From contig NC_014165.1 in assembly GCF_000092645.1 (NCBI RefSeq), positions 4,092,001-4,156,000 on the forward strand: a stretch of 64,000 nucleotides of DNA, in the 5' to 3' direction. This stretch comes from Thermobispora bispora DSM 43833 (GTDB lineage: Bacteria; Actinomycetota; Actinomycetes; Streptosporangiales; Streptosporangiaceae). The first letter of the stretch is position 1. The number at the start of each line of letters is the position of its first letter. Below the pieces are notes generated by a model. It was given only the letters and a program-made list of their open reading frames with translations, had not been told where the DNA came from and ran no database searches. Positions 1 through 64,000 of the stretch are shown here, piece by piece. A program made the position numbers and the translations under genes.

Positions 1-12
1 TACGCTCGCAGC

Positions 13-654
13 ATGATTCGAGTGTTCCTCGTGGACGACCATGAGGTGGTACGACGCGGGGTCGCCGCCCTGCTGGAGGCCGAACCCGACATCGAGATCG
101 TCGGTGAGGCGGGGACGGTGGAGTCCGCGCTGGCCAGGGTCCCGGCCCTGAAGCCGGACGTGGCGATCCTCGACGTGCGGCTCCCCGACGGCAGCGGGGT
201 CGATCTCTGCCGCGACCTGCGCTCGAAGCTGCCCAACCTGGCGTGCCTGATGCTCACCTCGTACGCGGACGACGAGGCGCTGTTCAACGCGGTGATGGCC
301 GGCGCGGCGGGTTACGTGCTCAAGCAGATCCACGGCTCCGACCTGGTCGGCGCGGTCCGCACCGTGGCGAGCGGGCAGTCGCTGCTCGACCCCGCCACCA
401 CGGCGAGCATGCTGCGGCGCCTGCGCGAGCAGGCGGCGAAGAAGGACCCCCTGGCCGCGCTCTCCGACCAGGAGCGGCAGATCCTCGAGCTGATCGGGGA
501 GGGCCTCACCAACCGGCAGATCGGCGAGCGGCTCTTCCTCGCCGAGAAGACGGTGAAGAACTACGTGTCGACCTTACTGAGCAAGCTCAACATGCAGCGG
601 CGCACCCAGGCCGCCGCCCTGGCGGCCCGGCTCAAGGCCGAACGGTCCTTATGA
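13..654 (+). CDS. LuxR/NarL-type response regulator, DevR/DosR-like
   Basis: This 213-residue two-component response regulator has a receiver domain at about residues 1-120. The acidic pocket is VDDHE near the N-terminus, the phospho-acceptor is Asp54 in [11 protein letters not shown], and the switch lysine is Lys104 in GYVLKQ. A C-terminal LuxR helix-turn-helix at about 148-206 carries [20 protein letters not shown]. From my knowledge of the family, the whole protein reads very like mycobacterial DevR/DosR, which controls hypoxia and redox genes. The next gene, a flavin-binding PPOX protein, is of a type often found in such regulons, which fits. The partner histidine kinase is not in the window and may lie to the left. 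I saw no DosR box upstream of the next gene. Confidence 0.9.
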
Positions 655-705
655 TGTGACCTTCGCCTCTAAAAGTGGTCAGACTGAGCAGACAAGCTTG
701 CCGAC

Positions 706-1113
706 ATGAAGCTCGACTCGGCAGGGCTGGAGATTCTCACCCGGGAGGAGTGTCTCAAACTTCTCGCGAGCACTCCGATCGGGCGGATCGTATTCACCGA
801 TCGCGCACTCCCCGCCGTCCAGCCCGTGAACTTCTGCCTGCATGAGGGACTGATCGTCATCCGGACCACGGCCACCTCACGGCTGGCCATGGCCGCGCGG
901 AACACCATCGTGGCCTTCGAGGGCGATCACTTCGACATCGAGACCCGTACCGGGTGGTCGGTGACCGCGGTCGGGCACGCCCGGGGGGTGACCGACCCGG
1001 AGGAGCTGGAACGGCTGTCCAAGCTGCCGCTCATCCCGTGGGCACCCGGGGTCCGGGAGCACTACATCGTCATCAGCCCCGAACAGGTCTCCGGCCGGCG
1101 TCTGGTCCGGTGA
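706..1113 (+). CDS. Pyridoxamine 5'-phosphate oxidase-like flavin/F420-binding protein
   Basis: This 135-residue single-domain protein has the split beta-barrel pattern of the pyridoxamine-phosphate oxidase-related family. Its N-terminus, LTREECLKLLASTPIGRIVF, is typical of the actinobacterial Pyridox_ox_2 group, and a central strand pair (VQPVNFCLHEGLIVIRTT) is followed by a basic patch. Members bind FMN, F420 or heme and are usually small reductases; the substrate cannot be predicted here. It lies 51 bp after the DevR-like regulator on the same strand, and similar genes belong to dormancy regulons in mycobacteria. No clear ribosome site precedes the ATG. It converges on nhaA with only 7 bp between the stop codons. 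Confidence 0.8.
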   Translation: MKLDSAGLEILTREECLKLLASTPIGRIVFTDRALPAVQPVNFCLHEGLIVIRTTATSRLAMAARNTIVAFEGDHFDIETRTGWSVTAVGHARGVTDPEELERLSKLPLIPWAPGVREHYIVISPEQVSGRRLVR

Positions 1114-1120
1114 CGGCCGG

Positions 1121-2410
1121 TCACTCCCGGGTGTCCCCCTCTCCATCCGCAGCACCCGCGTGGTGCATCCGCCGATAGACCCGGTTGCGCAGCCGTAGGA
1201 TCACCGCCGCGAGCAGCACGGCGGCCACGGAACCGCCCAGCACCGCGATCTTGACATCGCCGGCGCGCGCGGTGTCGAGACCGAAGGCCAGCCCGCCGAT
1301 GAGCAGCGACACGGTGAAGCCGATCCCGGCGAGCACCGACAGGCCGGTCACGTCCGTCCAGGTGATGCCCTCGTCGAGCTCGGCGTGGGTGTACCGCGCC
1401 ACCAGCCAGGTCGCGGCCATGATGCCGAGGGGTTTGCCCACGACCAGCCCGGCGGCGATCCCGAGCACCACCGGGTCGGTGAACGCGCGCACCAGGCCGT
1501 CCAGGCCGCCGAGCGGCACTCCCGCGGCCAGGAACGCGAAGGTCGGTACGGCGACGCCGGCCGAGAGCGGCCGGAACCGGTGCTCCAGGTGCTCGGCCAG
1601 GCCGGGGCCGTCCGCGTCGTCCCCGTGCGCCTCGTCGGCGGCGACCGGCACGGCGAAGGCGAGCAGCACCCCGGCGACGGTGGCGTGGACGCCTGAGGCG
1701 TGCACCAGCGCCCAGGTCGCCACGGCGAGCGGGAGCAGCAGCCACCAGGAGCTGATCCGCCGCTGCACCAGCACGGCGAAGATCGCGAGCGGCACCAGGG
1801 CGGCCGCGAGGAAGGCCACGCTGAGCTTGCTCGTGTAGAAGACGGCGATGATGACGACGGCCAGCAGGTCGTCGACCACGGCCAGGGTGAGCAGGAAGGT
1901 GCGCAGCGGGGCGGGCAGGTACCGGCCGATCACCGCGAGCACGGCGAGCGCGAAGGCGATGTCGGTGGCGGTGGGGATCGCCCAGCCGCGGGCCGCGCCC
2001 GCGACGTCCCGGGTGACCAGCAGGTAGATCGCGGCGGGGACGATGACGCCGCCGACCGCGGCGGCGACCGGGACCATGGCCTGCCGCAGGTCGCGGAGGT
2101 CGCCCGCGACGAACTCGCGTTTGAGCTCCAGCCCGGCCACGAAGAAGAAGATCGCCAGCAGCCCGTCGGCGGCCCAGGTGGCCAGGCTCAGGTGGAGGTG
2201 CAGCGCCACGGGTCCGATGGCGAAGGACCGCAGCGCCTCATAGGCGTCCCGCCACGGGGAGTTGGCGAGGATCAGCGCGGCCGTGGCGGCCAGCAGCGCC
2301 AGAGCGCCGCCGATGGTCTCCTGGCGGAGGATGTCGGCGATGCGCCGGATCTCCGCCCAGGAACGGCGGAACAGGACCGCGGTGGTGCGCTGGCGGGCAA
2401 GGTCGCTCAT
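1121..2410 (-). CDS. nhaA: Na+/H+ antiporter NhaA
   Basis: NhaA exchanges cytoplasmic Na+ (or Li+) for external H+ across the membrane. The 429-residue protein has the usual length and about eleven hydrophobic segments. Family signatures are visible: [20 protein letters not shown] near the N-terminus, [13 protein letters not shown] (as [15 protein letters not shown]), [14 protein letters not shown], and the paired aspartates in [18 protein letters not shown] that carry the ions. An in-frame ORF extends 80 codons further upstream, but it is low-complexity and arginine-rich. I chose the ATG at 2410, preceded by GGAG at a good distance. The gene diverges from the DinB-like gene at 2629. Confidence 0.95.
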
Positions 2411-2628
2411 GTAGTGCTCCGGGTGCCGATATGGGGACGATGGCCACTGCCGACCAGACTTCCCGGCGCACCTCGCCCCATCGTATGCGCCGCGCGCGGC
2501 GGCAAGGCGCGCAGGTCCCGGCCGGCGGTCCCCGATCGGGCCGCGGCACGGGTGAGCGGGCACCCGCCCTCGCCGTGCCGGCCCGCGGTGGCACGTGACG
2601 GGCGGCGGCACGGGGGTACCGCTCAGGC

Positions 2629-3342
2629 ATGATGCAGGAACCTGAGGCACTGCGCCGGTTCGACCCGTTCGACATCTTCGACACCGAGGCCGAACGGCTC
2701 GACCGGTACTTCTCCTCCCTCGACGAGGCGGGCTGGAGCCGGCCGTCGCGGTGCGAGGGATGGAGCGTGCGGGACGTGCTCGCCCACCTCGCCGGAGAGG
2801 AGCTGTACAACCAGGCCTGCCTCGACAAGGACCTCGACGGGTTCTACGAGATGCTCGAACGCGAGGGGGTCCAGGGCGGGTTCGACGAGTTCAATCGGTG
2901 GTGCGTGCGCAAACGCCGCAGCCTGCCCGTCGATCAGGTGCTCGAAGAGTGGCGGACGCGCAACCGCGACACGCGCCGGCGGATGCGCGAGCTGGGCCGG
3001 GACGGCCTGCTCCACACCTCGGTCGGGCCCTACCCGGCGGGGTTGCAGGCCTTCCATTACGCGTCCGAGTACGCCACGCACGCCGACGACGTGGGCGCCC
3101 CGGTCGCCGAGGAGGAGTCGGCCCGGCGGCTGGAGTGGCGGGCGGTGTTCGGGCTGGTCGCCCTGGCCGAGCACGGGTCGGCGGCGCGGGTGGAGCGCGC
3201 CGATGGCCGGTTCCTGGTCCGCACCGCGGACCGAACCGCGGAGCTGTCCCCGGCGGAGTTCGTGGACGCGACCGTGGCGCGGCTGCCGGCCGGCCACCCG
3301 CTCGACCCGGCCCTCCGTTCCGCGCTGCGCTGCCTCGCCTGA
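2629..3342 (+). CDS. DinB/MDMPI-type maleylpyruvate isomerase family protein
   Basis: This 237-residue protein belongs to the DinB-like superfamily in its actinobacterial mycothiol-dependent form. The N-terminal part carries [20 protein letters not shown], the hallmark of the MDMPI_N helix bundle, whose histidines bind a divalent metal. Further conserved histidines follow in [16 protein letters not shown] at about residues 143-158. The C-terminal 70 residues resemble the small MDMPI_C domain. Members are thiol transferases or isomerases using mycothiol; the substrate is unknown. Two ATG codons stand in tandem at 2629 and 2632, and TACCGC just upstream could be a -10 element of a nearly leaderless transcript. 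Confidence 0.75.
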
Positions 3343-4133
3343 CCCGGCGACCCCGCTGGCGGCGACCAGCCCGGCGATCACGCATATCGATGGGCTGGGG
3401 CCCGCCCCCGGTGGCCGCGCCCGCCACGGGCACCGCCGTGCGGTCGTGCTGCCACCGGAGGCGGGTGGCCCGCCTGAACCGAGGGCCCGGCCGCCGTGGC
3501 GGCCGGCTGGGTAATAAGACCGGGCACGCGCCCGGTATCCGGGTGCGCCGGACCGGGTTCCCCCGGGCGAGGGCGCCCGCCACGGCGGGCGCGCCCACCG
3601 GGACCGGTCCGGGCGTGATGCGGCGCGCACCGGTCCGTGCCGTCCCGGCCGGACGCCGCGGCAACGGAGCGGCGTGGCCCGCGCTGCCGTACCGCATCGG
3701 GCGGGCCTCCCGCCGTGGGCACCCTCCGCGGGCCGGTACGGCGATCCCGCGGACGGCCCTGAGCGGCCGGCCGGGAGAGCGCCGCCCGTACGGACCCCGG
3801 CGGGAACGGGGCGTCACCGGCCTGCGCCGGCGCTGCCCCGGCATATCTCCTGGAGCCGGGCGTACCGGCTCGCCAACGCGTTGCAATAACCGCAGCATGC
3901 GAATATCCCCACTGATAACGGCTCGTGAGCCGGATTGCCGGGGGGATCCTGACGTGTCGCCCATCCAGCCGTGCAGGCATTTGGAGGCGGCACGTCAACA
4001 ATGCACCGGGACGGGGCGCAATCGCAATGGGACGCGCCAGTGAACGCTGTTTAGCCTTTGTTAAGCGTTTCTCCAATGAATATGCCCATGAAGGCCGAAG
4101 GCCGGTTTATTTGCAAAGCGGCGTCTGCCCAGG
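3343..4133. other. Long intergenic region without a supported gene
   Basis: About 790 bp between convergent genes. The first 500 bp is extremely GC-rich and its open frames are arginine- and proline-rich shadows in all phases. The last 250 bp is noticeably less GC-rich. A small inverted repeat (AACGCT at 4043-4048, AGCGTT at 4064-4069) near the right edge could end transcription of the minus-strand CPBP gene. I see no tRNA, riboswitch or small ORF with a ribosome site. Confidence 0.5.
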
Positions 4134-4937
4134 TCAAGGCAGCCAATCGACCTTCCCACGCACCAGGCCGTAACCGACGAAGGCGACCACGTCGATGAGC
4201 GTGTGCGCGACGACGAGCGGCATTGCCCGCCCCCAGCGCTGATAAAGCCGCCCGAACACCACGCCCATCGCCACATTCCCGAGGAATCCCCCGAGCCCTT
4301 GATAAAAGTGGTACGAGCCGCGGAGCACGGCGGACACCGCGACGGCGCGCCACGGATGCCAGCCGCATTGCGCGAGCCGGTGCAGCAGATATCCGGCGAC
4401 GAGCACCTCCTCCAGCACGCCGTTCTGCGCCGCCTCGGCGAGCAGGACGGGCACCCGCCACCACACGTCGGGCAGGGCGTCCGGCACCACGGTGAGGTTG
4501 ATCCCGGACCGCACGGCCGCGATGTAGAACACCAGCCCGCTGCCGCCGATGGCCGCGGCGAGCACGGCGCCCCGCGCGAGGTCACGGCCCGGTTCGCGGG
4601 CGTCGACCCCGAGGGTCCGCAGCGACTCCCCGGACCGGACGAGCAGGTAGGCGACGAGCCCGACCGGGGCAAGGTTGATCAGGATCGAGGCGACGTGGAG
4701 GGCGAGGTCGAGCCACGGGCGGCCGGGCGCGAGCGAACCGACGACCACGGCGCGCTGCCCCGGCAGCTCGTCCGGGGCGGTGAGCGCGCCGATGAACCGG
4801 ATCAGCGCGATCAGCGCGCTCGCCCCGAGCGAGACGCCGAACACGACGACGAGCTCGGCCGCGATGAGCCGCCGGGTCAGGCCGGCCGGTCCGCCGCCCA
4901 CCACCGTGGCGGCCGGGCGGGAGGGGTCATCGTTCAT
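4134..4937 (-). CDS. CPBP (CAAX/bacteriocin-processing) family intramembrane protease-like protein
   Basis: A 267-residue integral membrane protein with about seven hydrophobic segments. The three CPBP motifs are recognisable: paired glutamates in NGVLEEVLVAGYLLHRL, a histidine in RGSYHFYQGLGGF, and the final HTLIDV. CPBP proteins are glutamate-type intramembrane endopeptidases used in prenyl-protein, bacteriocin-immunity or stress functions. The arginine normally found in the first motif (EExxxR) is alanine here, so the protease activity is less certain than the fold. The ATG at 4937 is the first start. The deacetylase gene lies upstream, 39 bp away on the same strand. Confidence 0.8.
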   Translation of the reverse strand: MNDDPSRPAATVVGGGPAGLTRRLIAAELVVVFGVSLGASALIALIRFIGALTAPDELPGQRAVVVGSLAPGRPWLDLALHVASILINLAPVGLVAYLLVRSGESLRTLGVDAREPGRDLARGAVLAAAIGGSGLVFYIAAVRSGINLTVVPDALPDVWWRVPVLLAEAAQNGVLEEVLVAGYLLHRLAQCGWHPWRAVAVSAVLRGSYHFYQGLGGFLGNVAMGVVFGRLYQRWGRAMPLVVAHTLIDVVAFVGYGLVRGKVDWLP

Positions 4938-4976
4938 GGCCGCAGGTTAACCCGCGCCCCGGGCCCGCCCGGCACG

Positions 4977-6023
4977 TCAGTACGGCAGGGCCCGGGAGGC
5001 GTAGGCGGGCGCGGCGAACGGCGCCTTGAACTTCGGGAAGGCGACCGTGTTCGGGTTGCCGTCCGAGGTGTACCGCTCGCTCGGGTTGGCCTTGAGCCAG
5101 TCGAGCCAGGCGGCCGAGCAGAACTGCTTGCAGTCCCCGACCTTCTCCTTCGACCGGATGCGCGGGATCCCCGTGGGGTCGAAGTCCTTGCTGAACGGCG
5201 AGGCCGCCGGGGTGTACCCGGCGAGGAAGGCGCCGTACAGCTTGTACTCGCCGGACTTCGCCTTCCCCTGCAGCGCCCACTCCTTCTTGCTCGGCTGGTT
5301 GCCGTACGGCAGGGCGAGGGTCACCGGCGGGGTGTTGATCAGCTCGGTGACCATGGCCTGGCCGGCCGCGATCGCCTCGGCCACCTGTTCCCGTGACTTG
5401 CCGAGCAGGTTGACGTGGTCCTTGGTGTGGTTCCCGATGTCGAACCCGTGGTCCTTGAGCCACTGCAGGACCTGCATCTGCTCTTCCTTGCGGGTCTTGC
5501 CGAAGAGGTCACGGGTGACGAAGAAGGTGGCGACCGGACGGAAGTGCGGGTACTTCTTGGCGACGTCGAGCAGGATGCCGACCGCGGAGTCCGGCAGCGG
5601 GTTGCCCATGCCGTCCAGGGCGACCTGGGACGGCGAGGCGTCGTCGAAGGTGAGCACGACGGGGTGCATCCCGGCCGGGATGTCGATCTTCCCGGTGACG
5701 TACTCGGCCGCGGTGATCGGCACGTACTTCTCGGCGGCGAGCCGTTCCAGCTCGGCGCGGAACTGCTCGGGGCTGAGGTCGTCACCCGGGGGCGGGTTCT
5801 TCACCACCCGGTGGTACATGATCACCGGGATCTGGCCGAGCTCGTTGGCCTTCACCCGGGCCGCAGCCGCCATAGCCGCCTTGCGCGCGTTGGCCTCGGC
5901 GGCCATCTTCTTGGCCTGGACCTGCGGATCCTCCCTCTTGGCCGCGTCGTCTCCCCCGGACGAGCAGGCGGCGGCGAGAGTCAGGCACACCAGCCCCAGG
6001 CCGGCAACCCGGATGCGTCCCAT
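4977..6023 (-). CDS. Secreted polysaccharide deacetylase (lipoprotein)
   Basis: A 348-residue exported lipoprotein. The N-terminus is a lipoprotein signal peptide ending in LTLAAACSS, so the mature protein would be anchored through the cysteine. The NodB-like domain follows: IPVIMYHRV, the catalytic TFDD (VVLTFDDASPS), and the metal-binding HxxxxH pattern in GFDIGNHTKDHVNLL. Such enzymes remove N- or O-acetyl groups from cell-wall or exopolysaccharide sugars. The N-terminal 100 residues include a charged, alanine-rich helix that may act as a spacer from the membrane. I chose the ATG at 6023 over one 13 codons upstream because GGGGGAGG precedes it and it starts the signal peptide directly. Confidence 0.88.
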   Translation of the reverse strand: MGRIRVAGLGLVCLTLAAACSSGGDDAAKREDPQVQAKKMAAEANARKAAMAAAARVKANELGQIPVIMYHRVVKNPPPGDDLSPEQFRAELERLAAEKYVPITAAEYVTGKIDIPAGMHPVVLTFDDASPSQVALDGMGNPLPDSAVGILLDVAKKYPHFRPVATFFVTRDLFGKTRKEEQMQVLQWLKDHGFDIGNHTKDHVNLLGKSREQVAEAIAAGQAMVTELINTPPVTLALPYGNQPSKKEWALQGKAKSGEYKLYGAFLAGYTPAASPFSKDFDPTGIPRIRSKEKVGDCKQFCSAAWLDWLKANPSERYTSDGNPNTVAFPKFKAPFAAPAYASRALPY

Positions 6024-6154
6024 GTCCTCCCCCTCGTCGGGCCGCGGTTGACGATGCGTCACTCGTACCCGGACGGCACGGCGTAATCACAGAACGTATG
6101 ACAAACAACACGCTCGGTGAATCTCCGCGGCCCTTACCGAGGCCAGGACGCGGG

Positions 6155-7264
6155 TCAGACCTGGGGTTCCACGCAGAACGCGGTTCCGTCCACGGCGATG
6201 GTGACGTCGCCGTCGGAGGCGGGGATGAACACCGACTCGCCGGGGCCCAGCTTCAGCTCCGCGGCGTGCGCGGCGCCCACCTCGGCCACCCCCTCGGTGC
6301 AGAGCACGATCCGCGGCACGCCGCCGGCGAGCTCCCGGCGCCGGCCGGACGTGACCAGGCGGAGCAGGAACTCGGGGCAGGGCGGGATGAACGCGCCGTC
6401 CACCGCGGTGACCGGCAGCGGCTGGGCGTCGGCCCGGGTGACGCGCAGCAGCTCGGGCACGTCGATCCGCTTCCCGGTGAGCCCGGCCCGGAGCACGTTG
6501 TCCGAGCAGGCCATGACCTCCACGCCGAAACCGCTCAGGTAGCAGTGGAGCACGCCCGCGCCGAGGAAGAGCGTCTCGCCTGGGGCGAGCTCGTGGCGGC
6601 GGAGCAGCAGCGGGGCGAGCACGGCCGGGTCCTCCGGGTACTGCCGGGCGAGCCGCACCACGAGCGCGTAGTCGGGGTGGTGGACCGAGGAGGCGGCCCA
6701 GACCACGGCTTCGACCAGCCGCCGCCGCGGCTGGGGCGTCTCGAGCAGCACCCGGAGCGCGCCGATCAGGTCCCCGTCCTCCAGGCGGGCGACGACCGGC
6801 CGGAGCTCCGGCACGTGCAACCGGTCGATCATCGTGGCGGCCTGCTCCGGCGAGCGGAACCCGGCGAGCCCGGTGAACGGGGTGAGCGCGTAGATCAGCT
6901 CGGGCTTGTGCCACGGGTCGGAGTAGTTCGCGTCCCCCCGCGCGTACCCGGCGGCGGCCTGGCCGGCGTCCGGGTGGACCTGCAGGGAGAGCGGCCGCTC
7001 CACCGCGATCAGCTTCATCAGGTACGGCAGGCGCTCCCCGAACCGTTCGATCACCTGGTCGCCGAGCATCCCGGCCGGGTCGGCGGCGACCGCGTCGGCC
7101 AGGGTGAGCTCGGTCCCGTCCCGGACCAGCGTCGACGACCCGGACGGGTGGGCGCCGAACCACATCTCGGCCTCGGGTCCGGTGGCCTGTCGCCCGGTGA
7201 GCGCCGCGATGGCGGTACGGGAGCCCCAGGGGTAATCCTTGATCGGATTGGTCAGCAGATCCAC
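6155..7264 (-). CDS. manA: Mannose-6-phosphate isomerase, class I
   Basis: This enzyme interconverts mannose 6-phosphate and fructose 6-phosphate. It feeds GDP-mannose for glycans, mannosylated lipids and mycothiol-related sugars. At 369 residues it has normal class I length. Motifs include the substrate-lid region LSLQVHPD, DPWHKPELIYALTPF (zinc ligands and catalytic lysine region), and the type I signature around GAGVLHCYLSGFGVEVM followed by SDNVLRAGLT. The start is a GTG at 7264 preceded by GAGGAC. It is monocistronic as far as can be seen. Actinobacterial manA is often near phosphomannomutase genes, but none occurs here. Confidence 0.95.
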   Translation of the reverse strand: MDLLTNPIKDYPWGSRTAIAALTGRQATGPEAEMWFGAHPSGSSTLVRDGTELTLADAVAADPAGMLGDQVIERFGERLPYLMKLIAVERPLSLQVHPDAGQAAAGYARGDANYSDPWHKPELIYALTPFTGLAGFRSPEQAATMIDRLHVPELRPVVARLEDGDLIGALRVLLETPQPRRRLVEAVVWAASSVHHPDYALVVRLARQYPEDPAVLAPLLLRRHELAPGETLFLGAGVLHCYLSGFGVEVMACSDNVLRAGLTGKRIDVPELLRVTRADAQPLPVTAVDGAFIPPCPEFLLRLVTSGRRRELAGGVPRIVLCTEGVAEVGAAHAAELKLGPGESVFIPASDGDVTIAVDGTAFCVEPQV

Positions 7265-7649
7265 AGTGTCCTCGCTCCGGCGGGCCGTCGGCTGGACGGC
7301 TCGGGGGTCAGGGGCGCGCCTCGTTCACGCACCTCAGCACCGGATACCTGACGAGCGCGTCCGGATCAAGACCGTACCCTGTGACGTGGCAGATCGCCGT
7401 CTCTCCCGGCGGCAAGCCCGGAAAGGCCGGCGTGGTGAGCCCGCATCGCCGGTGAGCCCGCATCGCCTCCACCGCCGCGGGCTCGGCGACGTCCGCCCGG
7501 AGAGCCTGCTCTGCAGCGGGTCGCCGGGCGGGAACCTGGGGATCATCCGGTCGATCGTGACCGCGGCGACGAGGTGAGCCCGTAGCCGGGCGGCCGCCTG
7601 CCGAAGCAGCGACGCGCGATCCGGTCGCCGGGACGCGCCCCTTGATGGC
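7265..7649. other. Intergenic region with an exact 17-bp tandem duplication
   Basis: A gap of 385 bp between the binding protein's stop and manA's start. It contains an exact head-to-tail duplication of a 17-bp unit starting GGTGAGCCCGCATCGCC (7434-7450 and 7451-7467). There is no ORF with a plausible ribosome site, and no permease or ATPase remnant that would complete the ABC transporter of the gene at 7650. Confidence 0.5.
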
Positions 7650-9392
7650 TCAGCCCGCCGCCGGCCGGAGCTCGGTCAGCATGAGGAGGCCGCCCATCTC
7701 CATCCAGTCCCGCCACATGCTCGGAGCGTGCTTGGGGGCTCCCATCGCCTCGGACGGCCAGTTCGTCCAGACCGCGCTGGTCATCTGCGCCCACAGCCCG
7801 TTGTACCAGAGCGGGATGATCGGCATCTCCCGGAGGTGGATCTCCTGGAGCCGGGAGATGATCCGCTTCATCCCCTCGACGTCGTCGGTCCGGACGCCGT
7901 CGAGCTCCCGGACCAGCCGCCAGGCCTGCTTGTTCTCGTACCGGCCGAAGTTCGCCGTGGTCTGCTGCTTGCGCACCGGCAGGCGGAAGATGAAGTCGTA
8001 GTACCGCCACGGGGTGCTGGCGAGCTGGCGGTCGTTGTTGAGGACCATGTCGAACTTGCCGGAGTTGCGGGCGTCGACGAGCGCGTTGTAGTCGGGGAAC
8101 TCCGGCTCGAGGTTGATCCCGGCCCCCTTGGCGCCCTCGCTGATCACCCGGGCGGCCTCCATCCAGTCGGTCCACCCGGCCGGCACGGCGATCTTGAGCG
8201 CGATCTTCGCCCCGCTGGGCGACTCCATGAAGCCGTCCCCGTCCCGGTCCCGGTAGCCGGCGTCGATGAGCAGCTCCTTCGCCTTGGCCGGGCTGTAGAA
8301 GAAGCCGAGCCGGTTCACCACGTCCTGGTCGATGTACTTGCTCCACTGCGGGAGGAGCCCGGTCGGGTTCGCCGCCTGCACCAGGTTCTGGTACACGCCC
8401 TCGACGATCTTCCTGGTGTCGATGGCGTGGGCGAGCGCCCTCCGGAACACCGGGTCGTCCATCGGCTTCTTCTTGGTGTTCATCACCAGCCAGGCCGTGT
8501 TCGCGGCGAGCATGTACGGCGGCCGGTTGTAGTAGGTCTGGAGGCCGAAGTCACCGGTGACCAGGTTGGCGACGCCCGGGAGGAAGTTGTTGCTCAGGTC
8601 GAGGTGCTTCTGGAGCAGCCAGTCCATCGCCACCTCGTTGCTCGAGTTGACGATGTCCACGATGTACTTGGGCGCGACCCGCTTGCCGATCACCTTGGTC
8701 GCCCACCAGCCGTCCCGGCGCACCCAGACCATGCGGTCCTGGTCGTGCGAGTGGTAGGCGTACGGCCCGGTGCCGATGGGGTTCTCGTTGGCGCCGTTCA
8801 TCACCTCCTCCTCGGACCGGACCTCCCACAGGTGCTTGGGCACGATCGCCCGGCTGTAGAGGTGGGTCGACCACTCCTGGTGGTTGGCCTCAGTGAAGGT
8901 GAACCTGACCGTGTGCTGGTCCACCGCCTCGGCCCGCGCCAGCCACTCCCAGAGCTGGTGGTAGGGGACGGTCTCCAGCTTGCCGAGCTCGAAGGTGAAG
9001 ACCACGTCCTCGGCGGTGAACGGCTCGCCGTCCGCCCAGGTGATGCCCTTCCGGAGCTTGAGGGTGTACTCCTTCTCCCCGGTCCAGGAGCCGCTCTCGG
9101 CGAGCCACGGGATGAGCCGGTCGATGCTCGGGTCGTAGAGGAAGAGGGTCTCGTAGACGAGGCCCTTCGTCCCGGTGGCGAAGTCCCATTCCCGGAGCGG
9201 GTTCCAGTTCGCCGGTGGCCCCCACTGCGTGCCGCTGGTGTAGAGGGTCTCGTGCCGGGGGAGCGATTCTCCGCCCGGCACCGCGGCGGCCGCCGGTGCC
9301 GGGGATCGCGCGGGCGTCTCGGCCCCGCCCGTGCACGCCGTCAGGAGGCCGACCGCGAGGAGCGGTATCAGCAACCGCACTCGGCTCCGCAT
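7650..9392 (-). CDS. ABC transporter solute-binding lipoprotein, family 5 (oligosaccharide/peptide type)
   Basis: A 580-residue extracellular binding lipoprotein. The signal peptide ends in a lipobox (VGLLTACTGG), followed by a Pro/Ala-rich tether and a SBP_bac_5 fold. Typical patterns are WTGEKEYTLKLRKGITWADG, FTAEDVVFTFEL, NPIGTGPYAYHS and FRRALAHAIDTRKIVEGVY. Within family 5 the abundance of aromatic residues and NWNPLREWDFATGTKGLVYE resembles cello- or manno-oligosaccharide binders of thermophiles more than dipeptide binders; that is inference. No permease or ATPase genes adjoin it. It is divergent from a LacI regulator, which probably controls it. GGAGAG precedes the ATG. Confidence 0.88.
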   Translation of the reverse strand: MRSRVRLLIPLLAVGLLTACTGGAETPARSPAPAAAAVPGGESLPRHETLYTSGTQWGPPANWNPLREWDFATGTKGLVYETLFLYDPSIDRLIPWLAESGSWTGEKEYTLKLRKGITWADGEPFTAEDVVFTFELGKLETVPYHQLWEWLARAEAVDQHTVRFTFTEANHQEWSTHLYSRAIVPKHLWEVRSEEEVMNGANENPIGTGPYAYHSHDQDRMVWVRRDGWWATKVIGKRVAPKYIVDIVNSSNEVAMDWLLQKHLDLSNNFLPGVANLVTGDFGLQTYYNRPPYMLAANTAWLVMNTKKKPMDDPVFRRALAHAIDTRKIVEGVYQNLVQAANPTGLLPQWSKYIDQDVVNRLGFFYSPAKAKELLIDAGYRDRDGDGFMESPSGAKIALKIAVPAGWTDWMEAARVISEGAKGAGINLEPEFPDYNALVDARNSGKFDMVLNNDRQLASTPWRYYDFIFRLPVRKQQTTANFGRYENKQAWRLVRELDGVRTDDVEGMKRIISRLQEIHLREMPIIPLWYNGLWAQMTSAVWTNWPSEAMGAPKHAPSMWRDWMEMGGLLMLTELRPAAG

Positions 9393-9645
9393 CCAGACTC
9401 TCCTTTCGCACCCGGGAGCCGGTCGTCATAGCGCCAGAACGGACCCCGACGCCGCCGCGGAGCCCGGGGCCGGGCTCCGCCGGCCGGTCCTGCCGCCACA
9501 CCTCCCGAGATACGGTCGACTCACCGCGCTTTCCGCTGCGCTGAACCGAATAAGTACCGCGAAACGTAAGAGCCGGGGATCTACCTGTCAATACCTCCCG
9601 CGGTCCGCTGGGGCCGGCGCAGGATGGCGTGTTAGCGTGTCCGGG

Positions 9646-9653
9646 AAGATCTT
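9646..9653. promoter_or_regulatory. Possible LacI-family operator (short palindrome)
   Basis: AAGATCTT is a perfect 8-bp palindrome lying 22 bp upstream of the lacI-type start codon, in the 283-bp divergent region shared with the solute-binding gene. Another short palindromic core, ACCGGT, follows at 9655-9660. LacI operators are usually 14-20 bp, so this is only a candidate. Confidence 0.2.
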
Positions 9654-9675
9654 GACCGGTTCAGTCAGGGGGAGC

Positions 9676-10689
9676 GTGAAAAGGCCGACCATCGCGGACA
9701 TCGCCCGCCGGGCCGGGGTCTCCAAAGGCGCGGTCTCTTATGCCCTCAACGGGCGGCCGGGGGTATCCGAGGCGACCCGGGCGCGCATCCTCGCCATCGC
9801 CAAGGAGCTCGGCTGGCGGCCGAGCCTCGCCGCCCGGGCCCTCACCGGCGCCCGGGCGCACGCGATCGGGCTCGTGCTCTGCCGGCCGGCGCGCGTCCTC
9901 GGCATGGAGCCGTTCCTCATGGAGCTGATCAGCGGCATCGAGGCCGAGCTCTCCGCCCGCTCGTACGCGCTGCTCCTCCGGGTGGTCTCCGACCACCGGG
10001 CCGAGCTGGCCGTCCACCGCCGCTGGTGGGGGGAGGGACGGGTGGACGGCGCCTTCCTCGTCGACCTGCACGTCGACGACCCGCGGGTGCCGGAGATCGA
10101 GATGCTCGGCATGCCGGCCGTGGTGATCGGCCACCCCTCGGCCGCCGGATCCCTCGTGCCGGTCTGGTCCGACGACGGCGCCGCGGTGGAGGAGACCGTG
10201 GCCTACCTGGCCGCCCTCGGCCACCGGCGCATCGCCCGGGTCGCCGGCCTGCCCCGGCTCGTGCACACCGTGATCCGCGACCGGGCGTTCGAGGAGACCT
10301 GCCGCCGGCTCGGTGTGACCGAGCGGTCCATCATCCACACCGACCACACCGGGACCGAGGGCGCGCGGGCCACCCGCCGCCTGCTCAGCTCGCCCGACCG
10401 GCCGACCGCGATCGTGTACGACAACGAGATCATGGCGGTGGCCGGGCTCTCGGTCGCCCAGGAGCTGCGGATCGACGTGCCCTCCGAGCTCTCCATCGTC
10501 GCCTGGGACGACTCGCCGCTCTCCCAGGTGGTCCGGCCGCCGCTCACCGGGCTCACCCGGGACATCCCCGCGTACGGCGCGCACGCGGCACGGCGGCTGC
10601 TCGAGCTCATCGACACCGGGACCGCGGAGCCGTACGAGGACGAGGCCCCCCGGCTCACCCCGCGGGGCAGCACCGCGCCGATCGGCTGA
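9676..10689 (+). CDS. LacI-family transcriptional regulator
   Basis: A 337-residue sugar-responsive repressor. The N-terminal helix-turn-helix is textbook: PTIADIARRAGVSKGAVSYA, then the hinge LNGRPGVSEATRARI and WRPSLAARALTG. A periplasmic-binding-protein-like sensor domain follows, ending in ELSIVAWDDSPLSQVVRPPL and TGLTRDIPAYG. The start is a GTG at 9676 behind AGGGGGAG; the frame is open far upstream, but the sequence there is not protein-like. Its divergent neighbour is a family-5 binding lipoprotein, so it probably represses that gene and itself until an oligosaccharide inducer binds. The ligand is unknown. Confidence 0.92.
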   Translation: MKRPTIADIARRAGVSKGAVSYALNGRPGVSEATRARILAIAKELGWRPSLAARALTGARAHAIGLVLCRPARVLGMEPFLMELISGIEAELSARSYALLLRVVSDHRAELAVHRRWWGEGRVDGAFLVDLHVDDPRVPEIEMLGMPAVVIGHPSAAGSLVPVWSDDGAAVEETVAYLAALGHRRIARVAGLPRLVHTVIRDRAFEETCRRLGVTERSIIHTDHTGTEGARATRRLLSSPDRPTAIVYDNEIMAVAGLSVAQELRIDVPSELSIVAWDDSPLSQVVRPPLTGLTRDIPAYGAHAARRLLELIDTGTAEPYEDEAPRLTPRGSTAPIG

Positions 10690-10707
10690 TCCGCCCGCGG
10701 CCTGGAC

Positions 10708-10861
10708 GGTCGATACCCGCGCAGGTACGGGCTCGGGCGCGCTCCGCTGGCGGGGTGCGGTGCGGCAGTCGATACGCGCGCAGGTACGGGCGGGACGGCG
10801 GCGGCCACACGCTCACCGGCGGTCGATCCGCGCGCGCAGGTACGCGCGTACCTGCGCGCGC
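10708..10861. repeat. Three degenerate repeats ending in a 32-bp perfect palindrome
   Basis: Three related segments begin GTCGATAC/GTCGATCC and contain GCGCAGGTACG. They start at 10709, 10768 and 10822 (spacings 59 and 54 bp). The last one extends into a perfect 32-bp palindrome at 10830-10861 with half-site GCGCGCGCAGGTACGC. Transcribed, the palindrome would form a very stable stem with almost no loop. It lies 140 bp after the LacI gene and could end its transcription, though no U-run follows. Confidence 0.8.
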
Positions 10862-10923
10862 CCGCGTGCATGCCGGGAGCGGCGGGAAGCCCAGGCCCGG
10901 TACCGGGCCACCCGCGCGCCCGG

Positions 10924-11098
10924 GTGGGCGCCGGCCCCCTACGGCCGGGGAGAGACGAGGCCACCTGCGCGCGTCCGGGTGGGCGCCGGGTGCGCGCCGG
11001 CCCGGCCGGGCGCCCGACGGACTCGTTCGAGCGCCCCAGTGGGCGCCGGGGACGTCGGGCTGCGAGACGAGTGACGTCTCGCGCCCGCTGGGCGCCGG
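10924..11098. repeat. Four spaced copies of GTGGGCGCCGG
   Basis: Copies of (G/C)TGGGCGCCGG lie at 10924-10934, 10979-10989, 11039-11049 and 11088-11098, spaced 55, 60 and 49 bp. Each is preceded by a GCGC-rich stretch. The core GGCGCC is palindromic. A separate perfect hairpin (8-bp arms GCGAGACG/CGTCTCGC, 5-nt loop) sits at 11062-11082. Together with the upstream repeats, this fills the 530-bp gap between lacI and the LCP gene. Confidence 0.65.
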
Positions 11099-11216
11099 TT
11101 CCGCCGGCAAGAGCGCGGAACCCGGGATACTGAGGGAAGATCGCTACACTTGCTCCGGTTCACCGCTGCCGGCCATCGCCGGGGTGAACCCCGGCCCGAC
11201 CCCAGGAGCAGGACAC

Positions 11217-12623
11217 GTGGGTCCCACCGACACCCCGCAGGAATCGTCCGTGGACGACACCGCGCGACCGGCCCGGCCGGTGCCGAAGTGGCGTTCCTGG
11301 CTGTACGTGGCGCTCTCGGGCGTCCTCGGGGTGGTCATGGGCGGGGTGACCTTCCTGGTCGGCGGGGTCGCCAAGCTGAGCGGCAACGTCAAGCACGAGG
11401 AGGTCGGGGACCTCGGGGCGCGCCCAACCAAGATCGGTAAGGCGCTGAACATCCTGATCGTCGGCTCCGATCAGCGCAGGGGCGCGAACGCCAAGTACGG
11501 CCGGACCCCCGGCGAGCGCACCGACACCATCCTCCTCGCCCACATCCCGGCGAGACGGGACGGCCTCCTGCTGATCAGCTTCCCGCGGGACTCGCTGGTC
11601 CGGCTCCCCGCGTGCCGGGCGACGAAGAACTTCCCCGGCCAGCCCGCGCACGTCGGCATGATCAACGAGTCGTTCAACAACGGCGGCATCACGTGCACGT
11701 GGCGGACGATCGAGTCGCTCACCGGCATCCACATCGACCACTTCGTGAAGGTGGACTTCACCGGCTTCAAGTCGATGGTGGACGCCCTCGGCGGGGTGGA
11801 GGTCTGCCTCCCCACGCCGATCAACGACCCGAAGGCGATGCTCCGCCTCCCGGCCGGCAAGCAGGTCCTCAACGGTGAGCAGGCGCTCGGCTACGTCCGG
11901 GCGCGGTACACCCTCGGCGACGGTTCCGACATCGGCCGCATCCAGCGCCAGCAGATGTTCCTCGCCTCGGTGGCGAAGAAGGCGCTCAGCGGCGACATGC
12001 TCACCGACCCGGCCACGCTCTACCGGTTCCTCGACGCGGTGACGAAGTCGGTGACCACCGACCCCGGCCTCGACCTCAACGTGATGAAGGACCTCGCGCT
12101 GAGCCTCAAGGACATCACCGCGGACCGGATCCGGTTCGTGACCACGCCGTGGCGCTACTCGCTCACCAACCCCGGACGGGTCGAATGGGTGCAGCCGCAG
12201 GCGAACCGGCTGTTCCGGATGGTCGCCGAGGACAGGGTCACCGGCCCGATCAAGGGCGGCGAGCAGCGGATCCCGAAGTCGCAGATCCACATCGTGGTGC
12301 AGAACGGCACGGGCCGGAGCGGGCTCGCCACCGCGGTGGCCGCCCAGCTCGAGCAGCGCGGCTACCACATCCTCAAGGTCGGGAACGCCGCGGCGCCGTA
12401 CCAGAAGACCGTGATCAAGTACTCGCCGAACGGGGCGACCCGGGCGCCGCGGCTGTACCGCGAGCTGCAGCAGACGACCACGCGCCTGGTGCGCGGTGCC
12501 CGCACCCGGGCGCTGGTGCTGGTCATCGGCGCCGACTGGCAAGGGCTGCGGCCGACCAGGGCCGTGACGGACGTGGAGGGCTTCACCGCCACCCACGACA
12601 CCTGCACCGCGACCGCGACCTGA
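11217..12623 (+). CDS. LytR-CpsA-Psr (LCP) family cell-wall ligase
   Basis: A 468-residue membrane-anchored LCP protein. LCP enzymes transfer undecaprenyl-linked polymers (teichoic acid, arabinogalactan or capsule) onto peptidoglycan outside the membrane. A short cytoplasmic tail is followed by one membrane helix at about residues 25-50 (WLYVALSGVLGVVMGGVTFL). The LCP catalytic domain includes NILIVGSDQR, LISFPRDSLV, DHFVKVDFTGF and the arginine-rich VRARYTLGDGSDIGRIQRQQ. A C-terminal LytR_C domain starts near QIHIVVQNGTGRSGL. I chose the GTG at 11217, preceded by AGGAG with 8-nt spacing. The much longer open frame upstream is repeat DNA. Confidence 0.9.
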   Translation: MGPTDTPQESSVDDTARPARPVPKWRSWLYVALSGVLGVVMGGVTFLVGGVAKLSGNVKHEEVGDLGARPTKIGKALNILIVGSDQRRGANAKYGRTPGERTDTILLAHIPARRDGLLLISFPRDSLVRLPACRATKNFPGQPAHVGMINESFNNGGITCTWRTIESLTGIHIDHFVKVDFTGFKSMVDALGGVEVCLPTPINDPKAMLRLPAGKQVLNGEQALGYVRARYTLGDGSDIGRIQRQQMFLASVAKKALSGDMLTDPATLYRFLDAVTKSVTTDPGLDLNVMKDLALSLKDITADRIRFVTTPWRYSLTNPGRVEWVQPQANRLFRMVAEDRVTGPIKGGEQRIPKSQIHIVVQNGTGRSGLATAVAAQLEQRGYHILKVGNAAAPYQKTVIKYSPNGATRAPRLYRELQQTTTRLVRGARTRALVLVIGADWQGLRPTRAVTDVEGFTATHDTCTATAT

Positions 12624-12823
12624 CCCGGCGGGTCACGCGGCCTGGACGCGGAAGGTCACCGCGGACCGAAAGCGGCAGGGCACCGCGGCCTGAACGCGGC
12701 CCGGACCCGGCCCGGCGTGCCCGGGACCGGCGCTCACCCGCACCGCGGGTGCCCGGGCGAGCGCGCCGCGGTGCCGGGCCCGGCGTGCGCAAGGGTGGAC
12801 CGGGTCCTCAGGCGCGCGGCCGG

Positions 12824-13693
12824 TCAGCGACGGCCGAACAACCAGTCGAAGAGGCCACCGCCGCCACCGCTGGACTTGTCCTCCTCGTTGTCCTGCGGGA
12901 CCTCGACCGGCTCCTCGGCGGGCTCCTCGATCTGCTCGTCCCCGGTGTGGGCGTCGTCGATCTGCAGCCGCGACGGCTCGGTCCTGCCCTGCTGGGTGGT
13001 GGTCGGCCGTGACTCCGGCGACGGCCGGCCGGTGGTGTCCCGGGACGGGACGGGTCGCTCCGTGCGCGGGACCACGGGCGCGGTCGTGGCCGGCGAGGTG
13101 AGCGTGGGCTCGGGAGTGGGCTCGGGCTCGGCGGGGAACTCCTCGTCCGGTTCGGGCTCCGTGTCCTCGTCCGCGATCGCGTCCTCCGGGGCGTCCGAGG
13201 CCGCCGAAGAGGTCACGGACGACACCTTGTCGGCCGGGCAGTCGTCCGCGCACGCCTCCGGCTGTCCCACGTAGACGATGAGCGCGCCGATCACACCCAC
13301 GGCCGCGACCAGGATCCCGCCGACCTTGAGGAGCGTCCGGCTGCGCCGGGGCGGCTCCTCGTCCTCGTACTCATCGGGGTCCGAGCGCCAGCCGGAGCCG
13401 AGGAAACCCTTCGTGGCATGATCGTCACAGCCGAGATCGACGCGGGCGGTATCGGCCGGGCGGTGCTCCGGGCTCTGCTCGGTGTGGTCCGCGAGCAGGT
13501 CACCGCTGTCGTCGTACGCCTCGGGCGAGTGGTGCGCGCGGGCGTGCCGCGTGCCGTCCGCGGTGGCCGCGCCGGTCTCCCCGTGGTCACCGGCCTCGTC
13601 GGAGTACCGCCAGTCGCCGTCGTTCTGAAGGAGGTACCGTCGGACCAGGGGGTCGGCCTCATTTCGGAAATCGTGGCGATCTGAATCGGCCAT
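12824..13693 (-). CDS. Acidic single-pass membrane protein, unknown function
   Basis: A 289-residue protein I do not recognise. The N-terminal half is hydrophilic, rich in Asp, His and Glu, and probably cytoplasmic. One membrane helix follows (LLKVGGILVAAVGVIGALIV, about residues 118-140). The outer part contains a CADDC pair of cysteines, then a long Pro/Glu/Thr-rich unstructured region. It ends in GGGGGLFDWLFGRR, which could be amphipathic. I chose the ATG at 13693 because AGGAAGG precedes it. The neighbouring kinase and LCP protein suggest cell-envelope work, but that is context only. It would be a plausible phosphorylation substrate because of its Ser/Thr-rich tail. Confidence 0.65.
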   Translation of the reverse strand: MADSDRHDFRNEADPLVRRYLLQNDGDWRYSDEAGDHGETGAATADGTRHARAHHSPEAYDDSGDLLADHTEQSPEHRPADTARVDLGCDDHATKGFLGSGWRSDPDEYEDEEPPRRSRTLLKVGGILVAAVGVIGALIVYVGQPEACADDCPADKVSSVTSSAASDAPEDAIADEDTEPEPDEEFPAEPEPTPEPTLTSPATTAPVVPRTERPVPSRDTTGRPSPESRPTTTQQGRTEPSRLQIDDAHTGDEQIEEPAEEPVEVPQDNEEDKSSGGGGGLFDWLFGRR

Positions 13694-14211
13694 GGAGGTC
13701 CTTCCTCTCGCACCGCGTGGTGCCGGCTGCTTCGGTCCCCCGTCGACTTCCCGAACGCTTCCAGCGCCACGGGGCCGGCGACCATCCCGGCGCATCTCCA
13801 CAAGTGCTAGTCAACAAGTATCACAACTAACTTAACTCCCATCACACCAGCATCATGCATGACTCCTCTTCGTAACGCCTGCCGAAACACCCGAATCCGG
13901 ACAGCTCCTTACGGCGACCGCCCGATGGCACGGTCCATCACCGACCGGTGATCGTTTCGGTCGCCGGACGCGGGCCGGCCGGCGACCGGCGAGCGTGCGC
14001 TCAGGGACCGATAACGGTGGCCCAAGTGACCGAAACACGGGCCTGGCGGCCGCCGCCGCCTCATCCGGCCGCGCGGGCGCCGGGACGGCGGCCCCGAAGA
14101 TCCACGGACCGCATCTGATTGATGACTGCTTGGGGGACTTTTCACATTCGCCCCAGCAGATATGGAAGACTCCGCTTGCAGGGATAATCGCCCGGCATAA
14201 AGGCAGGCGGG
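13694..14211. other. Divergent intergenic region with AT-rich stretch and one palindrome
   Basis: 518 bp between divergent genes. Bases 13800-13860 are unusually AT-rich for this genome and probably hold the promoter of the minus-strand membrane protein. ATCACCG-AC-CGGTGAT at 13937-13952 is a perfect 7-2-7 inverted repeat of the size bound by TetR/GntR-type regulators. A GATAAT at 14183-14188 could be a -10 element for the kinase-like gene. Confidence 0.4.
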
Positions 14212-15657
14212 ATGGGTACTGCGGGGCAGCTCGTCGTCAAGCGGTATCGCCTGGTGCGCGCCCACGGCCACGGTGCCATGGGCATCGTCTGGGAAGGCCA
14301 TGACACGCTCCTCGACCGGCCGGTCGCGGTGCGGGAGGTCCTCCTCCCGGTCACCCTCGCCGAGTCCAAACGGCTGCTGCTCACCCAGCGCCTCGCCAAG
14401 GAGGCCCGGCAGGCCGAGCGGCTGCGCCATCCGAACGCCGCCGCCGTCTACGACGTGGCCGAGGAGGACGGCACCCTCTACGTGGTGATGGAGCCCGTGC
14501 AGGCGCGCTCGCTCGAGGGGATCGTCAAGGACGACGGTCCGCTCTCCCCCGAGCGGGCCGCGCAGATCGGCCGGAGGCTCCTCTCCGTGCTCACCCACGC
14601 GCACTCCCTCGGGGTACGGCACGGCGACGTGCGGCCGGTCAACGTGCTCATCGGGCACGACGGCCGGGTCGTCCTCACCGACTTCGGCACCGCGCCGCTC
14701 GCCGCCGACCCGGCGTTCGCCCCCGGCAACCGGCGGATGCAGGCCTACCTCGCCCCGGAGCGCAAGGACACCGAACCCACGCCCGCGGCGGACCTGTGGT
14801 CGCTCGGCGCCACCCTCCACTACGCCGTCACCGGCACTCCCCCGGACCCGGCCGCGCGCTCCCACGACGAGGTGCCCGTTCCCCTCCGCCCGGTGGTGAA
14901 CGGGCTGCTCGCCCGCGACCCCAAGAAGCGCCTCGACCCGCAGGAGGCGGACCGGTTGCTCGCCGCGCTGGAGCCGGCCCAGCCCGCGCCCGCCCCGCCC
15001 CGGCGGGCGGGCCGTACCCGGAGGATCGCCGCCATCGCCGGGATCACCGCGGGGACCGTGGTGGTCGCCGCGGCCGCCGGCTGGGTGCTGGCGTGGCCGT
15101 GGTCCAGCGACGCCACGCCGACCGTGGTCGCGGAGAGCAGCCGGCCGGCCGTGAGCCCCTCCCCGGTCCCGTCGCCCACCGGGCCGTCCGCGCTCCGGCT
15201 CACCTGGTACCGGTCCCCCGCGGGCTGGCGTGCCGCCGTACCGAGGGGGTGGACCCGCCAGCAGGACGGCGAGTTCGCCATGGTGTGGATCGATCCGAAG
15301 GGGCGGGCCAACCTCCGGATCGAGGTCACCGCCCAGCGCGGCACCGACGCCCTCGCCGCGCTCCGCGAGGCCGAGGCGATCCTCGAGCCCACGGTGAAGG
15401 GCTACCGGTCGATCCGGCTCACCACGGCGGCGAGCAAGTACGGCGACGCCGCGGACTGGGAGTTCACCTGGACCCAGCGCACGTCCTCTCCGGACTCCCT
15501 GCTGAAGCGGGGCGTCGCCTACCACCAGCTCCGGCGGGTGATCTCGACGGCGAACACCACCGGGGTGCTCACCTGGACCACGAAGGCCGAGGAGTGGGAG
15601 CGGATGCGCCCCACGCTGACCAAGCTCCTCTCGCTCTTCCGCCCCGCGGCCGAGTGA
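14212..15657 (+). CDS. Membrane-bound Ser/Thr protein kinase-like protein with degenerate lysines
   Basis: A 481-residue protein with a PknB-type kinase domain at about 10-255, a Pro-rich linker, one membrane helix at about 272-296, and a 185-residue extracytoplasmic domain without PASTA repeats. Kinase landmarks are the glycine loop (AHGHGAMGIVWEG), a helix-C glutamate in LAKEARQAERLRHPN, the catalytic-loop aspartate in HGDVRPVN (Asp139) and DFG at 157-159. The invariant VAIK lysine is arginine (Arg41 in VAVREV). HRD is HGD, and the catalytic-loop lysine is Arg141. It may therefore be weakly active, use an atypical mechanism, or act as a pseudokinase. The ATG follows AGGCGGG. Confidence 0.85.
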   Translation: MGTAGQLVVKRYRLVRAHGHGAMGIVWEGHDTLLDRPVAVREVLLPVTLAESKRLLLTQRLAKEARQAERLRHPNAAAVYDVAEEDGTLYVVMEPVQARSLEGIVKDDGPLSPERAAQIGRRLLSVLTHAHSLGVRHGDVRPVNVLIGHDGRVVLTDFGTAPLAADPAFAPGNRRMQAYLAPERKDTEPTPAADLWSLGATLHYAVTGTPPDPAARSHDEVPVPLRPVVNGLLARDPKKRLDPQEADRLLAALEPAQPAPAPPRRAGRTRRIAAIAGITAGTVVVAAAAGWVLAWPWSSDATPTVVAESSRPAVSPSPVPSPTGPSALRLTWYRSPAGWRAAVPRGWTRQQDGEFAMVWIDPKGRANLRIEVTAQRGTDALAALREAEAILEPTVKGYRSIRLTTAASKYGDAADWEFTWTQRTSSPDSLLKRGVAYHQLRRVISTANTTGVLTWTTKAEEWERMRPTLTKLLSLFRPAAE

Positions 15658-16005
15658 TCGTCTCCGCCGGCCCGCCGGCCTGCCCGGCCGCGGGCTGATT
15701 CGGTCCGTCCGCCGGCCGGTCGGGCCGTCAGCCGGTTGGCTCTCCGATCGGGCTGGCCGCCGGCCCGGGCCGGGCCGATCAGGCCGGCCCCACACCGATC
15801 AGATTCGCGCCGCCCGATCGGCTCCGCGCCACGCAGCCGTGGTGATCAGGCTCTGGGCGTCCGGCCGCCCATCGGTTCGCCGCTCGCTCGCCCCACCTCC
15901 CTCTCAGACGCCCCTCGAAGGCCGGCTCCGGCCCGTGCCATCCACAGATCCCGCGTCTTGCCCGCGCGTGCCGCCGCGTTGTGCCATCATTGGACCAGCG
16001 CAAAA
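15658..16005. other. GC-rich intergenic region, no gene seen
   Basis: Nearly 350 bp of GC-rich sequence with many scattered CCGATC and GGCCGG words but no regular period. No ORF has a ribosome site. The end turns AT-rich where the operator-like repeat of the next gene begins. Confidence 0.4.
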
Positions 16006-16022
16006 ATGATAACGGTTTTCAT
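16006..16022. promoter_or_regulatory. Fur/Zur-family-like operator upstream of the CooC-like gene
   Basis: ATGATAACGGTTTTCAT is an 8-1-8 inverted repeat with a single mismatched pair (half-sites ATGATAAC and ATGAAAAC). It is an AT-rich island ending 18 bp before the start codon, where a bound repressor would block transcription. Its shape matches the TGANAAN-N-NTTNTCA pattern of Fur-family operators; actinobacterial Zur sites look most similar. Which metal regulator binds it is inference. Confidence 0.55.
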
Positions 16023-16040
16023 CATCACTCAGGGGGGCGC

Positions 16041-16985
16041 ATGCGGGTAGCGTTCGTCGGCAAGGGAGGGAGCGGCAAGACCACGCTGTCGTCGCTCTTC
16101 GCCCGCTACGCGGCCGCGCACGGCCCGGTGGTCGCGATCGACGCCGACATCAACCAGCACCTCGGCCTCGTGCTCGGGGCCCCGGAGACGCCGCCTCCGC
16201 TCGGCGGCATGCTCACCGAGATCAAGGAGTACCTCCGCGGCGACAACCCGCGGATCAAGGACGCCGCCTCGATGGTGAAGACGACCCCGCCGGGCCGTGG
16301 ATCCCGGCTGATCACCATCGACGACCCGTTCTTCCCCTCCTGCCGGGTCGACGGGGTCAGGCTCATGGTCACCGGCCCGTTCGCCGAGGACGACCTGGGC
16401 GTGGCCTGCTACCACTCGAAGGTCGGCGCCGTCGAGCTGTACCTCAACCACCTGATCGACGGGCCGGGCGAGTACGTGGTGGTGGACATGACCGCCGGCG
16501 CGGACTGCTTCGCCTCGGGGCTGTTCACCCGGTTCGACCTCATCTACCTGGTCGCCGAGCCCACCCTCCAGGGCGTCGGGGTCTACCGCCAGTTCCAGCA
16601 GTACGCCGCCGACTACGACGTGGCCATCTCAGTGGTCGGCAACAAGATCCAGTCGCCCGGGGACGTCGAGTTCCTCCGCGCGCACGTCGGCGACGACCTG
16701 CTCACCTGGTTCGAGCACTCGGCGGCCATCCGGGCCCTGGAGCAGGGCCGGCCTTTCACCCTCGATGACCTGGAGCCGGGCAACGTCCAGGCGCTCGGCG
16801 TGCTCCTCAGCACCCTCGACGCGCGGCCCAAGGACTGGGAGAAGTTCGGCAGGCAGGCGATCGAGTTCCACATCAAGAACGCCAAGGCCTGGGCGAACCG
16901 GGCGGTCGGCGCGGACCTCACCGCGCAGATCGACCCCGAGTTCGTGTTCGGTCCCACGCTGTCGGCCGCGGGCTCCGGCCGCTGA
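16041..16985 (+). CDS. CooC/MinD-like metal-chaperone-type ATPase
   Basis: A 314-residue P-loop ATPase of the SIMIBI class. The deviant Walker A motif is GKGGSGKTT (residues 7-15, signature Lys8). AIDADINQH (Asp34, Asp36) follows, and YVVVDMTAGADCF forms Walker B/switch II. The layout and VTGPFAEDDLGVACYH resemble CooC, which inserts nickel into CO dehydrogenase. CooC's metal-binding CxC pair appears here as Cys123-Tyr-His125. No CO dehydrogenase or hydrogenase gene is nearby, so its client is unknown. The ATG at 16041 follows AGGGGGG; an in-frame ATG 20 codons upstream would place the operator inside the gene and is rejected. The next gene, 223 bp downstream, may be its partner. Confidence 0.8.
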   Translation: MRVAFVGKGGSGKTTLSSLFARYAAAHGPVVAIDADINQHLGLVLGAPETPPPLGGMLTEIKEYLRGDNPRIKDAASMVKTTPPGRGSRLITIDDPFFPSCRVDGVRLMVTGPFAEDDLGVACYHSKVGAVELYLNHLIDGPGEYVVVDMTAGADCFASGLFTRFDLIYLVAEPTLQGVGVYRQFQQYAADYDVAISVVGNKIQSPGDVEFLRAHVGDDLLTWFEHSAAIRALEQGRPFTLDDLEPGNVQALGVLLSTLDARPKDWEKFGRQAIEFHIKNAKAWANRAVGADLTAQIDPEFVFGPTLSAAGSGR

Positions 16986-17031
16986 GGCCCGGCGCCCGGT
17001 AGGAGCGTCCGTCCGCCATCCCATGGCGCAC

Positions 17032-17173
17032 GGACACCCGCCGCCCACGGGGAGTGCGGACATCCCGCCCAGTGGGCGCGAAGACCCACCGCCCTCCGGA
17101 AACGCGGACATCCGCCCTGTGGACGCGAAGACCCATCGCCCTCCGGGAACGCGGACATCCGCCGTCCCGATGA
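17032..17173. repeat. 47-bp tandem repeat, three copies
   Basis: Three head-to-tail copies start near 17032, at 17080 and at 17127. The second and third are almost identical (GAAGACCCACCGCCCTCCGG versus GAAGACCCATCGCCCTCCGG); the first is more diverged. Each unit contains GCGGACATCC(C)GC, a near-palindrome. The array fills the gap between the ATPase gene and its small partner. Confidence 0.85.
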
Positions 17174-17208
17174 CATCGGCATCCCTGCCCGAGGAGAGGA
17201 GAGTCCTC

Positions 17209-17595
17209 ATGTCGCTGACCGTCCCCAACGACCTGCTGGAGCGGGCCCGCGCCGGTGAGGTCGACGACGAGTCGTTCCTCGCCTGCGTCCGCGACTCCCT
17301 GCCGTACGCCTGGGAGACGATCTGCAGGCTGGTCGAGGAGCGGAAGCGGACCGGCGCCCCGTTCGCCGACAACCAGGTCCCCCCGCCGGACGAGACCGCC
17401 CGCGGCCAGCTGCTCCGCTGCATGGCGAGCGACGCGATGCGCGGCGCGATCGAGCGTCACTTCGGGGTACGGCTGGCCTTCCAGAACTGCCACCGGGTGG
17501 CCGTCTTCGACCCGGCGGCCACCGCCGCCTACGCGGAGTTCACCTCACCGCGGGCCCAGCTGCTCAACCAGAGCCCCGAGCTCGTCGACTGCTAG
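17209..17595 (+). CDS. Small cysteine-containing protein paired with the CooC-like ATPase
   Basis: A 128-residue soluble protein I cannot place in a named family. It is mostly helical, with a conserved-looking core VRDSLPYAWETICRLVEE and RGQLLRCMASDAMRGAIERH. It has five cysteines (26, 39, 71, 94, 128), one in a Cys-His pair (QNCHRV) and one as the last residue (LVDC). That arrangement would suit metal or thiol chemistry. The start is the ATG at 17209 behind a strong AGGAGAGGAGAG; the open frame further upstream runs through the tandem repeat. It is co-directional with the ATPase gene and may be co-transcribed through the repeat region. Confidence 0.7.
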   Translation: MSLTVPNDLLERARAGEVDDESFLACVRDSLPYAWETICRLVEERKRTGAPFADNQVPPPDETARGQLLRCMASDAMRGAIERHFGVRLAFQNCHRVAVFDPAATAAYAEFTSPRAQLLNQSPELVDC

Positions 17596-17779
17596 CGGCC
17601 GGCGCGCCTCCCCGCGGAGCGCGCCGGTAGCGGCCCGCCGGGTTCGCGGGCCGGCGCGTGGGCCGGGACTTCGCGGGCCGGCGCATGGGCCGGGACGGCG
17701 TACCGGCCGGCCTCCCAGGCCCGCCTTCCGGACGACGGCCGGGCCGGTCGGGGGTTCCGCACCATGCACCCATGGAAAG

Positions 17780-17821
17780 CCCGATCGCCCGGCGTCGAGA
17801 GGCGTGCGCCGGGCGATCGGG
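17780..17821. terminator. Strong hairpin (15-bp stem), probable terminator
   Basis: Perfect arms at 17780-17794 and 17807-17821 (arm CCGATCGCCCGGCG plus one flanking pair) with a 12-nt loop. It lies between the convergent ends of the small Cys protein and the SDR gene. There is no U-run, as is common in high-GC actinobacteria. Confidence 0.6.
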
Positions 17822-17868
17822 TCGCAGACGTGGGGGTCGCTCCGGCGCCGCCCCCACCCGGCCGCCCA

Positions 17869-17910
17869 CCGGCGGGGCGCACCGCACCGGCCCTGGGTGC
17901 GCCCCGCCGG
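17869..17910. terminator. Second strong hairpin (14-bp stem), probable bidirectional terminator
   Basis: Perfect arms CCGGCGGGGCGCAC at 17869-17882 and its complement at 17897-17910 enclose a 14-nt loop. With the hairpin at 17780 it separates two convergent transcription units. Confidence 0.6.
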
Positions 17911-18013
17911 ACCGGGCTTACGGCGGTCCGCCAGGGCAGGGCCGGCCCACCACGGCGTGCGGATCGAGGCCGAACGAGAACGGCGGAGGCCGCCGTGGCG
18001 AGCCCCGCCCGGG

Positions 18014-18772
18014 TCAGCGGGCGCCGCCGGTGACGTAGATGGTCTGGCCGGTGACGTAGGAGGCGTCGTCGGAGGCGAGGAAGGCCACCACGGAGGCGAT
18101 CTCGGAGGGGTCGGCGACCCGGCGCAGCGGGATCAGCTTCGCGGCGGCGGCCTGGTGCTCCTCCGGGGTGGAGCCGACCCGTGCCGCCGTGGCCGCGGTC
18201 ATCGCCGTGGCGACATAGCCCGGGGCGACCGCGTTCACCCGGATGCCGAACGGCCCGAGCTCGATCGCCACGGTCGCGGTGAAGGCCTGAATCCCCGCCT
18301 TGGCCGCCGAGTAGTTCGCCTGGCCGCGATTGCCGAGCGCGGACCGGCTCGACAGGCTCACGATCGCCCCGGACCGCTGCTCGACCATGTGCTTCTGCAC
18401 GGCCTTCGTCATCAGGAACACGCTCTTGAGGTTGACGTCGAGGACCCGATCCCAGTCCTCCTCGGACATCTTGAAGAGCAGGTTGTCCCGGATGATGCCT
18501 GCGTTGTTCACGAGCACGTCGATCCGGCCGAACCGGTCCACCACATCGGCGACCAGCCGCTCCACCTGAGCGCTGTCGGAGACGTCGGCGCCGAAGGCGG
18601 CCGCCTGGCCACCGGTGACGGTGATCTCGTCAACGATCGCGGAGCAGCGGTCGGCGGTCAGGTCCACGCAGGCGACCGTGGCGCCCTCGGCCGCGAGACG
18701 GCGGGCGGTGGCGGCCCCGATCCCCTGGGCCGCCCCGGTCACGATCGCGTACTTCCCGGCGAACCTCGACAT
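18014..18772 (-). CDS. Short-chain dehydrogenase/reductase, FabG-like
   Basis: A 252-residue NAD(P)-dependent oxidoreductase of the classical SDR family. The dinucleotide motif TGAAQGIG sits at 12-19, NNAG at 89-92, Asn114, a catalytic serine at about 141-142, Tyr154 and Lys158 (YSAAK). The C-terminal DASYVTGQTIYVTGGAR is typical of 3-oxoacyl-ACP reductases. It is not in a fatty-acid synthesis cluster, so it may reduce another beta-keto ester, such as a polyhydroxyalkanoate precursor or a secondary metabolite. The ATG at 18772 is preceded by GGAGAGGG. A likely promoter lies just upstream in the short AT-rich stretch near 18800-18840. Confidence 0.9.
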   Translation of the reverse strand: MSRFAGKYAIVTGAAQGIGAATARRLAAEGATVACVDLTADRCSAIVDEITVTGGQAAAFGADVSDSAQVERLVADVVDRFGRIDVLVNNAGIIRDNLLFKMSEEDWDRVLDVNLKSVFLMTKAVQKHMVEQRSGAIVSLSSRSALGNRGQANYSAAKAGIQAFTATVAIELGPFGIRVNAVAPGYVATAMTAATAARVGSTPEEHQAAAAKLIPLRRVADPSEIASVVAFLASDDASYVTGQTIYVTGGAR

Positions 18773-18821
18773 TGCCCTCTCCCTCCCCGAGGATCGTTAG
18801 GCGATCTAGCTAACCCACCGC

Positions 18822-19330
18822 TCAGTATGGCAACCGAAAATACCGACCGGTAGGTATCTCCGCGTATCGCCGAGACGCACCGAGGAGTACGGCACCCCGG
18901 CCGTCCTCGATCTGGTGGTCAAGGATCTCGCTCAAGTGGCAGGGCGTGCGGGTGCTGAGGTCGAGCGACTGCTCCGCGGCGAGGGTCTCGACGTCCAGCC
19001 CGTGCACCCATAGGACGCAGAACCCCAGCGACCAGAGGTCCGGGTCGCCCCCATCGTCCTCGGCGAAGATGGCCGACTCCAGCAGGTCGTACAGGTAGGT
19101 CGGCGATCGCGGATCGAGCGATTCGAGGGCCGGTGACCGCGCGAGCCGATCGGACGTGGGCTCGCCGGCGTCGATCCCGCCGGCCCCGGCATCGGACGCG
19201 CCCGGTCGTCGTCCTCCAGGGGACGGCTCTCCATCGCCTTGGCTTCCTCGTATGCCGGGAAAGCGGTGAGGTCCGCGCCGGGCTCGAACTTCACCACGGC
19301 CCGCTTCACCGGCGGCTCGTGATCGATCAT
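18822..19330 (-). pseudogene. Frameshifted small gene, unknown function
   Basis: Two reading frames together make one plausible 170-residue acidic protein. The first frame starts MIDHEPPVKRAVVKFEPGAD at 19330 and stays protein-like to about LEDDDRARP. The adjacent frame then continues DAGAGGIDAGEPTSD through ESLDPRSPTYLYDLLESAIF to RYFRLPY at 18822. Beyond the switch each frame becomes arginine/serine-rich nonsense. The shift lies near 19190-19205 and equals one missing base. This may be a true pseudogene or a sequencing error; a programmed shift is unlikely because I see no slippery site. I do not recognise the family. It lies just upstream of the SDR gene on the same strand. Confidence 0.55.
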
Positions 19331-19725
19331 GGGGCCGTGGTACCCGCTCCGGCTTGCCGTGCCACTGGATCATCCGCAGCCCTTGTGGCCGCTCGGCCGG
19401 TCGATCGTGCCCCGGAATCAGCGCGCGCCCGGCCCGTTCCGGGCGCTGGGCCGCACCCCCTCGGCGTGTCGTTTCGCACGGCCGTCCCGGTCGCCACGAT
19501 GCGCACCGGCCCTCACCTGGTTCCGGACGTGGGAACGCTAAGGCGCGAGCCGTCACCGCTCACCGTGCCGGCTCCCGGCGTCCCCGGTGGCCCGATGTAC
19601 GGCCCCGCGTCCGCGATCGCCGCCCGGAAACACTGAAGGCGGGCCGTACCCTCATCGGGCGCAGCTCCCGTGAGCGGCTGCGACGCCCATCGGCCGGCGC
19701 CCGAAACCGGGAACGGACACGCGAA
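19331..19725. other. Intergenic region, nothing recognised
   Basis: About 395 bp between the start of the frameshifted gene and the terminator of the secreted-protein gene. The open frames are arginine-rich shadows without ribosome sites. Confidence 0.4.
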
Positions 19726-19754
19726 GGCGCGGCCCGCCATGGGCGGACCGCGCC
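19726..19754 (-). terminator. Hairpin terminator of the secreted-protein gene
   Basis: Arms GGCGCGG(C)CCGCC and GGCGG(A)CCGCGCC, twelve pairs with one mismatch, enclose a 3-nt loop. It starts 14 bp beyond the stop codon of the minus-strand gene at 19768. Confidence 0.6.
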
Positions 19755-19767
19755 CGGTCACGGAGGA

Positions 19768-20265
19768 TCAGCGCACCCAGCCCTTGCCCGTGTAGATCGT
19801 GCGCCACTTGCCGCAGGAGGACGGCCGGCCGCCGGTGGTCCGGACCTGGCAGACGCGGACGTCCACCCGGTCCACGTTGCGCTCGTTGTAGGAGAAGGCC
19901 TCGAAGCGGCGGTAGCCGCACTCCCGCACCCGCTTGACGTCGTAGTACCGGTGCGGGCCGAAACCGCGCCAGTGACGGAAGCGGATCTCGAGGTAGGCGC
20001 ACTTCCCGCCGCGCCAGTGCGGGCGCCGGTCGAAGTCCCAGAGCTTGCCGGACACCTGCACCCGGTTGGAGTGGCGGCCGGTGGCGGTGACGCGGATCGC
20101 ACCGCTCGCCTTCGCGAGGCTGTTGGTCGAGGAGTAGACGCCCCAGTGCCGCGAGTAGTGGATCGGCGCGGCGGAGGCTGAGGTCGAGGTGGCCGGAAGA
20201 CCGATCGCCAGCGCGGCGGCGGTGGCCGCGGCGGTTCCGAGAACGGTACGGAGGGTGCGTGACAT
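19768..20265 (-). CDS. Small secreted protein with four cysteines
   Basis: A 165-residue exported protein of unknown function. A Sec signal peptide spans about residues 1-33 (SRTLRTVLGTAAATAAALAI, then STSASAAP). The mature part is basic, rich in Arg, Tyr and Trp, and reads as a beta-sandwich (IRVTATGRHSNRVQVSGKLW). Its four cysteines (KCAYLEIRF, RECGYRRF, VRVCQVRT, SSCGKW) are likely to form two disulfides. Similar small secreted proteins occur in many streptomycetes without known roles. I chose the ATG at 20265, behind AGGGAG, over an upstream in-frame start. PHO-box-like repeats lie 93 bp upstream. Confidence 0.75.
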   Translation of the reverse strand: MSRTLRTVLGTAAATAAALAIGLPATSTSASAAPIHYSRHWGVYSSTNSLAKASGAIRVTATGRHSNRVQVSGKLWDFDRRPHWRGGKCAYLEIRFRHWRGFGPHRYYDVKRVRECGYRRFEAFSYNERNVDRVDVRVCQVRTTGGRPSSCGKWRTIYTGKGWVR

Positions 20266-20357
20266 GCTCGGCTCCCTGTTTCGGACTGCCCCGGCCTTTC
20301 CGGGGTCGCGAATCACTGATAGCCCGGACCGCCTACAGGGGCCTTGCACGCGCCGGC

Positions 20358-20390
20358 GATCACTTGACGATCACTTAAATCCCGCTTGAC
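20358..20390. promoter_or_regulatory. 11-bp direct repeats resembling a PhoP/OmpR-type box
   Basis: GATCACTTGAC (20358-20368) is followed directly by GATCACTTAAA (20369-20379) and the looser TCCCGCTTGAC (20380-20390). Direct repeats with an 11-bp period are how OmpR/PhoP-type regulators bind. The pattern is similar to Streptomyces PHO boxes (G-T-TCA-C). It lies about 93 bp upstream of the secreted-protein start. Confidence 0.35.
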
Positions 20391-20848
20391 GATCTCCCGG
20401 AACGTCCCCGGATGCGCCGATCTCCGGCCAGGCGAGCCCTTCCGGCCCATGCTCGGCGGGGGCGCGCGATCGGCTCGAGCCAGAGCGCGATCCGAGCGAG
20501 CCGGGCAAAGGGCACCCCGTTCACGCGGTACGCACCGCTCTCACGGGAAACGCACCGCGGGACGGATCAGTGAGCTCCGGCCCGCTCCGGCGCACGACGT
20601 CCCAGGAGCCGATGCGGATCGAGGGAGAAGTACTCCCGCCCCGGCCGTCGCAGGACGTGCGCCGGCGGGCCGATCATCGGCCGAGCGCCCGGTGTCCCGA
20701 GGATCTACCGCTCCAGGGCGCCTTCCAGGCCCGGATCGCGACCTCTATGCCCGAGCCGGAGAAGCCGACCCCGGTGCGCGGCCGGACGCGCCATGCGGGC
20801 CGGACCATGGCGCCGGCCGGCCCACCGAGCGGCGGACGCCCGCCGGGC
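20391..20848. other. Intergenic region, no gene seen
   Basis: About 460 bp between the PHO-like repeats and the methyltransferase stop. It holds GC-rich sequence whose open frames mirror the neighbouring coding strand bias. No hairpin, tRNA or ribosome site stands out. Confidence 0.4.
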
Positions 20849-22321
20849 TCAGCGGTCCGTGACCGCGCAGAAGTAACCGTCGGCGATCAGCGGCCGGAGG
20901 ATCTCCGGGGCGCGGCGCAGCAGGTTGGCCGGCTTCTCCCCGGTGAGCTCGGCGATCGCGACGAGCAGGGGGCGCGTCGGCAGCTTTCCGTCGCACACCC
21001 CGGCGAGCGCCGCCTCGACCGTGCCGACCGTGGTGGCCCGGCGCAGGCCGCGGGTCTGCCGGAGCACGATGCGGGACGGGTCATCGGCCCCCGGCGGCCC
21101 GACCCGCTCCTCCACGATCCCCTCGGCGAGCGCGAGCGGTGTGTCGAGCAGCTCCTCGTCGGCGAGCTCGTGCGCCGACCGGACCGCCTCGAGCACCTCC
21201 TCGACGTGCGCCCCGACCGGCTGCTCGACCTCCCAGGGGAGCTCCTCCACCCGGACCACGGGCCGGAGCGAGCCGCGGTTGTGCAGGGCGATCCACCCGA
21301 ATCCGATCCCGGTGACGCCCATCGACTCCAGCCACCCGAGCCACTCGTCGTAGCGCTCCCGGTAGGCCGGGGTGCCCTGCTCCACGGAGTCGCGCAGCCA
21401 CAGCTCCACGTACTCGGCGGGGTCGCGCACGACGCGCTGGACCGCCCAGCCGTCGCAGCCGGACTCCTCGAGCCAGCCGCCGACCCGGTCCCGCCAGTCC
21501 TCGCCCCGGAGGTGGAGCCAGTTGGCGAGGAACCTGGCGTGCCCGCCGGGCTCCAGGTGCCGGGGCGCGAGCCGTACCAGGTCGCGGCAGAACTCATCCG
21601 CCTGGCGGCCGCTCTCCCGGTACGCGTACCGGGCGGTCGGGGAGATCACGAACGGCGGGTTGGCGACGATCAGGTCGAACCGCTCATCGGCCACCGGGTC
21701 GTACATCGACCCCTGCCTGGCGTCGACCTCGCCCACCCCGGAGAGCGCCCAGGTGAGCCGGGCGAGGCAGAGCGCCCGGGGGTTCACATCGGTGGCGACG
21801 ATCTCGGACGCCCGGCCGGCGAGGTGGAGCACCTGGACCCCGGACCCGGTGCCGAGGTCGAGCGCCCGGCCGACCGGCCCGGTCGTCCACGCCAGGCGCG
21901 CCAGGCTCGCGGACGCGCCGCCCGCGCCGACCACGTGGTCGCACCGGAGCGCCGGATCGCCCGGCCGTACCTTGCGATCGGCGACCACCCACGCGGGGCG
22001 GCCGGACTCGACCTGCCACGGCCGGATCTCCACGGCCGCCCGGACCAGGTCGCCGTCCGCGACCAGCAGCCCTGCCTCGAGCAGCTCGGGCACGGGCAGA
22101 TCCAGTGCGGCGGGGTCCACGGAGACGCCGAGCCACCACAGCCGGATGAGCGCGGCGAGCGGGTCGCCGTCGGCCGTGGCGCGGAGCGCCGGCACGATCT
22201 CCTCGCGGTCGAGGGCGGCGGCGGCCACCTCACCGAGCCGCTCCCGCACCCCCTCGGCGGTGAACCCGGTCTCGAGGAAGCGCTCCCGGAGCCGTGCGGC
22301 CAGTCCGGAGGGAAGGTCCAT
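20849..22321 (-). CDS. Class I SAM-dependent methyltransferase (PrmC/RsmC-like, NPPF motif)
   Basis: A 490-residue methyltransferase. The N-terminal 140 residues form a winged-helix-like region that ends in VRPGDPALRCDHVVGAGGAS. The Rossmann core follows, with SAM motif I DLGTGSGVQ (about 155-163), the acidic tip ATDVNPRALCLAR, and motif IV VANPPFV (about 219-225). NPPF/Y places it among enzymes methylating amide or ring nitrogens of glutamine or nucleobases. A long C-terminal part carries a second fold of unknown role. Proteins of this layout are common in actinobacteria; the substrate is not known to me. The ATG at 22321 follows GGGAGGCGGCGAGCGC, and the TetR gene lies just upstream. Confidence 0.82.
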   Translation of the reverse strand: MDLPSGLAARLRERFLETGFTAEGVRERLGEVAAAALDREEIVPALRATADGDPLAALIRLWWLGVSVDPAALDLPVPELLEAGLLVADGDLVRAAVEIRPWQVESGRPAWVVADRKVRPGDPALRCDHVVGAGGASASLARLAWTTGPVGRALDLGTGSGVQVLHLAGRASEIVATDVNPRALCLARLTWALSGVGEVDARQGSMYDPVADERFDLIVANPPFVISPTARYAYRESGRQADEFCRDLVRLAPRHLEPGGHARFLANWLHLRGEDWRDRVGGWLEESGCDGWAVQRVVRDPAEYVELWLRDSVEQGTPAYRERYDEWLGWLESMGVTGIGFGWIALHNRGSLRPVVRVEELPWEVEQPVGAHVEEVLEAVRSAHELADEELLDTPLALAEGIVEERVGPPGADDPSRIVLRQTRGLRRATTVGTVEAALAGVCDGKLPTRPLLVAIAELTGEKPANLLRRAPEILRPLIADGYFCAVTDR

Positions 22322-22339
22322 GCGCTCGCCGCCTCCCGC

Positions 22340-22984
22340 TCAGGCCGACGGCATCTTCAGGCTGAGCCACGCGGCCTCGCCCAGCGCCCGGATCTCCTCC
22401 TGGGTGGGCTGGTGGGCGCCCGCGAACCACAGGCGGCACATCTCCTGGGCCGGCCCGAGCCACAGCACGTAGCACATGGTCGGCTCGACCGGGCGGAGGA
22501 TCTTCTCCTTCATGAACGGACGCCACCAGGCGGCGACCTGGCGGAAGAACGCCCGCCGCAGCTCGGCGACCTCCGGGCCGCCGGGCTCGTGGCGCCGGGG
22601 CGGCCGCTCGGTGATCAGCAGGCGGGCGCGCTCGGGGTGCTCGCCACACCAGGACATGTGCATCGCGACGATCGACTCGATCCCGCTGCGGGCGTCGGTG
22701 TGCTTGGACAGCTCGGCGATGAACGCGTCCTGGTACGCCTTGAGGATGTCGGCGTACAGCACGCCGAAGACATGCTCTTTGCTGGAGAAGTGGTGGTAGA
22801 AGCTGCCGACGCTGACGCCGCTCTCGGCTCGCAGGCTGGCGAGGGTGGTGGCGGAGACGCCGTCACGGCTGAACCGGCGCAACGCCCCTTCGAGGATGCG
22901 CGTCCGGCCGTCACGTCCCGCCTTCGCGTTGGTCACAAGGTCAATGGTGTCCAACCGAACGTAGCTCGGCAAATCCCGGGTCAC
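22340..22984 (-). CDS. TetR-family transcriptional regulator
   Basis: A 214-residue repressor. The helix-turn-helix covers about residues 25-70: RTRILEGALRRFSRDGVSAT, TLASLRAESGVSVGSFYHHF and SSKEHVFGVLY. The C-terminal ligand-binding half is all helical, with an unusual number of tryptophans. The start used is a GTG at 22984 without a clear ribosome site; another GTG at 22936 (VTNAKAG) could be the true start. Only 39 bp separate it from the divergent SURF1 gene, and an inverted repeat there is a candidate operator. The stop is 18 bp before the methyltransferase ATG, so they may be co-transcribed. Confidence 0.85.
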   Translation of the reverse strand: MTRDLPSYVRLDTIDLVTNAKAGRDGRTRILEGALRRFSRDGVSATTLASLRAESGVSVGSFYHHFSSKEHVFGVLYADILKAYQDAFIAELSKHTDARSGIESIVAMHMSWCGEHPERARLLITERPPRRHEPGGPEVAELRRAFFRQVAAWWRPFMKEKILRPVEPTMCYVLWLGPAQEMCRLWFAGAHQPTQEEIRALGEAAWLSLKMPSA

Positions 22985-22995
22985 CCCGTAAGGAG

Positions 22996-23026
22996 CACGT
23001 CACCGGCTGTCTAGGCTGGTCACGTG
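22996..23026. promoter_or_regulatory. Candidate TetR operator and leaderless SURF1 promoter
   Basis: CACGTCACC (22996-23004) and GGTCACGTG (23018-23026) form a 9-13-9 inverted repeat with one mismatch. It overlaps the SURF1 GTG start. TAGGCT at 23012-23017 is a good actinobacterial -10 element only 6 nt before that GTG, suggesting a leaderless message. Confidence 0.4.
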
Positions 23027-23818
23027 TACCGATTCCTCGCCACGCCGCGATGGGTGGGGCTCACCCTGCTCCTGATCGTCCTCATCCCCGCCTTCTACTT
23101 CCTCGGCAAGTGGCAGTACTCCCGCTACGAGGCGCGCTCTGCGGCGAGCGAGCGGATCAGCGCCAACCTGAAGGCGGACCCGGTCCCGCTGGAGCGGCTC
23201 GACCGGATCGGCGGCTCCGTGCCCAAGGAGAACGCCTACCGCAGGGTGACCGCCACCGGCCGGTACGACCCCGCGCACGAGCTGGTGGTACGGCTGCGCT
23301 CGCAGAACGGCCGCCCCGGCTTCTATGTGGTGACCCCGCTGGTCACCGGCGACGGTGCGGTGCTGGTGAACCGCGGCTGGGTGCCCGTGGGCGCCACGGC
23401 CGAGACACCGCCGGAGGTCCCCCCGGCCCCCACCGGGGAGGTGACGGTCACCGGATGGCTCCTGCCCTCCGAGACCGAGGAGTCGACCGGCATCAAGAAC
23501 CTGTCCGGCCTGCCGCCCGGGCAGATCGTCCTCATCAACACCGAGGAGATCGGCAAGGGCCTGCCGTACCGGCTGTACGGGGGGTTCGTGCAGCTCGCCG
23601 AGCAGCGGCCCGCGGCCACCCCCGCGCCCGAACCGGTGCCCGAGCCCAGCGTGGGCGGCGGCGGCCTGCTCAACCTCGCTTACTCACTGCAATGGTGGCT
23701 GTTCATCGGCATCGCGATCGCCGGGTGGTTCATCCTCGCCCGGCGCGAGGCCCGGGAGCGGCGGCAGGCCGATACGGCCGTGATCACCGATCGTGATCAC
23801 GACCGTATCAGCGGGTAA
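23024..23818 (+). CDS. SURF1-family cytochrome oxidase assembly protein
   Basis: A 264-residue membrane protein of the SURF1 family, which assists heme a insertion into cytochrome c oxidase. Two membrane helices bracket the protein: WVGLTLLLIVLIPAFYFLGK near the N-terminus and WLFIGIAIAGWFIL near the C-terminus. Between them lies a soluble domain with the family patterns GKWQYSRYEAR, YRRVTATGRYDP, GFYVVTPLV and VLVNRGWVP. The C-terminal Q-W-W-x-F motif (LQWWLF) is present. Cytochrome oxidase genes are not in the window. The last codons coincide with a hairpin at 23771-23809. The start is GTG at 23024. Confidence 0.92.
   Translation: MYRFLATPRWVGLTLLLIVLIPAFYFLGKWQYSRYEARSAASERISANLKADPVPLERLDRIGGSVPKENAYRRVTATGRYDPAHELVVRLRSQNGRPGFYVVTPLVTGDGAVLVNRGWVPVGATAETPPEVPPAPTGEVTVTGWLLPSETEESTGIKNLSGLPPGQIVLINTEEIGKGLPYRLYGGFVQLAEQRPAATPAPEPVPEPSVGGGGLLNLAYSLQWWLFIGIAIAGWFILARREARERRQADTAVITDRDHDRISG
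23771..23809 (+). terminator. Hairpin overlapping the 3' end of the SURF1 gene
   Basis: Sixteen-bp arms (GATACGGCCGTGATCA and TGATCACGACCGTATC, one C-A mismatch) enclose a 7-nt loop, all inside the last codons and 9 bp before the stop. The stem itself contains two GTGATCAC palindromes. It is probably a terminator embedded in coding sequence. Confidence 0.5.
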
Positions 23819-23849
23819 CCGAACGGATACCAAGAGGAGACCACCCAGC

Positions 23850-23886
23850 TTGTTCGGTGTGACCCCTTGGCCCTACCGTTACTACT
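23850..23886 (+). promoter_or_regulatory. Likely leaderless promoter of the amidohydrolase gene
   Basis: TTGTTC (23850-23855), an 18-bp spacer and TACCGT (23874-23879) resemble -35/-10 elements. The -10 ends 7 nt before the GTG start at 23887, no ribosome site exists, and an in-frame stop (23860-23862) excludes an upstream start. Confidence 0.4.
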
Positions 23887-25083
23887 GTGACGACGCCGGT
23901 TCATCCCGACCCAGAACCGAGGCGCCGGGACTACGTGATCATCTCCGTTGATGATCATCTCATCGAGCCGGCCGACCTCTTCAAGGACCGCCTACCGGCG
24001 AAGTACAAGGACCAGGCTCCCAAGGTCGTCGAGACCGAGTCGGGTCACCAGGTGTGGCGGTTCGGCGGGGCGACCTACCCGTGCGCCGGGCTCGACGTGG
24101 GCGCCGGCCTGCCCAAACGCCAGTGGACTCTCGAACCGGTGCGTTTCGAGGACATGCGGCCGGGCTGCTACGACATCGAGGCCCGGATCGCCGACATGGA
24201 CCGGGCGGGCATCTGGGCCGCGCTGTGCTTCCCCGGCATGCTGGCCACCCAGGCGGGGGTGATCTTCGCCCGTACCCCCGACCCGGACCTCGGGCTCGCC
24301 CTGATGCGGGCGTGGAACGATTGGCACGTGGAGGTGTGGGCGGGCACCTACCCGGAGCGGATCATCGCCCTCCAGCTCCCGTGGCTGCGCGACCCGGAGA
24401 TCGCGGCCAAGGAGATCAGGGCGAACGCCGCCCGCGGGTTCAAGGCGGTGGTGTTCCCCGAGTTCCCCACCCGGTTGCGCCTGCCGTCGATCCACTCGGG
24501 TTACTGGGACCCGTTCTTCGCCGCCTGCGAGGAGACCGGCACCGTGGTCTGCCTGCACACCGGCGGCGCCTCCTGGGTACCGGCGCCCTCACCCGACACC
24601 CCGATCGAGGCGATCACCACCCTGATCCCGGCGAGCGCGATGTTCGCCTGCGCCGACTGGCTGTGGTCCGGTGTGCCGCTGCGCTTCCCGGGACTGCGCA
24701 TCCTCATCGTCGAGGGCGGGATCGGCTGGCTGCCGCTGCTCGCCGAACGGGCCGACTACGCCGCCACCCACCCGGTCGCCGGCGAGCCGAGCTGGCAGGG
24801 CCCGCTCAAGCCGAGCGACGTGCTGCGGCGCAACTTCTATTTCGGAACGCTCGACGACAGCGCGATCAGCACGGTCCGGCTCGCCGTGGGCATGGACCAC
24901 GTGCTGCTGGAGAGCGGCTACCCGCGGGCCGAGTCCACCTGGCCCGACACCCAGCGGACGGTCACCCGCAACCTCGGCAACCTCCCGCCCGCCGATATCG
25001 CCCGGATCACGTACGGCAACGCCGCCCGGCTCTTCGGTCACCCGCTGCCGTCCCGGGCGTGGCTGCGGATGGAGACGCTCTGA
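23887..25083 (+). CDS. Amidohydrolase-family (amidohydro_2, TIM-barrel) metal hydrolase or decarboxylase
   Basis: A 398-residue TIM-barrel protein of the amidohydrolase-2 family. It starts RRDYVIISVDDHLIEPADLF, the D-x-H-like N-terminal metal motif of this branch. Further signs are MDRAGIWAALCFPG, YPERIIALQLPWLRDPE, the metal histidine in VCLHTGGASW, and ILIVEGGIGWLP near the C-terminus, followed by TYGNAARLFGHPLP. Relatives are decarboxylases (ACMSD-like) or lactone and amide hydrolases of aromatic degradation. The substrate is not predictable. Its 3' end overlaps the convergent DUF1232 gene by 46 bp. Confidence 0.85.
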   Translation: MTTPVHPDPEPRRRDYVIISVDDHLIEPADLFKDRLPAKYKDQAPKVVETESGHQVWRFGGATYPCAGLDVGAGLPKRQWTLEPVRFEDMRPGCYDIEARIADMDRAGIWAALCFPGMLATQAGVIFARTPDPDLGLALMRAWNDWHVEVWAGTYPERIIALQLPWLRDPEIAAKEIRANAARGFKAVVFPEFPTRLRLPSIHSGYWDPFFAACEETGTVVCLHTGGASWVPAPSPDTPIEAITTLIPASAMFACADWLWSGVPLRFPGLRILIVEGGIGWLPLLAERADYAATHPVAGEPSWQGPLKPSDVLRRNFYFGTLDDSAISTVRLAVGMDHVLLESGYPRAESTWPDTQRTVTRNLGNLPPADIARITYGNAARLFGHPLPSRAWLRMETL

Positions 25084-25442
25084 GGGGTGCCGGCGGCCTT
25101 CCCGGCCGGCCCGGCCTGCCGCCGCACCCACTCGGCGTACCGCCCGCTCTCCTGCAGCAGCCCGGTGAGCAGCCAGAGCGCCACCCCGAAGTCGTCCACG
25201 ACCCCGATCCCCACGAGGAAGTCGGGAATGGCGTCGATCGGCGAGATCAGGTAGGCGAGCGCGAGCACCAGCATGGCGAGCCTGCGCTTGCCCATGGCGG
25301 GATACTCGCCGCGCAGCGCGGCGCGGAGCATCCCCGGTAGCGCCTTGATCCGGGTGCCCAGGCTCGGTGAGCCGGGCCGGGACAGCTCACGATACGCGTG
25401 TAAGGCCGCCAGCGCCCTGTTGCGCGCCTTCGCCTTGCTCAT
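25038..25442 (-). CDS. DUF1232 (YkvA-like) small membrane protein
   Basis: A 134-residue protein with the DUF1232 signature LALAYLISPIDAIPDFLVGI followed by GVVDDFGVALWLLTGLLQES. These are short membrane-associated hairpins of unknown function, found widely in bacteria and near transport or stress genes. A basic N-terminal helix of about 40 residues precedes it. I chose the ATG at 25442, directly behind GGGGGAGG; the long upstream extension is arginine/proline-rich. The gene is convergent with the amidohydrolase, and the two coding regions overlap by 46 bp, so their transcripts would be antisense there. Confidence 0.8.
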   Translation of the reverse strand: MSKAKARNRALAALHAYRELSRPGSPSLGTRIKALPGMLRAALRGEYPAMGKRRLAMLVLALAYLISPIDAIPDFLVGIGVVDDFGVALWLLTGLLQESGRYAEWVRRQAGPAGKAAGTPQSVSIRSHARDGSG

Positions 25443-25770
25443 GACCTCCCCCGTTCGTGACGAGCCCGCGCTCTCCGTCAACGTTCGGCGGCCCGTCCGG
25501 GTTCCGCGGGCCGGGACGGCCCGCGGTCTCGCGGGCGCCGGAGGCGTCGGGCGGCCCGCCGCCTGCCCGGCGGCGGGAGCCGGCCGTCCTGGGCCGGCGG
25601 GGCGCCCGCGGCCGGGCCGCCGAGCGCGCGAACCGGACCGGGAGGCGAGGATCGGCCGGGGTGCGGCCCGGCACGGCGCACGGCTCGGGCGGCGGGCGGC
25701 CCGGCACGGCACGCGGTGCGGCCGGGGCGCTCGGCTCCCACCCGGGTGCGGGTGCCCGGTGCCGCCGCGG
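25443..25770. other. Extremely GC-rich intergenic region
   Basis: About 330 bp of near-uniform G and C. GCGGCCCGGCACGGC occurs twice within 40 bp (around 25662-25710). No hairpin with a distinct loop or small gene is supported. Confidence 0.4.
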
Positions 25771-26727
25771 TCAGCGCTCCGGCGCGAGGTCCCGGACGGC
25801 CTGGGCGACCGGCACGTCCGCGCCGAGCAGCGGGGCGAGCACGGGGGTGTCGAGGCCGCTGGCCACGTACTCGCGGATCCTGGCGCGGCAGGTCGCCGGG
25901 TCGCCGTGCACGATGAGGTCGTCGACGACCTCGTCGGGGATCGCCTCGACCGCGCCCCGGCGATCGCCCGCCGCCCAGAGCTCCTGCATGCGGCGGAGCG
26001 CCTCCCCGCGGCCGAGCCACTCGTGGAAGGCGGCGTACACCGGCACGGTGAGGTAACCGGCGAGCAACCGCCGGCCGATCGCGCGGGCCCGCTCCCGGTC
26101 CTCGGTCACCACCACGAAGATCCGGGCGATCAGCTCGGTGTCCGCCCCCACCTCGGCCCGGACCTTCCGTACGTCCTGCGGGGAGAGCATGTTGGTGATC
26201 GCCGCGTCCGCCTCGCGGGCGGCGAGCCGGAGCATCCCGGGCCGGAGCGCGGCCAGCGCGATCTTCGGGGGCACGGCCGGTGGGCGCTCCAGGCGGAAGC
26301 CGTCCACCTCGAAGGTCTCGTACCGCTGGGTGATCTTCTTGCCCGTGAGGGCGTCCCGCAGGAAGCGCAGCGTGTCCCGCACCCGCGCGTACGGCTTGGC
26401 GAACTCGCCGCCGTTCCACCGCTCGACGATCACCTTCGACGAGGTGCCGATGCCGAGCACGAACCGGCCCGGGGCGAGATCGGCGAGGGTGGCCGCGGAC
26501 ATGGCGAGCAGGGCGGGCCCTCGGGTGTACACGGGGACGATCGCGCTCCCGAGCCGGAGCGTGGGCGCCCAGTCGGCGGCGAGAGCCAGCGGGATGAGGC
26601 CGTCGGTGCCGTTGACCTCGGCCGACCACGCGTCGGTGTAGCCGAGCTCGGCGAGCTCGCTGATGACCTGCTTCGACTCGAGCGGGGTCTGGCCGGAGAG
26701 CGGAATCGTCATGCCCCAGCGGTCCAT
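25771..26727 (-). CDS. F420-dependent luciferase-like (LLM) oxidoreductase
   Basis: A 318-residue TIM-barrel enzyme of the bacterial luciferase-like superfamily, in the F420-using group typical of actinobacteria. Motifs include ELGYTDAWSAEVNGTDGL near the start, LRLGSAIVPVYTRGPALLA, LADLAPGRFVLGIGTSS and the C-terminal GDPATCRARIREYVASGLD. Members are oxidoreductases on diverse substrates, often with low specificity annotation. It stands alone on the minus strand between the DUF1232 gene and asd. The ATG at 26727 follows GGAGGTGG with good spacing. Confidence 0.87.
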   Translation of the reverse strand: MDRWGMTIPLSGQTPLESKQVISELAELGYTDAWSAEVNGTDGLIPLALAADWAPTLRLGSAIVPVYTRGPALLAMSAATLADLAPGRFVLGIGTSSKVIVERWNGGEFAKPYARVRDTLRFLRDALTGKKITQRYETFEVDGFRLERPPAVPPKIALAALRPGMLRLAAREADAAITNMLSPQDVRKVRAEVGADTELIARIFVVVTEDRERARAIGRRLLAGYLTVPVYAAFHEWLGRGEALRRMQELWAAGDRRGAVEAIPDEVVDDLIVHGDPATCRARIREYVASGLDTPVLAPLLGADVPVAQAVRDLAPER

Positions 26728-26962
26728 GCACCACCTCCAGAGGGAACCTCGGTCGCACCGACCATACCAACCGGACGGTATGAACTCGAGGCCCGCCTCC
26801 GCCGTGGCGACACCGGGCGTATGGGGCGATCGGCTGGAGCACGCGGACGCCCGGCGGACGCCGTCCGCTCACGCCGGCACGCGGCGGCCCTCTTGGACGG
26901 GGCGCCATGGAGGCGTCACGACGCGACCGCCCGCCTCGCGACCGGCCGCCGAGACAGAACGA
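26728..26962. other. Intergenic region, nothing recognised
   Basis: Sequence between the LLM gene start and the asd terminator. A modestly AT-richer stretch at 26755-26785 probably holds the LLM promoter. No gene is supported. Confidence 0.35.
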
Positions 26963-26993
26963 GAGCCCTGGCCAGGCGAGATGGCCAGGGCTC
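26963..26993 (-). terminator. Rho-independent-type terminator of the ask-asd unit
   Basis: Perfect 12-bp arms (GAGCCCTGGCCA and its complement) enclose a 7-nt loop. On the minus strand the stem is followed by a T-rich TCGTTCTGTC. It lies about 100 bp beyond the asd stop. Confidence 0.75.
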
Positions 26994-27089
26994 ACGGCAC
27001 GTTCGAACGCGCGGCCGGTACCGGGGCTCCCCCGGAGCCCGCGGCCCGTCCTCGGCCGGCCGGCACCGGCGAGGGCGCCCGGGATGGGA

Positions 27090-28153
<1,064 letters not shown>

Positions 28154-28157
<4 letters not shown>

Positions 28158-28675
28158 CGACCGGTACCTCCGTACACGACCGCCTCGACCTGGTCGGCGT
28201 CGAGGTCGAAGGCACGGTGGGCCGCGTTCACGGCGGTGTCCACGTCGTCCTTACGGACGATCACGGAGATCCGGATCTCCGAGGTGGAGATCATCTCGAT
28301 GTTCACCCCGGCGTCGGCGAGCGCGCCGAAGAACTTCGCGGTCACCCCCGGGTGCGACCGCATCCCGGCGCCGATCAGGGAGACCTTGCCGATCTGGTCG
28401 TCGTAGAGCACCTGCTCGAAGCCGACCTGGTCCTGGATCTTCTTGAGCGCCGCCACCGCGGCCTGGGCGTCGCTGGCGGGGAGCGTGAAGGAGATGTCGG
28501 TGCGCCCGGTCGCCGCCGCGGACACGTTCTGCACGATCATGTCGATGTTGATCTCGGCGTCGGCGAGCACCCTGAAGATGGCGGCAGCCTCGCCGACCTT
28601 GTCGGGCACGCCGACCACCGTGATCTTGGCCTCGCTCCGGTCGTGCGCGACACCGGAGATGATGGGCTGCTCCAT
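28154..28675 (-). other. Probable internal start for the aspartokinase beta subunit
   Basis: In corynebacteria the lysC gene makes a full-length alpha and an in-frame beta subunit starting just before the ACT domains. Here an ATG at 28675 ([18 protein letters not shown]) matches that position and is preceded by AGAGGGAAG. It would yield a 173-residue ACT-only protein. Confidence 0.5.
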
Positions 28676-29428
28676 CTCGCTTCCCTCTGTCGTTGGGTCG
28701 GCTACGACCCACGTGCCTTCCCGGTTGCTGAACGAGCTTCTGACGTGAATCGGCAGGTTGAACCTGCGGGCGTACTCCACGCAGCGCAGGTGGAGGATCT
28801 TCGCACCGCAGGCCGCCATCTCCAGGGTCTCCTCGTAGGAGATCCGCGGGATGCGCCGCGCCGTCGGAACGATCCGGGGATCGGCGGTGAAGATGCCGTC
28901 CACGTCGGTGTAGATCTCGCAGAGGTCCGCGCCGAGCGCGGCGGCGAGTGCCACGGCCGTGGTGTCCGAACCGCCCCGGCCGAGCGTGGTCACGTCCTTG
29001 GTGTCCTGCGAGACGCCCTGGAACCCGGCCACGATCGCGATCTGACCGTTGTTGATCGCCTCCCTGATCCGGCCCGGGGTCACGTCGATGATCCGCGCCT
29101 TGCCGTGCGTGGAGTCGGTGATCACGCCGGCCTGGGAGCCGGTGAAGCTGCGCGCCTCGTAGCCGAGGTTGGCGATCGCCATCGCGAGCAGCGCCATCGA
29201 GATCCGCTCACCCGCGGTGAGCAGCATGTCCAGCTCGCGCGCCGGCGGCAGCGGTGAGATCTGCTTCGCCAGGTCCAGCAGCTCGTCCGTGGTGTCCCCC
29301 ATCGCGGAGACGACCACCACGACCTCGTTGCCCGCTTTTTTCGTCGCGACGATCCGCTGGGCGACCCGCTTGATGCAGGCCGCGTCGGCCACTGACGAAC
29401 CACCGTACTTCTGTACAACGAGGGCCAC
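28154..29428 (-). CDS. lysC: Aspartate kinase
   Basis: Aspartokinase phosphorylates aspartate in the first step of lysine, threonine, methionine and diaminopimelate synthesis. It is normally feedback-inhibited. The 424-residue protein starts [15 protein letters not shown], the ATP-binding signature. It continues with the kinase domain ([34 protein letters not shown]) to about residue 245. Two ACT domains follow ([19 protein letters not shown], and [19 protein letters not shown] with [12 protein letters not shown]). The start is a GTG at 29428 behind GGAGAG; an ATG 11 codons upstream is less likely. An internal ATG at 28675 could give a separate regulatory beta subunit. recR and DUF5063 lie upstream. 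Confidence 0.96.
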
Positions 29429-29517
29429 TGGACTCTCCGAACAAATAGGGCGTGGGCTCACAGTTTACTTAGAGCCCCGCAACCTACTCGGTTCCCGACC
29501 ACTATATGGACGCCGAA

Positions 29518-30048
29518 TCACACGACCGTGGGCTCCTCGGCCACGTCGAGGCGCACGTGCGCGACCAGGGCGTGCAACGCCCGCAGCGCCGCGCCCACGT
29601 GATTGCCCCAGGTATTGAAGTAGGAGAACTGCCACCACCACAGGGCCTCGAGCGGCCGGCCCGCGTCGTAGTGGCGCAGGCCGTGCACGAGATCGGCCGC
29701 GACCGCGGTCAGGTCGTCCGACAACCGGTACGGCGTGATCTTCGTGTCCTTGTACGGATCGAAGACCTCGGCGTAGTCGTCGACCTCGCCGAGGCGGGCG
29801 GCGAGCGCGACCCGGAGCGGGTCGATGTCCGGATCCTCGCCGATCGGCGGCTCGATGTTGGTCTCCAGGATCACGTCCTTGACCGCACCGAGCTGGCTGC
29901 CGACGAGGCTGATCTGGGCCACCTCCACCAGCAGCAGCGGGAGGAAGGCGTCTCCGCCCTCACCGTTGGCGAGGCGGGCCAGCCCGTCGAGGTAGTTCCG
30001 CACGTGTCCGGCGACCCGGTCGGCCAAGTCCGTCCAGTCGTCAGACAT
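29518..30048 (-). CDS. DUF5063-family protein downstream of recR
   Basis: A 176-residue acidic, mainly helical protein. It matches my memory of DUF5063, a family nearly always found next to recR in actinobacteria. Distinctive stretches are [39 protein letters not shown] and [20 protein letters not shown]. No function is known and no catalytic motif is visible. The ATG at 30048 overlaps the end of recR by 8 bp, indicating translational coupling. A role with RecR in recombination repair is guessed from context alone. Confidence 0.8.
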
Positions 30049-30640
30049 CCAGCAGCCTCCGTCCTTCGAAAGCGCGGCCCAAGGTGACCTCGTCGGCATA
30101 CTCGAGGTCACCGCCAACCGGCAGACCGCTGGCCAGTCGCGTCACCTTGATCCCGAGGGGCTTGACCAGCCGCGCCAGGTAGGTGGCCGTCGCCTCCCCC
30201 TCGAGGTTCGGGTCGGTCGCGAGGATCAGCTCGTTGACCTGGCCGTCGGCGAGCCGGGCCATCAGCTCGCGGATCCTCAGGTCATCCGGCCCGATGCCGT
30301 CGATCGGGCTGATCGCCCCGCCGAGAACGTGGTAGCGGCCGCGGAACTCCCGGGTCCGTTCGATCGCGACGACGTCCTTCGGTTCCTCGACCACGCAGAT
30401 TACCTGGTCGTCCCGCCGCGGGTCACGGCAGATCAGGCACTCGTCCTCGGTGGCGACGTTCCCGCAGATACGGCAGAAATGGATCTTCTCCTTGACCTCG
30501 AGCAGCGCCTGCGCCAGCCGTTTCACGTCCACCGGATCGGCGCCGAGGATGTGGAAGGCGATGCGCTGCGCGCTCTTCGGCCCGATGCCGGGAAGGCGCC
30601 CCAGCTCGTCGATCAGGTTCTGCAGAACCCCTTCGTACAT
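30041..30640 (-). CDS. recR: Recombination protein RecR
   Basis: RecR acts with RecO (and RecF) to load RecA onto gapped single-stranded DNA. At 199 residues it is full length. An N-terminal helix-hairpin-helix ([20 protein letters not shown]) is followed by a C4 zinc finger with Cys56, Cys59, Cys68 and Cys71 ([17 protein letters not shown]). The Toprim domain ([20 protein letters not shown]) comes next, then the C-terminal Walker-B-like [18 protein letters not shown]. It lies 5 bp after the ybaB gene and overlaps DUF5063, forming the standard ybaB-recR unit. dnaX, usually adjacent, is separated here by a surface-protein module. Confidence 0.97.
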
Positions 30641-30645
30641 CGTGG

Positions 30646-30990
30646 CTAGAACCCCGGAGCCTGACCGAGCCCACCGAGCCCCTGCGCGAGCGGGCCGAGC
30701 TTCTCCGCCTGCAGCTCCGCGGCGGCCCGCATCGCGTCCCGTACCGCGGCGAGGACGAGGTCGGCGATCGTCTCCGCGGTCTCCTCGGGGTCGTCCGGGT
30801 CGATCGCGGAGGGACTGATCTCCAGCTCGAGCAGCTCCCCGCTACCGCTCACCGTGGCGACCACGAGGCCGCCTCCGGCGGTCCCCTGGATCTCGGTGTC
30901 GCCGAGCTCCTGCTGCGCGCTGATGAGCTGCTGCTGCATGAGCTGCGCCTGCTCCAGCAGCTGCTGGAGGTTGATGTCCCCTGGGTTCAC
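30646..30990 (-). CDS. YbaB/EbfC-family nucleoid-associated protein
   Basis: A 114-residue DNA-binding dimer of the YbaB/EbfC family. A long N-terminal amphipathic helix rich in Gln and Leu ([20 protein letters not shown]) is followed by the beta-strand core [20 protein letters not shown] and a C-terminal helix [20 protein letters not shown]. These proteins coat the nucleoid and are nearly always encoded between dnaX and recR. The last residues ([17 protein letters not shown]) form a flexible Gly/Pro-rich tail common in actinobacteria. The stop is 5 bp before the recR ATG. Confidence 0.92.
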
Positions 30991-31439
30991 GATCGCGCTC
31001 CTCAGCGTCCGGCGACATGTGTCGTCGCGTCGAGCCTATGGCCTCCACCGCCGTCCGGTATACACCCCGCCCGATCTTCGGGCCGCGGATCCGGACGGCC
31101 TACCGGCGCGGCCGCACCACGGCGGACCGCCACCCGCGAGCCTCCGGCCGGCGCGCCCGCGCCACCTCCCATGATTCCGGATTACCCGGGCCATCGGCCG
31201 CTCTCTGAATGAACCATACGAATGACCCGCTAATACGGTGATGTCCATAGATTCACTGAAATATTCAGCACATCATTTCTGACCAAAAAATCGCTGATCC
31301 ATTGAAGAACGCTCCGGCATGTCAACCCGGGTATCCGCACGCCGGCGAATACCCTCCGAATCCGATCACGGGCCGGGGAGGCGAACCACGATCGCCCGGA
31401 ACCTCCCGGCCGCGCATTGGACGAGAAAAGGAGGAACAG
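30991..31439. other. Divergent intergenic region with an AT-rich island
   Basis: 450 bp between ybaB and the WxL-like gene. Bases 31205-31310 are clearly AT-rich compared with the rest of the window. They contain CTGAA-ATA-TTCAG (31256-31268), a 5-3-5 inverted repeat. The region probably carries the promoters of both units. No ORF is supported. Confidence 0.45.
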
Positions 31440-31952
31440 ATGCGTCGGCTCACCCTGCTCATCGCCGGAACGGCGTGCGCGGCGGCGTTCCACGTCCAAC
31501 CGGCGAACGCGGAGGACACCGTCGTGACGTTCACCGTGACCGCCGGCCCGCTCTCGGTGACGGTCCCCGCCTCCGCCTCCATCGGCGCCGGTGAGCCCGG
31601 GACCACCATCTCCGGATCGCTCGGCACGATCACGGTCACCGACTCGCGCGGCGCCAACCCGGCGGAGTGGACCGTCACCGTGTCGTCGACCGACTTCACC
31701 GCGGCCGGGGTGCCGGCGATCCCCGCGTCGGCGGCGACCTACACCGCCGGAGCCCCGACGAGCACCGAAGGGGACGGGGTGTTCTCCCCGGGCGCGCCCG
31801 GCCCGCTCGGCACGACGCCCATGGTCGCGTTCACCCACACCGGGGGCACCGGAGGCAACTCCGCGAGCTGGGAACCTGCCCTCTCCGTCAACGTGCCGAA
31901 CACCGCCACGGCGGTCACCTACACGGCCACGGTGACCCACCTGGTGGCATGA
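31440..31952 (+). CDS. Secreted WxL-domain-like surface protein
   Basis: A 170-residue exported protein: a signal peptide (RRLTLLIAGTACAAAFHVQP, cleaved after ANA) and one beta-rich domain. The pattern EWTVTVSSTDFTAAG, then SWEPALSVNVPNTA and the C-terminal TYTATVTHLVA resembles the WxL domain. WxL domains bind peptidoglycan non-covalently in Gram-positive bacteria and are usually encoded beside DUF916 proteins, as here. The ATG at 31440 follows AAAGGAGGA, a very strong ribosome site. The stop overlaps the next start as ATGA. Its role is probably cell-surface structure or adhesion. Confidence 0.75.
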   Translation: MRRLTLLIAGTACAAAFHVQPANAEDTVVTFTVTAGPLSVTVPASASIGAGEPGTTISGSLGTITVTDSRGANPAEWTVTVSSTDFTAAGVPAIPASAATYTAGAPTSTEGDGVFSPGAPGPLGTTPMVAFTHTGGTGGNSASWEPALSVNVPNTATAVTYTATVTHLVA

Positions 31953-32929
31953 TCCGAGCCCTCACGGCGCTGCTGATCGCGCTGCTCCTCGCTCCGGTGA
32001 TGGCCGGGCCCGCGGAGGCCGCGGACGGCCGGGGGCGGTTCGGCATCCGGCTCATGGACGCCCCGGTGAGCCGGCGCAACGACCCGCGGGCGCACTACCA
32101 GATCGTCGACCACCTGCGGCCCGGCGCCACCATCCGCCGGCGCATCCAGGTCTCGAACGACTCGGCCGCGCCGCTCCGGATCGCCATGGGGGTGAGCCCG
32201 GCCGAGATCAGGGAGAACCGGTTCACCGTGACGGACGGCGCCGCCGCGAACGAGCTGCCGGGCTGGATCTCCTTCGACCCCGGCTCCTTCGAGGTGCCGC
32301 CGTACGGCCGGACGGTGGTGCGGGCCACGATCCGGGTGCCGGACAGCGCGCCGGAGGGCGAGCGCTACGGGGTCATCTGGGCGGAGACCGGAGCACCGGC
32401 GAGCGGGGCCCACAACGTGGGGGTGGTGGCACGGGTGGGCATCCGCGTCTACCTCGACATCGGCCCCGGCGGCGAACCGCCGTCGGACTTCCGGATCGAG
32501 CGGCTCATCCCGGCCCGCACCGACGACGGGCGGCCGCAGGTGCTCGCCCTGGTGCGCAACACCGGTGAGCGGGCGCTGGAGATGAGCGGGAGCCTCACCC
32601 TGTCGAACGGCCCGGGCGGGCTGCGCGCCGGGCCCTTCACCGCCGCGCCCGGCACGGCGCTCGCCCCCGGTGACCAGGCTCAGGTGCGCGTCGTGCTCGA
32701 CCGCCGCCTCCCCGCCGGTCCATGGGAGGTACGGCTGGAGCTCGCCAGCGGGCGGATCCGGCGGACCGCCACGGCCACGCTCACCTTCCCGGACGACCCG
32801 GGGAGCATGGGCCGGGCGGTGTCCTTCGAGCGGGGCATGCCGTGGCTCATCCTCGGGGCCCTCGGCCTGCTCATCCTCGGCACCGCCATCTTCATGTTCG
32901 CGATGCGGCAGAAGCGCACCGCCCGGTGA
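31949..32929 (+). CDS. DUF916/WxL-associated membrane-anchored surface protein
   Basis: A 326-residue protein with a signal peptide (RALTALLIALLLAPVMAG), two immunoglobulin-like beta domains, a C-terminal membrane helix (MPWLILGALGLLILGTAIFM) and a short basic tail. The first domain (about 30-180) with YQIVDHLRPGATIRRRIQV, PGWISFDPGSFEVPPYGRT and GERYGVIWAETG resembles the DUF916 WxL peptidoglycan-binding domain. The second (VLALVRNTGERALEMSGSLT) resembles the WxL-associated C-terminal domain. It is translationally coupled to the WxL-like gene. The stop lies 15 bp from the convergent dnaX stop. Confidence 0.75.
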   Translation: MIRALTALLIALLLAPVMAGPAEAADGRGRFGIRLMDAPVSRRNDPRAHYQIVDHLRPGATIRRRIQVSNDSAAPLRIAMGVSPAEIRENRFTVTDGAAANELPGWISFDPGSFEVPPYGRTVVRATIRVPDSAPEGERYGVIWAETGAPASGAHNVGVVARVGIRVYLDIGPGGEPPSDFRIERLIPARTDDGRPQVLALVRNTGERALEMSGSLTLSNGPGGLRAGPFTAAPGTALAPGDQAQVRVVLDRRLPAGPWEVRLELASGRIRRTATATLTFPDDPGSMGRAVSFERGMPWLILGALGLLILGTAIFMFAMRQKRTAR

Positions 32930-32944
32930 CCGCGGGCCGGACGG

Positions 32945-35134
32945 TCAGGCGGAGTGGTCGATCTCCTCGATGACCTGGCCGCCGAGCTCCCGCTGGATCA
33001 GCGCGAGACCGGTGAGCTCGTCCACCTCGGCGTCGGCGTCGTTGACCGGGTCGACGTCGTCGATGTCCGAGCCGCCGGGGCCGGGCGGGCTCTCCGGCCA
33101 CCCCGGCTCCGCGCGCCGGCTCGGTGCGGCCGGCCGCCGGGCGGGTGCGGCGGCGGGCGGTGCCGCCCGGTCGTGGACCGGCTCCGGTTCGCCGGGCTCC
33201 GGAGGCGGCGCGTCCGGCCAGGTCTCATCGGTGACCGGGACCGCGGCCGGGCCGGGCGGCTGCGGCGCCGATGCGGCCGGCGCGGCGGGCGTGGGCGGAG
33301 CGCCGGCGACCGGGGCGGTGGGAGCGGCCGGGGCGGCCGGGGACGCCACCGGGCCGGCGGCCGGTGCCGGGCCCATCGGGGCGCGCCCGGCCGGGCCGCG
33401 CTGCGAGCCGACGACCACCTCGACCCGCCACGCCCCGCCGAACACGTCACCGAACGCGGCCGCGACCACCTCTTCGCGCCGGTTGCGGAGGAAGTTCTGC
33501 ACGTCGCCCGGCCGGTCGAAGCCGATCGTCACGAGGTCGCCCTCGACGCCCAGCGGCCGGGCCTGGTTGAGCATCATCCACGCGACCCGCTGCCGCCGCT
33601 TGACCGCCTCGAGGAGGGCCGGCCACGCCTGCTGCACCTCGGCGAGCGAGCGTCCCCCGGCCGGTGGGGCGGCCGGTGCGGGGGGTGCCGCGGGCGCCGG
33701 CGGTGCCGTACGGCGGGCCGCACCGGGGCGGACCGGGGTCGGCCAATCGTCGGCGCGGCCCCGCTGCGCGGACTGCGCCGCAGCGGGGGACGGCGGTGGC
33801 GGCACCGGGGCCGAGGCCGGCGGCGGTGCGGAAACCTGGGACGCCGGGGCGTGCGACGCCGGCTGTGGTGCGGGGGCCTGGGACGCCGGGGCGTGCGGGG
33901 CGCTCTGCGGTGCGGGGACCTGGGCCGCCGCCGGGGCCGGTGCCGGGCCCGCCGCGGGGGCCGGGTGCCCGCCGGGCGGCATGCCGCGCTCCAGCCGTTC
34001 CAGCCGGGCGAGCAGCCCCGTCTCACCGGGATCCACCGCGGGCAGCAGGACGCGCGCGCACATCAGCTCCAGCTGCAGCCGCGGCGACGTGGCGCCGCGC
34101 ATCTCGGTCAGCCCGGCGTTGAACACCTCCGCGGCCCGGGTCAGCTCCGCCGGGCCCATCGACGCGGCCTGCGCCTTGAGGCGCTCCAGCTCGTCCGCGG
34201 GCCGGTCGAGCAGCCCGCGATCGGCCGCGTCGGGCACGTTGGCGAGGATCACCAGGTCGCGGAACCGCTCCAGCAGGTCCGTGGCGAAGCGGCGGGGGTC
34301 GTGGCCGCCCTCGATCACCCGGTTCACCGTGTCGAACACCCGGGCGCCGTCGCGCTGGGCGAACGCCTCGACGATCTCGTCGAGCAGCCCGCCGTCGGTG
34401 TAGCCGAGCAGGGAGACGGCCCGCTGGTAGGTGATGCCGGACTCATCCGCCCCGGCGAGGAGCTGGTCGAGGATCGAGAGGGTGTCCCGCGCCGATCCGG
34501 CGCCGGCCCGGACCACGAGCGGCAGCGCCGCGGGCTCGTACGGCACCCCCTCCTGCTGGAGGATCTCCTCGATGAGCTGCCGGAGGGTGGCCGGGGGCAT
34601 CAGCCGGAAGGGGTAGTGGTGGGTGCGGGACTTGATCGTCCCGATCACCTTCTCCGGCTCGGTGGTGGCGAAGACGAACTTCAGGTGCGGCGGCGGTTCC
34701 TCGACGAGCTTGAGCAGCGCGTTGAAGCCCTCACGGGTCACCATGTGGGCCTCGTCGATGATGTAGATCTTGAACCGCGCCGACACCGGGGCGAAGAACG
34801 CCCGCTCACGGAGATCGCGCGCGTCGTCCACCCCGCCGTGGGACGCGGCGTCGATCTCGATGACGTCGATGTGGCCGGGCCCGGTGGGGGCGAGCGCCAC
34901 ACAGGACTCGCACTCGCCGCAGGGATCGGGTGTCGGGCCCTTCTCGCAGTTCAGCGACCGGGCGAGGATGCGGGCGCTGGAGGTCTTCCCGCAGCCGCGC
35001 GGGCCGCTGAACAGGTAAGCGTGGTGGATCCGCCCGGTGCGCAGTGCCTGCCGTAACGGCTCGGTGACGTGCTCCTGCCCCTTGACCTCGGCGAACGTGC
35101 CGGGCCTGTACTTGCGGTACAGCGCAAGACTCAT
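32945..35134 (-). CDS. dnaX: DNA polymerase III subunits gamma/tau
   Basis: DnaX forms the clamp-loader core of the replicative polymerase. The 729-residue protein opens with MSLALYRKYRPGTFAEVKGQ. Walker A is SGPRGCGKTSSARIL, the zinc cysteines are in LNCEKGPTPDPCGECESC, and Walker B is IYIIDEAHMVTREGFNALLK. Domain III follows to about residue 390. Then comes a 130-residue Ala/Pro-rich linker with degenerate PAP/SQA repeats and a tau-like region (LAEVQQAWPALLEAVKRRQR). A second Pro/Ala-rich linker leads to an acidic end. No slippery heptamer for a gamma frameshift was seen. The ATG at 35134 replaces an upstream extension that runs into the SRP RNA gene. Confidence 0.96.
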   Translation of the reverse strand: MSLALYRKYRPGTFAEVKGQEHVTEPLRQALRTGRIHHAYLFSGPRGCGKTSSARILARSLNCEKGPTPDPCGECESCVALAPTGPGHIDVIEIDAASHGGVDDARDLRERAFFAPVSARFKIYIIDEAHMVTREGFNALLKLVEEPPPHLKFVFATTEPEKVIGTIKSRTHHYPFRLMPPATLRQLIEEILQQEGVPYEPAALPLVVRAGAGSARDTLSILDQLLAGADESGITYQRAVSLLGYTDGGLLDEIVEAFAQRDGARVFDTVNRVIEGGHDPRRFATDLLERFRDLVILANVPDAADRGLLDRPADELERLKAQAASMGPAELTRAAEVFNAGLTEMRGATSPRLQLELMCARVLLPAVDPGETGLLARLERLERGMPPGGHPAPAAGPAPAPAAAQVPAPQSAPHAPASQAPAPQPASHAPASQVSAPPPASAPVPPPPSPAAAQSAQRGRADDWPTPVRPGAARRTAPPAPAAPPAPAAPPAGGRSLAEVQQAWPALLEAVKRRQRVAWMMLNQARPLGVEGDLVTIGFDRPGDVQNFLRNRREEVVAAAFGDVFGGAWRVEVVVGSQRGPAGRAPMGPAPAAGPVASPAAPAAPTAPVAGAPPTPAAPAASAPQPPGPAAVPVTDETWPDAPPPEPGEPEPVHDRAAPPAAAPARRPAAPSRRAEPGWPESPPGPGGSDIDDVDPVNDADAEVDELTGLALIQRELGGQVIEEIDHSA

Positions 35135-35175
35135 GCCGTCTCCTCGGGGTCGACCCGGCGGGGCGGTCCAGCAAC

Positions 35176-35272
35176 CGAGAGACCCCTCGCGCACCCGCCA
35201 GAGCCCGCTTATCCTTGCTGCCTTCCGGCCCTGGGGAGGTTCGCAGGATGACGCCGCGCGAGGGGTCCACCG
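35176..35272 (-). ncRNA. ffs: Signal recognition particle RNA, small bacterial type
   Basis: The minus strand carries the SRP core CCAGGGCCGGAAGGCAGCAA, the Ffh-binding hairpin with its GGAA tetraloop and symmetric and asymmetric loops. The ends pair over twelve bases (35181-35192 with 35256-35267), and TCATCCTGC pairs with GCGGGC-type strands in the arm. The length of about 95 nt suits the Alu-less bacterial form. It lies directly upstream of dnaX, as in many actinobacteria. The exact ends are estimated. Confidence 0.9.
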
Positions 35273-35350
35273 GACAGTCTAGTCACAACCACGACCGATC
35301 CGGACCGTTAACGGTCACGTCACCGGCGAAAGTCCGCTAAGCTTACCGAC

Positions 35351-35436
35351 GGAGGATTCGCCTAGTTGGCCTAGGGCGCACGCTTGGAAAGCGTGTTGGG
35401 GGCAACCCCTCGCGAGTTCGAATCTCGCATCCTCCG
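35351..35436 (+). tRNA. tRNA-Ser (GGA)
   Basis: An 86-nt class II tRNA. The acceptor GGAGGAT (35351-35357) pairs with ATCCTCC (35429-35435), with discriminator G. The anticodon stem CACGC/GCGTG frames loop TTGGAAA with anticodon GGA at 35386-35388. There is a long variable arm (TTGGGGGCAACCCCTC) and a T-loop TTCGAAT. CCA is not encoded. Confidence 0.97.
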
Positions 35437-35444
35437 CTGAGATC

Positions 35445-35477
35445 GAGAGGGTGGCCGCCTCGGGCGGCCACCCTCTC
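35445..35477 (+). terminator. Strong terminator after tRNA-Ser(GGA)
   Basis: A perfect 15-bp stem (GAGAGGGTGGCCGCC and its complement) with a 3-nt loop starts 8 bp after the tRNA. It is followed by GGCGTTTCAG with a short T-run. Confidence 0.85.
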
Positions 35478-35540
35478 GGCGTTTCAGGCTCGGTGTCTCG
35501 AGGGTTCCACGACGGCGCCTTTCCGCCGCTCCGGCGGCGC

Positions 35541-35672
35541 CGTCTCGAGCCCAGCGCGTCCCCGGGGTGCCGTTTCGAGCCCCGCGAGTCCCCGGGAAGA
35601 CGTCTCGAGCCCCGCGACTTCACGGGTGCCGTCTCGAGCCGACGATTTCCCGGCCGGCGCCGTCCTCGAGCC
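35541..35672. repeat. 30-bp tandem repeat, about 4-5 copies
   Basis: Units beginning CGTCTCGAGCCC(C/A)GCG start at 35541, 35571, 35601, 35630 and 35661 (periods 30, 30, 29, 31). The middle part varies (TCCCCGGG, TTCACGGG). The array sits in the 580-bp gap between tRNA-Ser(GGA) and the metallopeptidase. The rest of that gap (35673-36021) is GC-rich with no gene seen. Confidence 0.85.
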
Positions 35673-36021
35673 AGCGAGCGTACGGCCACGGCCGGGCGCC
35701 TGCCCGGCACCGACAGCGGCCCGGGACACGGCCCGGTCACCCCAGGAACCGGTCCCGGTTCCCCGGCCGTTCCCGGTGTCCCGCCAGGCCGCCCCACCCG
35801 TGTCCCGCGCCATCACCCCGGGAACGGCGCGGTCTCGGCTCCCCGGCTCCGCCGTACCGGATGCGTCCGTTCCCTCCTCCCCCGGCCTCGTCCTCCGGAC
35901 CCGGTCTCCCGCGGTCTCCGGTCGCCGACCGAGGCCGCGGTACCCGCCCGCGGCGCGGATGGCCCAGGATGGAAGGCGAAGATCGCTCAGCTCGAACGCT
36001 TCCCGACGGCCAGGATTCACC

Positions 36022-36897
36022 ATGGACTTCGACGACAGAGCCGAACTCGACACCTCGCAGGTCGAGGACGTCGGCAGCGGCGGCGGATCCGGCGGGTTGC
36101 TGATCGGCGGCGGCCTCGTGGGCGTGATCGCGCTCGTCGCCGCCGTGGTCTTGGGGGTCGACGTCGACGACGCCAAGAACCTGCTCGATCGGTTCCTCGA
36201 CGGCCGCGAGGGGAACTCCCAGGTGTCGTCCACCTCCGACCTGAGCAAGGAGTGCAAGACCGGCGCCGACGCCGACCAGTCCGAAAAGTGCCGGGTGGTC
36301 GGCGTGGTGAACAGCCTCCAGGCGTACTGGGGGAGCGAGATCTCCGGCTACCGGAAGGCCAAGACCACGCTCTTCTCGTCGAGGGTCAAGACCGCCTGCG
36401 GCCTCGCCGACTCCTCGGTCGGGCCGTTCTACTGCCCGGCGGACCGGCACGTCTATCTCGATCTGTCGTTCTTCGACGACCTGCGGACCAAGCTCGGCGC
36501 CAAGGGCGGCCCCTTCGCACAGGCCTACGTGATCGCGCACGAGTACGGCCACCACGTGCAGAACCTGCTCGGCACGCTGGCCCGGGCCAGGAACGACCGG
36601 GGCGCCACCAGCGACTCGGTGCGGGTCGAGCTGCAGGCGGACTGCTACGCGGGCGTCTGGGCCAAGAACGCCGTGGACACCGGGTTCTTCGCCGAGCCGT
36701 TCACCGAAGCGGACATCAAGGAGGCCCTCGACGCCGCCGCCGCGGTGGGGGATGACCGGATCCAGGAGCGCAGCGCGGGCTGGGTCAACCCGGATGAGTT
36801 CACGCACGGCACCTCGGCCCAGCGGATGAAGTGGTTCATGCAGGGTTACCGGTCCGGGGACCCGCACCGGTGCGACACGTTCTCCGGGAGCATCTGA
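36022..36897 (+). CDS. Neutral zinc metallopeptidase, YpfJ family
   Basis: A 291-residue membrane-anchored protein. A short Asp-rich N-terminus is followed by a Gly-rich stretch and one membrane helix (GLLIGGGLVGVIALVAAVVL, about 25-46). The metallopeptidase domain carries the zinc motif HEYGHH (His173, Glu174, His177) and a downstream ligand region in SVRVELQADCYAGVWA. TTLFSSRVKTACGLADSSVG and GPFYCPADRHVYLDLSFF are typical of the putative neutral zinc metallopeptidase family. The substrate is unknown. Four or more cysteines outside the membrane may form disulfides. The ATG at 36022 follows AGGA with 6-nt spacing. Confidence 0.9.
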   Translation: MDFDDRAELDTSQVEDVGSGGGSGGLLIGGGLVGVIALVAAVVLGVDVDDAKNLLDRFLDGREGNSQVSSTSDLSKECKTGADADQSEKCRVVGVVNSLQAYWGSEISGYRKAKTTLFSSRVKTACGLADSSVGPFYCPADRHVYLDLSFFDDLRTKLGAKGGPFAQAYVIAHEYGHHVQNLLGTLARARNDRGATSDSVRVELQADCYAGVWAKNAVDTGFFAEPFTEADIKEALDAAAAVGDDRIQERSAGWVNPDEFTHGTSAQRMKWFMQGYRSGDPHRCDTFSGSI

Positions 36898-37240
36898 GGT
36901 TCTTCACGGACGTTGCGGTCCTCCACGGGCGTCTGCGCGGCAGGCCCGGCCCGCCCGGCGGGCGGCGCCGTACCGGCACCCGCACGGCACGGGATGGGAC
37001 GGCCGGGATGGGCGGCGACGTGTCACCGGAGCGACCGCAACGCGGCGGACCGCAGAGCGGCGAAGACGGGCGATCGCCGGGCGGAGACCGCGGAGCCGGG
37101 TGAGAGCAGCGCGGAGACCACGGAGCCGGGAGAGAGCAGCGCCGACACCGCGGAGCAGGGAGAAAGCAACACGGTGAAAGCCGGGGGGAATGCGAAAGAG
37201 CCGTCGACCGGTGGAGGTCGGCGGCTCCTTCATCGCTCAG
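36898..37240. other. Intergenic region containing a 30-bp tandem array
   Basis: The gap after the metallopeptidase. Apart from the repeat at 37081-37170, it holds GC-rich sequence without a supported gene. The open frame through it reads AETAEPGESS three times, which is a consequence of the repeat. Confidence 0.45.
37081..37170. repeat. Exact-period 30-bp tandem repeat, three copies
   Basis: Three 30-bp units at 37081-37110, 37111-37140 and 37141-37170 start GCGGAGACCGCGGAGCCGGG or close variants and end GAGAGCAGC/GAAAGCAAC. Only a few bases differ between copies, so the array looks recent. Confidence 0.9.
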
Positions 37241-37325
37241 CGGTGGAGGTGGGATTTGAACCCACGGTAGGTTGCCCTACACACGCTTTCGAGGCGTGCG
37301 CCCTCGGCCGCTAGGCGACTCCACC
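37241..37325 (-). tRNA. tRNA-Ser (CGA)
   Basis: An 85-nt class II tRNA on the minus strand. The acceptor GGTGGAG pairs with CTCCACC, with discriminator G. The anticodon stem CACGC/GCGTG surrounds loop CTCGAAA with anticodon CGA (plus-strand 37289-37291). The variable arm is long (TGTAGGGCAACCTACC) and the T-loop reads TTCAAAT. It reads serine codon UCG. Confidence 0.97.
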
Positions 37326-37429
37326 GCCCAGCAGCTTACCGGACGAACACCGATTGCCGTACATCGGAATGCCGGGTGCGTTTCATCCGGCGTGTTTCAT
37401 GCGGCCCGCGCCGTCCGGCGCCGGCCGGT

Positions 37430-37888
37430 TCAGCCACGGCGGCCGGCGAAGAAGGAGCGCAGCACCGCACCGCACTCCTCGGCGAGCACCCCCAGCACCA
37501 CCTCGGGCCGGTGGTTGAGGCGCCGGTCGCGCAGCACGTCCCACAGCGACCCCGCCGCGCCCGCCTTCTCGTCGGCCGCGCCGTACACCACCCGGTCGAC
37601 CCGGGCGAGCACGGCGGCCCCGGCGCACATGGTGCACGGCTCGAGGGTGACGACGAGGGTGCACCCGCTTAGCCGCCACGTGCCGAGCGCACGCGCGGCG
37701 GCCCGCAGCGCGAGGACCTCGGCGTGGGCGGTGGGATCCCCGCTCGCCTCCCGGTCGTTGCCGGCCGCGGCGAGCACCGTGCCGTCGGGCCCGAGCACCA
37801 CCGCGCCGACCGGCACCTCCCCGCGCTCCCCCGCCCGTACGGCCTCCGCGAGCGCGAGGCGCATGGCGGGCTCGTAGTCCTGGGTCAT
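37430..37888 (-). CDS. tadA: tRNA-specific adenosine deaminase
   Basis: TadA converts the wobble adenosine of tRNA-Arg(ACG) to inosine. The 152-residue protein has the zinc deaminase motifs: His55-Ala-Glu57 in DPTAHAEVLAL and the PCxxC pair (Pro84, Cys85, Cys88) in TLEPCTMCAGA, plus the usual DEKAGAAGS region. The ATG at 37888 overlaps the stop of the upstream companion gene by 4 bp. Together with that gene and its paralogue it forms a three-gene minus-strand unit. tRNA-Ser(CGA) lies just beyond its stop. Confidence 0.95.
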   Translation of the reverse strand: MTQDYEPAMRLALAEAVRAGERGEVPVGAVVLGPDGTVLAAAGNDREASGDPTAHAEVLALRAAARALGTWRLSGCTLVVTLEPCTMCAGAAVLARVDRVVYGAADEKAGAAGSLWDVLRDRRLNHRPEVVLGVLAEECGAVLRSFFAGRRG

Positions 37889-38361
37889 CGCAGCCGGTCG
37901 AGCTCGTCGGCGAAGCCGAGACGTTCGGCGATGAGGGAGAGGATGTCCGCCGGGAGCACGCCCTCCTCCATGCTGAGCTCGAGCAGCTCCTCGGCGGTCA
38001 GCGAGAGGTCGGCGAGCAGCTCGAGGTCGCCCACCGGCCGGATGCCGAGGTCGGGCGCCTCGCTCACGTCGGACACCCCGGCGAGCTCCAGGAGGATCTC
38101 GCCGATCGGGTCGCCCTGGGCGGCGTGCGCGTCCGAGACGAACACCCGCGGGTCGAGGTCGTCCTCGTAGCGGACGATGCCGAACCACTCGTCATCGACC
38201 TCGACGCACAGCAGGGCGAGCTCGTCGCCGCCGAGGCCGAGGGCCTCCTGGACGGCATCGCCCAGATCGTCGGCGATCTCGGCGTCGGTGAGGTCGACGC
38301 CGGCGCCGGCCCAGCCCTCGCCGGTCTTGACGAAGGCGGCGGAGAACAGGTCGGGTCGCAT
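37885..38361 (-). CDS. tRNA adenosine deaminase-associated protein
   Basis: A 158-residue, very acidic protein that I match to the actinobacterial 'tRNA adenosine deaminase-associated protein' family. The family is known only by its constant position next to tadA. It reads FSAAFVKTGEGWAGAGVDLT, then CVEVDDEWFGIVRYEDDLDP and RVFVSDAHAAQGDPIGEIL, followed by PVGDLELLADLSLTAEELLE. It is translationally coupled to tadA (4-bp overlap). The upstream gene is a diverged paralogue with the same order of motifs, suggesting a tandem duplication. No catalytic residues are apparent. Confidence 0.85.
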   Translation of the reverse strand: MRPDLFSAAFVKTGEGWAGAGVDLTDAEIADDLGDAVQEALGLGGDELALLCVEVDDEWFGIVRYEDDLDPRVFVSDAHAAQGDPIGEILLELAGVSDVSEAPDLGIRPVGDLELLADLSLTAEELLELSMEEGVLPADILSLIAERLGFADELDRLR

Positions 38362-38376
38362 CCGCGGCTCCCCGGC

Positions 38377-38865
38377 CTAGCCGATGGCGGCCTCGACCGC
38401 GCGTTCGAAGGGCTGCGAGAAGCCGAGCCGCCCGGCGATGCTCGACAGCACCTCATCCGGGAGCAGGTCGAGGTCGCTGGCGAGGGCGCAGAGCTCCATC
38501 TCGTCGAGCCCCAGGTCGGCGAAGATCGACAGATCGCCGACCGGGAGGACGGTGTCGAACTCCTCCTCTTCCGGGACGGGGACGTCGAGGTATTCGAGGA
38601 CCTGCCGGGCCAGGGGCCAATCCCACGCGGCGGTGATATCGGAGAGGAAGACGTTCACCCGTTCGCCGTAGACCCGCAGCACCACGAAGAAGTCATCCCC
38701 CACGGCGACCATGCCAATCGTGGGCCCCATGCTCGGGATCTGACGCAGGGCGTGAATCAAACCGTGGAGATCGGAGGTGAGCGCCACGGGAAGCATTTCG
38801 GCCTCCCATCGCTCCTCTTCACGGTAGACCACGATGGCGAAGTCGAGAGCGTCCGCGTCTGGCAT
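38377..38865 (-). CDS. Second tRNA adenosine deaminase-associated protein (paralogue)
   Basis: A 162-residue acidic protein with the same plan as the gene downstream. It runs FAIVVYREEERWEAEMLPVA, VAVGDDFFVVLRVYGERVNV, FLSDITAAWDWPLARQVLEY, then VLPVGDLSIFADLGLDEMEL and a final helical segment ELCALASDLDLLPDEVLSSI. It lies 15 bp upstream of its paralogue on the same strand. I chose the ATG at 38865, with GGTGGGG upstream; a GTG six codons earlier (38883) is also possible. Function unknown; it probably forms a complex or acts in the same process as the tadA companion. Confidence 0.8.
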   Translation of the reverse strand: MPDADALDFAIVVYREEERWEAEMLPVALTSDLHGLIHALRQIPSMGPTIGMVAVGDDFFVVLRVYGERVNVFLSDITAAWDWPLARQVLEYLDVPVPEEEEFDTVLPVGDLSIFADLGLDEMELCALASDLDLLPDEVLSSIAGRLGFSQPFERAVEAAIG

Positions 38866-38939
38866 GGTCAACCCCACCGGCACCGTCCTTACGTCAGGCC
38901 ATCGTCCCAGACTCGGAGATCCACAGTAGGGCGGTCGTC

Positions 38940-38984
38940 CTAAATTGTGATCGAGAACATCGGGTCAAGGTGAAGAAAATTTAG
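38940..38984. promoter_or_regulatory. AT-rich promoter region of upp with inverted repeat
   Basis: CTAAATT (38940-38946) and AATTTAG (38978-38984) form a 7-bp inverted repeat 31 nt apart in an AT-rich stretch ending 22 bp before upp. TACCTT at 38993-38998 could be a -10 box for a nearly leaderless upp message. The repeat may be an operator. Confidence 0.3.
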
Positions 38985-39006
38985 CGACACGGTACCTTTG
39001 GGTGCC

Positions 39007-39645
39007 ATGGACACGCTCGTCGTTGATCATCCGCTCGTCGCCCACAAACTCACCGCTCTCCGCGATGAGCGGACGGATTCGCCGACGTTCCGTCGGCTCA
39101 CCGACGAGCTGGTCACCCTGCTGGCCTATGAGGCAACCCGGGACGTGCGCGTCACCGACATCACGGTGAACACCCCGCTCGCGCCGGCCCGGGGGGTACG
39201 GCTGGCGCGCCCGTCCCCGCTGGTCGTGCCGATCCTGCGGGCCGGGCTCGGGATGCTCGACGGCATGACCCGGCTGCTGCCGACCGCCGAGGTCGGCTTC
39301 CTCGGCATGATCCGGGACGAGTCAACGCTGAAGGCGCAGACCTACGCGACCCGGCTCCCCGACGACCTGTCCGGCCGGCAGTGCTACGTCCTCGACCCCA
39401 TGCTCGCCACCGGGGGCACCCTGGCCGCCGCGATCAAGTACCTGTTCGAGCGCGGCGCCGACGATGTCACCGCGGTCTGCCTGCTCGCCGCGCCCGAGGG
39501 CCTCGCCCGCGTGGAAGAGGAGTTCAAGGGCACCGACCTGCCGATCCGCGTGGTGACCGCCGCGGTCGACGAACGGCTCAACGAGCACGGGTACATCGTC
39601 CCCGGGCTCGGCGACGCCGGCGACCGCCTCTACGGCGTGGTCTGA
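39007..39645 (+). CDS. upp: Uracil phosphoribosyltransferase
   Basis: This salvage enzyme makes UMP from uracil and PRPP. The 212-residue protein has normal length. The PRPP-binding motif is in [20 protein letters not shown] and the uracil-binding end in [38 protein letters not shown] and [10 protein letters not shown] are also characteristic. No clear ribosome site precedes the ATG at 39007, which fits a leaderless transcript. It diverges from the tadA-associated genes. No uracil permease gene adjoins it. Confidence 0.97.
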
Positions 39646-40422
39646 CGCCCGTCTGATCGGCCACCACGGCCGATCGATCGAGACGGCCGATCGACCCGCC
39701 GCGGCCGGTCGGCTGTCACAGCTGATCGACAGGCCCGGTACCGGCCGCCACGGCGCTCGTGGTCGGGGCACATGGGCCACCGTCCGAACGCGGCACCGGC
39801 CGTCCGCGCGCGACCCGACACCGACATTCACTGCGTGGCCGACGCCGGCCTCCACGGCGTGACCCTACGCCGACGTTCACTGCGCGGCGCGACCTCGTCC
39901 TTCGCGGCGTGACCCGACGCGGGTCTTCCTTGCACGGCCCGACACCGACCTACACCGCGCGGTCGGATCTCGACCTTCATTGCGCGGTCCGATGTCGACC
40001 TTCACTGCGCGGCCGCCGGCCTTTCGCACGGGATCCGGCGGTCTGCCCCGTGGTCCCGGCGGGCTTCGCAGACGGTCCGGCCCCTTCGATGCACGGCCTG
40101 ACGTCTTCGGCGTGCGCTCCGCCGTCCGCCATGGCCTGCGGCCGCAGCTCGATCGGCGGCGTGGGCCGCACGGATGCGACCGACGGTGCCGAGGCCGGGG
40201 ATGATGGCCCCGAGGCCCGCGAGTGATGGCCGGCCGGCGGGGTGGCCGGGGCGTCACGCCGTACCTGATCGGCACGTCCGGCTGGGCCGCCGATGCTCTC
40301 CCCTATCTCCCTCCTCTCTCCGCTTCTCCACACTCCTACTGTTACACTCCGTTATTCATGGGGTACGCACAGTGACGCGACGTCATCGCGTTTCGCCCGA
40401 GCAGCGCCACCAGGGGGGAGCC
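39646..40422. other. Long intergenic region with a 25-bp tandem array
   Basis: Nearly 780 bp. Besides the repeat at 39815-40013 it contains short CGATCGA palindromes (39670-39700) and, towards 40290-40380, a less GC-rich, pyrimidine-rich stretch that could be a promoter. The open frames through the array are repeat translations, not genes. Confidence 0.45.
39815..40013. repeat. 25-bp degenerate tandem repeat, eight copies
   Basis: Eight units of 23-26 bp follow each other, starting at about 39815, 39840, 39863, 39889, 39913, 39939, 39964 and 39989. The consensus is approximately CCGACxxCGACCTTCACTGC followed by GCGGC. The last three copies are most alike. In translation it gives PTPTFTAR/SDLDLHCAV-type repeats, but there is no ribosome site or conserved frame. 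Confidence 0.85.
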
Positions 40423-40608
40423 ATGAGCCCGCCTCCGGCACGCGTACGGCACGAGCACGCCGAGGCCGCACCGAGGGCCGGCCTCGAGGACCGCCGCCAC
40501 CCGGCGATCGTGCCGGTCGCTCACCAGGGTGCGCCCGGGGATCGGCGGCCACCAGCCACGCATCCCGGCCGGGTGTCCCGGCACCGCCCGCGGCACCCGC
40601 TCGGATAA
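40423..40608 (+). CDS. Possible small ORF (61 aa), unknown
   Basis: The ATG at 40423 is preceded by AGGGGGGAG with ideal spacing and by a pyrimidine-rich, less GC-rich region that could hold a promoter. The product (starting SPPPARVRHEHAEAAPRAGL) is basic and low-complexity, with no cysteine or membrane segment. I do not recognise it, and its composition resembles out-of-frame GC-rich sequence, so it may be fortuitous. It is co-directional with the small membrane-protein gene 100 bp downstream. Confidence 0.3.
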   Translation: MSPPPARVRHEHAEAAPRAGLEDRRHPAIVPVAHQGAPGDRRPPATHPGRVSRHRPRHPLG

Positions 40609-40708
40609 CGCGGCGCGACGACGGCGCAACGGTGGGCGGGGAAAGGCCGGCGATTATTCACGGCCTTTACCGCTTTACCGAAGAAGGCGTCTGGGTAATG
40701 TAGTGGTC

Positions 40709-40885
40709 ATGGGAGTGGTGACGGCGGTGCAGGCCAAGAAGGTCCTGAAATGGGCGGCCATAGTACTGGTCGCCTTTTACCTGCTGACAAGGCCGACGGA
40801 CGCGGCGCACACCGTGCACGGGGCGTTCAACGGTCTGATGCGTGCGGCTGACTCGATGGCTCAGTTCTTTGCCTCGCTGACATGA
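40709..40885 (+). CDS. Small single-pass membrane protein
   Basis: A 58-residue protein with one hydrophobic helix (KVLKWAAIVLVAFYLLTRPT) after a short basic start. An amphipathic C-terminal part ends FNGLMRAADSMAQFFASLT. Its stop overlaps the next start as ATGA, so it is translationally coupled to the PH-domain gene, and the pair is probably a functional unit at the membrane. No ribosome site is obvious; a GTG two codons upstream (40703) is an alternative start. Function unknown. Confidence 0.7.
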   Translation: MGVVTAVQAKKVLKWAAIVLVAFYLLTRPTDAAHTVHGAFNGLMRAADSMAQFFASLT

Positions 40886-41412
40886 GACTTGTGGCCCGCG
40901 GGGAATCGGCCCCCTCCTCGATCAACCGTTACCTACTCCCTGGCGAAGTCCCCGTCGTCATGGTCCGGCGCCATCCCGCCGTGCTACTCCGTCCGGCGGC
41001 AGAGACTTTCGGTGGGCTGATCGTCGCGGGCCTGCTCAGCAAGATGCTGAGCGACAGCGGGGGCGGTGACGCGCTCCCCATCATCTGGTGCGCCTGGCTC
41101 CTGCTGCTCGTCCGCCTGCTCTGGCGGGTGGCGGAGTGGGCCGACGATCACTTCATCGTGACCAACAAGCGCATGCTCGTCACCAGCGGGCTGATCACGC
41201 GCAAGGTCGCGATGATGCCGCTCAGCCAGGTCACCGACATGAGCTTCAAGCGGTCCCTGCTCGGCCGCCTCATCGGGTACGGGGAGTTCGAGCTCGAGTC
41301 GGCGGGTCAGGATCAGGCGTTCCGCGAGGTGAGGTACCTCCCGTACCCCGAAACCCTCTACCTCGAGGTGTGCCAGCTGATCTTCCCCGATAAGGACAAC
41401 GACGACGATTAG
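40882..41412 (+). CDS. Bacterial PH-domain (bPH2/YdbS-like) membrane protein
   Basis: A 176-residue protein with two hydrophobic segments (about 43-56 and 66-82) followed by a bacterial PH-like domain. The signature is WADDHFIVTNKRMLVTSGLI and KVAMMPLSQVTDMSFKRSLL, then LIGYGEFELESAGQDQAFRE with a terminal acidic tail (FPDKDNDDD). bPH2 proteins are membrane-bound and of uncertain function. The N-terminal helix pair here is shorter than in YdbS. It is translationally coupled to the small membrane protein before it. Confidence 0.85.
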   Translation: MRLVARGESAPSSINRYLLPGEVPVVMVRRHPAVLLRPAAETFGGLIVAGLLSKMLSDSGGGDALPIIWCAWLLLLVRLLWRVAEWADDHFIVTNKRMLVTSGLITRKVAMMPLSQVTDMSFKRSLLGRLIGYGEFELESAGQDQAFREVRYLPYPETLYLEVCQLIFPDKDNDDD

Positions 41413-41568
41413 CGACCGGATCAAAACTATTCGCAACCATCCAGGTTGCCTTCAGGGTTCCGTAACCCAACCTACATCGCCGTGATTCTTAACCGAGGGT
41501 TACGTGATTCGGTCATCTCATGCCATCATGACAACGCCATTCGTCGTTCTCCCGCCCTGAGAGTCCAG

Positions 41569-42897
41569 ATGCCGAGTCAGGGAACCATCGGCGACCGCGT
41601 CCGCGGCCTGCGGCTGAGCAGGCGCATGTCACAGGCCCAGCTCGCGGGGCCGGACCTGTCCGACAGCTATGTCTCACTGATCGAATCGGGTAAGCGGACG
41701 CCCACCCCTGCGGTGGCCCGTCTCCTGGCCGAAAGGCTGGGCTGCACCACCGAGTTCCTCCTCCACGGGATCGAGCCGCGGCAGCGCATCGACACCGAGT
41801 TAAGCCTGCGCCACGCCGAGCTCGAGCTGCACCACGGCTCCCCCGCCGTGGCCGCCGACCGGTTCAAGGCGATCATGCAGGCGTCCGACGGGGACAACGC
41901 CACGCTCGCCACGCGGGCGCATGTCGGGTTCGCCCGCGCTCTGGAGGCTCAGGGGAAGATCGAGCAGGCCGTCGAGGAGTACGAGCGGCTGCGCCGGGAG
42001 GCCATGGAGCACCCCGAGCGGCTCTCCGATCTGCCGCTGATCGTCGCCCTCTGCCGGTGCTACCAACGGGCCGGCGACCGGCTACGGGCCCGCGACCTCG
42101 GCGCCGAGGCGCAGGCCAAGGCGGAGCGGATCGGCATCGTCTCCGGCGAGGTGGCCATCGACCTCGCGCTCGCCCTGGTGGAGACCGGGACCGGCCTGCC
42201 GTACGTGGAACGGGTCCTCGACCTGACCGGGGTGCCCGAGGTGAGGGATCGCACCGCCGAGGTGCAGGCGCTGTGGCGGGCGAGCACGACCGCGGCCGAA
42301 GGGGACGACTCGGCCCTCGCCGTCCAGCTCGCCGAGGACGCGCTCGCCGTCGGCCGTCCCGCCCGGACGGCGCTCACGTCCGCCCGGATCGCGAGAGAAC
42401 TTGCACAGATTCGGGTGATGGATCCCAATTTTGATGATTTGGAGCGCGCCAAGGAACTCGCCGAAGCGGCCCTCCGGGTCTTCACCGGGCTGTCCGCCGA
42501 CCCGCGGGAGCTCGGGCGCAGCCTCGCCGTGCTGGGCTGGCTCCGCATCCGGACCGGGGACACGGCCTCGGCGATCGAACTGGCCCAGCGGATGCTGGAG
42601 CTCTCCCCGGCCACCGGGGGGATCATCGCGGCGACCGCGCACCTGGTCTTGGCGAAAGCCGCTTTGGCACGCTCCGATGACGCCACACTGGCGCTGCGGC
42701 GCGCGCATGAGCTGCTCGACGGCGACCCCGAGGCGCATGAACGGGAGGCCGCCAAGACCTGGCGGATGCTCGGTGACCTTTATGGGCAGGCCGGTGACAG
42801 ACGCTCGCAGGCGACGGCTTATCGTAAGGCGCTGGAGGCCGTAGGCATCCACGTGACCATTCCCGGCGTCGCCGGCGCGGCCATGCTCGCCGGTTAG
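41569..42897 (+). CDS. XRE-family regulator with TPR sensor domain
   Basis: A 442-residue regulator. An N-terminal XRE helix-turn-helix (about 5-65) reads GDRVRGLRLSRRMSQAQLAG then SDSYVSLIESGKRTPTPAVA. It is followed by about nine helical TPR-like repeats, for example HVGFARALEAQGKIEQAVEE and AWLRIRTGDTASAIELAQRM-type units. This layout is common in actinobacterial regulators of development and secondary metabolism, and resembles peptide-sensing RRNPP proteins. I chose the ATG at 41569, although its ribosome site is weak; the frame is open upstream. A less GC-rich 100-bp stretch before it (41430-41530) probably contains the promoter. Confidence 0.85.
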   Translation: MPSQGTIGDRVRGLRLSRRMSQAQLAGPDLSDSYVSLIESGKRTPTPAVARLLAERLGCTTEFLLHGIEPRQRIDTELSLRHAELELHHGSPAVAADRFKAIMQASDGDNATLATRAHVGFARALEAQGKIEQAVEEYERLRREAMEHPERLSDLPLIVALCRCYQRAGDRLRARDLGAEAQAKAERIGIVSGEVAIDLALALVETGTGLPYVERVLDLTGVPEVRDRTAEVQALWRASTTAAEGDDSALAVQLAEDALAVGRPARTALTSARIARELAQIRVMDPNFDDLERAKELAEAALRVFTGLSADPRELGRSLAVLGWLRIRTGDTASAIELAQRMLELSPATGGIIAATAHLVLAKAALARSDDATLALRRAHELLDGDPEAHEREAAKTWRMLGDLYGQAGDRRSQATAYRKALEAVGIHVTIPGVAGAAMLAG

Positions 42898-42993
42898 CCG
42901 ACCGGCGCTCGGGGTGTGGTCAGAAGGCTCTGGAATAATTGGGAGCCTCATTCCATCATCGGATGATTGGCATCCCAAAGGAGGCTGGCGGCG

Positions 42994-43701
42994 GTGAGCC
43001 TGCGGACCGCGCAGCGGGCGTCTCTTGTGGACCAGGTGATCGATCAGCTCAAAGAGCAGATCACTTCGGGTTACTGGCAGCTCAACGCCAAGATCCCGAC
43101 TGAGACCGCGCTCGCGGAGCAACTCGGGGTCGGCCGGAACACCGTGCGGGAGGCCGTGCGGGCGCTGACACACGCCGGGCTGCTCGAGTGCCGGCAGGGT
43201 GACGGCACATACGTCCGCGCCACGAGCGAGCTGTCCGGGGTGATGGCGCGACGGCTCCGCGCGGCCGAGCAGCTCGAGATCCTCGAGGTCCGCCGGGCGC
43301 TCGAGGTGGAAGCGGCCCGCCTCGCCGCGATCCGCCGCACCGATGAGGACATCGCCGCGATGGAGGCCGCCCTCGCCGAACGGGAGAAGGCCTGGGCGGA
43401 GGGCGACCCCGAGACGTTCGTCGAGGCCGACCTGAACTTCCACGTGACGGTCGTCGCCGCCACGCACAACCAGGTCCTGATGGACCTCTACCTGGACTTC
43501 TCGGCGGCCCTGCGCTCGAGCATCCGCACCGCGGGCGGCTCGCTGAAGGAGAACTACATCCCGCACGACACGATCGTCCGGGCGATCGTCGCCGGTGACG
43601 CGGCCGCCGCCGAGCGCGCCGGCCACGCCTGCATGGAGCACATCCTGATCGCCCTCACCGAGAACGCGGGCGACGGCTCCTCCTCGCCGGGCGACGACTG
43701 A
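42994..43701 (+). CDS. GntR-family regulator, FadR/FCD subgroup
   Basis: A 235-residue repressor. The winged helix-turn-helix covers about residues 8-75: VDQVIDQLKEQITSGYWQLN, KIPTETALAEQLGVGRNTVR, EAVRALTHAGLLECRQGDGT. An FCD domain follows, whose acidic and histidine residues (VEADLNFHVTVVAATHNQVL, then GDAAAAERAGHACMEHILIA) usually bind a metal and a carboxylic acid ligand. The start is a GTG at 42994 behind the perfect AAAGGAGG. The target operon is not evident; the XRE gene upstream on the same strand is 96 bp away. Confidence 0.9.
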   Translation: MSLRTAQRASLVDQVIDQLKEQITSGYWQLNAKIPTETALAEQLGVGRNTVREAVRALTHAGLLECRQGDGTYVRATSELSGVMARRLRAAEQLEILEVRRALEVEAARLAAIRRTDEDIAAMEAALAEREKAWAEGDPETFVEADLNFHVTVVAATHNQVLMDLYLDFSAALRSSIRTAGGSLKENYIPHDTIVRAIVAGDAAAAERAGHACMEHILIALTENAGDGSSSPGDD

Positions 43702-43763
43702 CCCCGCTCTGCCGGGGGTTCGGCGGGTCCGGTCGTGTCCCCGGGCGGCCGAGCGGCCGGCGG

Positions 43764-43819
43764 TACGGCCCAACCGATACGGCCCAACCGATACGGCTCA
43801 ATCGGTACTGCTCAGCCGT
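43764..43819. repeat. 14-bp tandem repeat running into the dnaN-like stop
   Basis: TACGGCCCAACCGA is repeated exactly at 43764-43777 and 43778-43791. More diverged copies follow at 43792-43805 and 43806-43819. The last overlaps the final codons of the minus-strand DnaN-like gene (stop at 43812). Confidence 0.85.
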
Positions 43820-44906
43820 GCGGGCGGACGGGCATCACCAGGTAGCGGAAGGCCGGGTCGTCGCCCTCTTCGGTGATGAGGGCGGCGCGGGTCGGGGTGG
43901 CCATGTGCAGGCGCACCCGCTCGGTCTCCACCCCGGCCAGGCCGTCGAGCAGGAAGTGCGGCTGGAAGGCGATGTCGATGTCCGGCCCGTCGAGCTCGGC
44001 CGCCACGATCTCCGTGCTGCGGCCGATACTCCCCCCGCCCGCGCGGATGAGCACCTGGCCGGGCGAGAAGGCGAGCCGTACCGGAGTGTTGGGCTCGGCG
44101 ACCAGCGTGACCCGCTTCACCGCCTCGACGAACGGGGCGAGGGCGAGGTCGGCGTGGATCGGCCACTGCTCGGACAGCCGGGACCGATAGTCGATGAACT
44201 GATCGTCGAGCAGGCGGACGATCACCGTCCGGTCCTGGTTCCGCAGGCCGATGACGTTCTCGCCGAGGCCGATGGAGATCTCGCCCTCGCGGAGCGACCG
44301 CGCCGCCTCCACCAGCAGCCGGGCGGGCACCACCACACCGCGCCGCTCGTCCGGGCGCTCGGGGTGCCAGAGGAACTCGCGGGCCGCGATCCGGTAGCGG
44401 TCGGTCGCCGCCATGGAGACCCGGACGCCGTCGATGTCGATCCGGACACCGGTGAGCATGGGGAGACTGTCGTCCCGGCTCGCCGCGGCCGCGACCTGAC
44501 CGGCCGCGGAGGCGAACACACCCCCGCCCACCGCCCCGGCCTTCGGCGGCATGGCGGGCAGGCTGGGGAAGTCCTCGTCCGGGAGCACGAGCAGGTCGTA
44601 CTCGAGGCTGCCGCAGGTCAGGACGGCCTCACCGCCGTCCCGGTACAGGTCGACCGGCCGATCGGGGAGGCTCTTGGTGATCTCGGCGAGCACCCGGCCG
44701 GGGATGAGCACCCGTCCCGGCGCGGCGACATCGGCCTCGATCTGCGCCCAGGCCGACACCTCGTAGTCGAAGACCGAGATGCGCAGATCCGCATCCGCTT
44801 CGAGCAGCAGTCCCGAGAGCGCGGGCACGGTGGACCGTCCCGGCAGCAGGCGGGCCGTCCACGCCACCGCATCCGCCAGCACGTCTCGGTTCACCCGGAT
44901 CTTCAC
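43812..44906 (-). CDS. DNA polymerase III beta clamp (DnaN) paralogue
   Basis: A 364-residue sliding clamp with all three beta folds. It starts MKIRVNRDVLADAVAWTARL and continues LLLEADADLRISVFDYEVSA, SLPMLTGVRIDIDGVRVSMA, ATDRYRIAAREFLW and VVVPARLLVEAARSL. It ends with FRYLVMPVRPHG, close to the usual YxxMPxR end. The context is not the dnaA-dnaN-recF locus: it stands alone between fadR-like and two-component genes. It is therefore probably a second clamp, as some actinomycetes have, although this window cannot show whether another exists. The ATG at 44906 follows GGAGG. Confidence 0.88.
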   Translation of the reverse strand: MKIRVNRDVLADAVAWTARLLPGRSTVPALSGLLLEADADLRISVFDYEVSAWAQIEADVAAPGRVLIPGRVLAEITKSLPDRPVDLYRDGGEAVLTCGSLEYDLLVLPDEDFPSLPAMPPKAGAVGGGVFASAAGQVAAAASRDDSLPMLTGVRIDIDGVRVSMAATDRYRIAAREFLWHPERPDERRGVVVPARLLVEAARSLREGEISIGLGENVIGLRNQDRTVIVRLLDDQFIDYRSRLSEQWPIHADLALAPFVEAVKRVTLVAEPNTPVRLAFSPGQVLIRAGGGSIGRSTEIVAAELDGPDIDIAFQPHFLLDGLAGVETERVRLHMATPTRAALITEEGDDPAFRYLVMPVRPHG

Positions 44907-45200
44907 TGCGACCTCCTAGCACCCCCGTTCGGTGAGAAGGTAACCCCCGGGAGCGACAGAACGAGCGGCGAACCAGCGAAACGGTCGATGCGGCCCACCC
45001 GGGCTCGGCCGCGTGGTAACACCGGTCCCCGGCGGCGCATGCACCGGACCAGGGGTGGACCCGCCGGTGCCCGCGCCGGGCACCGCGCCCCCGGCCCGCA
45101 GCACCCGCCGCCCGCCGCGGGCGTCCCCCGCGCGGTGCCGCCGGGCGCGATGACGGTGACACATACGACATGGTGACCGATCGCAAAACCGCCGCCCGCC
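44907..45200. other. Intergenic region, no gene seen
   Basis: About 290 bp between the dnaN-like start and the response-regulator stop. The GTTCGGTGAGAAGGTAAC stretch near 44928-44945 probably belongs to the dnaN promoter. The remainder is GC-rich and featureless. Confidence 0.4.
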
Positions 45201-45842
45201 TCACCTGCGGTCGAGGAAGGTCAGCACGGCGAGCACCCGGCGGTTGTCGTCGTCGGACGGGGCGAGGCCGAGCTTGGCGAAGATGCCGGCGATGTGCTTG
45301 CTGACCGCGCTCTCGCTGAGGTAGAGCCGCTGCCCGATCGCCGCGTTCGACCGCCCCTCGGCCATGAGCTCCAGCACCTCGCGCTCGCGCGGGGTGAGCC
45401 TGCTGAGCGGCTCGGGGCGGGCGGCGAGCAGCCGGGCGATGACCTCCGGGTCCATGGCCGTCCCGCCCGTGGCCACCCGCCGCACCGCGTCGGCGAACTG
45501 CTCGCCGTTGAACACCCGGTCCTTCAGCAGGTAGCCGACCCCTCCCGACCCGTCGGCCAGCAGCTCCCGGGCGTACAGCCGCTCCACGTGCTGGGAGAGG
45601 ACGAGGATCGGCAGGCCGGGGACCCGTTCGCGCGCCTCGAGCGCCACGCGGAGCCCTTCATCGGTGTACGTGGGCGGGAGCCGTACGTCGACGACCGCCA
45701 CGTCCGGGCGCTCCTCGAGGAGCGCCCGGAGGAGCTGCGGCCCGGACTCCACCGCGGCGACCACGTCGAAGCCGTGGGCGCGGAGCAGGTGGATCAGCCC
45801 CTCCCGCAGCAGGTGGTGGTCTTCGGCGAGGACGACGCGCAT
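45201..45842 (-). CDS. LuxR-family response regulator of a two-component system
   Basis: A 213-residue response regulator. The receiver has VVLAEDHHLLREGLIHLLRA and phospho-Asp in VAVVDVRLPPTYTDEGLRVA, with the lysine of GVGYLLKDRV. A C-terminal LuxR HTH reads LTPREREVLELMAEGRSNAA and IGQRLYLSESAVSKHIAGIF. Its ATG overlaps the stop of the upstream kinase gene by one base (TGATG), so the pair is co-translated. The divergent ABC exporter beginning at 47443 is the likely target, as in LiaRS- or DrrAB-type loci. Confidence 0.92.
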   Translation of the reverse strand: MRVVLAEDHHLLREGLIHLLRAHGFDVVAAVESGPQLLRALLEERPDVAVVDVRLPPTYTDEGLRVALEARERVPGLPILVLSQHVERLYARELLADGSGGVGYLLKDRVFNGEQFADAVRRVATGGTAMDPEVIARLLAARPEPLSRLTPREREVLELMAEGRSNAAIGQRLYLSESAVSKHIAGIFAKLGLAPSDDDNRRVLAVLTFLDRR

Positions 45843-47311
45843 CACCGCACCCCGGCCCGGTGGACCAGCGCCGGCCAGGCGGCGAAGGCGAGCATCCCGG
45901 CACCGAGCAGGATCATCCCGCCGATGACCGGCCACTGGAACGGTTCCGCCACGTGCAGCCCGAGGAACCACGACTTCGCGGTCACCCCGGTCAGCTTGAA
46001 CACCATCGGCACGAACCCCTGCGGGACCAGGGGGATCCAGCCCAGGACGCCGCACGCGACGAGCGCGATCGCCCGCCGGGTGAGCGGCTGCGGCCGCGGC
46101 GCGGGCAGCGCCTGCGGCAGCTCGATCACGGCAGTGGTGGGGCCGCCGGCCGGGCTGCTGAGGGTGAGGACGCCGTCGAACGCGCCGATCCGGCGCTCGA
46201 TGCCGCGCAGCCCGGTGCCGCGCGCGGGATCGGCGCCGCCCCGGCCGTCATCGGTGACCGTGATCCGCAGGGTGGTGCCGTCGTGGCCGATGTCGACCCA
46301 GGCCCGGGTCGCGCCGGCGTGCCGTGCCGCGTTGCCGAGGAGCTCGCTGATCGCGAAGTACGCCGCGGACTCGAGCGGCGCCGCGACCCTGGCCGGCAGG
46401 TCGATGGTGACGTGGGTGGGCAGCGGGCAGTCCAGGGCGAGCGCCCGGACCGCGTCGCCGAGCCCGCGTTCGGCGAGCACCGGGGGGTGGATGCCGCGGA
46501 CGATCCGGCGCAGCTCGTGCAGCGCGTCGGCGGAGGCCTCCCGCGCCTTGGCGAGCATGGCCCGGGCGGCGTTCCGGTCGGTGTCCAGCAGCCGCTCGGC
46601 CGTGCCGATCATCATGCCGACGGCCACCAGGCGGGCCTGGGCGCCGTCGTGCAGGTCGCGCTCGATCCGGCGCAGCTCGGCCGCCTGCGCGTCCACGACC
46701 TCGGTGCGCACCGCGGAGAGCCGGCGCACCTGCCGCGCGAGCTCGGCCTTCTCGGTCGGGCCGAGCAGCGCGTGCGCGAGGTACCCGTACGCGCGCAGCG
46801 CCCACGGCGCGTACCTCGGGGCCACCGCGGCGGCGAGCACGAGCCACGCCAGGCCGAGCGGCGCCCCGCTCACGAGCTGGACGGCGCCCACCGCGGCGAG
46901 CAGCACCGGCGCCGCGACGAGCAGCCCGCCCGTCCACGGGACCACCAGCAGGAAGAGCAGGTCCCGCCAGGTGGCCGGATCGTTGAGCAGCCACGTCAGC
47001 CGGAGCGCGGTCCCCTGCATCACCGGGCCGCACCGGCCCGGCCCCGGCTCCCCGGCGCGCTCCGCCGGCGGGGTGGGCGGCGGCCGGTACGGCTCGGCGA
47101 TCGCCACGCCCGCCCACGCGCGGACCAGCCGCCGGTTGACCCGGGCCGCGGCCCGCGCGAGCCGTACCGCGGGAGGGAAGAGGAAGACCAGGCCGGCGAA
47201 GAAGCTGAGCAGCACCGCCACCAGCATCACCACGGCCACGAGCTCTCCCAGCACCGCCAGGGAGAACAGGCCAAGCCCCCTGGCCAGCGCCGTCAGCGTC
47301 CTTCGCACCAT
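45842..47311 (-). CDS. Sensor histidine kinase, HisKA_3 type
   Basis: A 489-residue membrane kinase of the NarL-partner class. Four or so hydrophobic segments lie in the first 190 residues. They are followed by the dimerisation helix with the phospho-histidine ELRRIERDLHDGAQARLVAV, then HATPase_c with AYFAISELLGNAARHAGATR and DDGRGGADPARGTGLRGIER. Unusually, two more membrane helices follow the ATPase domain (AIALVACGVLGWIPLVPQGF and WPVIGGMILLGAGMLAFAAW). I chose the ATG at 47311 with TGGGG upstream. It forms a pair with the response regulator, with TGATG coupling, and diverges from the ABC transporter genes. Confidence 0.9.
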   Translation of the reverse strand: MVRRTLTALARGLGLFSLAVLGELVAVVMLVAVLLSFFAGLVFLFPPAVRLARAAARVNRRLVRAWAGVAIAEPYRPPPTPPAERAGEPGPGRCGPVMQGTALRLTWLLNDPATWRDLLFLLVVPWTGGLLVAAPVLLAAVGAVQLVSGAPLGLAWLVLAAAVAPRYAPWALRAYGYLAHALLGPTEKAELARQVRRLSAVRTEVVDAQAAELRRIERDLHDGAQARLVAVGMMIGTAERLLDTDRNAARAMLAKAREASADALHELRRIVRGIHPPVLAERGLGDAVRALALDCPLPTHVTIDLPARVAAPLESAAYFAISELLGNAARHAGATRAWVDIGHDGTTLRITVTDDGRGGADPARGTGLRGIERRIGAFDGVLTLSSPAGGPTTAVIELPQALPAPRPQPLTRRAIALVACGVLGWIPLVPQGFVPMVFKLTGVTAKSWFLGLHVAEPFQWPVIGGMILLGAGMLAFAAWPALVHRAGVR

Positions 47312-47430
47312 AGGCCCCAGTCTGCGCCATCGGGCGGCCTCCCCCAATGGCCCCCGCTACCCGAAAAGGGTGGAGATGACTCCACCCCGGATGGGCGCCC
47401 AGCCGCATTCCGCCGCCGCCCCGGCCCGCC

Positions 47431-47442
47431 TAGCGTCGAGGC
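47431..47442 (+). promoter_or_regulatory. Possible -10 element of a leaderless ABC transporter message
   Basis: TAGCGT at 47431-47436 resembles the actinobacterial -10 hexamer and ends 6 nt before the ATG at 47443. No ribosome site is present in that gap. Confidence 0.3.
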
Positions 47443-48315
47443 ATGGCGATCATCACGGTGGACCACCTGCACAAGGCGTACGGCGATCGGGTGGCGGTCG
47501 AGGACGTCTCGTTCTCCGTGGACGAGGGCGAGATCTTCGGGATCGTCGGCCGGAACGGCGCGGGCAAGACGACGACGGTCGAGTGCATCGCCGGGCTGCG
47601 CACCCCCACGTCGGGCACGATCCGGGTGGACGCCGACCTGAAGGAGGAGGTCGGGGTCCAGCTGCAGGACTGCTCGCTGCCCGACAAGATCCGGGTCCGG
47701 GAGGCGCTCGGGCTCTTCGCCTCGTTCTACGCCCGGCCCGCCGACCTCGGCCGGCTGCTCGACGAGACCGGCCTCGACCCGGACGCGCCGTTCGCGAAGC
47801 TCTCCGGCGGGCAGCGCCAGCGGCTGTCGATCGCGCTCGCCCTGGTGGGCGACCCGAAGATCGCCATCCTGGACGAGCTCACCACGGGCCTCGACCCACG
47901 GGCGCGCCGGGAGACCTGGGACCTGATCGAGCGCATCCGGGCGCGGGGGGTCACCGTGCTGCTCGTCACCCACTTCATGGCGGAGGTCGAGCGGCTCTGC
48001 GACCGGGTCGCCCTGCTCCACGCGGGACGGGTGCGCGCGGTGGACACCCCGGCCGGGCTGATCGCCCGGGCGGGGCTCGGGCAGCGGCTCGTGTTCCGCA
48101 CGTCCGAGCCGATCGACGGCCTGCGGGACCTGCCCGAGGTCACGTCGGTGACCAGCGCCGGTGACGAGGTTACCGTCACCGGCGCCGGCGACCTGCCCGC
48201 CGCGGTGCTGACCCGGCTGCCCGCCTCCCGGATCTCCGGCCTCCGGGTGGAGCGGGCCTCCCTCGACGACGCCTTCCTCGCGCTGACCGGCCAGCCGCCG
48301 GCCGAACGGCCGTAG
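47443..48315 (+). CDS. ABC-2 type transporter ATP-binding protein (DrrA-like)
   Basis: A 290-residue ABC ATPase of the drug/antibiotic exporter class. Walker A is VGRNGAGKTTTVECIAGL, the signature LSGGQRQRLSIALAL, Walker B IAILDELTTGLDPRARRETW, and the switch histidine LLVTHFMAEVERLC. The C-terminal 75 residues form the small regulatory domain of this class. It is followed after 365 bp by its permease gene, and the two-component system lies divergent upstream, so regulation in response to cell-envelope stress or antibiotic is likely. Confidence 0.92.
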   Translation: MAIITVDHLHKAYGDRVAVEDVSFSVDEGEIFGIVGRNGAGKTTTVECIAGLRTPTSGTIRVDADLKEEVGVQLQDCSLPDKIRVREALGLFASFYARPADLGRLLDETGLDPDAPFAKLSGGQRQRLSIALALVGDPKIAILDELTTGLDPRARRETWDLIERIRARGVTVLLVTHFMAEVERLCDRVALLHAGRVRAVDTPAGLIARAGLGQRLVFRTSEPIDGLRDLPEVTSVTSAGDEVTVTGAGDLPAAVLTRLPASRISGLRVERASLDDAFLALTGQPPAERP

Positions 48316-48371
48316 CGCGGCCTTCGACCGGGCCGGCGCCACCGCCGCCGGTCCGTGGCGCCTCGCGCGCG

Positions 48372-48560
48372 CCGGGGCGACGGCACCGCCCCCGCACCCG
48401 GGCACGGCGCTGCCTGCGCACCGGGCCACGGCACCACCTGCTCACCGGGCTCACCGGGCCACGGCACCGCCCCTCGCACCCGGATACGGCACCACCTTTG
48501 CCCCCGGGCCACGGCGCCGCCCGCGCACAGAGCCGGGGTGCCGCCCGGCACCGATGCCCG
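48372..48560. repeat. About seven degenerate ~25-bp tandem units between the ABC genes
   Basis: Units resembling CCGGGCCACGGCACCGCCC then (T/G)CGCAC repeat with a period near 25 bp from about 48372 to 48560. The copies vary strongly. The array fills most of the 365-bp gap between the ATPase and permease genes (48316-48680), a gap unusually large for such a pair. Confidence 0.75.
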
Positions 48561-48680
48561 TTCACCGGGCCGATCCCCGAGCCCGGGAACGGCCCACCCG
48601 GCCGGGCCACCCGGCACCGGACCGGCCCTTCCGACGCCGCGCCGGGACCGCCCGGCGCCTCCGCTGACCTGGAGCCGCTC

Positions 48681-49436
48681 ATGACGACCCGCCTCCCCCT
48701 CGCCCGGCTGATCGCCGTCGAGGCCAGGCTCTTCCTCCGCGAACCCGCCGCGGTGTTCTTCGCCGTCTTCCTCCCCGTGGCCCTGCTGCTGGCCCTCGGC
48801 GCCACGATCCCGGGCTTCCGGGAGCCGGTCCCCGCGCTCGGCGGCAACCGGGTGGTGGACGTGCAGCTTCCCGCGATGATGACCCTGCTGACGGTGGTGA
48901 CGCTCGCGCTCAGCACCCTGCCGACGGCCCTGGTGGTCTACCGGGAGCGGGGCGTGCTGCGCCGGATGTCCACCACCCCGGTACGGCCGGGCACGCTGCT
49001 CGCCGCCCAGCTCGTGATCTATTTCGCCGTTTCGGTCGTCTCGGTGGCGCTCATCCTGGTGCTGGGCAACGCGGTCCTCGGCGTGCCCTACCCGCGGGCG
49101 CTCGGCGCGTTCGCCGGGAGCTACCTGCTCGGCGCGCTGACCCTGTTCGCCCTGGGGCTGTGGCTCGCCGCGGTGGCGCCGAACTCCCGGGTGGTCCAGG
49201 GGGCGGGTTCGGCGGCGATGTTCCCGCTGCTGTTCTTCGCGGGCATGTGGCTGCCCCGGCGGCTCATGCCGGAGGTGCTGCGCCGGATCAGCGATCTCAC
49301 CCCCACCGGGGCGCTCGGGCAGCTCTTCACGGACGCGTTCGCCGGTCACCCGCCGGAGGCGTTCCACCTCGCCGTGGCGGCCGGTTGGGCCGTGGCCGCC
49401 GGTCTCGCCGCGGCGCGCATGTTCCGCTGGGAGTGA
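48681..49436 (+). CDS. ABC-2 type transporter permease
   Basis: A 251-residue permease with six membrane helices, including AVFFAVFLPVALLLALGATI, IYFAVSVVSVALILVLGNAV, GSYLLGALTLFALGLWLAAV and MFPLLFFAGMWLPRRLMP. The LPRRLMPEVLRRISDLTPTG stretch is typical of the family. It partners the ATPase at 47443, probably exporting a drug or an envelope lipid. The ATG at 48681 follows GGAG with 6-nt spacing; the open frame upstream is the repeat. Confidence 0.88.
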   Translation: MTTRLPLARLIAVEARLFLREPAAVFFAVFLPVALLLALGATIPGFREPVPALGGNRVVDVQLPAMMTLLTVVTLALSTLPTALVVYRERGVLRRMSTTPVRPGTLLAAQLVIYFAVSVVSVALILVLGNAVLGVPYPRALGAFAGSYLLGALTLFALGLWLAAVAPNSRVVQGAGSAAMFPLLFFAGMWLPRRLMPEVLRRISDLTPTGALGQLFTDAFAGHPPEAFHLAVAAGWAVAAGLAAARMFRWE

Positions 49437-49600
49437 CGGCGGGCGTGCCGGGATCCCGGTCCCGGCGTGCGGACGCCTCAGGAGTCCAGGACCTTCGCGA
49501 CACCGGTTCGTGATCGTAAGGCGGCCGGCCGGTTAACGCGCTCTGCCACAATTCGGACCGAGAAAAACCGGATTTTCGGACCGATTTTCGGGGAGGCCCG

Positions 49601-50044
49601 GTGCCGACGAGGGTGCTGGTCAACACGTTCCATGTCGCCGCGGATCCGAAGGAGGTCTTCGACCACCTCGCCACACCCGAGAGCTACGTGGGGCTGTCTC
49701 CCCTGGTGGTGGCCGTCCGGGACGTCGATCGCTCCGACCCGGACGTGGTCCGGTATACCTCGATCGAGCGCTTCGCCTTCGGCCCGTTCCGCTACGACAA
49801 CCCGATCGCGGTCACCCTGCGCACCGACGGGCTCGCCGTGTACGGGGAGGTGCGCAGCCCGGGCCGCGTCCGGATGCGCTACCGGTTCGACCTGTCGCCT
49901 GAGGACGGCGGGACCCGGGTGGAGGATCGGCTGGAGCTGACCGCCCCCTGGTTCCTGACGCGGTTCGCCGCGGGTCAGGCGCGCCGGGTCCAGCTCGCCC
50001 GGGCCGGCATCCTCGCCGAGCGGCTGGCCGTCCGGACCGGCTGA
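49601..50044 (+). CDS. SRPBCC (START-like) family protein
   Basis: A 147-residue protein with the helix-grip fold pattern of polyketide cyclases and related lipid-binding proteins. It runs VLVNTFHVAADPKEVFDHLA, TPESYVGLSPLVVAVRDVDR, then RMRYRFDLSPEDGGTRVEDR and a long C-terminal helix (FLTRFAAGQARRVQLARAGI). The ligand is unknown. It starts with GTG at 49601 after GGGGAGG. It is the only gene in its small unit; the less GC-rich stretch at 49550-49590 probably contains the promoter. Confidence 0.82.
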   Translation: MPTRVLVNTFHVAADPKEVFDHLATPESYVGLSPLVVAVRDVDRSDPDVVRYTSIERFAFGPFRYDNPIAVTLRTDGLAVYGEVRSPGRVRMRYRFDLSPEDGGTRVEDRLELTAPWFLTRFAAGQARRVQLARAGILAERLAVRTG

Positions 50045-50129
50045 GCGCGCTCGTCCTCCCCGTCGCCGCCTCGGCGCCGCCGTCCGGGCAACGGCCCTGC
50101 GGCGGTGGTACGGCCGGCGTGCGGCCGCG

Positions 50130-50792
50130 CTAGGCCGGGGTGGCGGTGGTGCCGGCGGTGGCGTTGCCGTGGACCGTGCGGAGCGCCTGGAGGAGCATCT
50201 CGGAGCTCTGCGCGCCCGCGATGCCGTAGGCGTTGTCGAACACGAAGAACGGCACCCCGGTCACGCCGAGCTCCCGGGCCTGCCGGATGTCCTCCTCGAC
50301 CTCCCGCGTGTACTCGTCACCGGCGAGCACGCGGCGCGCCTCGTCGGCCGGGACGCCGACCTCCGCGGCGAGCTCGGCGAGCGTCTCGGGGTCGTCGAGC
50401 ACCCTGCCCTCGCAGAGCTGGGCGCGCATGAGCCGCTCGTGCATCTCCGCGCCGAGGCCGTGCGCCTTGGCCAGGTGGGTGAGCCGGTGGGCGGCGAAAG
50501 TGTTGACCATGACCGCCCGGTCGAAGTCGTAGGCGAGCCCTTCCTCCGCCGCGAGCGCCTTCACCCGGTCGGTCATCGCGCGGACCTGCTTGAGCGGGAG
50601 CCCCATCTTCTTGGCGAGGGACTGGTACACCGGCTCCCGGGTGCCCACGGGGTAGCCCGGATCGAGCTGGAAGCTGCGCCACACCACCTCGACCCGGTCG
50701 GCGTGCTCGAACTCGGCCAGCGCCCGCTCCAGCCGCCGTTTGCCGAGGTAGCACCAGGGGCACACGATGTCCGACCATACGTCGATCCGCAT
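50130..50792 (-). CDS. DsbA-family (FrnE-like) thiol oxidoreductase
   Basis: A 220-residue cytoplasmic DsbA-like protein. The active site CPWC (Cys11, Cys14 in SDIVCPWCYLGKRRL) is at the N-terminus, with the helical insert and the cis-proline loop VTGVPFFVFDNAYGIAGAQS near the C-terminus. Related proteins are 2-hydroxychromene-2-carboxylate isomerase-like or FrnE disulfide isomerases. No signal peptide is seen. The ATG at 50792 is behind GGAGGG. A 51-codon gene encoding a Cys-containing peptide stops 14 bp before it on the same strand, and an HxlR redox-type regulator is divergent. Confidence 0.9.
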   Translation of the reverse strand: MRIDVWSDIVCPWCYLGKRRLERALAEFEHADRVEVVWRSFQLDPGYPVGTREPVYQSLAKKMGLPLKQVRAMTDRVKALAAEEGLAYDFDRAVMVNTFAAHRLTHLAKAHGLGAEMHERLMRAQLCEGRVLDDPETLAELAAEVGVPADEARRVLAGDEYTREVEEDIRQARELGVTGVPFFVFDNAYGIAGAQSSEMLLQALRTVHGNATAGTTATPA

Positions 50793-50806
50793 CGATCCCT
50801 CCGCGC

Positions 50807-50962
50807 TCACCAGCAGGTCCCGTCCGAGCACACCGGCGCGTCCTCGGTGCCCGGCATCACCAGGCCCGGCGCCGCCGGGTACGGCGTGGCGTGCTCGTCG
50901 CGGCCGGTGCCGTCCGGCGTGGACGGCGAGGACCGCTCGGCCGGCTGCCGTGGGGTGTCCAT
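50807..50962 (-). CDS. 51-residue peptide gene with C-terminal CSDGTCW, upstream of DsbA-like gene
   Basis: The ATG at 50962 has a perfect AGGAGG at the right distance. The peptide is Pro/Thr/Asp-rich and disordered-looking (TPRQPAERSSPSTPDGTGRD at residues 3-22). It ends in VMPGTEDAP followed by VCSDGTCW, so its only cysteines (45 and 50) are at the very C-terminus. The stop lies 14 bp before the DsbA-like ATG, so the two are co-transcribed. The Cys pair could be a thiol-disulfide substrate, a metal site, or a modified (RiPP-like) tail. I do not recognise the family. Confidence 0.65.
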   Translation of the reverse strand: MDTPRQPAERSSPSTPDGTGRDEHATPYPAAPGLVMPGTEDAPVCSDGTCW

Positions 50963-50975
50963 CACGCCTCCTGGT

Positions 50976-51009
50976 TACTTATTGTGCGTAACAGAACGAC
51001 ACGTAAGTA
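50976..51009. promoter_or_regulatory. Candidate HxlR operator in the divergent promoter
   Basis: TACTTA (50976-50981) and TAAGTA (51004-51009) form an inverted repeat in an AT-rich stretch; GTTAC and GTAAC nearby give another partial repeat. The site lies between the peptide-DsbA unit and the HxlR gene and suits a dimeric winged-helix regulator. Confidence 0.4.
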
Positions 51010-51037
51010 TCCCAGCCCAGTGAAGGGAGGCACCGCG

Positions 51038-51415
51038 ATGCCGGACACGCGGCCGGATCCGCCCGCCGAGGTCGAGGACTGCCCCGTCCGCGAGGTGCTC
51101 GACCGGGTGGCCGACAAGTGGAGCGTGCTCGTCATCGTGCTGCTCGGCCGGCGCCCGCACCGGTTCGGCGAGCTGCACCGCGGCATCGAGGGGATCAGCC
51201 AGCGCATGCTCACCCTGACGTTGCGGCAGCTCGAACGCGACGGGCTGGTCCGGCGCACCGTGCACGCGAGCGTACCACCCCGGGTCGACTATGAGCTGAC
51301 ACCGCTGGGCCGGACGCTGCTCGCCCCGCTCACCGCGCTGAACGAGTGGGCCATCGCGCACCGCGACGACATCCGGGCCGCGCGGGCGCGCTACGACCGC
51401 GCCACCGCCGAGTGA
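51038..51415 (+). CDS. HxlR-family transcriptional regulator
   Basis: A 125-residue winged-helix regulator. It begins with the family-typical Cys15 in EDCPVREVLDRVADKWSVLV, followed by LLGRRPHRFGELHRGIEGIS, QRMLTLTLRQLERDGLVRRT and the wing VPPRVDYELTPLGRTLL. HxlR proteins often sense electrophiles or oxidants through that cysteine. It is divergent from the peptide/DsbA-like unit and probably regulates it. The ATG at 51038 has AGGGAGG upstream. Confidence 0.9.
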   Translation: MPDTRPDPPAEVEDCPVREVLDRVADKWSVLVIVLLGRRPHRFGELHRGIEGISQRMLTLTLRQLERDGLVRRTVHASVPPRVDYELTPLGRTLLAPLTALNEWAIAHRDDIRAARARYDRATAE

Positions 51416-51749
51416 TCCGGGGCACCCCATCGGCCGGTCCCCGGGTACGGCCGGCTTCCGGGTGTGCGGCGGGCCCGGTCATCCCGGTGCGTCGCATCCC
51501 CGTGACGCGACCGGCACTCCCGCGGACGGTCCTCGGCGGAGGACAGGCCGGCACGACACCGATCTCCCGGCGGTCCGGCGTGCGGACCCGCCGGCGCCGT
51601 CCCGGCATGGGCCGCGTCCGTCCCTTCGCGGCGCGCGTTTCCCCGGCGGGCGGAGCCGTACCACCGCTCACCGGCGGCGGGCGCGGTGACCTCCCCGGCC
51701 GGTACGGCGGGCCCGAGGACGGCGCGCCGACCTGGCGAGACCCGGCGCG
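51416..51749. other. Intergenic region, no gene seen
   Basis: Roughly 330 bp between convergent hxlR-type and dnaB genes. The GC-rich open frames have no ribosome site. No clear terminator hairpin was found, though the region must end both units. Confidence 0.4.
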
Positions 51750-53114
51750 CTAGTGCGCCATGTCGACGAAGCGGCTGTAGTGCCCCTGGAAGGCGACGGT
51801 GACGGTGGCGGTCGGGCCGTTGCGGTGCTTGGCGACGATCAGGTCGGCCTCCCCGGCCCGCGGCGACTCCGGCTCGTAGGCGTCCTCCCGGTGGAGCAGG
51901 ATCACCACGTCCGCGTCCTGCTCGATCGACCCCGACTCCCGCAGGTCGGAGATCTGCGGGCGCTTGTCCTGGCGCTGCTCCGGACCCCGGTTGAGCTGGG
52001 AGATCGCGACGACGGGGACCTCGAGCTCCTTGGCGAGGAGCTTGAGCGCCCGGGAGATCTCCGAGACCTCCTGCTGGCGGCTCTCGTGCTTCTTGTTCGA
52101 GCTCATCAGCTGGAGGTAGTCGACGATCACGAACCTGAGGTCGTGCCGCTGCTTGAGCCGACGGCACTTGGCCCGGATCTCCATCATCGACATGTTCGGG
52201 GAGTCGTCGATGAAGAGCGGGGCGTTGGCGACCTCGCCCATCCGGCGGGCCATGCGGGTCCAGTCCTCGTCGCTCATCATCCCGGAGCGCATGGTGTGGA
52301 GCGGCACCCGGGCCTCGGCGGAGAGCAGCCGCATGGTGATCTCGTTGCGGGACATCTCCAGCGAGAAGATCACCGTGGTGAGGCCGTGCTTGATCGCCGC
52401 GGACCGGGCGAAGTCCAGCCCCAGCGTGGACTTGCCGATGGCGGGGCGCGCCGCGATGACGATCATCTGCCCGGGGTGGAGCCCGTTGGTGAGGGCGTCG
52501 AGGTCCTGGAACCCGGTCGGAACCCCGACGAGCTGGCCGTTGCGGCTGCTGATGGCCTCGATCTCGTCCAGGGCGCCGGGCATGATCTCGGAGAGCGGGA
52601 GGTAGTCCTCGCTGGTGCGGCGCTCGGTGACCTTGAACAGCTCGGCCTGGGCCCGGTCGACGAGGTCGTCGACGTCCTCGCCGGTCCCGCCGTACCCGTA
52701 GGAGACGATCCGGGTGCCGGCCTCGATCAGCCGCCGGAGGATGGCCTGCTCTTTGACGATCTTCGCGTAGTACCCGGCGTTGGCGGCGGTGGGCACGGTG
52801 GCGGTGAGGGTGTGCAGGTAGGCGCCGCCGCCGACCCGGGCGACCTCGCCGCGCTTCTGCAGCTCATCGAAGACCGTGACCGAGTCGGCCGGTTCGCCCC
52901 GGCCGTAGAGGTCGATGATCACGTCGTAGATGATCTGGTGGGCGGGCCGGTAGAAGTCCTCCGAGCGGAGCACCTCGATCACGTCGGCGATGGCGTCCTT
53001 GGAGAGGAGCATGCCGCCGAGCACCGACTGCTCGGCCTCGATGTTGTGCGGCGGCGTCCGCTCAAAGATCGAGTTCGATCCCCCGGGTCCTGCCGGAAAA
53101 TCGAGAACGCTCAC
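51750..53114 (-). CDS. dnaB: Replicative DNA helicase DnaB
   Basis: DnaB unwinds DNA at the replication fork. The 454-residue protein has the N-terminal DnaB_N domain from PPHNIEAEQSVLGGMLLSKD. The RecA-like C-terminal domain has Walker A (VIAARPAIGKSTLGLDFARS), Walker B region RFVIVDYLQLMSS, and VPVVAISQLNRGPEQRQDKR with ESGSIEQDADVVILLHRED. No intein is present, although inteins are common in mycobacterial dnaB. The ATG at 53114 follows AAGGGGG. A set of DnaA-box-like sites lies 97-225 bp upstream. The MATE gene is divergent. Confidence 0.97.
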   Translation of the reverse strand: MSVLDFPAGPGGSNSIFERTPPHNIEAEQSVLGGMLLSKDAIADVIEVLRSEDFYRPAHQIIYDVIIDLYGRGEPADSVTVFDELQKRGEVARVGGGAYLHTLTATVPTAANAGYYAKIVKEQAILRRLIEAGTRIVSYGYGGTGEDVDDLVDRAQAELFKVTERRTSEDYLPLSEIMPGALDEIEAISSRNGQLVGVPTGFQDLDALTNGLHPGQMIVIAARPAIGKSTLGLDFARSAAIKHGLTTVIFSLEMSRNEITMRLLSAEARVPLHTMRSGMMSDEDWTRMARRMGEVANAPLFIDDSPNMSMMEIRAKCRRLKQRHDLRFVIVDYLQLMSSNKKHESRQQEVSEISRALKLLAKELEVPVVAISQLNRGPEQRQDKRPQISDLRESGSIEQDADVVILLHREDAYEPESPRAGEADLIVAKHRNGPTATVTVAFQGHYSRFVDMAH

Positions 53115-53210
53115 TCGGCACCCCCTTGCCCAGCAGCACCACCGACCTCAATTCGGAGCGCAAGTTTCGTCTCACACCTCGGTCAGGGCAACTCGATCTG
53201 TCGACAGTGC

Positions 53211-53339
53211 TGTGGATAACGTGTGCAGACGCCGGCCACGACGTGTGGGAAGCCTGGGGACGACCCTGTGGAAAACGCCGGCCTCCACCCCCAGAAGCCC
53301 TGCTGAGCTGGGAAAGTTCTGTCCACGTGCTGTGGAACA
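53211..53339. promoter_or_regulatory. Cluster of DnaA-box-like sequences between dnaB and the MATE gene
   Basis: TGTGGATAA at 53211-53219 is an exact complement of TTATCCACA. Related sites are TGTGGGAAG (53244-53252), TGTGGAAAA (53267-53275), CTGTCCACG (53319-53327, other strand) and TGTGGAACA (53331-53339). Five sites in 130 bp suggest DnaA binding and control of dnaB, or a DnaA-titration site. The dnaA gene is not here. Confidence 0.55.
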
Positions 53340-53400
53340 AATAAAGTTCTCCTCAGCGCCCATGCCGGCCGGGCAGGGCGACGTGAAACAGAAGGGGGCC

Positions 53401-54762
53401 ATGTCACACACGACCGAGACCGGCCGGCGCGACCGTTCGAGCCGAGTCAGCGACCGGGAGATCCTCCGGCTGGCCGTACCCGCCTTCGGCGCCCTGGTCG
53501 CCGAGCCGCTCTTCCTGCTCACCGACTCCGTCATCGTCGGCCACCTCCCCGATCCGGCGCTCGGCGCGCTCGGGCTGGCCGGCACGGTGCTCGCCGCGCT
53601 GGTCGGCCTCTGCGTCTTCCTCGCGTACGGCACCACCGCGGCCGTGGCGAGGCAGCTCGGCAGCGGGAACCTCGCGCAGGCGATGCGCCGGGGCATCGAC
53701 GGCCTATGGCTGGCGGCCGTGATCGGCGTCACCATCAGCGCCGTATGCTGGCCGTTGGCGCCATCAATCGTACATGTGTTCGGAGCCGAGGGCACGCTCG
53801 CCACGCTGGCCGTCACCTATCTCCGGGTCAGCCTGTTCGGCGTGCCCGCCATGCTGCTGGTGCTCGCCGGCACCGGGGTGCTGCGCGGGCTGCAGGACAC
53901 CCGCACCCCGCTGGTCATCTCGGTGAGCGCGTTCACGCTCAACGCCCTGCTCAACGCGTGGTTCGTCCTCGGGCTCGGCTGGGGCATCGCCGGGTCGGCC
54001 GCGGGCACCGTCATCGCCCAGGTCCTCTCGGCCGCCGTCTACCTCGTCCTGGTGGTCCGCGCCGCCCGGCGGCACGGAACCTCGCTCCGCCCCGACCCCG
54101 CGGGGCTGCGCTCCGCGGGCGGCGCCGGCTTCGCCCTGTTCATCCGCACGGTCAGCCTGCAGGCCACGCTGCTCATCACCGCCTCGCTCGCCACGCGGAT
54201 GGGCGACGCGCAGATCGAGGCGCACACCATCGCGGCGCGGATCTGGACCTTCCTCGCGTTCGCCCACGACTCGATCGCCATCGCCGGGCAGGCGATCATC
54301 GGCCGCACGCTCGGCGCCGGTGACACCGCGGCCACCCGCGCCGCCACCACCCGCATGGTGACCTGGGGCATCGGCTGCGGCGTGGTCTTCGGGATCGCCA
54401 TCGTGCTGCTCCGGCCGGTCATCCCCGGGATCTTCGACGCCGACCAGGCCGTCGCCGCCGAGCTCGCCTCGGTGCTCTGGCTGGTCGCGCTCTTCCAGCC
54501 GATCGCGGGCGTGGTCTTCGTGCTCGACGGGGTGCTGATCGGCGCCGGCGACCAGCGCTATCTCGCCTGGGCCCAGCTCGCCGCCACGCTCGCCTTCCTC
54601 CCGTTCGCCCTGCTCGCCGGGAGCCTCTTCGCCCTGTGGATCGCCTTCGGCGTGTGGATGGCGGCGCGGGCGCTCACCCTCGGCACCCGGGCGTACGGCA
54701 CGGCCTGGATGGTAACCGGGGCCGGCACCCCCGCGACGGCCGACCGCGGGTCCGGCGCGTGA
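53401..54762 (+). CDS. MATE-family multidrug/metabolite exporter
   Basis: A 453-residue membrane transporter with twelve helices in two six-helix halves. It starts REILRLAVPAFGALVAEPLF then LTDSVIVGHLPDPALGALGL. The middle contains GTGVLRGLQDTRTPLVIS and the typical ALLNAWFVLGLGWGIAGSAA. The C-terminal half begins FIRTVSLQATLLITASLATR. MATE proteins are Na+- or H+-coupled exporters. In many actinobacteria a MATE gene lies between dnaB and the rplI cluster, and so it does here, though its substrate is unknown. The ATG at 53401 follows AAGGGGG; the DnaA-box cluster is in its upstream region too. Confidence 0.9.
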   Translation: MSHTTETGRRDRSSRVSDREILRLAVPAFGALVAEPLFLLTDSVIVGHLPDPALGALGLAGTVLAALVGLCVFLAYGTTAAVARQLGSGNLAQAMRRGIDGLWLAAVIGVTISAVCWPLAPSIVHVFGAEGTLATLAVTYLRVSLFGVPAMLLVLAGTGVLRGLQDTRTPLVISVSAFTLNALLNAWFVLGLGWGIAGSAAGTVIAQVLSAAVYLVLVVRAARRHGTSLRPDPAGLRSAGGAGFALFIRTVSLQATLLITASLATRMGDAQIEAHTIAARIWTFLAFAHDSIAIAGQAIIGRTLGAGDTAATRAATTRMVTWGIGCGVVFGIAIVLLRPVIPGIFDADQAVAAELASVLWLVALFQPIAGVVFVLDGVLIGAGDQRYLAWAQLAATLAFLPFALLAGSLFALWIAFGVWMAARALTLGTRAYGTAWMVTGAGTPATADRGSGA

Positions 54763-55044
54763 CCTCCGGCTCCGCGCCGGCTGAGGCGGGCCACCGCGCC
54801 ATCACCGGCCCGTGCCCGGTGACCTCCGGTGCCGCACCGGCGGAGGCTTCGCGGACCGGGGCGGCACGGCACGGCCGTCGGCCGCGCCGCTCGCCGCCGG
54901 GGCGCGGCGCGGTGTTCCTCCCCCGCCCCGGCGGCCGGCGCGAGCGCTCCCGCACGGCCGGCCACGATGCCGCGCGGCCTGACCGGCCGGCGCGATGGGC
55001 GGAATCGGGTCGGGCTCCGGTCGCGGCCGGGTCCCCGCCGCGGG
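54763..55044. other. Intergenic region with a direct repeat
   Basis: GTGACCTCCGG(C/T)(T/G)CCGC followed by CCGGC(T/G)GAGGC occurs near 54760 and again near 54818, a diverged 58-bp-spaced direct repeat. No gene is supported between the convergent MATE and ABC ATPase genes. Confidence 0.45.
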
Positions 55045-55788
55045 CTACAGGCGCCCGGCGTCGACCACCCGCCGGAGGAAGTCCCGGGTGCGGGGGTGCT
55101 CCGGCGCGGTGAACATCCGGTCCGGGGAGCCGCGCTCCAGCAGCACCCCGCCGTCGAGGAAGCAGACGGTGTCGGCGATCTCCCGGGCGAAGCCCATCTC
55201 ATGGGTGGCGATGATCATCGTCATCCCGCTCTCCTTCAGCTCCCGGACGAGGCCGAGCACCTCGGTGACGAGGACGGGGTCGAGCGCGGAGGTGACCTCG
55301 TCGAGCAGGAGCAGCCGCGGCTTGGTGGCGATCGCCCGGATGATGGCCACCCGCTGCTGCTGCCCGCCGGAGAGCCGGTCCGGGTACTCGTGCGCCTTGT
55401 CCGCGAGCCCGAACCGCGCGAGCAGCTCTCGCGCCTGGTCCTCGGCCTCCCGGCGGGGCACGCCGTGCACCTTCCGCGGGGCCAGCGTGATGTTGGCGAG
55501 CACGGTGAGGTGCGGGAAGAGGTTGTACGCCTGGAAGACCATGCCGATCCGGCGGCGTACCGCGTCCGCGTCGACCCGCGGATCGGTGATCTCCTCCCCG
55601 TCCAGGTAGATCGCGCCGTCGTCCACGGTCTCGAGCAGGTTGATGCAGCGCAGCAGCGTCGACTTGCCCGAGCCCGACGCGCCGATCAGGCAGACCACCT
55701 CGTGCGGGGCGACCTCCAGGTCGATCCCGCGCAGCACGCTGTGGTCCCGGTAGCGCTTCCAGACCCCCTCGATCCGCAGCACGCTCAT
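55045..55788 (-). CDS. Polar amino acid ABC transporter ATP-binding protein (GlnQ-like)
   Basis: A 247-residue ABC ATPase of the polar amino acid family. Walker A is IGASGSGKSTLLRCINLLE (the CINLLE is diagnostic for GlnQ/HisP types), the Q-loop MVFQAYNLFPHLTVLANI, the signature LSGGQQQRVAII, and Walker B LLLLDEVTSALDPVLVTEVL. The switch is IIATHEMGFAREIADTVCFL. The ATG at 55788 overlaps the permease stop by 4 bp. It is the last gene of the three-gene minus-strand operon. Confidence 0.95.
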   Translation of the reverse strand: MSVLRIEGVWKRYRDHSVLRGIDLEVAPHEVVCLIGASGSGKSTLLRCINLLETVDDGAIYLDGEEITDPRVDADAVRRRIGMVFQAYNLFPHLTVLANITLAPRKVHGVPRREAEDQARELLARFGLADKAHEYPDRLSGGQQQRVAIIRAIATKPRLLLLDEVTSALDPVLVTEVLGLVRELKESGMTMIIATHEMGFAREIADTVCFLDGGVLLERGSPDRMFTAPEHPRTRDFLRRVVDAGRL

Positions 55789-56657
55789 ACCCGGCCGCCT
55801 CCCATCTGGCGCCGCGCCGCGCGCTCGGCGAGGTGGTCGGTGAACCGGGCCATGGGCACGGTGAGCACGATGAACAGCAGCGCGGACGCGAGATAGGGCG
55901 TGTAGTTGAACATCGACGCGGTGTGGATCTGGGCCTGCCGCAGCGCCTCCAGCGGTCCGAGCACGGCGACGAGCGCGCTGTCCTTCTGCAGGGAGGCGAA
56001 GTCGTTGAGGAGCGGGGGGATCACCCGGCGGATCGCCTGCGGCAGCACCACGTGGCGCATGGTCTGCCCGTGGGTGAGCCCGAGCGAGCGCGCGGCCGCC
56101 CGCTGGCTCGGGTGGATCGACTCGATGCCCGAGCGGAACACCTCCGCGACGTACGCGCCGTAGGAGAGCACGAGCGCGATGATCCCGAGGGTGACCGGGT
56201 CGGTCGGTGCGCCCTGGAGCTGCAGCGCGGGGATGCCGAAGCCCACCAGGTAGACGAGCAGGATCGTCGGGATGCCGCGGAAGATGTCGGTGTACAGCAC
56301 GGCCACGGCGCGCAACGGGAAGAACACCGGCGAGCGCAGCGACCGCACCAGCGCCACGGCGAGCCCGAGCACGAGGATGAGCGGCTCGGCGATGAGGAAG
56401 ATCTTGATGTTGAGCAGGAAGCCCCGGAGCACGTCCGGGAAGGCCGCGGCGAAGGCGGCGGGGCTGAAGAACGTCTCCTGGACGCGGGGCCAGCCGGGCG
56501 ACGCCGTGACGGCCCACACCACGATGATCCCGGCCAGGAGCGTGGAAGCGGTCGCGACGGAGGCCGACCGGCGGGCCTGGCGGCGCCGTTCGGCCTCCCT
56601 GCGGAGCTGCCGCTCGCTCTTCACCCACGAGCCGGCGTCGGCCGCCCCCTCGGTCAC
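55785..56657 (-). CDS. Polar amino acid ABC transporter permease
   Basis: A 290-residue permease of the HisM/GlnP type. A charged cytoplasmic N-terminus (residues 1-32) is followed by membrane helices (ASTLLAGIIVVWAVTASPGW and others) and the ATPase-contacting EAA loop GIESIHPSQRAAARSLGLTH (then GQTMRHVVLPQAIRRVIPPL). The spacing matches the TIGR01726 group. It overlaps the binding-protein gene upstream and the ATPase gene downstream by 4 bp each, so all three are translationally coupled. Confidence 0.93.
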   Translation of the reverse strand: MTEGAADAGSWVKSERQLRREAERRRQARRSASVATASTLLAGIIVVWAVTASPGWPRVQETFFSPAAFAAAFPDVLRGFLLNIKIFLIAEPLILVLGLAVALVRSLRSPVFFPLRAVAVLYTDIFRGIPTILLVYLVGFGIPALQLQGAPTDPVTLGIIALVLSYGAYVAEVFRSGIESIHPSQRAAARSLGLTHGQTMRHVVLPQAIRRVIPPLLNDFASLQKDSALVAVLGPLEALRQAQIHTASMFNYTPYLASALLFIVLTVPMARFTDHLAERAARRQMGGGRV

Positions 56658-57526
56658 TTCAGCTCCGGCGCGCCGGCGGCCCCGGTCAGCCAGCGCTGCT
56701 CGATGGCGGCGAGCTCACCCGAGGCCTTGAGCTCGCTGAGCGCCTGGTCGACGCAGGGGACGAGCGGGCTGCCCTTCTCGAACAGCAGGCCGAACTCCTC
56801 GGGCGCGTCCGAGCTCGACGCGAACTGGCCGACGATCTTCGACCCCTCCACCTGGGCGGCGGTGACGTAGAACGCGGTGGGCAGGTCGACGACGATCACG
56901 TCGATCTGCTTGTTCTTCAGCGCGTTGATCGCGTCGATCTGCTGGTTGAACACGCTCGGCTCGGTGTTCGGCTGGATCACCTGCTGGACGGCCTGGAGCG
57001 CCGTGGTGCCGGCCTGCACGCCGAACTTGGCGTCCTTGAGGTCGGCGAGGCTGGTCGCCGCGGCGAACTTCGACCCCTCCAGCGCCACCACGGCCTGCTT
57101 GACCGTGTAGTAGCCCTGGCTGAAGTCGACCGCCTTCTTCCGCTCCTCGGTGATCGAGATCTGGTTGATGTCGAAGTCGAACTGCTTGGGTCCCGGGGCG
57201 AAGGACGAGTCGAACGGCACCACGGTCCAGGTGACCTCGTCCTTGGTGAAGCCGAGCCGCTCGGCGACCGCGTAGGCGACCGCGCTCTCGAACCCCTCAC
57301 CGTTGGTGGGGTCGTCCTTCTTGAACCACGGCTCGTAGGCGGGCTTGTCGGTGCCGATGGTGAGCTTGCCCGGGTTCTTCACGGGGAGCGCCTCTTTGGC
57401 GCAGTTCAGGGAGGCGGTGGCGGAAACGGTGCCTGTGGGGTTCGCGGCCGGGCTTTCCGCCGGGGCGCACGCGGAGGCCGCCAGCGCGAGAGCTCCGAAC
57501 GCCAGCAGCAAGGGGGGACGGCGCAT
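56654..57526 (-). CDS. Amino acid ABC transporter substrate-binding lipoprotein
   Basis: A 290-residue lipoprotein of binding-protein family 3. The signal peptide ends in a lipobox (ALALAASACAPAES), with a Thr/Ala tether. The mature domain has LTIGTDKPAYEPWFKKDDPT, GEGFESAVAYAVAERLGFTK, WTVVPFDSSFAPGPKQFDFD and SITEERKKAVDFSQGYYTVK. The acidic/hydrophobic pattern suggests a polar amino acid such as glutamine or glutamate, but the exact ligand is unknown. The ATG at 57526 follows GGAGG. The AT-richer sequence at 57545-57620 upstream probably contains the promoter. Confidence 0.92.
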   Translation of the reverse strand: MRRPPLLLAFGALALAASACAPAESPAANPTGTVSATASLNCAKEALPVKNPGKLTIGTDKPAYEPWFKKDDPTNGEGFESAVAYAVAERLGFTKDEVTWTVVPFDSSFAPGPKQFDFDINQISITEERKKAVDFSQGYYTVKQAVVALEGSKFAAATSLADLKDAKFGVQAGTTALQAVQQVIQPNTEPSVFNQQIDAINALKNKQIDVIVVDLPTAFYVTAAQVEGSKIVGQFASSSDAPEEFGLLFEKGSPLVPCVDQALSELKASGELAAIEQRWLTGAAGAPELK

Positions 57527-57871
57527 CACAGCCTCCATCAGGTGAAGCAGTACGAATTTCAAAGAAACAGTGGGAGGATAGCAGCGGTATCCGAATTTAT
57601 CGGTACAGCGTGGGGGGAATTATCCCAGGCCCCAGCCGCTCGGCCGGCGAGCGAGACAGGCGGCCGGGCGGGCCGCTCCCGCCGCTCCTGCGCGCCCTCG
57701 CGTCCCTCGGCGCATCGGGCGCAACGATGCCGATCGGCGTGCTGGTGAGCCGCCGCCACTTCCCGCGCCGCCCGGCTCCTTCCCCCCGCCCACGCGGCCC
57801 GCCGCCCGCTCGCCGCCTCCCCTCCGGCCGGCGCGGTACGGACCGTCGCGAACCGGCCCGCGGACACCGAA
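57527..57871. other. Intergenic region with promoter-like AT-rich start
   Basis: The first 80 bp (57540-57620) is AT-rich relative to the rest and probably drives the amino acid transporter operon. The other 250 bp is GC-rich with no supported gene. Confidence 0.4.
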
Positions 57872-57902
57872 AGGGCCCCTCCCCGTGGCGGGGAAGGGCC
57901 CT
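57872..57902 (-). terminator. Terminator of the rpsF-ssb-rpsR-rplI unit
   Basis: Arms AGGGCCCCTCCCCG and CGGGGAAGGGCCCT pair over 14 positions with one mismatch around a 3-nt loop. It lies 25 bp beyond the rplI stop on the minus strand. Confidence 0.75.
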
Positions 57903-57927
57903 CTCAGATGGCCGTCGGGAACGGGCC

Positions 57928-58374
57928 TCAGGCGGCCACGACCTCGATGTCGAGGCTGGCCGAGACCTCCGGGTGCAGCCGGACGGTGACCCGGTGGGTG
58001 CCGAGGCTCTTGATCGGATTCTCGATCATGATGCGGCGCCGGTCGAGCTCGGGACCGCCGGCGGCCTTCACGGCCTCGGCGATGTCACCGGTGGTGACCG
58101 AACCGAACAGGCGGCCGGACTCACCCGCACGGGTCCTCAGCTGCACCTTGAGCGAGCCGAGCTGCTGGGCGATCTCCTCGGCGGCCTCCCGGTCGCGGAT
58201 GGAGCGCAGCTCCCGGGCCCGCTTGATCGCGTCGATCTGGGACTGGGCGCCCTTGCTCCAGCGGATCGCCAGCCCACGGGGCAGCAGGTAGTTGCGGCCG
58301 TAACCGTCCTTGACCTCCACCACGTCACCGGGCGCGCCAAGGCCGGAGACCTCAGAGGTGAGAATGAGCTTCAT
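57928..58374 (-). CDS. rplI: 50S ribosomal protein L9
   Basis: L9 is a two-domain protein of the large subunit near the L1 stalk that helps reading-frame maintenance. The 148-residue sequence has the signature start [40 protein letters not shown], a long connecting helix, and the C-terminal domain from [20 protein letters not shown]. The ATG at 58374 follows GGAGGAGG. It is the last gene of the rpsF-ssb-rpsR-rplI unit and lies 18 bp after rpsR. Confidence 0.98.
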
Positions 58375-58392
58375 GTCCTGAGTCCTCCTCCC

Positions 58393-58629
58393 TTAGCGCG
58401 AGGTGCTGGTGTACGGCAGCAGGGCCATCTCGCGGGCGTTCTTGATCGCGGTGGCCACGTCACGCTGGTGCTGGGTGCAGTTCCCCGTCACCCGGCGGGC
58501 ACGGATCTTGCCGCGGTCGGAGATGAACTTGCGCAGCAGCGCGGTGTCCTTGTAGTCGACGTACGAGATCTTCTCGTGACAGAAGAGGCAAACCTTCTTC
58601 TTCGGTTTGCGCACTGCCGTCTTCGCCAT
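58393..58629 (-). CDS. rpsR: 30S ribosomal protein S18 (zinc-ribbon type)
   Basis: A 78-residue S18. It has [20 protein letters not shown] and [20 protein letters not shown], so the zinc-binding cysteines (CxxC plus a downstream Cys/His) are present. This is the zinc-containing (C+) form. Actinomycetes often keep a second, cysteine-free S18 under Zur control elsewhere. The ATG at 58629 follows AAAGGGAG. The gap to ssb is 183 bp. Confidence 0.97.
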
Positions 58630-58812
58630 CGTGGTGCTCCCTTTCAGAGCCCCGCGTACCGCGGGAATGGTCGATCGGTTGAGTGATGCGGAGGATGACC
58701 GAAGCGTCGATCACGCGCGTCCCCGGCCCGCCGGACTCGCCCGCCGCCCGAGCACCGGCCGGCGCTCACGCCGGCACGGCCCGGTGCACCCCGGCGGGAC
58801 GACCGGACCGGG

Positions 58813-59328
58813 TCAGAACGGGGGCTCGTCGCTGAAGTCGCCGCCGAATCCGCCGTCCTGCGCGCCACCGCCGCCGCCGTACCCATAGCCCGGCGGCGGA
58901 GCCGGCGTCGCGGTCGCCCACGGGTCGGCCGCGGGGCCGCTCCCGAAGCCGCCGCTCTGCCGGGTGGTCTTGTTCACCTTGGCGGTGGCGTTGCGCAGCG
59001 AGGGGCCGACGTCATCGACCTCGACCTCGTAGACCGTCCGCCTCTCACCTTCCTTGGTCTCATACGACCGCTGACGCAGCCGCCCCTGCACGATCACCCG
59101 CATGCCGCGCTGCAGGCTCTCGGCGACGTTCTCCGCCGTCTGCCGCCACACGTTGCAGGTGAGGAACAGAGCCTCGCCGTCCTTCCACTCGTTGGTCTGC
59201 CGGTCGAGGTACCGCGGAGTGGACGCGACGCGGAACCGCGCCACGGCCTGCCCCGTGGGGGTGAAGCGCAGCTCCGGGTCGTCGACGAGGTTGCCGACGA
59301 TGGTTATCTGGGTATCGCCTGCTGCCAT
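58813..59328 (-). CDS. ssb: Single-stranded DNA-binding protein
   Basis: A 171-residue SSB. The OB-fold spans about residues 5-110 ([40 protein letters not shown] and [20 protein letters not shown]). A Gly/Ala/Pro-rich linker follows, and the tail DFSDEPPF is the acidic peptide that recruits repair and replication partners. The ATG at 59328 follows GGAAAGGCGAAGCGACCG-type sequence with an AAAGG. It is in the conserved order rpsF-ssb-rpsR-rplI. Confidence 0.97.
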
Positions 59329-59405
59329 CGGTCGCTTCGCCTTTCCTATCCCGTCGGGCCCCGTTCAGCGCCAGAGTACGGCGCTCGCCCGACAATCGCG
59401 GCGGG

Positions 59406-59696
59406 TCAGTGGAGGTCGGGACGGATGACCTTGGTGCGGAGCACGTTCTCGTTGAGGTTGAGCTGACGGTCCAGCTCCCGAACGGTCTCCGGCTTGCAGG
59501 TCAGGTCGATGACGGCGTAGATGCCCTCCGACCGCTTGGCGATGTCGTAGGCCAGCTTGCGCCGCCCCCAGACGTCCACCTTCTCCACGGTGCCGCCGTC
59601 GTTGCGGACGATGCTGAGGAACTGGTCGAGCGACGGCTCGACGGTGCGCTCATCGAGGGACGGGTCGAGGATGACCATCATCTCGTAACGGCGCAT
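59406..59696 (-). CDS. rpsF: 30S ribosomal protein S6
   Basis: S6 binds 16S rRNA with S18 in the small-subunit platform. The 96-residue protein reads [40 protein letters not shown] and [20 protein letters not shown], all characteristic. It is the first gene of its unit. AGGAGG stands before the ATG at 59696 with 8-nt spacing. The promoter should lie in the 188 bp upstream, shared with the divergent small membrane-protein gene. Confidence 0.98.
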
Positions 59697-59884
59697 GAGA
59701 GATCCGAAACCTCCTTCGGACTTTCGCGGTCACGACACCCTGCCGTGACAGGAGGATCCCTGCGACTGGGGCCGGACTGCTCCCGCCACGGCCCACGTCA
59801 GACGCATTCGGTTAACCCTATCAGCACTGTGACGATCGCGTGGACCGGGAAAGGAGAGGGGGTAGGCAGCGGACAAAGGGGGGG

Positions 59885-60199
59885 ATGACGATGCGGCTCG
59901 ATCCACGGCCGGTGAAGGAGGAACCGCGGTCCCGGCTCGCCGTCAGCCGGCGGCCCCTGCAGAACGCCCTGGCCGGCGTGGTGTTCGTCATCGGCGTCAC
60001 CGCGTTCGTCCTCGGGTTCATCGTCAGCGCTCACGTGATCGCCTCGGCCCTGGGCGCGATCGGGTTCTTCGCCGGGCTCTTCGCGCAGTACATTTCATCG
60101 ACGACCGCCCAGCGCACGTTCATCGTCGCCGGCACGGTGGCGGCGTTCGTCGGGGCCGCTCTCGGGATCGCGCACGGCGGCTTCGATCCGAACGTCTGA
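59885..60199 (+). CDS. Small membrane protein with three helices
   Basis: A 104-residue protein of unknown function. A basic N-terminal 30 residues is followed by three hydrophobic helices (NALAGVVFVIGVTAFVLGFI, VIASALGAIGFFAGLFAQYI and FIVAGTVAAFVGAALGIAHG). It resembles small membrane proteins often adjacent to ribosomal S6 operons in actinobacteria, but I cannot name the family. AAGGGGGGG immediately precedes the ATG at 59885; the next ATG (59891) has better spacing and may be the real start. Confidence 0.7.
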   Translation: MTMRLDPRPVKEEPRSRLAVSRRPLQNALAGVVFVIGVTAFVLGFIVSAHVIASALGAIGFFAGLFAQYISSTTAQRTFIVAGTVAAFVGAALGIAHGGFDPNV

Positions 60200-60327
60200 G
60201 GTGGGCGCGGACGGGGTGCGCCGGCCCGCTCCAGCGTGGCACGGCGGCCGCCGGCGGCGCGGTGTGGCCGCCGGGACCCCGCCGGCCACGCCGGGCGGCG
60301 CGATGGGAGACGACGGAAGGAGCGGGC

Positions 60328-61128
60328 ATGGACGACGGCCGCGACCGGCTGCGGATCGGAGCCCACGTCGACCAGGATGACCCCCTCGCCCACGCGGCGG
60401 AGCTCGACGCCGACGTCGTGCAGTTCTTCCTCGGGGATCCGCAGGGCTGGAAGGGGCCGGTGCTGCCCGCCACGGCCGGCGCGCTGCGGGAGTCCGGCGT
60501 CGACGTCTACATCCACGCCCCGTATGTGATCAACGTGGCGTCGGCGAACAACCGGATCCGGATCCCCAGCCGCAAGCTCCTCGAACGCCACCTGGAGGCC
60601 GCCGCGGCGCTGGGCGCCAAGGGGCTGGTCGTCCACGGCGGGCATGTGACCGCCGGCGACGACCCGCAGACCGGGTTCGACAACTGGCGCAAGGTCTTCG
60701 AGCGCATCGCCTGCCCGATCCCGATCCTGATCGAGAACACCGCGGGCGGCGGCAACGCGATGGCGCGGACGCTCGACCGCATCGCCCGGCTCTGGGACGC
60801 GGTGACCGCGGGCGCCCCGGACCCGTCCGTGGTGGGGTTCTGCCTCGACACCTGCCACTTCCACGCGGGCGGTGAGGAGCTGTCCGGCCTCGTCGACCGG
60901 GTGAAGGCGATCACCGGCCGGATCGACCTGGTGCACTGCAACGACTCCCGGGACGCCTTCGGCTCGGGCGCCGATCGCCACGCGAACATCGGCGAGGGGC
61001 GGATCGACCCCGAGGCCCTGGTCGAGGTCTGCCGCGCGGCCGGCGCCCCGATCGTGGTGGAGACGCCGCCGGCCGGTCAGCGCGACGACATCGCCTTCCT
61101 CCGCAAGCGCCTGCTCGCCGCGTCGTGA
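60328..61128 (+). CDS. Endonuclease IV-like (AP endonuclease family 2) protein
   Basis: A 266-residue TIM-barrel protein of the Nfo/xylose-isomerase-like family. All nine trinuclear zinc-site ligands seem present: histidines in IHAPYVIN and VVHGGH, IENTAGGG, LDTCHFHAGGEELS, HCNDSRDAFGSG, DRHANIGEG and the terminal VETPP. Endonuclease IV cleaves DNA 5' of abasic sites. Compared with the 280-residue family average it is only slightly shorter. The ATG at 60328 follows GGAAGGAG. It converges on the GT87 gene with a 10-bp gap. Confidence 0.9.
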   Translation: MDDGRDRLRIGAHVDQDDPLAHAAELDADVVQFFLGDPQGWKGPVLPATAGALRESGVDVYIHAPYVINVASANNRIRIPSRKLLERHLEAAAALGAKGLVVHGGHVTAGDDPQTGFDNWRKVFERIACPIPILIENTAGGGNAMARTLDRIARLWDAVTAGAPDPSVVGFCLDTCHFHAGGEELSGLVDRVKAITGRIDLVHCNDSRDAFGSGADRHANIGEGRIDPEALVEVCRAAGAPIVVETPPAGQRDDIAFLRKRLLAAS

Positions 61129-61138
61129 CGGCCCGGGG

Positions 61139-62371
61139 TCAGGTGCCGATCTCCACGCGCTCCCCCTCGGCCGCGGCGGACGGGGAGGTGCTCCGCCAGA
61201 GCCGGGCGCACGACACCACCGCGGCGGCGAGGAGCACGAGGTTCCGGGCGGTGAGGACGAGCGTGCCGGGGAGGGTGCCGGTCCAGCTGTAGTCCTGCTC
61301 GAGCCACGGGTACATGATCCCGGTCAGCAGGCCGGCGAGCAGGACGAGCCACGCGGCCGGCCGCTGGCTCGATTCGCCGCGCGGCACCGCGAGGACCACG
61401 GCGGCGAGCCCGAGCAGCCAGACCAGGTACTGCGGGGAGAGCACCCTGCTGGTGAGCACGAGCAGCAGCACGACGGTGAACGCGGCGTCGTAGTAGGTCA
61501 CGGCGGTGGGCCTGGCGCCCACCCACCAGGTGGCGATGAACGTGAGCGCCAGGCAGGTCGAGGCGACGCTCACCGTCGTCGCCGTCTCGATCCCGGGCCC
61601 GACCAGCTCCATCGCCCCGTACTGGTAGGTCGTGTAGCCGGGCCACCAGCCGAGCGCCCGGGCGAGGGCGAACGGCGTCGCGGCGAGCGACTCGACCTGC
61701 AGCCCGCGCTCCTGCTGGGCGGTGAGCCAGTCGAAGGCGTTCGGCATGAGCAGGGCGGCCGCGCCGCAGACCGCGGCGGTCACGGCGACCGCCGGCCCGG
61801 CCGTACGGAGCAGCTCCCATCGGTCGCGCAGCCCGGCGAGCAGGGCGACCGGCCACACCTTGATGGCGAGGCCCACCCCGATGAGCGCGCCGCGCACCGC
61901 CGGGCGGGCCGAGACGGTGAGCGCGGCCACGGCGACCAGGGTCACCATGAGGTCGTACCGGGAGATGAGCAGCGGCCCGAGCAGCGCGGCGCCGATCGTC
62001 CACGCCCACGTCCCGGTACGGGGACCGCCCTCGAACCGGCGGATGAGCAGCACGATGCCGAGGTCGCAGAGCACCGCGATCAGGTAGAAGCCGGTCCGGT
62101 AGTCCACGAAGGGGACGAGGTGCGGGGCGACCAGGGGCAGCGCCGCGAGCGGCGGGTACTGCCACTTCTCGTCGCCGGCCGGGAACTCACCGCCGAGCAG
62201 GACCTGCGACCAGCCCTGGTACAGCGTGACGTCGTTCTCGAACGCCCCCTCGTGGCCGACGGGGATCACCTGGAGCGCCGCCAGGAAGAGCGCCGCCCGG
62301 GTGAGCACCCAGACGACGCCCAGCCAGGGGAGCCTGCGTCGGACGGTAGCGGCCATGGTTTTGATCATCAC
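61139..62371 (-). CDS. GT87-family membrane glycosyltransferase (DUF2029)
   Basis: A 410-residue polytopic membrane protein with about ten helices. It has the features of the alpha-mannosyltransferase-like GT87 family: an early acidic motif (FENDVTLYQGWSQVLLGGEF), a conserved KWQYPPLAALPLVAPHLV loop, and LIGVGLAIKVWPVALLAGLR in the middle. SRVLSPQYLVWLLGLAAVVL is near the end. Members use polyprenyl-phosphate mannose for lipomannan-type glycans outside the membrane. A second GT87-type gene is directly upstream, and they may be one unit. Two tandem start codons exist at 62371 and 62368. Confidence 0.85.
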   Translation of the reverse strand: MMIKTMAATVRRRLPWLGVVWVLTRAALFLAALQVIPVGHEGAFENDVTLYQGWSQVLLGGEFPAGDEKWQYPPLAALPLVAPHLVPFVDYRTGFYLIAVLCDLGIVLLIRRFEGGPRTGTWAWTIGAALLGPLLISRYDLMVTLVAVAALTVSARPAVRGALIGVGLAIKVWPVALLAGLRDRWELLRTAGPAVAVTAAVCGAAALLMPNAFDWLTAQQERGLQVESLAATPFALARALGWWPGYTTYQYGAMELVGPGIETATTVSVASTCLALTFIATWWVGARPTAVTYYDAAFTVVLLLVLTSRVLSPQYLVWLLGLAAVVLAVPRGESSQRPAAWLVLLAGLLTGIMYPWLEQDYSWTGTLPGTLVLTARNLVLLAAAVVSCARLWRSTSPSAAAEGERVEIGT

Positions 62372-62450
62372 AGAGGTCGCCTCACACGCTACCCGCCGCC
62401 GCGCGCCGGCCCGGCGAATCCCCTGAATCTCGAGGAAACTTTCACGCGGC

Positions 62451-63794
62451 TCAGGTCGTCTCCGCGGGCTGCGCGGCGGCGCGCGGGCGGATGCGGAGCG
62501 CGAACCGGTCGGGCGCCCGGTCGAACACCCCGCCCGAGCGGTCGTCCACCCCGCCCGTCCGGGTCACGTCGTCCTCGGGCCGGAGGATGTCCCGGACCAC
62601 CAGCACCATCAGCATGATCACCGTGAGGGCGCGCGCCCAGAGCGCGAGGAAGTACGGCCCGTCGCCGATGCCGAGGTACGCCTCGGGCCCGCCGACCTGG
62701 GTGACCAGGTAGCGCCAGATCGCGAAGAAGTACCAGCACTCGGCGAGCTGCCAGATCAGCAGCGGCAGCGGCCTCGGCCGCGCCAGCACGGCGATCGGCA
62801 CCAGCCAGAGCACGAACTGCGGCGACCATACCTTGTTGGTGATCATGAATGCGGCGAGCGCCAGGAAGCAGACCTGGGCGAGGCGCGGCCGGCGCGGCGC
62901 GGCGAGGGTGAGCACGGCCACGCCGAGCAGCAGCACGGCGACCGCGGCCATGGCCATGCCGTTCAGCAGCTCAGGGTCGCCGAGGAAGGCGAGCCACTCC
63001 GGCCGGTCGACGCGCTGGAAGAAGAACCACACGCTGCCCCAGTCCGCGCCGCGCTCCCGGCTGAACTCGTAGAACCGCTTCCAGCCGTCGAAGTTGGCGA
63101 GCATGACGGGCACGTTCACCGCGAGCCACGTCACCGCGGCGGCCCCGGCGGTCTGCAGGAACGGCCGCCACCTGCCGGTGCGCAGGGTGAGCAGGAAGAG
63201 CGCGCCGAAGAACATCAGCGGGTAGAACTTGGTGGCCACGGCGAGCGCGAGCAGCACCCCGGCGAGGTACTGCCGCCGCCTGGCCCAGGCGAGCAGGCCG
63301 CCGAGCGCGAGGGCCCCGGCCGCGAGGTCCCAGTTGATGAAGGCGCAGAGGATGACGGCGGGGCCGATGGCGTACCACAGCGCGTCGTGCCACCGGTCCC
63401 GGCCGGCGAGGGCGCCGAGCAGCAGCACGCCGGCGACGAGGGCGATCCCCATGAGGACCACGGTGATGTCGTAGAACCTCACCCCGTCGCCGCCGGCGAG
63501 GCGCCGGGCGAACTCCATGATCGCGCCGATGCCGACCGGGTACTCGACCGGGTGGTCGAGGTAGGGGATCTTCCCTTCGTTGAGGCGCTCGGCCCAGAAC
63601 AGCGGATAGATGTCCGTGTAGCAGTAGTGGGTGAACTGGCCGACGCCCGCGTTCCACACCCCGCCGAAGCGGCACGGCCACTTCCACAGGTAGGCGAGCA
63701 CGGCGCCGAGCCCGGCGATCAGGCCGAGCGGGAGGTACGGCCCGGCCTTCTCGATCTTGGATAACGGGCCTGGGTGCAGGGACCGAGTCGTCAT
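62451..63794 (-). CDS. Second GT87-family membrane glycosyltransferase
   Basis: A 447-residue polytopic protein related to the previous one. The N-terminal helix is followed by VGQFTHYCYTDIYPLFWAER and IPYLDHPVEYPVGIGAIMEF, the GT87-type D/E-P-E loop. YLAGVLLALAVATKFYPLMF and FMITNKVWSPQFVLWLVPIA correspond to conserved middle and C-terminal helices. The acidic, Arg-rich tail is cytoplasmic. It probably transfers a hexose or pentose from a polyprenyl carrier during cell-wall glycan assembly. In other actinomycetes these genes lie next to a penicillin-binding protein gene and the rpsF cluster. The ATG at 63794 has no strong ribosome site (TGGTGCAATACCGTCC upstream). Confidence 0.85.
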   Translation of the reverse strand: MTTRSLHPGPLSKIEKAGPYLPLGLIAGLGAVLAYLWKWPCRFGGVWNAGVGQFTHYCYTDIYPLFWAERLNEGKIPYLDHPVEYPVGIGAIMEFARRLAGGDGVRFYDITVVLMGIALVAGVLLLGALAGRDRWHDALWYAIGPAVILCAFINWDLAAGALALGGLLAWARRRQYLAGVLLALAVATKFYPLMFFGALFLLTLRTGRWRPFLQTAGAAAVTWLAVNVPVMLANFDGWKRFYEFSRERGADWGSVWFFFQRVDRPEWLAFLGDPELLNGMAMAAVAVLLLGVAVLTLAAPRRPRLAQVCFLALAAFMITNKVWSPQFVLWLVPIAVLARPRPLPLLIWQLAECWYFFAIWRYLVTQVGGPEAYLGIGDGPYFLALWARALTVIMLMVLVVRDILRPEDDVTRTGGVDDRSGGVFDRAPDRFALRIRPRAAAQPAETT

Positions 63795-63946
63795 GGACGG
63801 TATTGCACCATTGACGGCCCTTCTCCGGCATCCGTCACGGCGTTCCGGCCCGGCGGGCGGCGCCGGGTCCGCCCGTCCGGCGCGGGGATCGCCCGCCCCG
63901 GGAGAGGCGCCGGGGGCTCACCGGCGCAACTCCCGCCGAGCGAGAT

Positions 63947-63982
63947 CGCCCGCCCCGGGAGCGGGCCCTCCCGGGGCGGGCG
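63947..63982. terminator. Strong hairpin near the right edge
   Basis: Perfect 15-bp arms (63947-63961 and 63968-63982, containing CCCGCCCCGGGAG and its complement) enclose a 6-nt loop. A related GATCGCCCGCCCCGGGAG also occurs at 63886-63904. It probably terminates a minus-strand gene lying to the right of the window. Confidence 0.65.
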
Positions 63983-64000
63983 CGAGCCGTACGATCAGCC

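Follow-up and report, generated by a model that had tools for sequence, protein, structure and literature searches.

The window, that is the whole stretch of 64,000 nucleotides of DNA from the thermophilic soil bacterium Thermobispora bispora that was analysed, contains a gene for a CooC-like SIMIBI ATPase which is preceded by a palindrome and followed on the same strand by a gene of the SCO5389 family (Table 1). The palindrome, ATGATAACGGTTTTCAT, is of the 8-1-8 type with a single mismatched pair (T-T), and the ATG of the ATPase gene lies 18 bp downstream of it. This start codon is supported by the matches in relatives, all of which begin at residue 1 (80/80, the best 80 of at least 570). GC content is 61% at positions 15950-16049 and 58% at 16000-16099, two 100-bp segments that both contain the box, versus 71-80% in seven segments covering 15600-15999 immediately upstream. 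The preliminary description had reported a one-mismatch palindrome 18 bp ahead of a start codon within an AT-rich island, and both observations are borne out. At up to three mismatches the palindrome pattern has no other occurrence on either strand of the window, where 0.01 would be expected.

Table 1. Features of the ATPase locus, in positions of the window
Feature	Position	Strand	Description and basis
Tentative promoter element	15980..15992	+	TGTGCCATCATTG; picked by eye from upstream sequences, inferred
Predicted Zur operator (Zur box)	16006..16022	.	8-1-8 palindrome; motif scans and znuA matrix
15-bp core of the Zur box	16007-16021		TGATAACGGTTTTCA
CooC-like SIMIBI ATPase gene, 314 aa	16041..16985	+	P-loop GKGGSGKTT; sequence, alignment, AlphaFold model, Foldseek
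C123-x-H125 of the ATPase	codons 16407-16409 and 16413-16415	+	H137 and H277 also conserved
SCO5389-family gene (PF20704 KH_NucS_shadow, NF040488), 128 aa	17209..17595	+	Profile matches over cut-offs

A consensus scan upstream of the ATPase gene found no sigma-70-type promoter, a canonical -35 element included. The tentative promoter element listed in Table 1 has a counterpart, TGTGGCATGATGG, in many relatives when the upstream sequences are compared by eye. CATCAT could serve as the -10 element of the ATPase promoter, which would place the box just downstream of the transcription start.

The T. bispora genome (a single contig of 4,189,976 bases; GC content is given as 72.4% for T. bispora R51T in PMC3035289) was scanned for Zur motifs, as had been suggested in the preliminary description, and the published actinobacterial Zur core TGANAANNNTTNTCA proved to match exactly at only three places, the palindrome and genome positions 1987686 and 417794. 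The core was derived from the znuA motif taaTGaNAANNNTTNtCANta, which is quoted in PMC5472717 together with the S. coelicolor Zur motif tGaNNatSatNNtCa. About 0.08 exact matches are expected from base composition, and six first-order Markov genomes yielded 0, 0, 1, 0, 0 and 0. Allowing one mismatch gave 5 places in the genome and 4 with the reversed control, and this core is therefore informative in its exact form only. The longer pattern TGAAAAYNRTTTTCA, at up to three mismatches, occurs at 48 places in the whole genome versus 12 for its reversed control; the place at 1987686 is a perfect match, and those at 417794 and at the ATPase gene come next with one mismatch each. The palindrome is confirmed as a real feature that goes beyond chance.

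The site at 417794 lies upstream of a ZnuA-family gene (PF01297, 300.5 bits), which is followed by genes for an ABC ATPase and an ABC-3 permease. Among the NCBIfam substrate models none scored over its cut-off on the ZnuA-family gene, the best being AztC (zinc, 264/350) and the next MntC (manganese, 242/400), so that zinc is the presumed metal of this operon. The box at 1987686-1987700 (L131 5687-5701), with a perfect TGAAAACGATTTTCA, is the best Zur box of the genome and is flanked by an ABC exporter pair and a UPF0029 (YigZ-like) gene.

The T. bispora genome has genes for three proteins of the Fur family. Among solved structures, the Zur candidate (L018, minus strand) is nearest to 3mwm (E=1.5e-39), which we take to be S. 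coelicolor Zur, followed by 2o03 (FurB/Zur, E=3.6e-36), and no NCBIfam model naming Zur scored over its cut-off on this protein. The second is nearest to 3eyy, presumably Nur, while the third lacks a close structure match and is encoded next to a catalase gene. Compared with Zur motifs, the site mismatches 0/10 specified bases of the loose actinobacterial core, 2/11 of the S. coelicolor motif and 2/15 of the znuA motif, and compared with consensus sequences for other regulators it mismatches 3/14 bases of the Fur 7-1-7 box, 5/12 of the Nur box and 11/19 of the IdeR box. The IdeR, Nur and generic Fur motifs that were tried on the site fit it worse than, or about as well as, those of Zur. Sequence alone separates a Zur box from a generic Fur box weakly, and context therefore decides. 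Zur was chosen because the same motif is present at the ZnuA-family operon and because a matrix derived from znuA sites finds the box at 79 of 81 ATPase genes (see below). The earlier assignment of the palindrome to the 7-1-7 plan of Fur-family operators, and especially to actinobacterial Zur sites, is accordingly supported, with the preference for Zur over Fur coming mainly from context.

The palindrome is very likely a functional Zur site, and it is likely, by a somewhat smaller measure, that this predicted site represses the ATPase gene. It is very unlikely that the site is instead bound by one of the other two Fur-family proteins, whether Nur-like or catalase-linked, or by a regulator of iron, with the ATPase responding to nickel, iron or peroxide. 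Such a regulator might be drawn from the two further Fur-family proteins, one nearest to 3eyy and one beside the catalase gene; the 15-mer is almost as near to the generic Fur 7-1-7 box (3/14) as to the S. coelicolor Zur motif (2/11), and the left half of the box in some relatives contains TTGCAA, which we take to be a Nur-like half-site. The motif also stands, however, ahead of the ZnuA-family gene in T. bispora and of znuA in relatives, the right half is TTTTCA, like that of most znuA boxes, in 75 of 81 loci, and the Nur and IdeR consensus sequences are a poor fit.

Conservation of the box was assessed in 81 upstream sequences of 150 bp each, taken from the window gene and from the best 80 of at least 570 ATPase relatives. 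For the matrix, 26 of 30 znuA loci supplied 14 distinct sites, each the best match to a Zur consensus; of the four loci that were dropped two were truncated, one was distant and one was without a clear box. With this matrix 79 of the 81 upstream sequences, all except L063 and L093, outscored every one of 2,689 control windows taken at the same loci. Against 3,240 mononucleotide shuffles, 70 outscored them all and 11 fell below the highest shuffle. The site in T. bispora scored 29.0. The sequence [AG]TTTTCA is found within 140 bp of the start codon in 75 of the 81 loci. Forty distinct sites were aligned on this right half, whose conservation is thus fixed by the alignment; in the left half A5 is present in 39 sites, A6 in 40 and G2 in 31, with only G or A at position 3 and only C or T at position 7, and 35 of the 39 upstream columns from -39 to -1 carry no more than 0.5 bit in the same 40 sites. 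Conservation is laxer in the left half than in the right, as it also is in some znuA boxes. One form of the box, TGGGAACGGTTTTCA, occurs ahead of znuA in one genome (L164) and ahead of the ATPase gene in another genus (L081). A conserved Y-C-A follows the box at box positions 19-21, with C20 in 38 of the 40 distinct sites, and may be an extension of the operator or the mark of another element.

A spacing to the start codon of 17-34 bp in 74 of the 75 loci with the right half, together with the looser left half, would suit a promoter or untranslated-leader element that has no relation to metals. This explanation is extremely improbable, as the element fits the znuA matrix, dyad-matching positions on which the sites had not been aligned are kept in its left half, and a related form, TGACATYCATTTTCA, accompanies the boxed copies in probable Streptomyces described below.

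Within the order 273 of 345 genomes gave a match to the ATPase, and within the class 93 of 394 sampled genomes did, a few of them weakly. In a wider, author-chosen set of 134 ATPase copies, in which some loci appear twice (129 distinct upstream sequences) and counts over loci include shared ancestry, the matrix box is present in 106 and absent from 28. By group, the box accompanies 93 of 98 copies when the 80 loci are pooled with 18 from family f1, 6 of 8 in family f19, 5 of 26 in family f20, and one each in f39 and f48. Zur control would thus not be universal, since 28 of the 134 copies are without a box, 21 of them in the single family f20. The comparison of orthologues proposed in the preliminary description as a refuting check for the most part did not refute the operator: the repeat is kept in most upstream sequences (79/81 and 106/134) but is absent from 21 of the 26 f20 copies.

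The boxed set is mixed in shape, with [AG]TTTTCA in 89 of the 134 and a palindrome around AACGATAATCRTT in 9 of the 134, which are Nocardiopsis-like. Most upstream sequences of the latter type pass the znuA matrix. At L078, L089, L093, L094, L200, L201, L203, L205 and L206 this different palindrome replaces the TTTTCA-type box. In genome G111 the Nocardiopsis-type palindrome occurs at the ATPase site and at only one further site, with three mismatches, which is near a frame that was read by eye as an ABC solute-binding protein.

Family f20 is probably Streptomyces. It comprises 21 copies without a box and 5 copies with TGACATYCATTTTCA; in the tree the 5 boxed copies group in one clade and 10 of the unboxed ones in another. 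Four of the genomes (G361, G520, G535 and G550) have both boxed and unboxed ATPase copies. In the boxed second copies TTGACA and a TA-rich hexamer are seen by eye right before the box. Among the unboxed copies, L170, L171, L176, L179 and L181 share the palindrome CGTACTCATGAGTACG, which lies some 95-110 bp ahead of the ATPase gene and suggests control by a different regulator. The CxH motif is kept in 18 of 18 unboxed probable Streptomyces copies and is therefore not special to boxed ones. Extra cysteines are found in unboxed ATPase copies, and the unboxed rows in the tree form one clade. Two genomes each encode a near-identical pair of ATPase proteins (L222/L223 and L224/L225) in differing contexts, with an SCO5389-family neighbour at one member only.

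The SCO5389-family gene begins after a gap of 223 bp and is probably the second gene of an ATPase operon. It encodes a full-length member of the family (PF20704, 215.6 bits against a cut-off of 27; NF040488, 209 against 75) and is the only copy in T. bispora. A gene of this family is located behind 64 of 106 boxed ATPase copies and behind 0 of 28 unboxed ones, counts in which loci share ancestry and are not independent and in which contig ends may hide some neighbours. In the four genomes with both kinds of copy, the SCO5389-family neighbour is present only at the boxed copy (4/4). The protein has an invariant N93-C94-H95-R96 and a C-terminal C128 in 42 aligned rows, and its predicted structure has a pLDDT of 92. 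Between the ATPase gene and the SCO5389-family gene lie three 47-nt direct repeats (17017-17158); relative to the reference copy, the other two have 70% and 91% identity. SCO5389 itself is merely listed as a hypothetical protein in PMC7602649.

By sequence, CooC1 is the sole relative of the ATPase of solved structure for which the match extends beyond the P-loop (E=2.6e-8). CooC1 possesses a Cys-x-Cys motif that chelates metal at the dimer interface (PMC3792862), and in the alignment the C-Y-H of the ATPase falls on the C-Y-C of CooC. C123, H125, H137 and H277 are invariant in 70 of 70 aligned homologues; in a larger comparison that excludes L063 the first three are present in 120 of 120 copies and H277 in all save one truncated row. 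The AlphaFold monomer model of the ATPase has a mean pLDDT of 92.2, with a mean of 63 for the CxH loop (residues 121-130). A Foldseek search with this model ranked CooC1 first (E=1.0e-10), and VIA-align placed it 28th (Z 19.2 versus 20.3), tied with many NifH and MinD chains. Matches to the CO dehydrogenase model TIGR01702 over its cut-off were found in 0 of 60 genomes, and the sole match at E<=0.001 is a piece of 70 positions and 31.8 bits in T. bispora, which is below the cut-off.

The label 'CooC-like' in the preliminary description stands as far as sequence (E=2.6e-8) and the Foldseek search are concerned, but the Cys-x-Cys motif is lacking and a CO dehydrogenase partner was not found in the 60 genomes. 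If the ATPase were a true CooC that inserts nickel into CO dehydrogenase, the metal box ahead of its gene would be incidental. The sequence match to CooC1 and its first rank in Foldseek are what such a function would lead one to expect, whereas a search of 60 genomes yielded no CO dehydrogenase over the family cut-off and the metal motif is CxH rather than CxC, which makes this function highly unlikely.

The reading that we prefer, with a probability of roughly 0.8, is that Zur represses an operon whose SIMIBI ATPase handles zinc. Sequence analysis supports Zur control well, in that it establishes the box, its likeness to znuA boxes, its conservation, the linkage to the gene behind and the alignment of CxH; binding by Zur, repression, co-transcription of the two genes, binding of zinc and a chaperone function are inferred. 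When zinc is plentiful, zinc-loaded Zur dimers would bind the 7-1-7 box, placed as it is after the probable promoter and ahead of the start codon, and would keep the ATPase gene, and probably the SCO5389-family gene as well, from being transcribed. When zinc is scarce Zur would be released, and the operon would be expressed along with the ZnuA-family uptake operon. The ATPase is predicted to be a SIMIBI NTPase of the CooC/MinD/NifH type that probably functions as an ATP-driven homodimer. Since its Cys-x-His occupies the position of the Cys-x-Cys of CooC1, two subunits could offer a Cys2His2 zinc site. Within this framework the ATPase would most likely move zinc to, or guard zinc for, a priority client, and the SCO5389-family protein may be a partner or a client of the ATPase.

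A zinc-trafficking role for the ATPase is a tentative proposal, to which we give slightly less than even odds. A chaperone role is suggested by the combination of the Zur box, the CxH at the CooC metal position and the analogy with Zur-controlled COG0523 proteins. More tentative still is the possibility that the operon encodes a new class of Zur-controlled zinc-trafficking machine for zinc starvation, in which a CooC-like homodimer would clamp zinc in a Cys-x-His/Cys-x-His interface and, with the SCO5389-family protein as partner, load a priority client. The ATPase would then do here what COG0523 GTPases are proposed to do elsewhere, and some probable Streptomyces would hold an unboxed copy together with a copy for zinc starvation.

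Alternatively, Zur control could be real and the ATPase and SCO5389-family protein, instead of carrying zinc, could have ribosomes, RNA or DNA as their targets in zinc-starved cells, for instance in the remodelling of ribosomes. Zur regulons include paralogues of ribosomal proteins (PMC6103462), the Pfam name of the SCO5389 family is KH_NucS_shadow, and G361 contains a further SCO5389-family copy beside nucS (NF002876, 411.9 bits against a cut-off of 252). The targets of SIMIBI relatives such as MinD and ParA are not metals. The SCO5389-family model, however, has no match in the PDB at E<=0.001, to a KH domain or otherwise, and the CxH at the place of the CooC metal ligands suggests a metal. 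We consider an action on ribosomes or nucleic acids unlikely, though well short of implausible.

The ATPase is likely to be a regulon member that is new to the literature. The preliminary description had held that CooC-like ATPases were not described members of Zur or Fur regulons, and this agrees with the open-access literature searched, a scope that stops short of the ChIP supplement of PMC5472717, in which no link of Zur to a CooC-like ATPase or to SCO5389 was found. The same holds for linkage of the SCO5389 family to a boxed ATPase in the literature searched. The ATPase gene was not recognised in the Zur regulon table as given in the available part of PMC6103462, which for S. coelicolor lists SCO0472, SCO0474 and SCO3431 as 'various' genes. 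If the preferred reading is true, a conserved ATPase that is still uncharacterised belongs, together with its partner, to the Zur regulon in many actinomycetes. The ATPase would be a candidate zinc chaperone outside the COG0523 family, and the operon would provide a lead to the function of a family of CooC-like proteins for which the search of 60 genomes revealed no CO dehydrogenase partner. Since some probable Streptomyces have an unboxed copy as well as a boxed one, the two kinds can be compared directly in laboratory strains that are easy to handle.

The locus resembles several known systems in part. Like actinobacterial Zur boxes, the site is a 7-1-7 palindrome with an exact core, TGaNAANNNTTNtCa, and has the same form as the site at the ZnuA-family operon, although it departs from two published motifs at 2/11 and 2/15 specified bases. 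The ATPase shares with CooC1 of Carboxydothermus (3kje) the fold, a P-loop of the GKGGxGKTT type and the position of the metal motif. It differs from CooC1 in having Cys-x-His, a Zur box and no CO dehydrogenase found in the 60 genomes, as well as a C-terminus of about 50 residues beyond the part matched by VIA-align (residues 1-264 of the model). The COG0523 GTPases (YciC/CobW-type) are often controlled by Zur and have been suggested to be metallochaperones (PMC2770081, PMC6103462). A CobW/COG0523 domain is not among the 21 Pfam families matched by 70 ATPase homologues (E<=0.01). The ATPase is similar to the COG0523 GTPases in being a P-loop NTPase with a Zur box and a possible role in metal trafficking, but it belongs to another branch, that of the CooC/MinD/NifH type.
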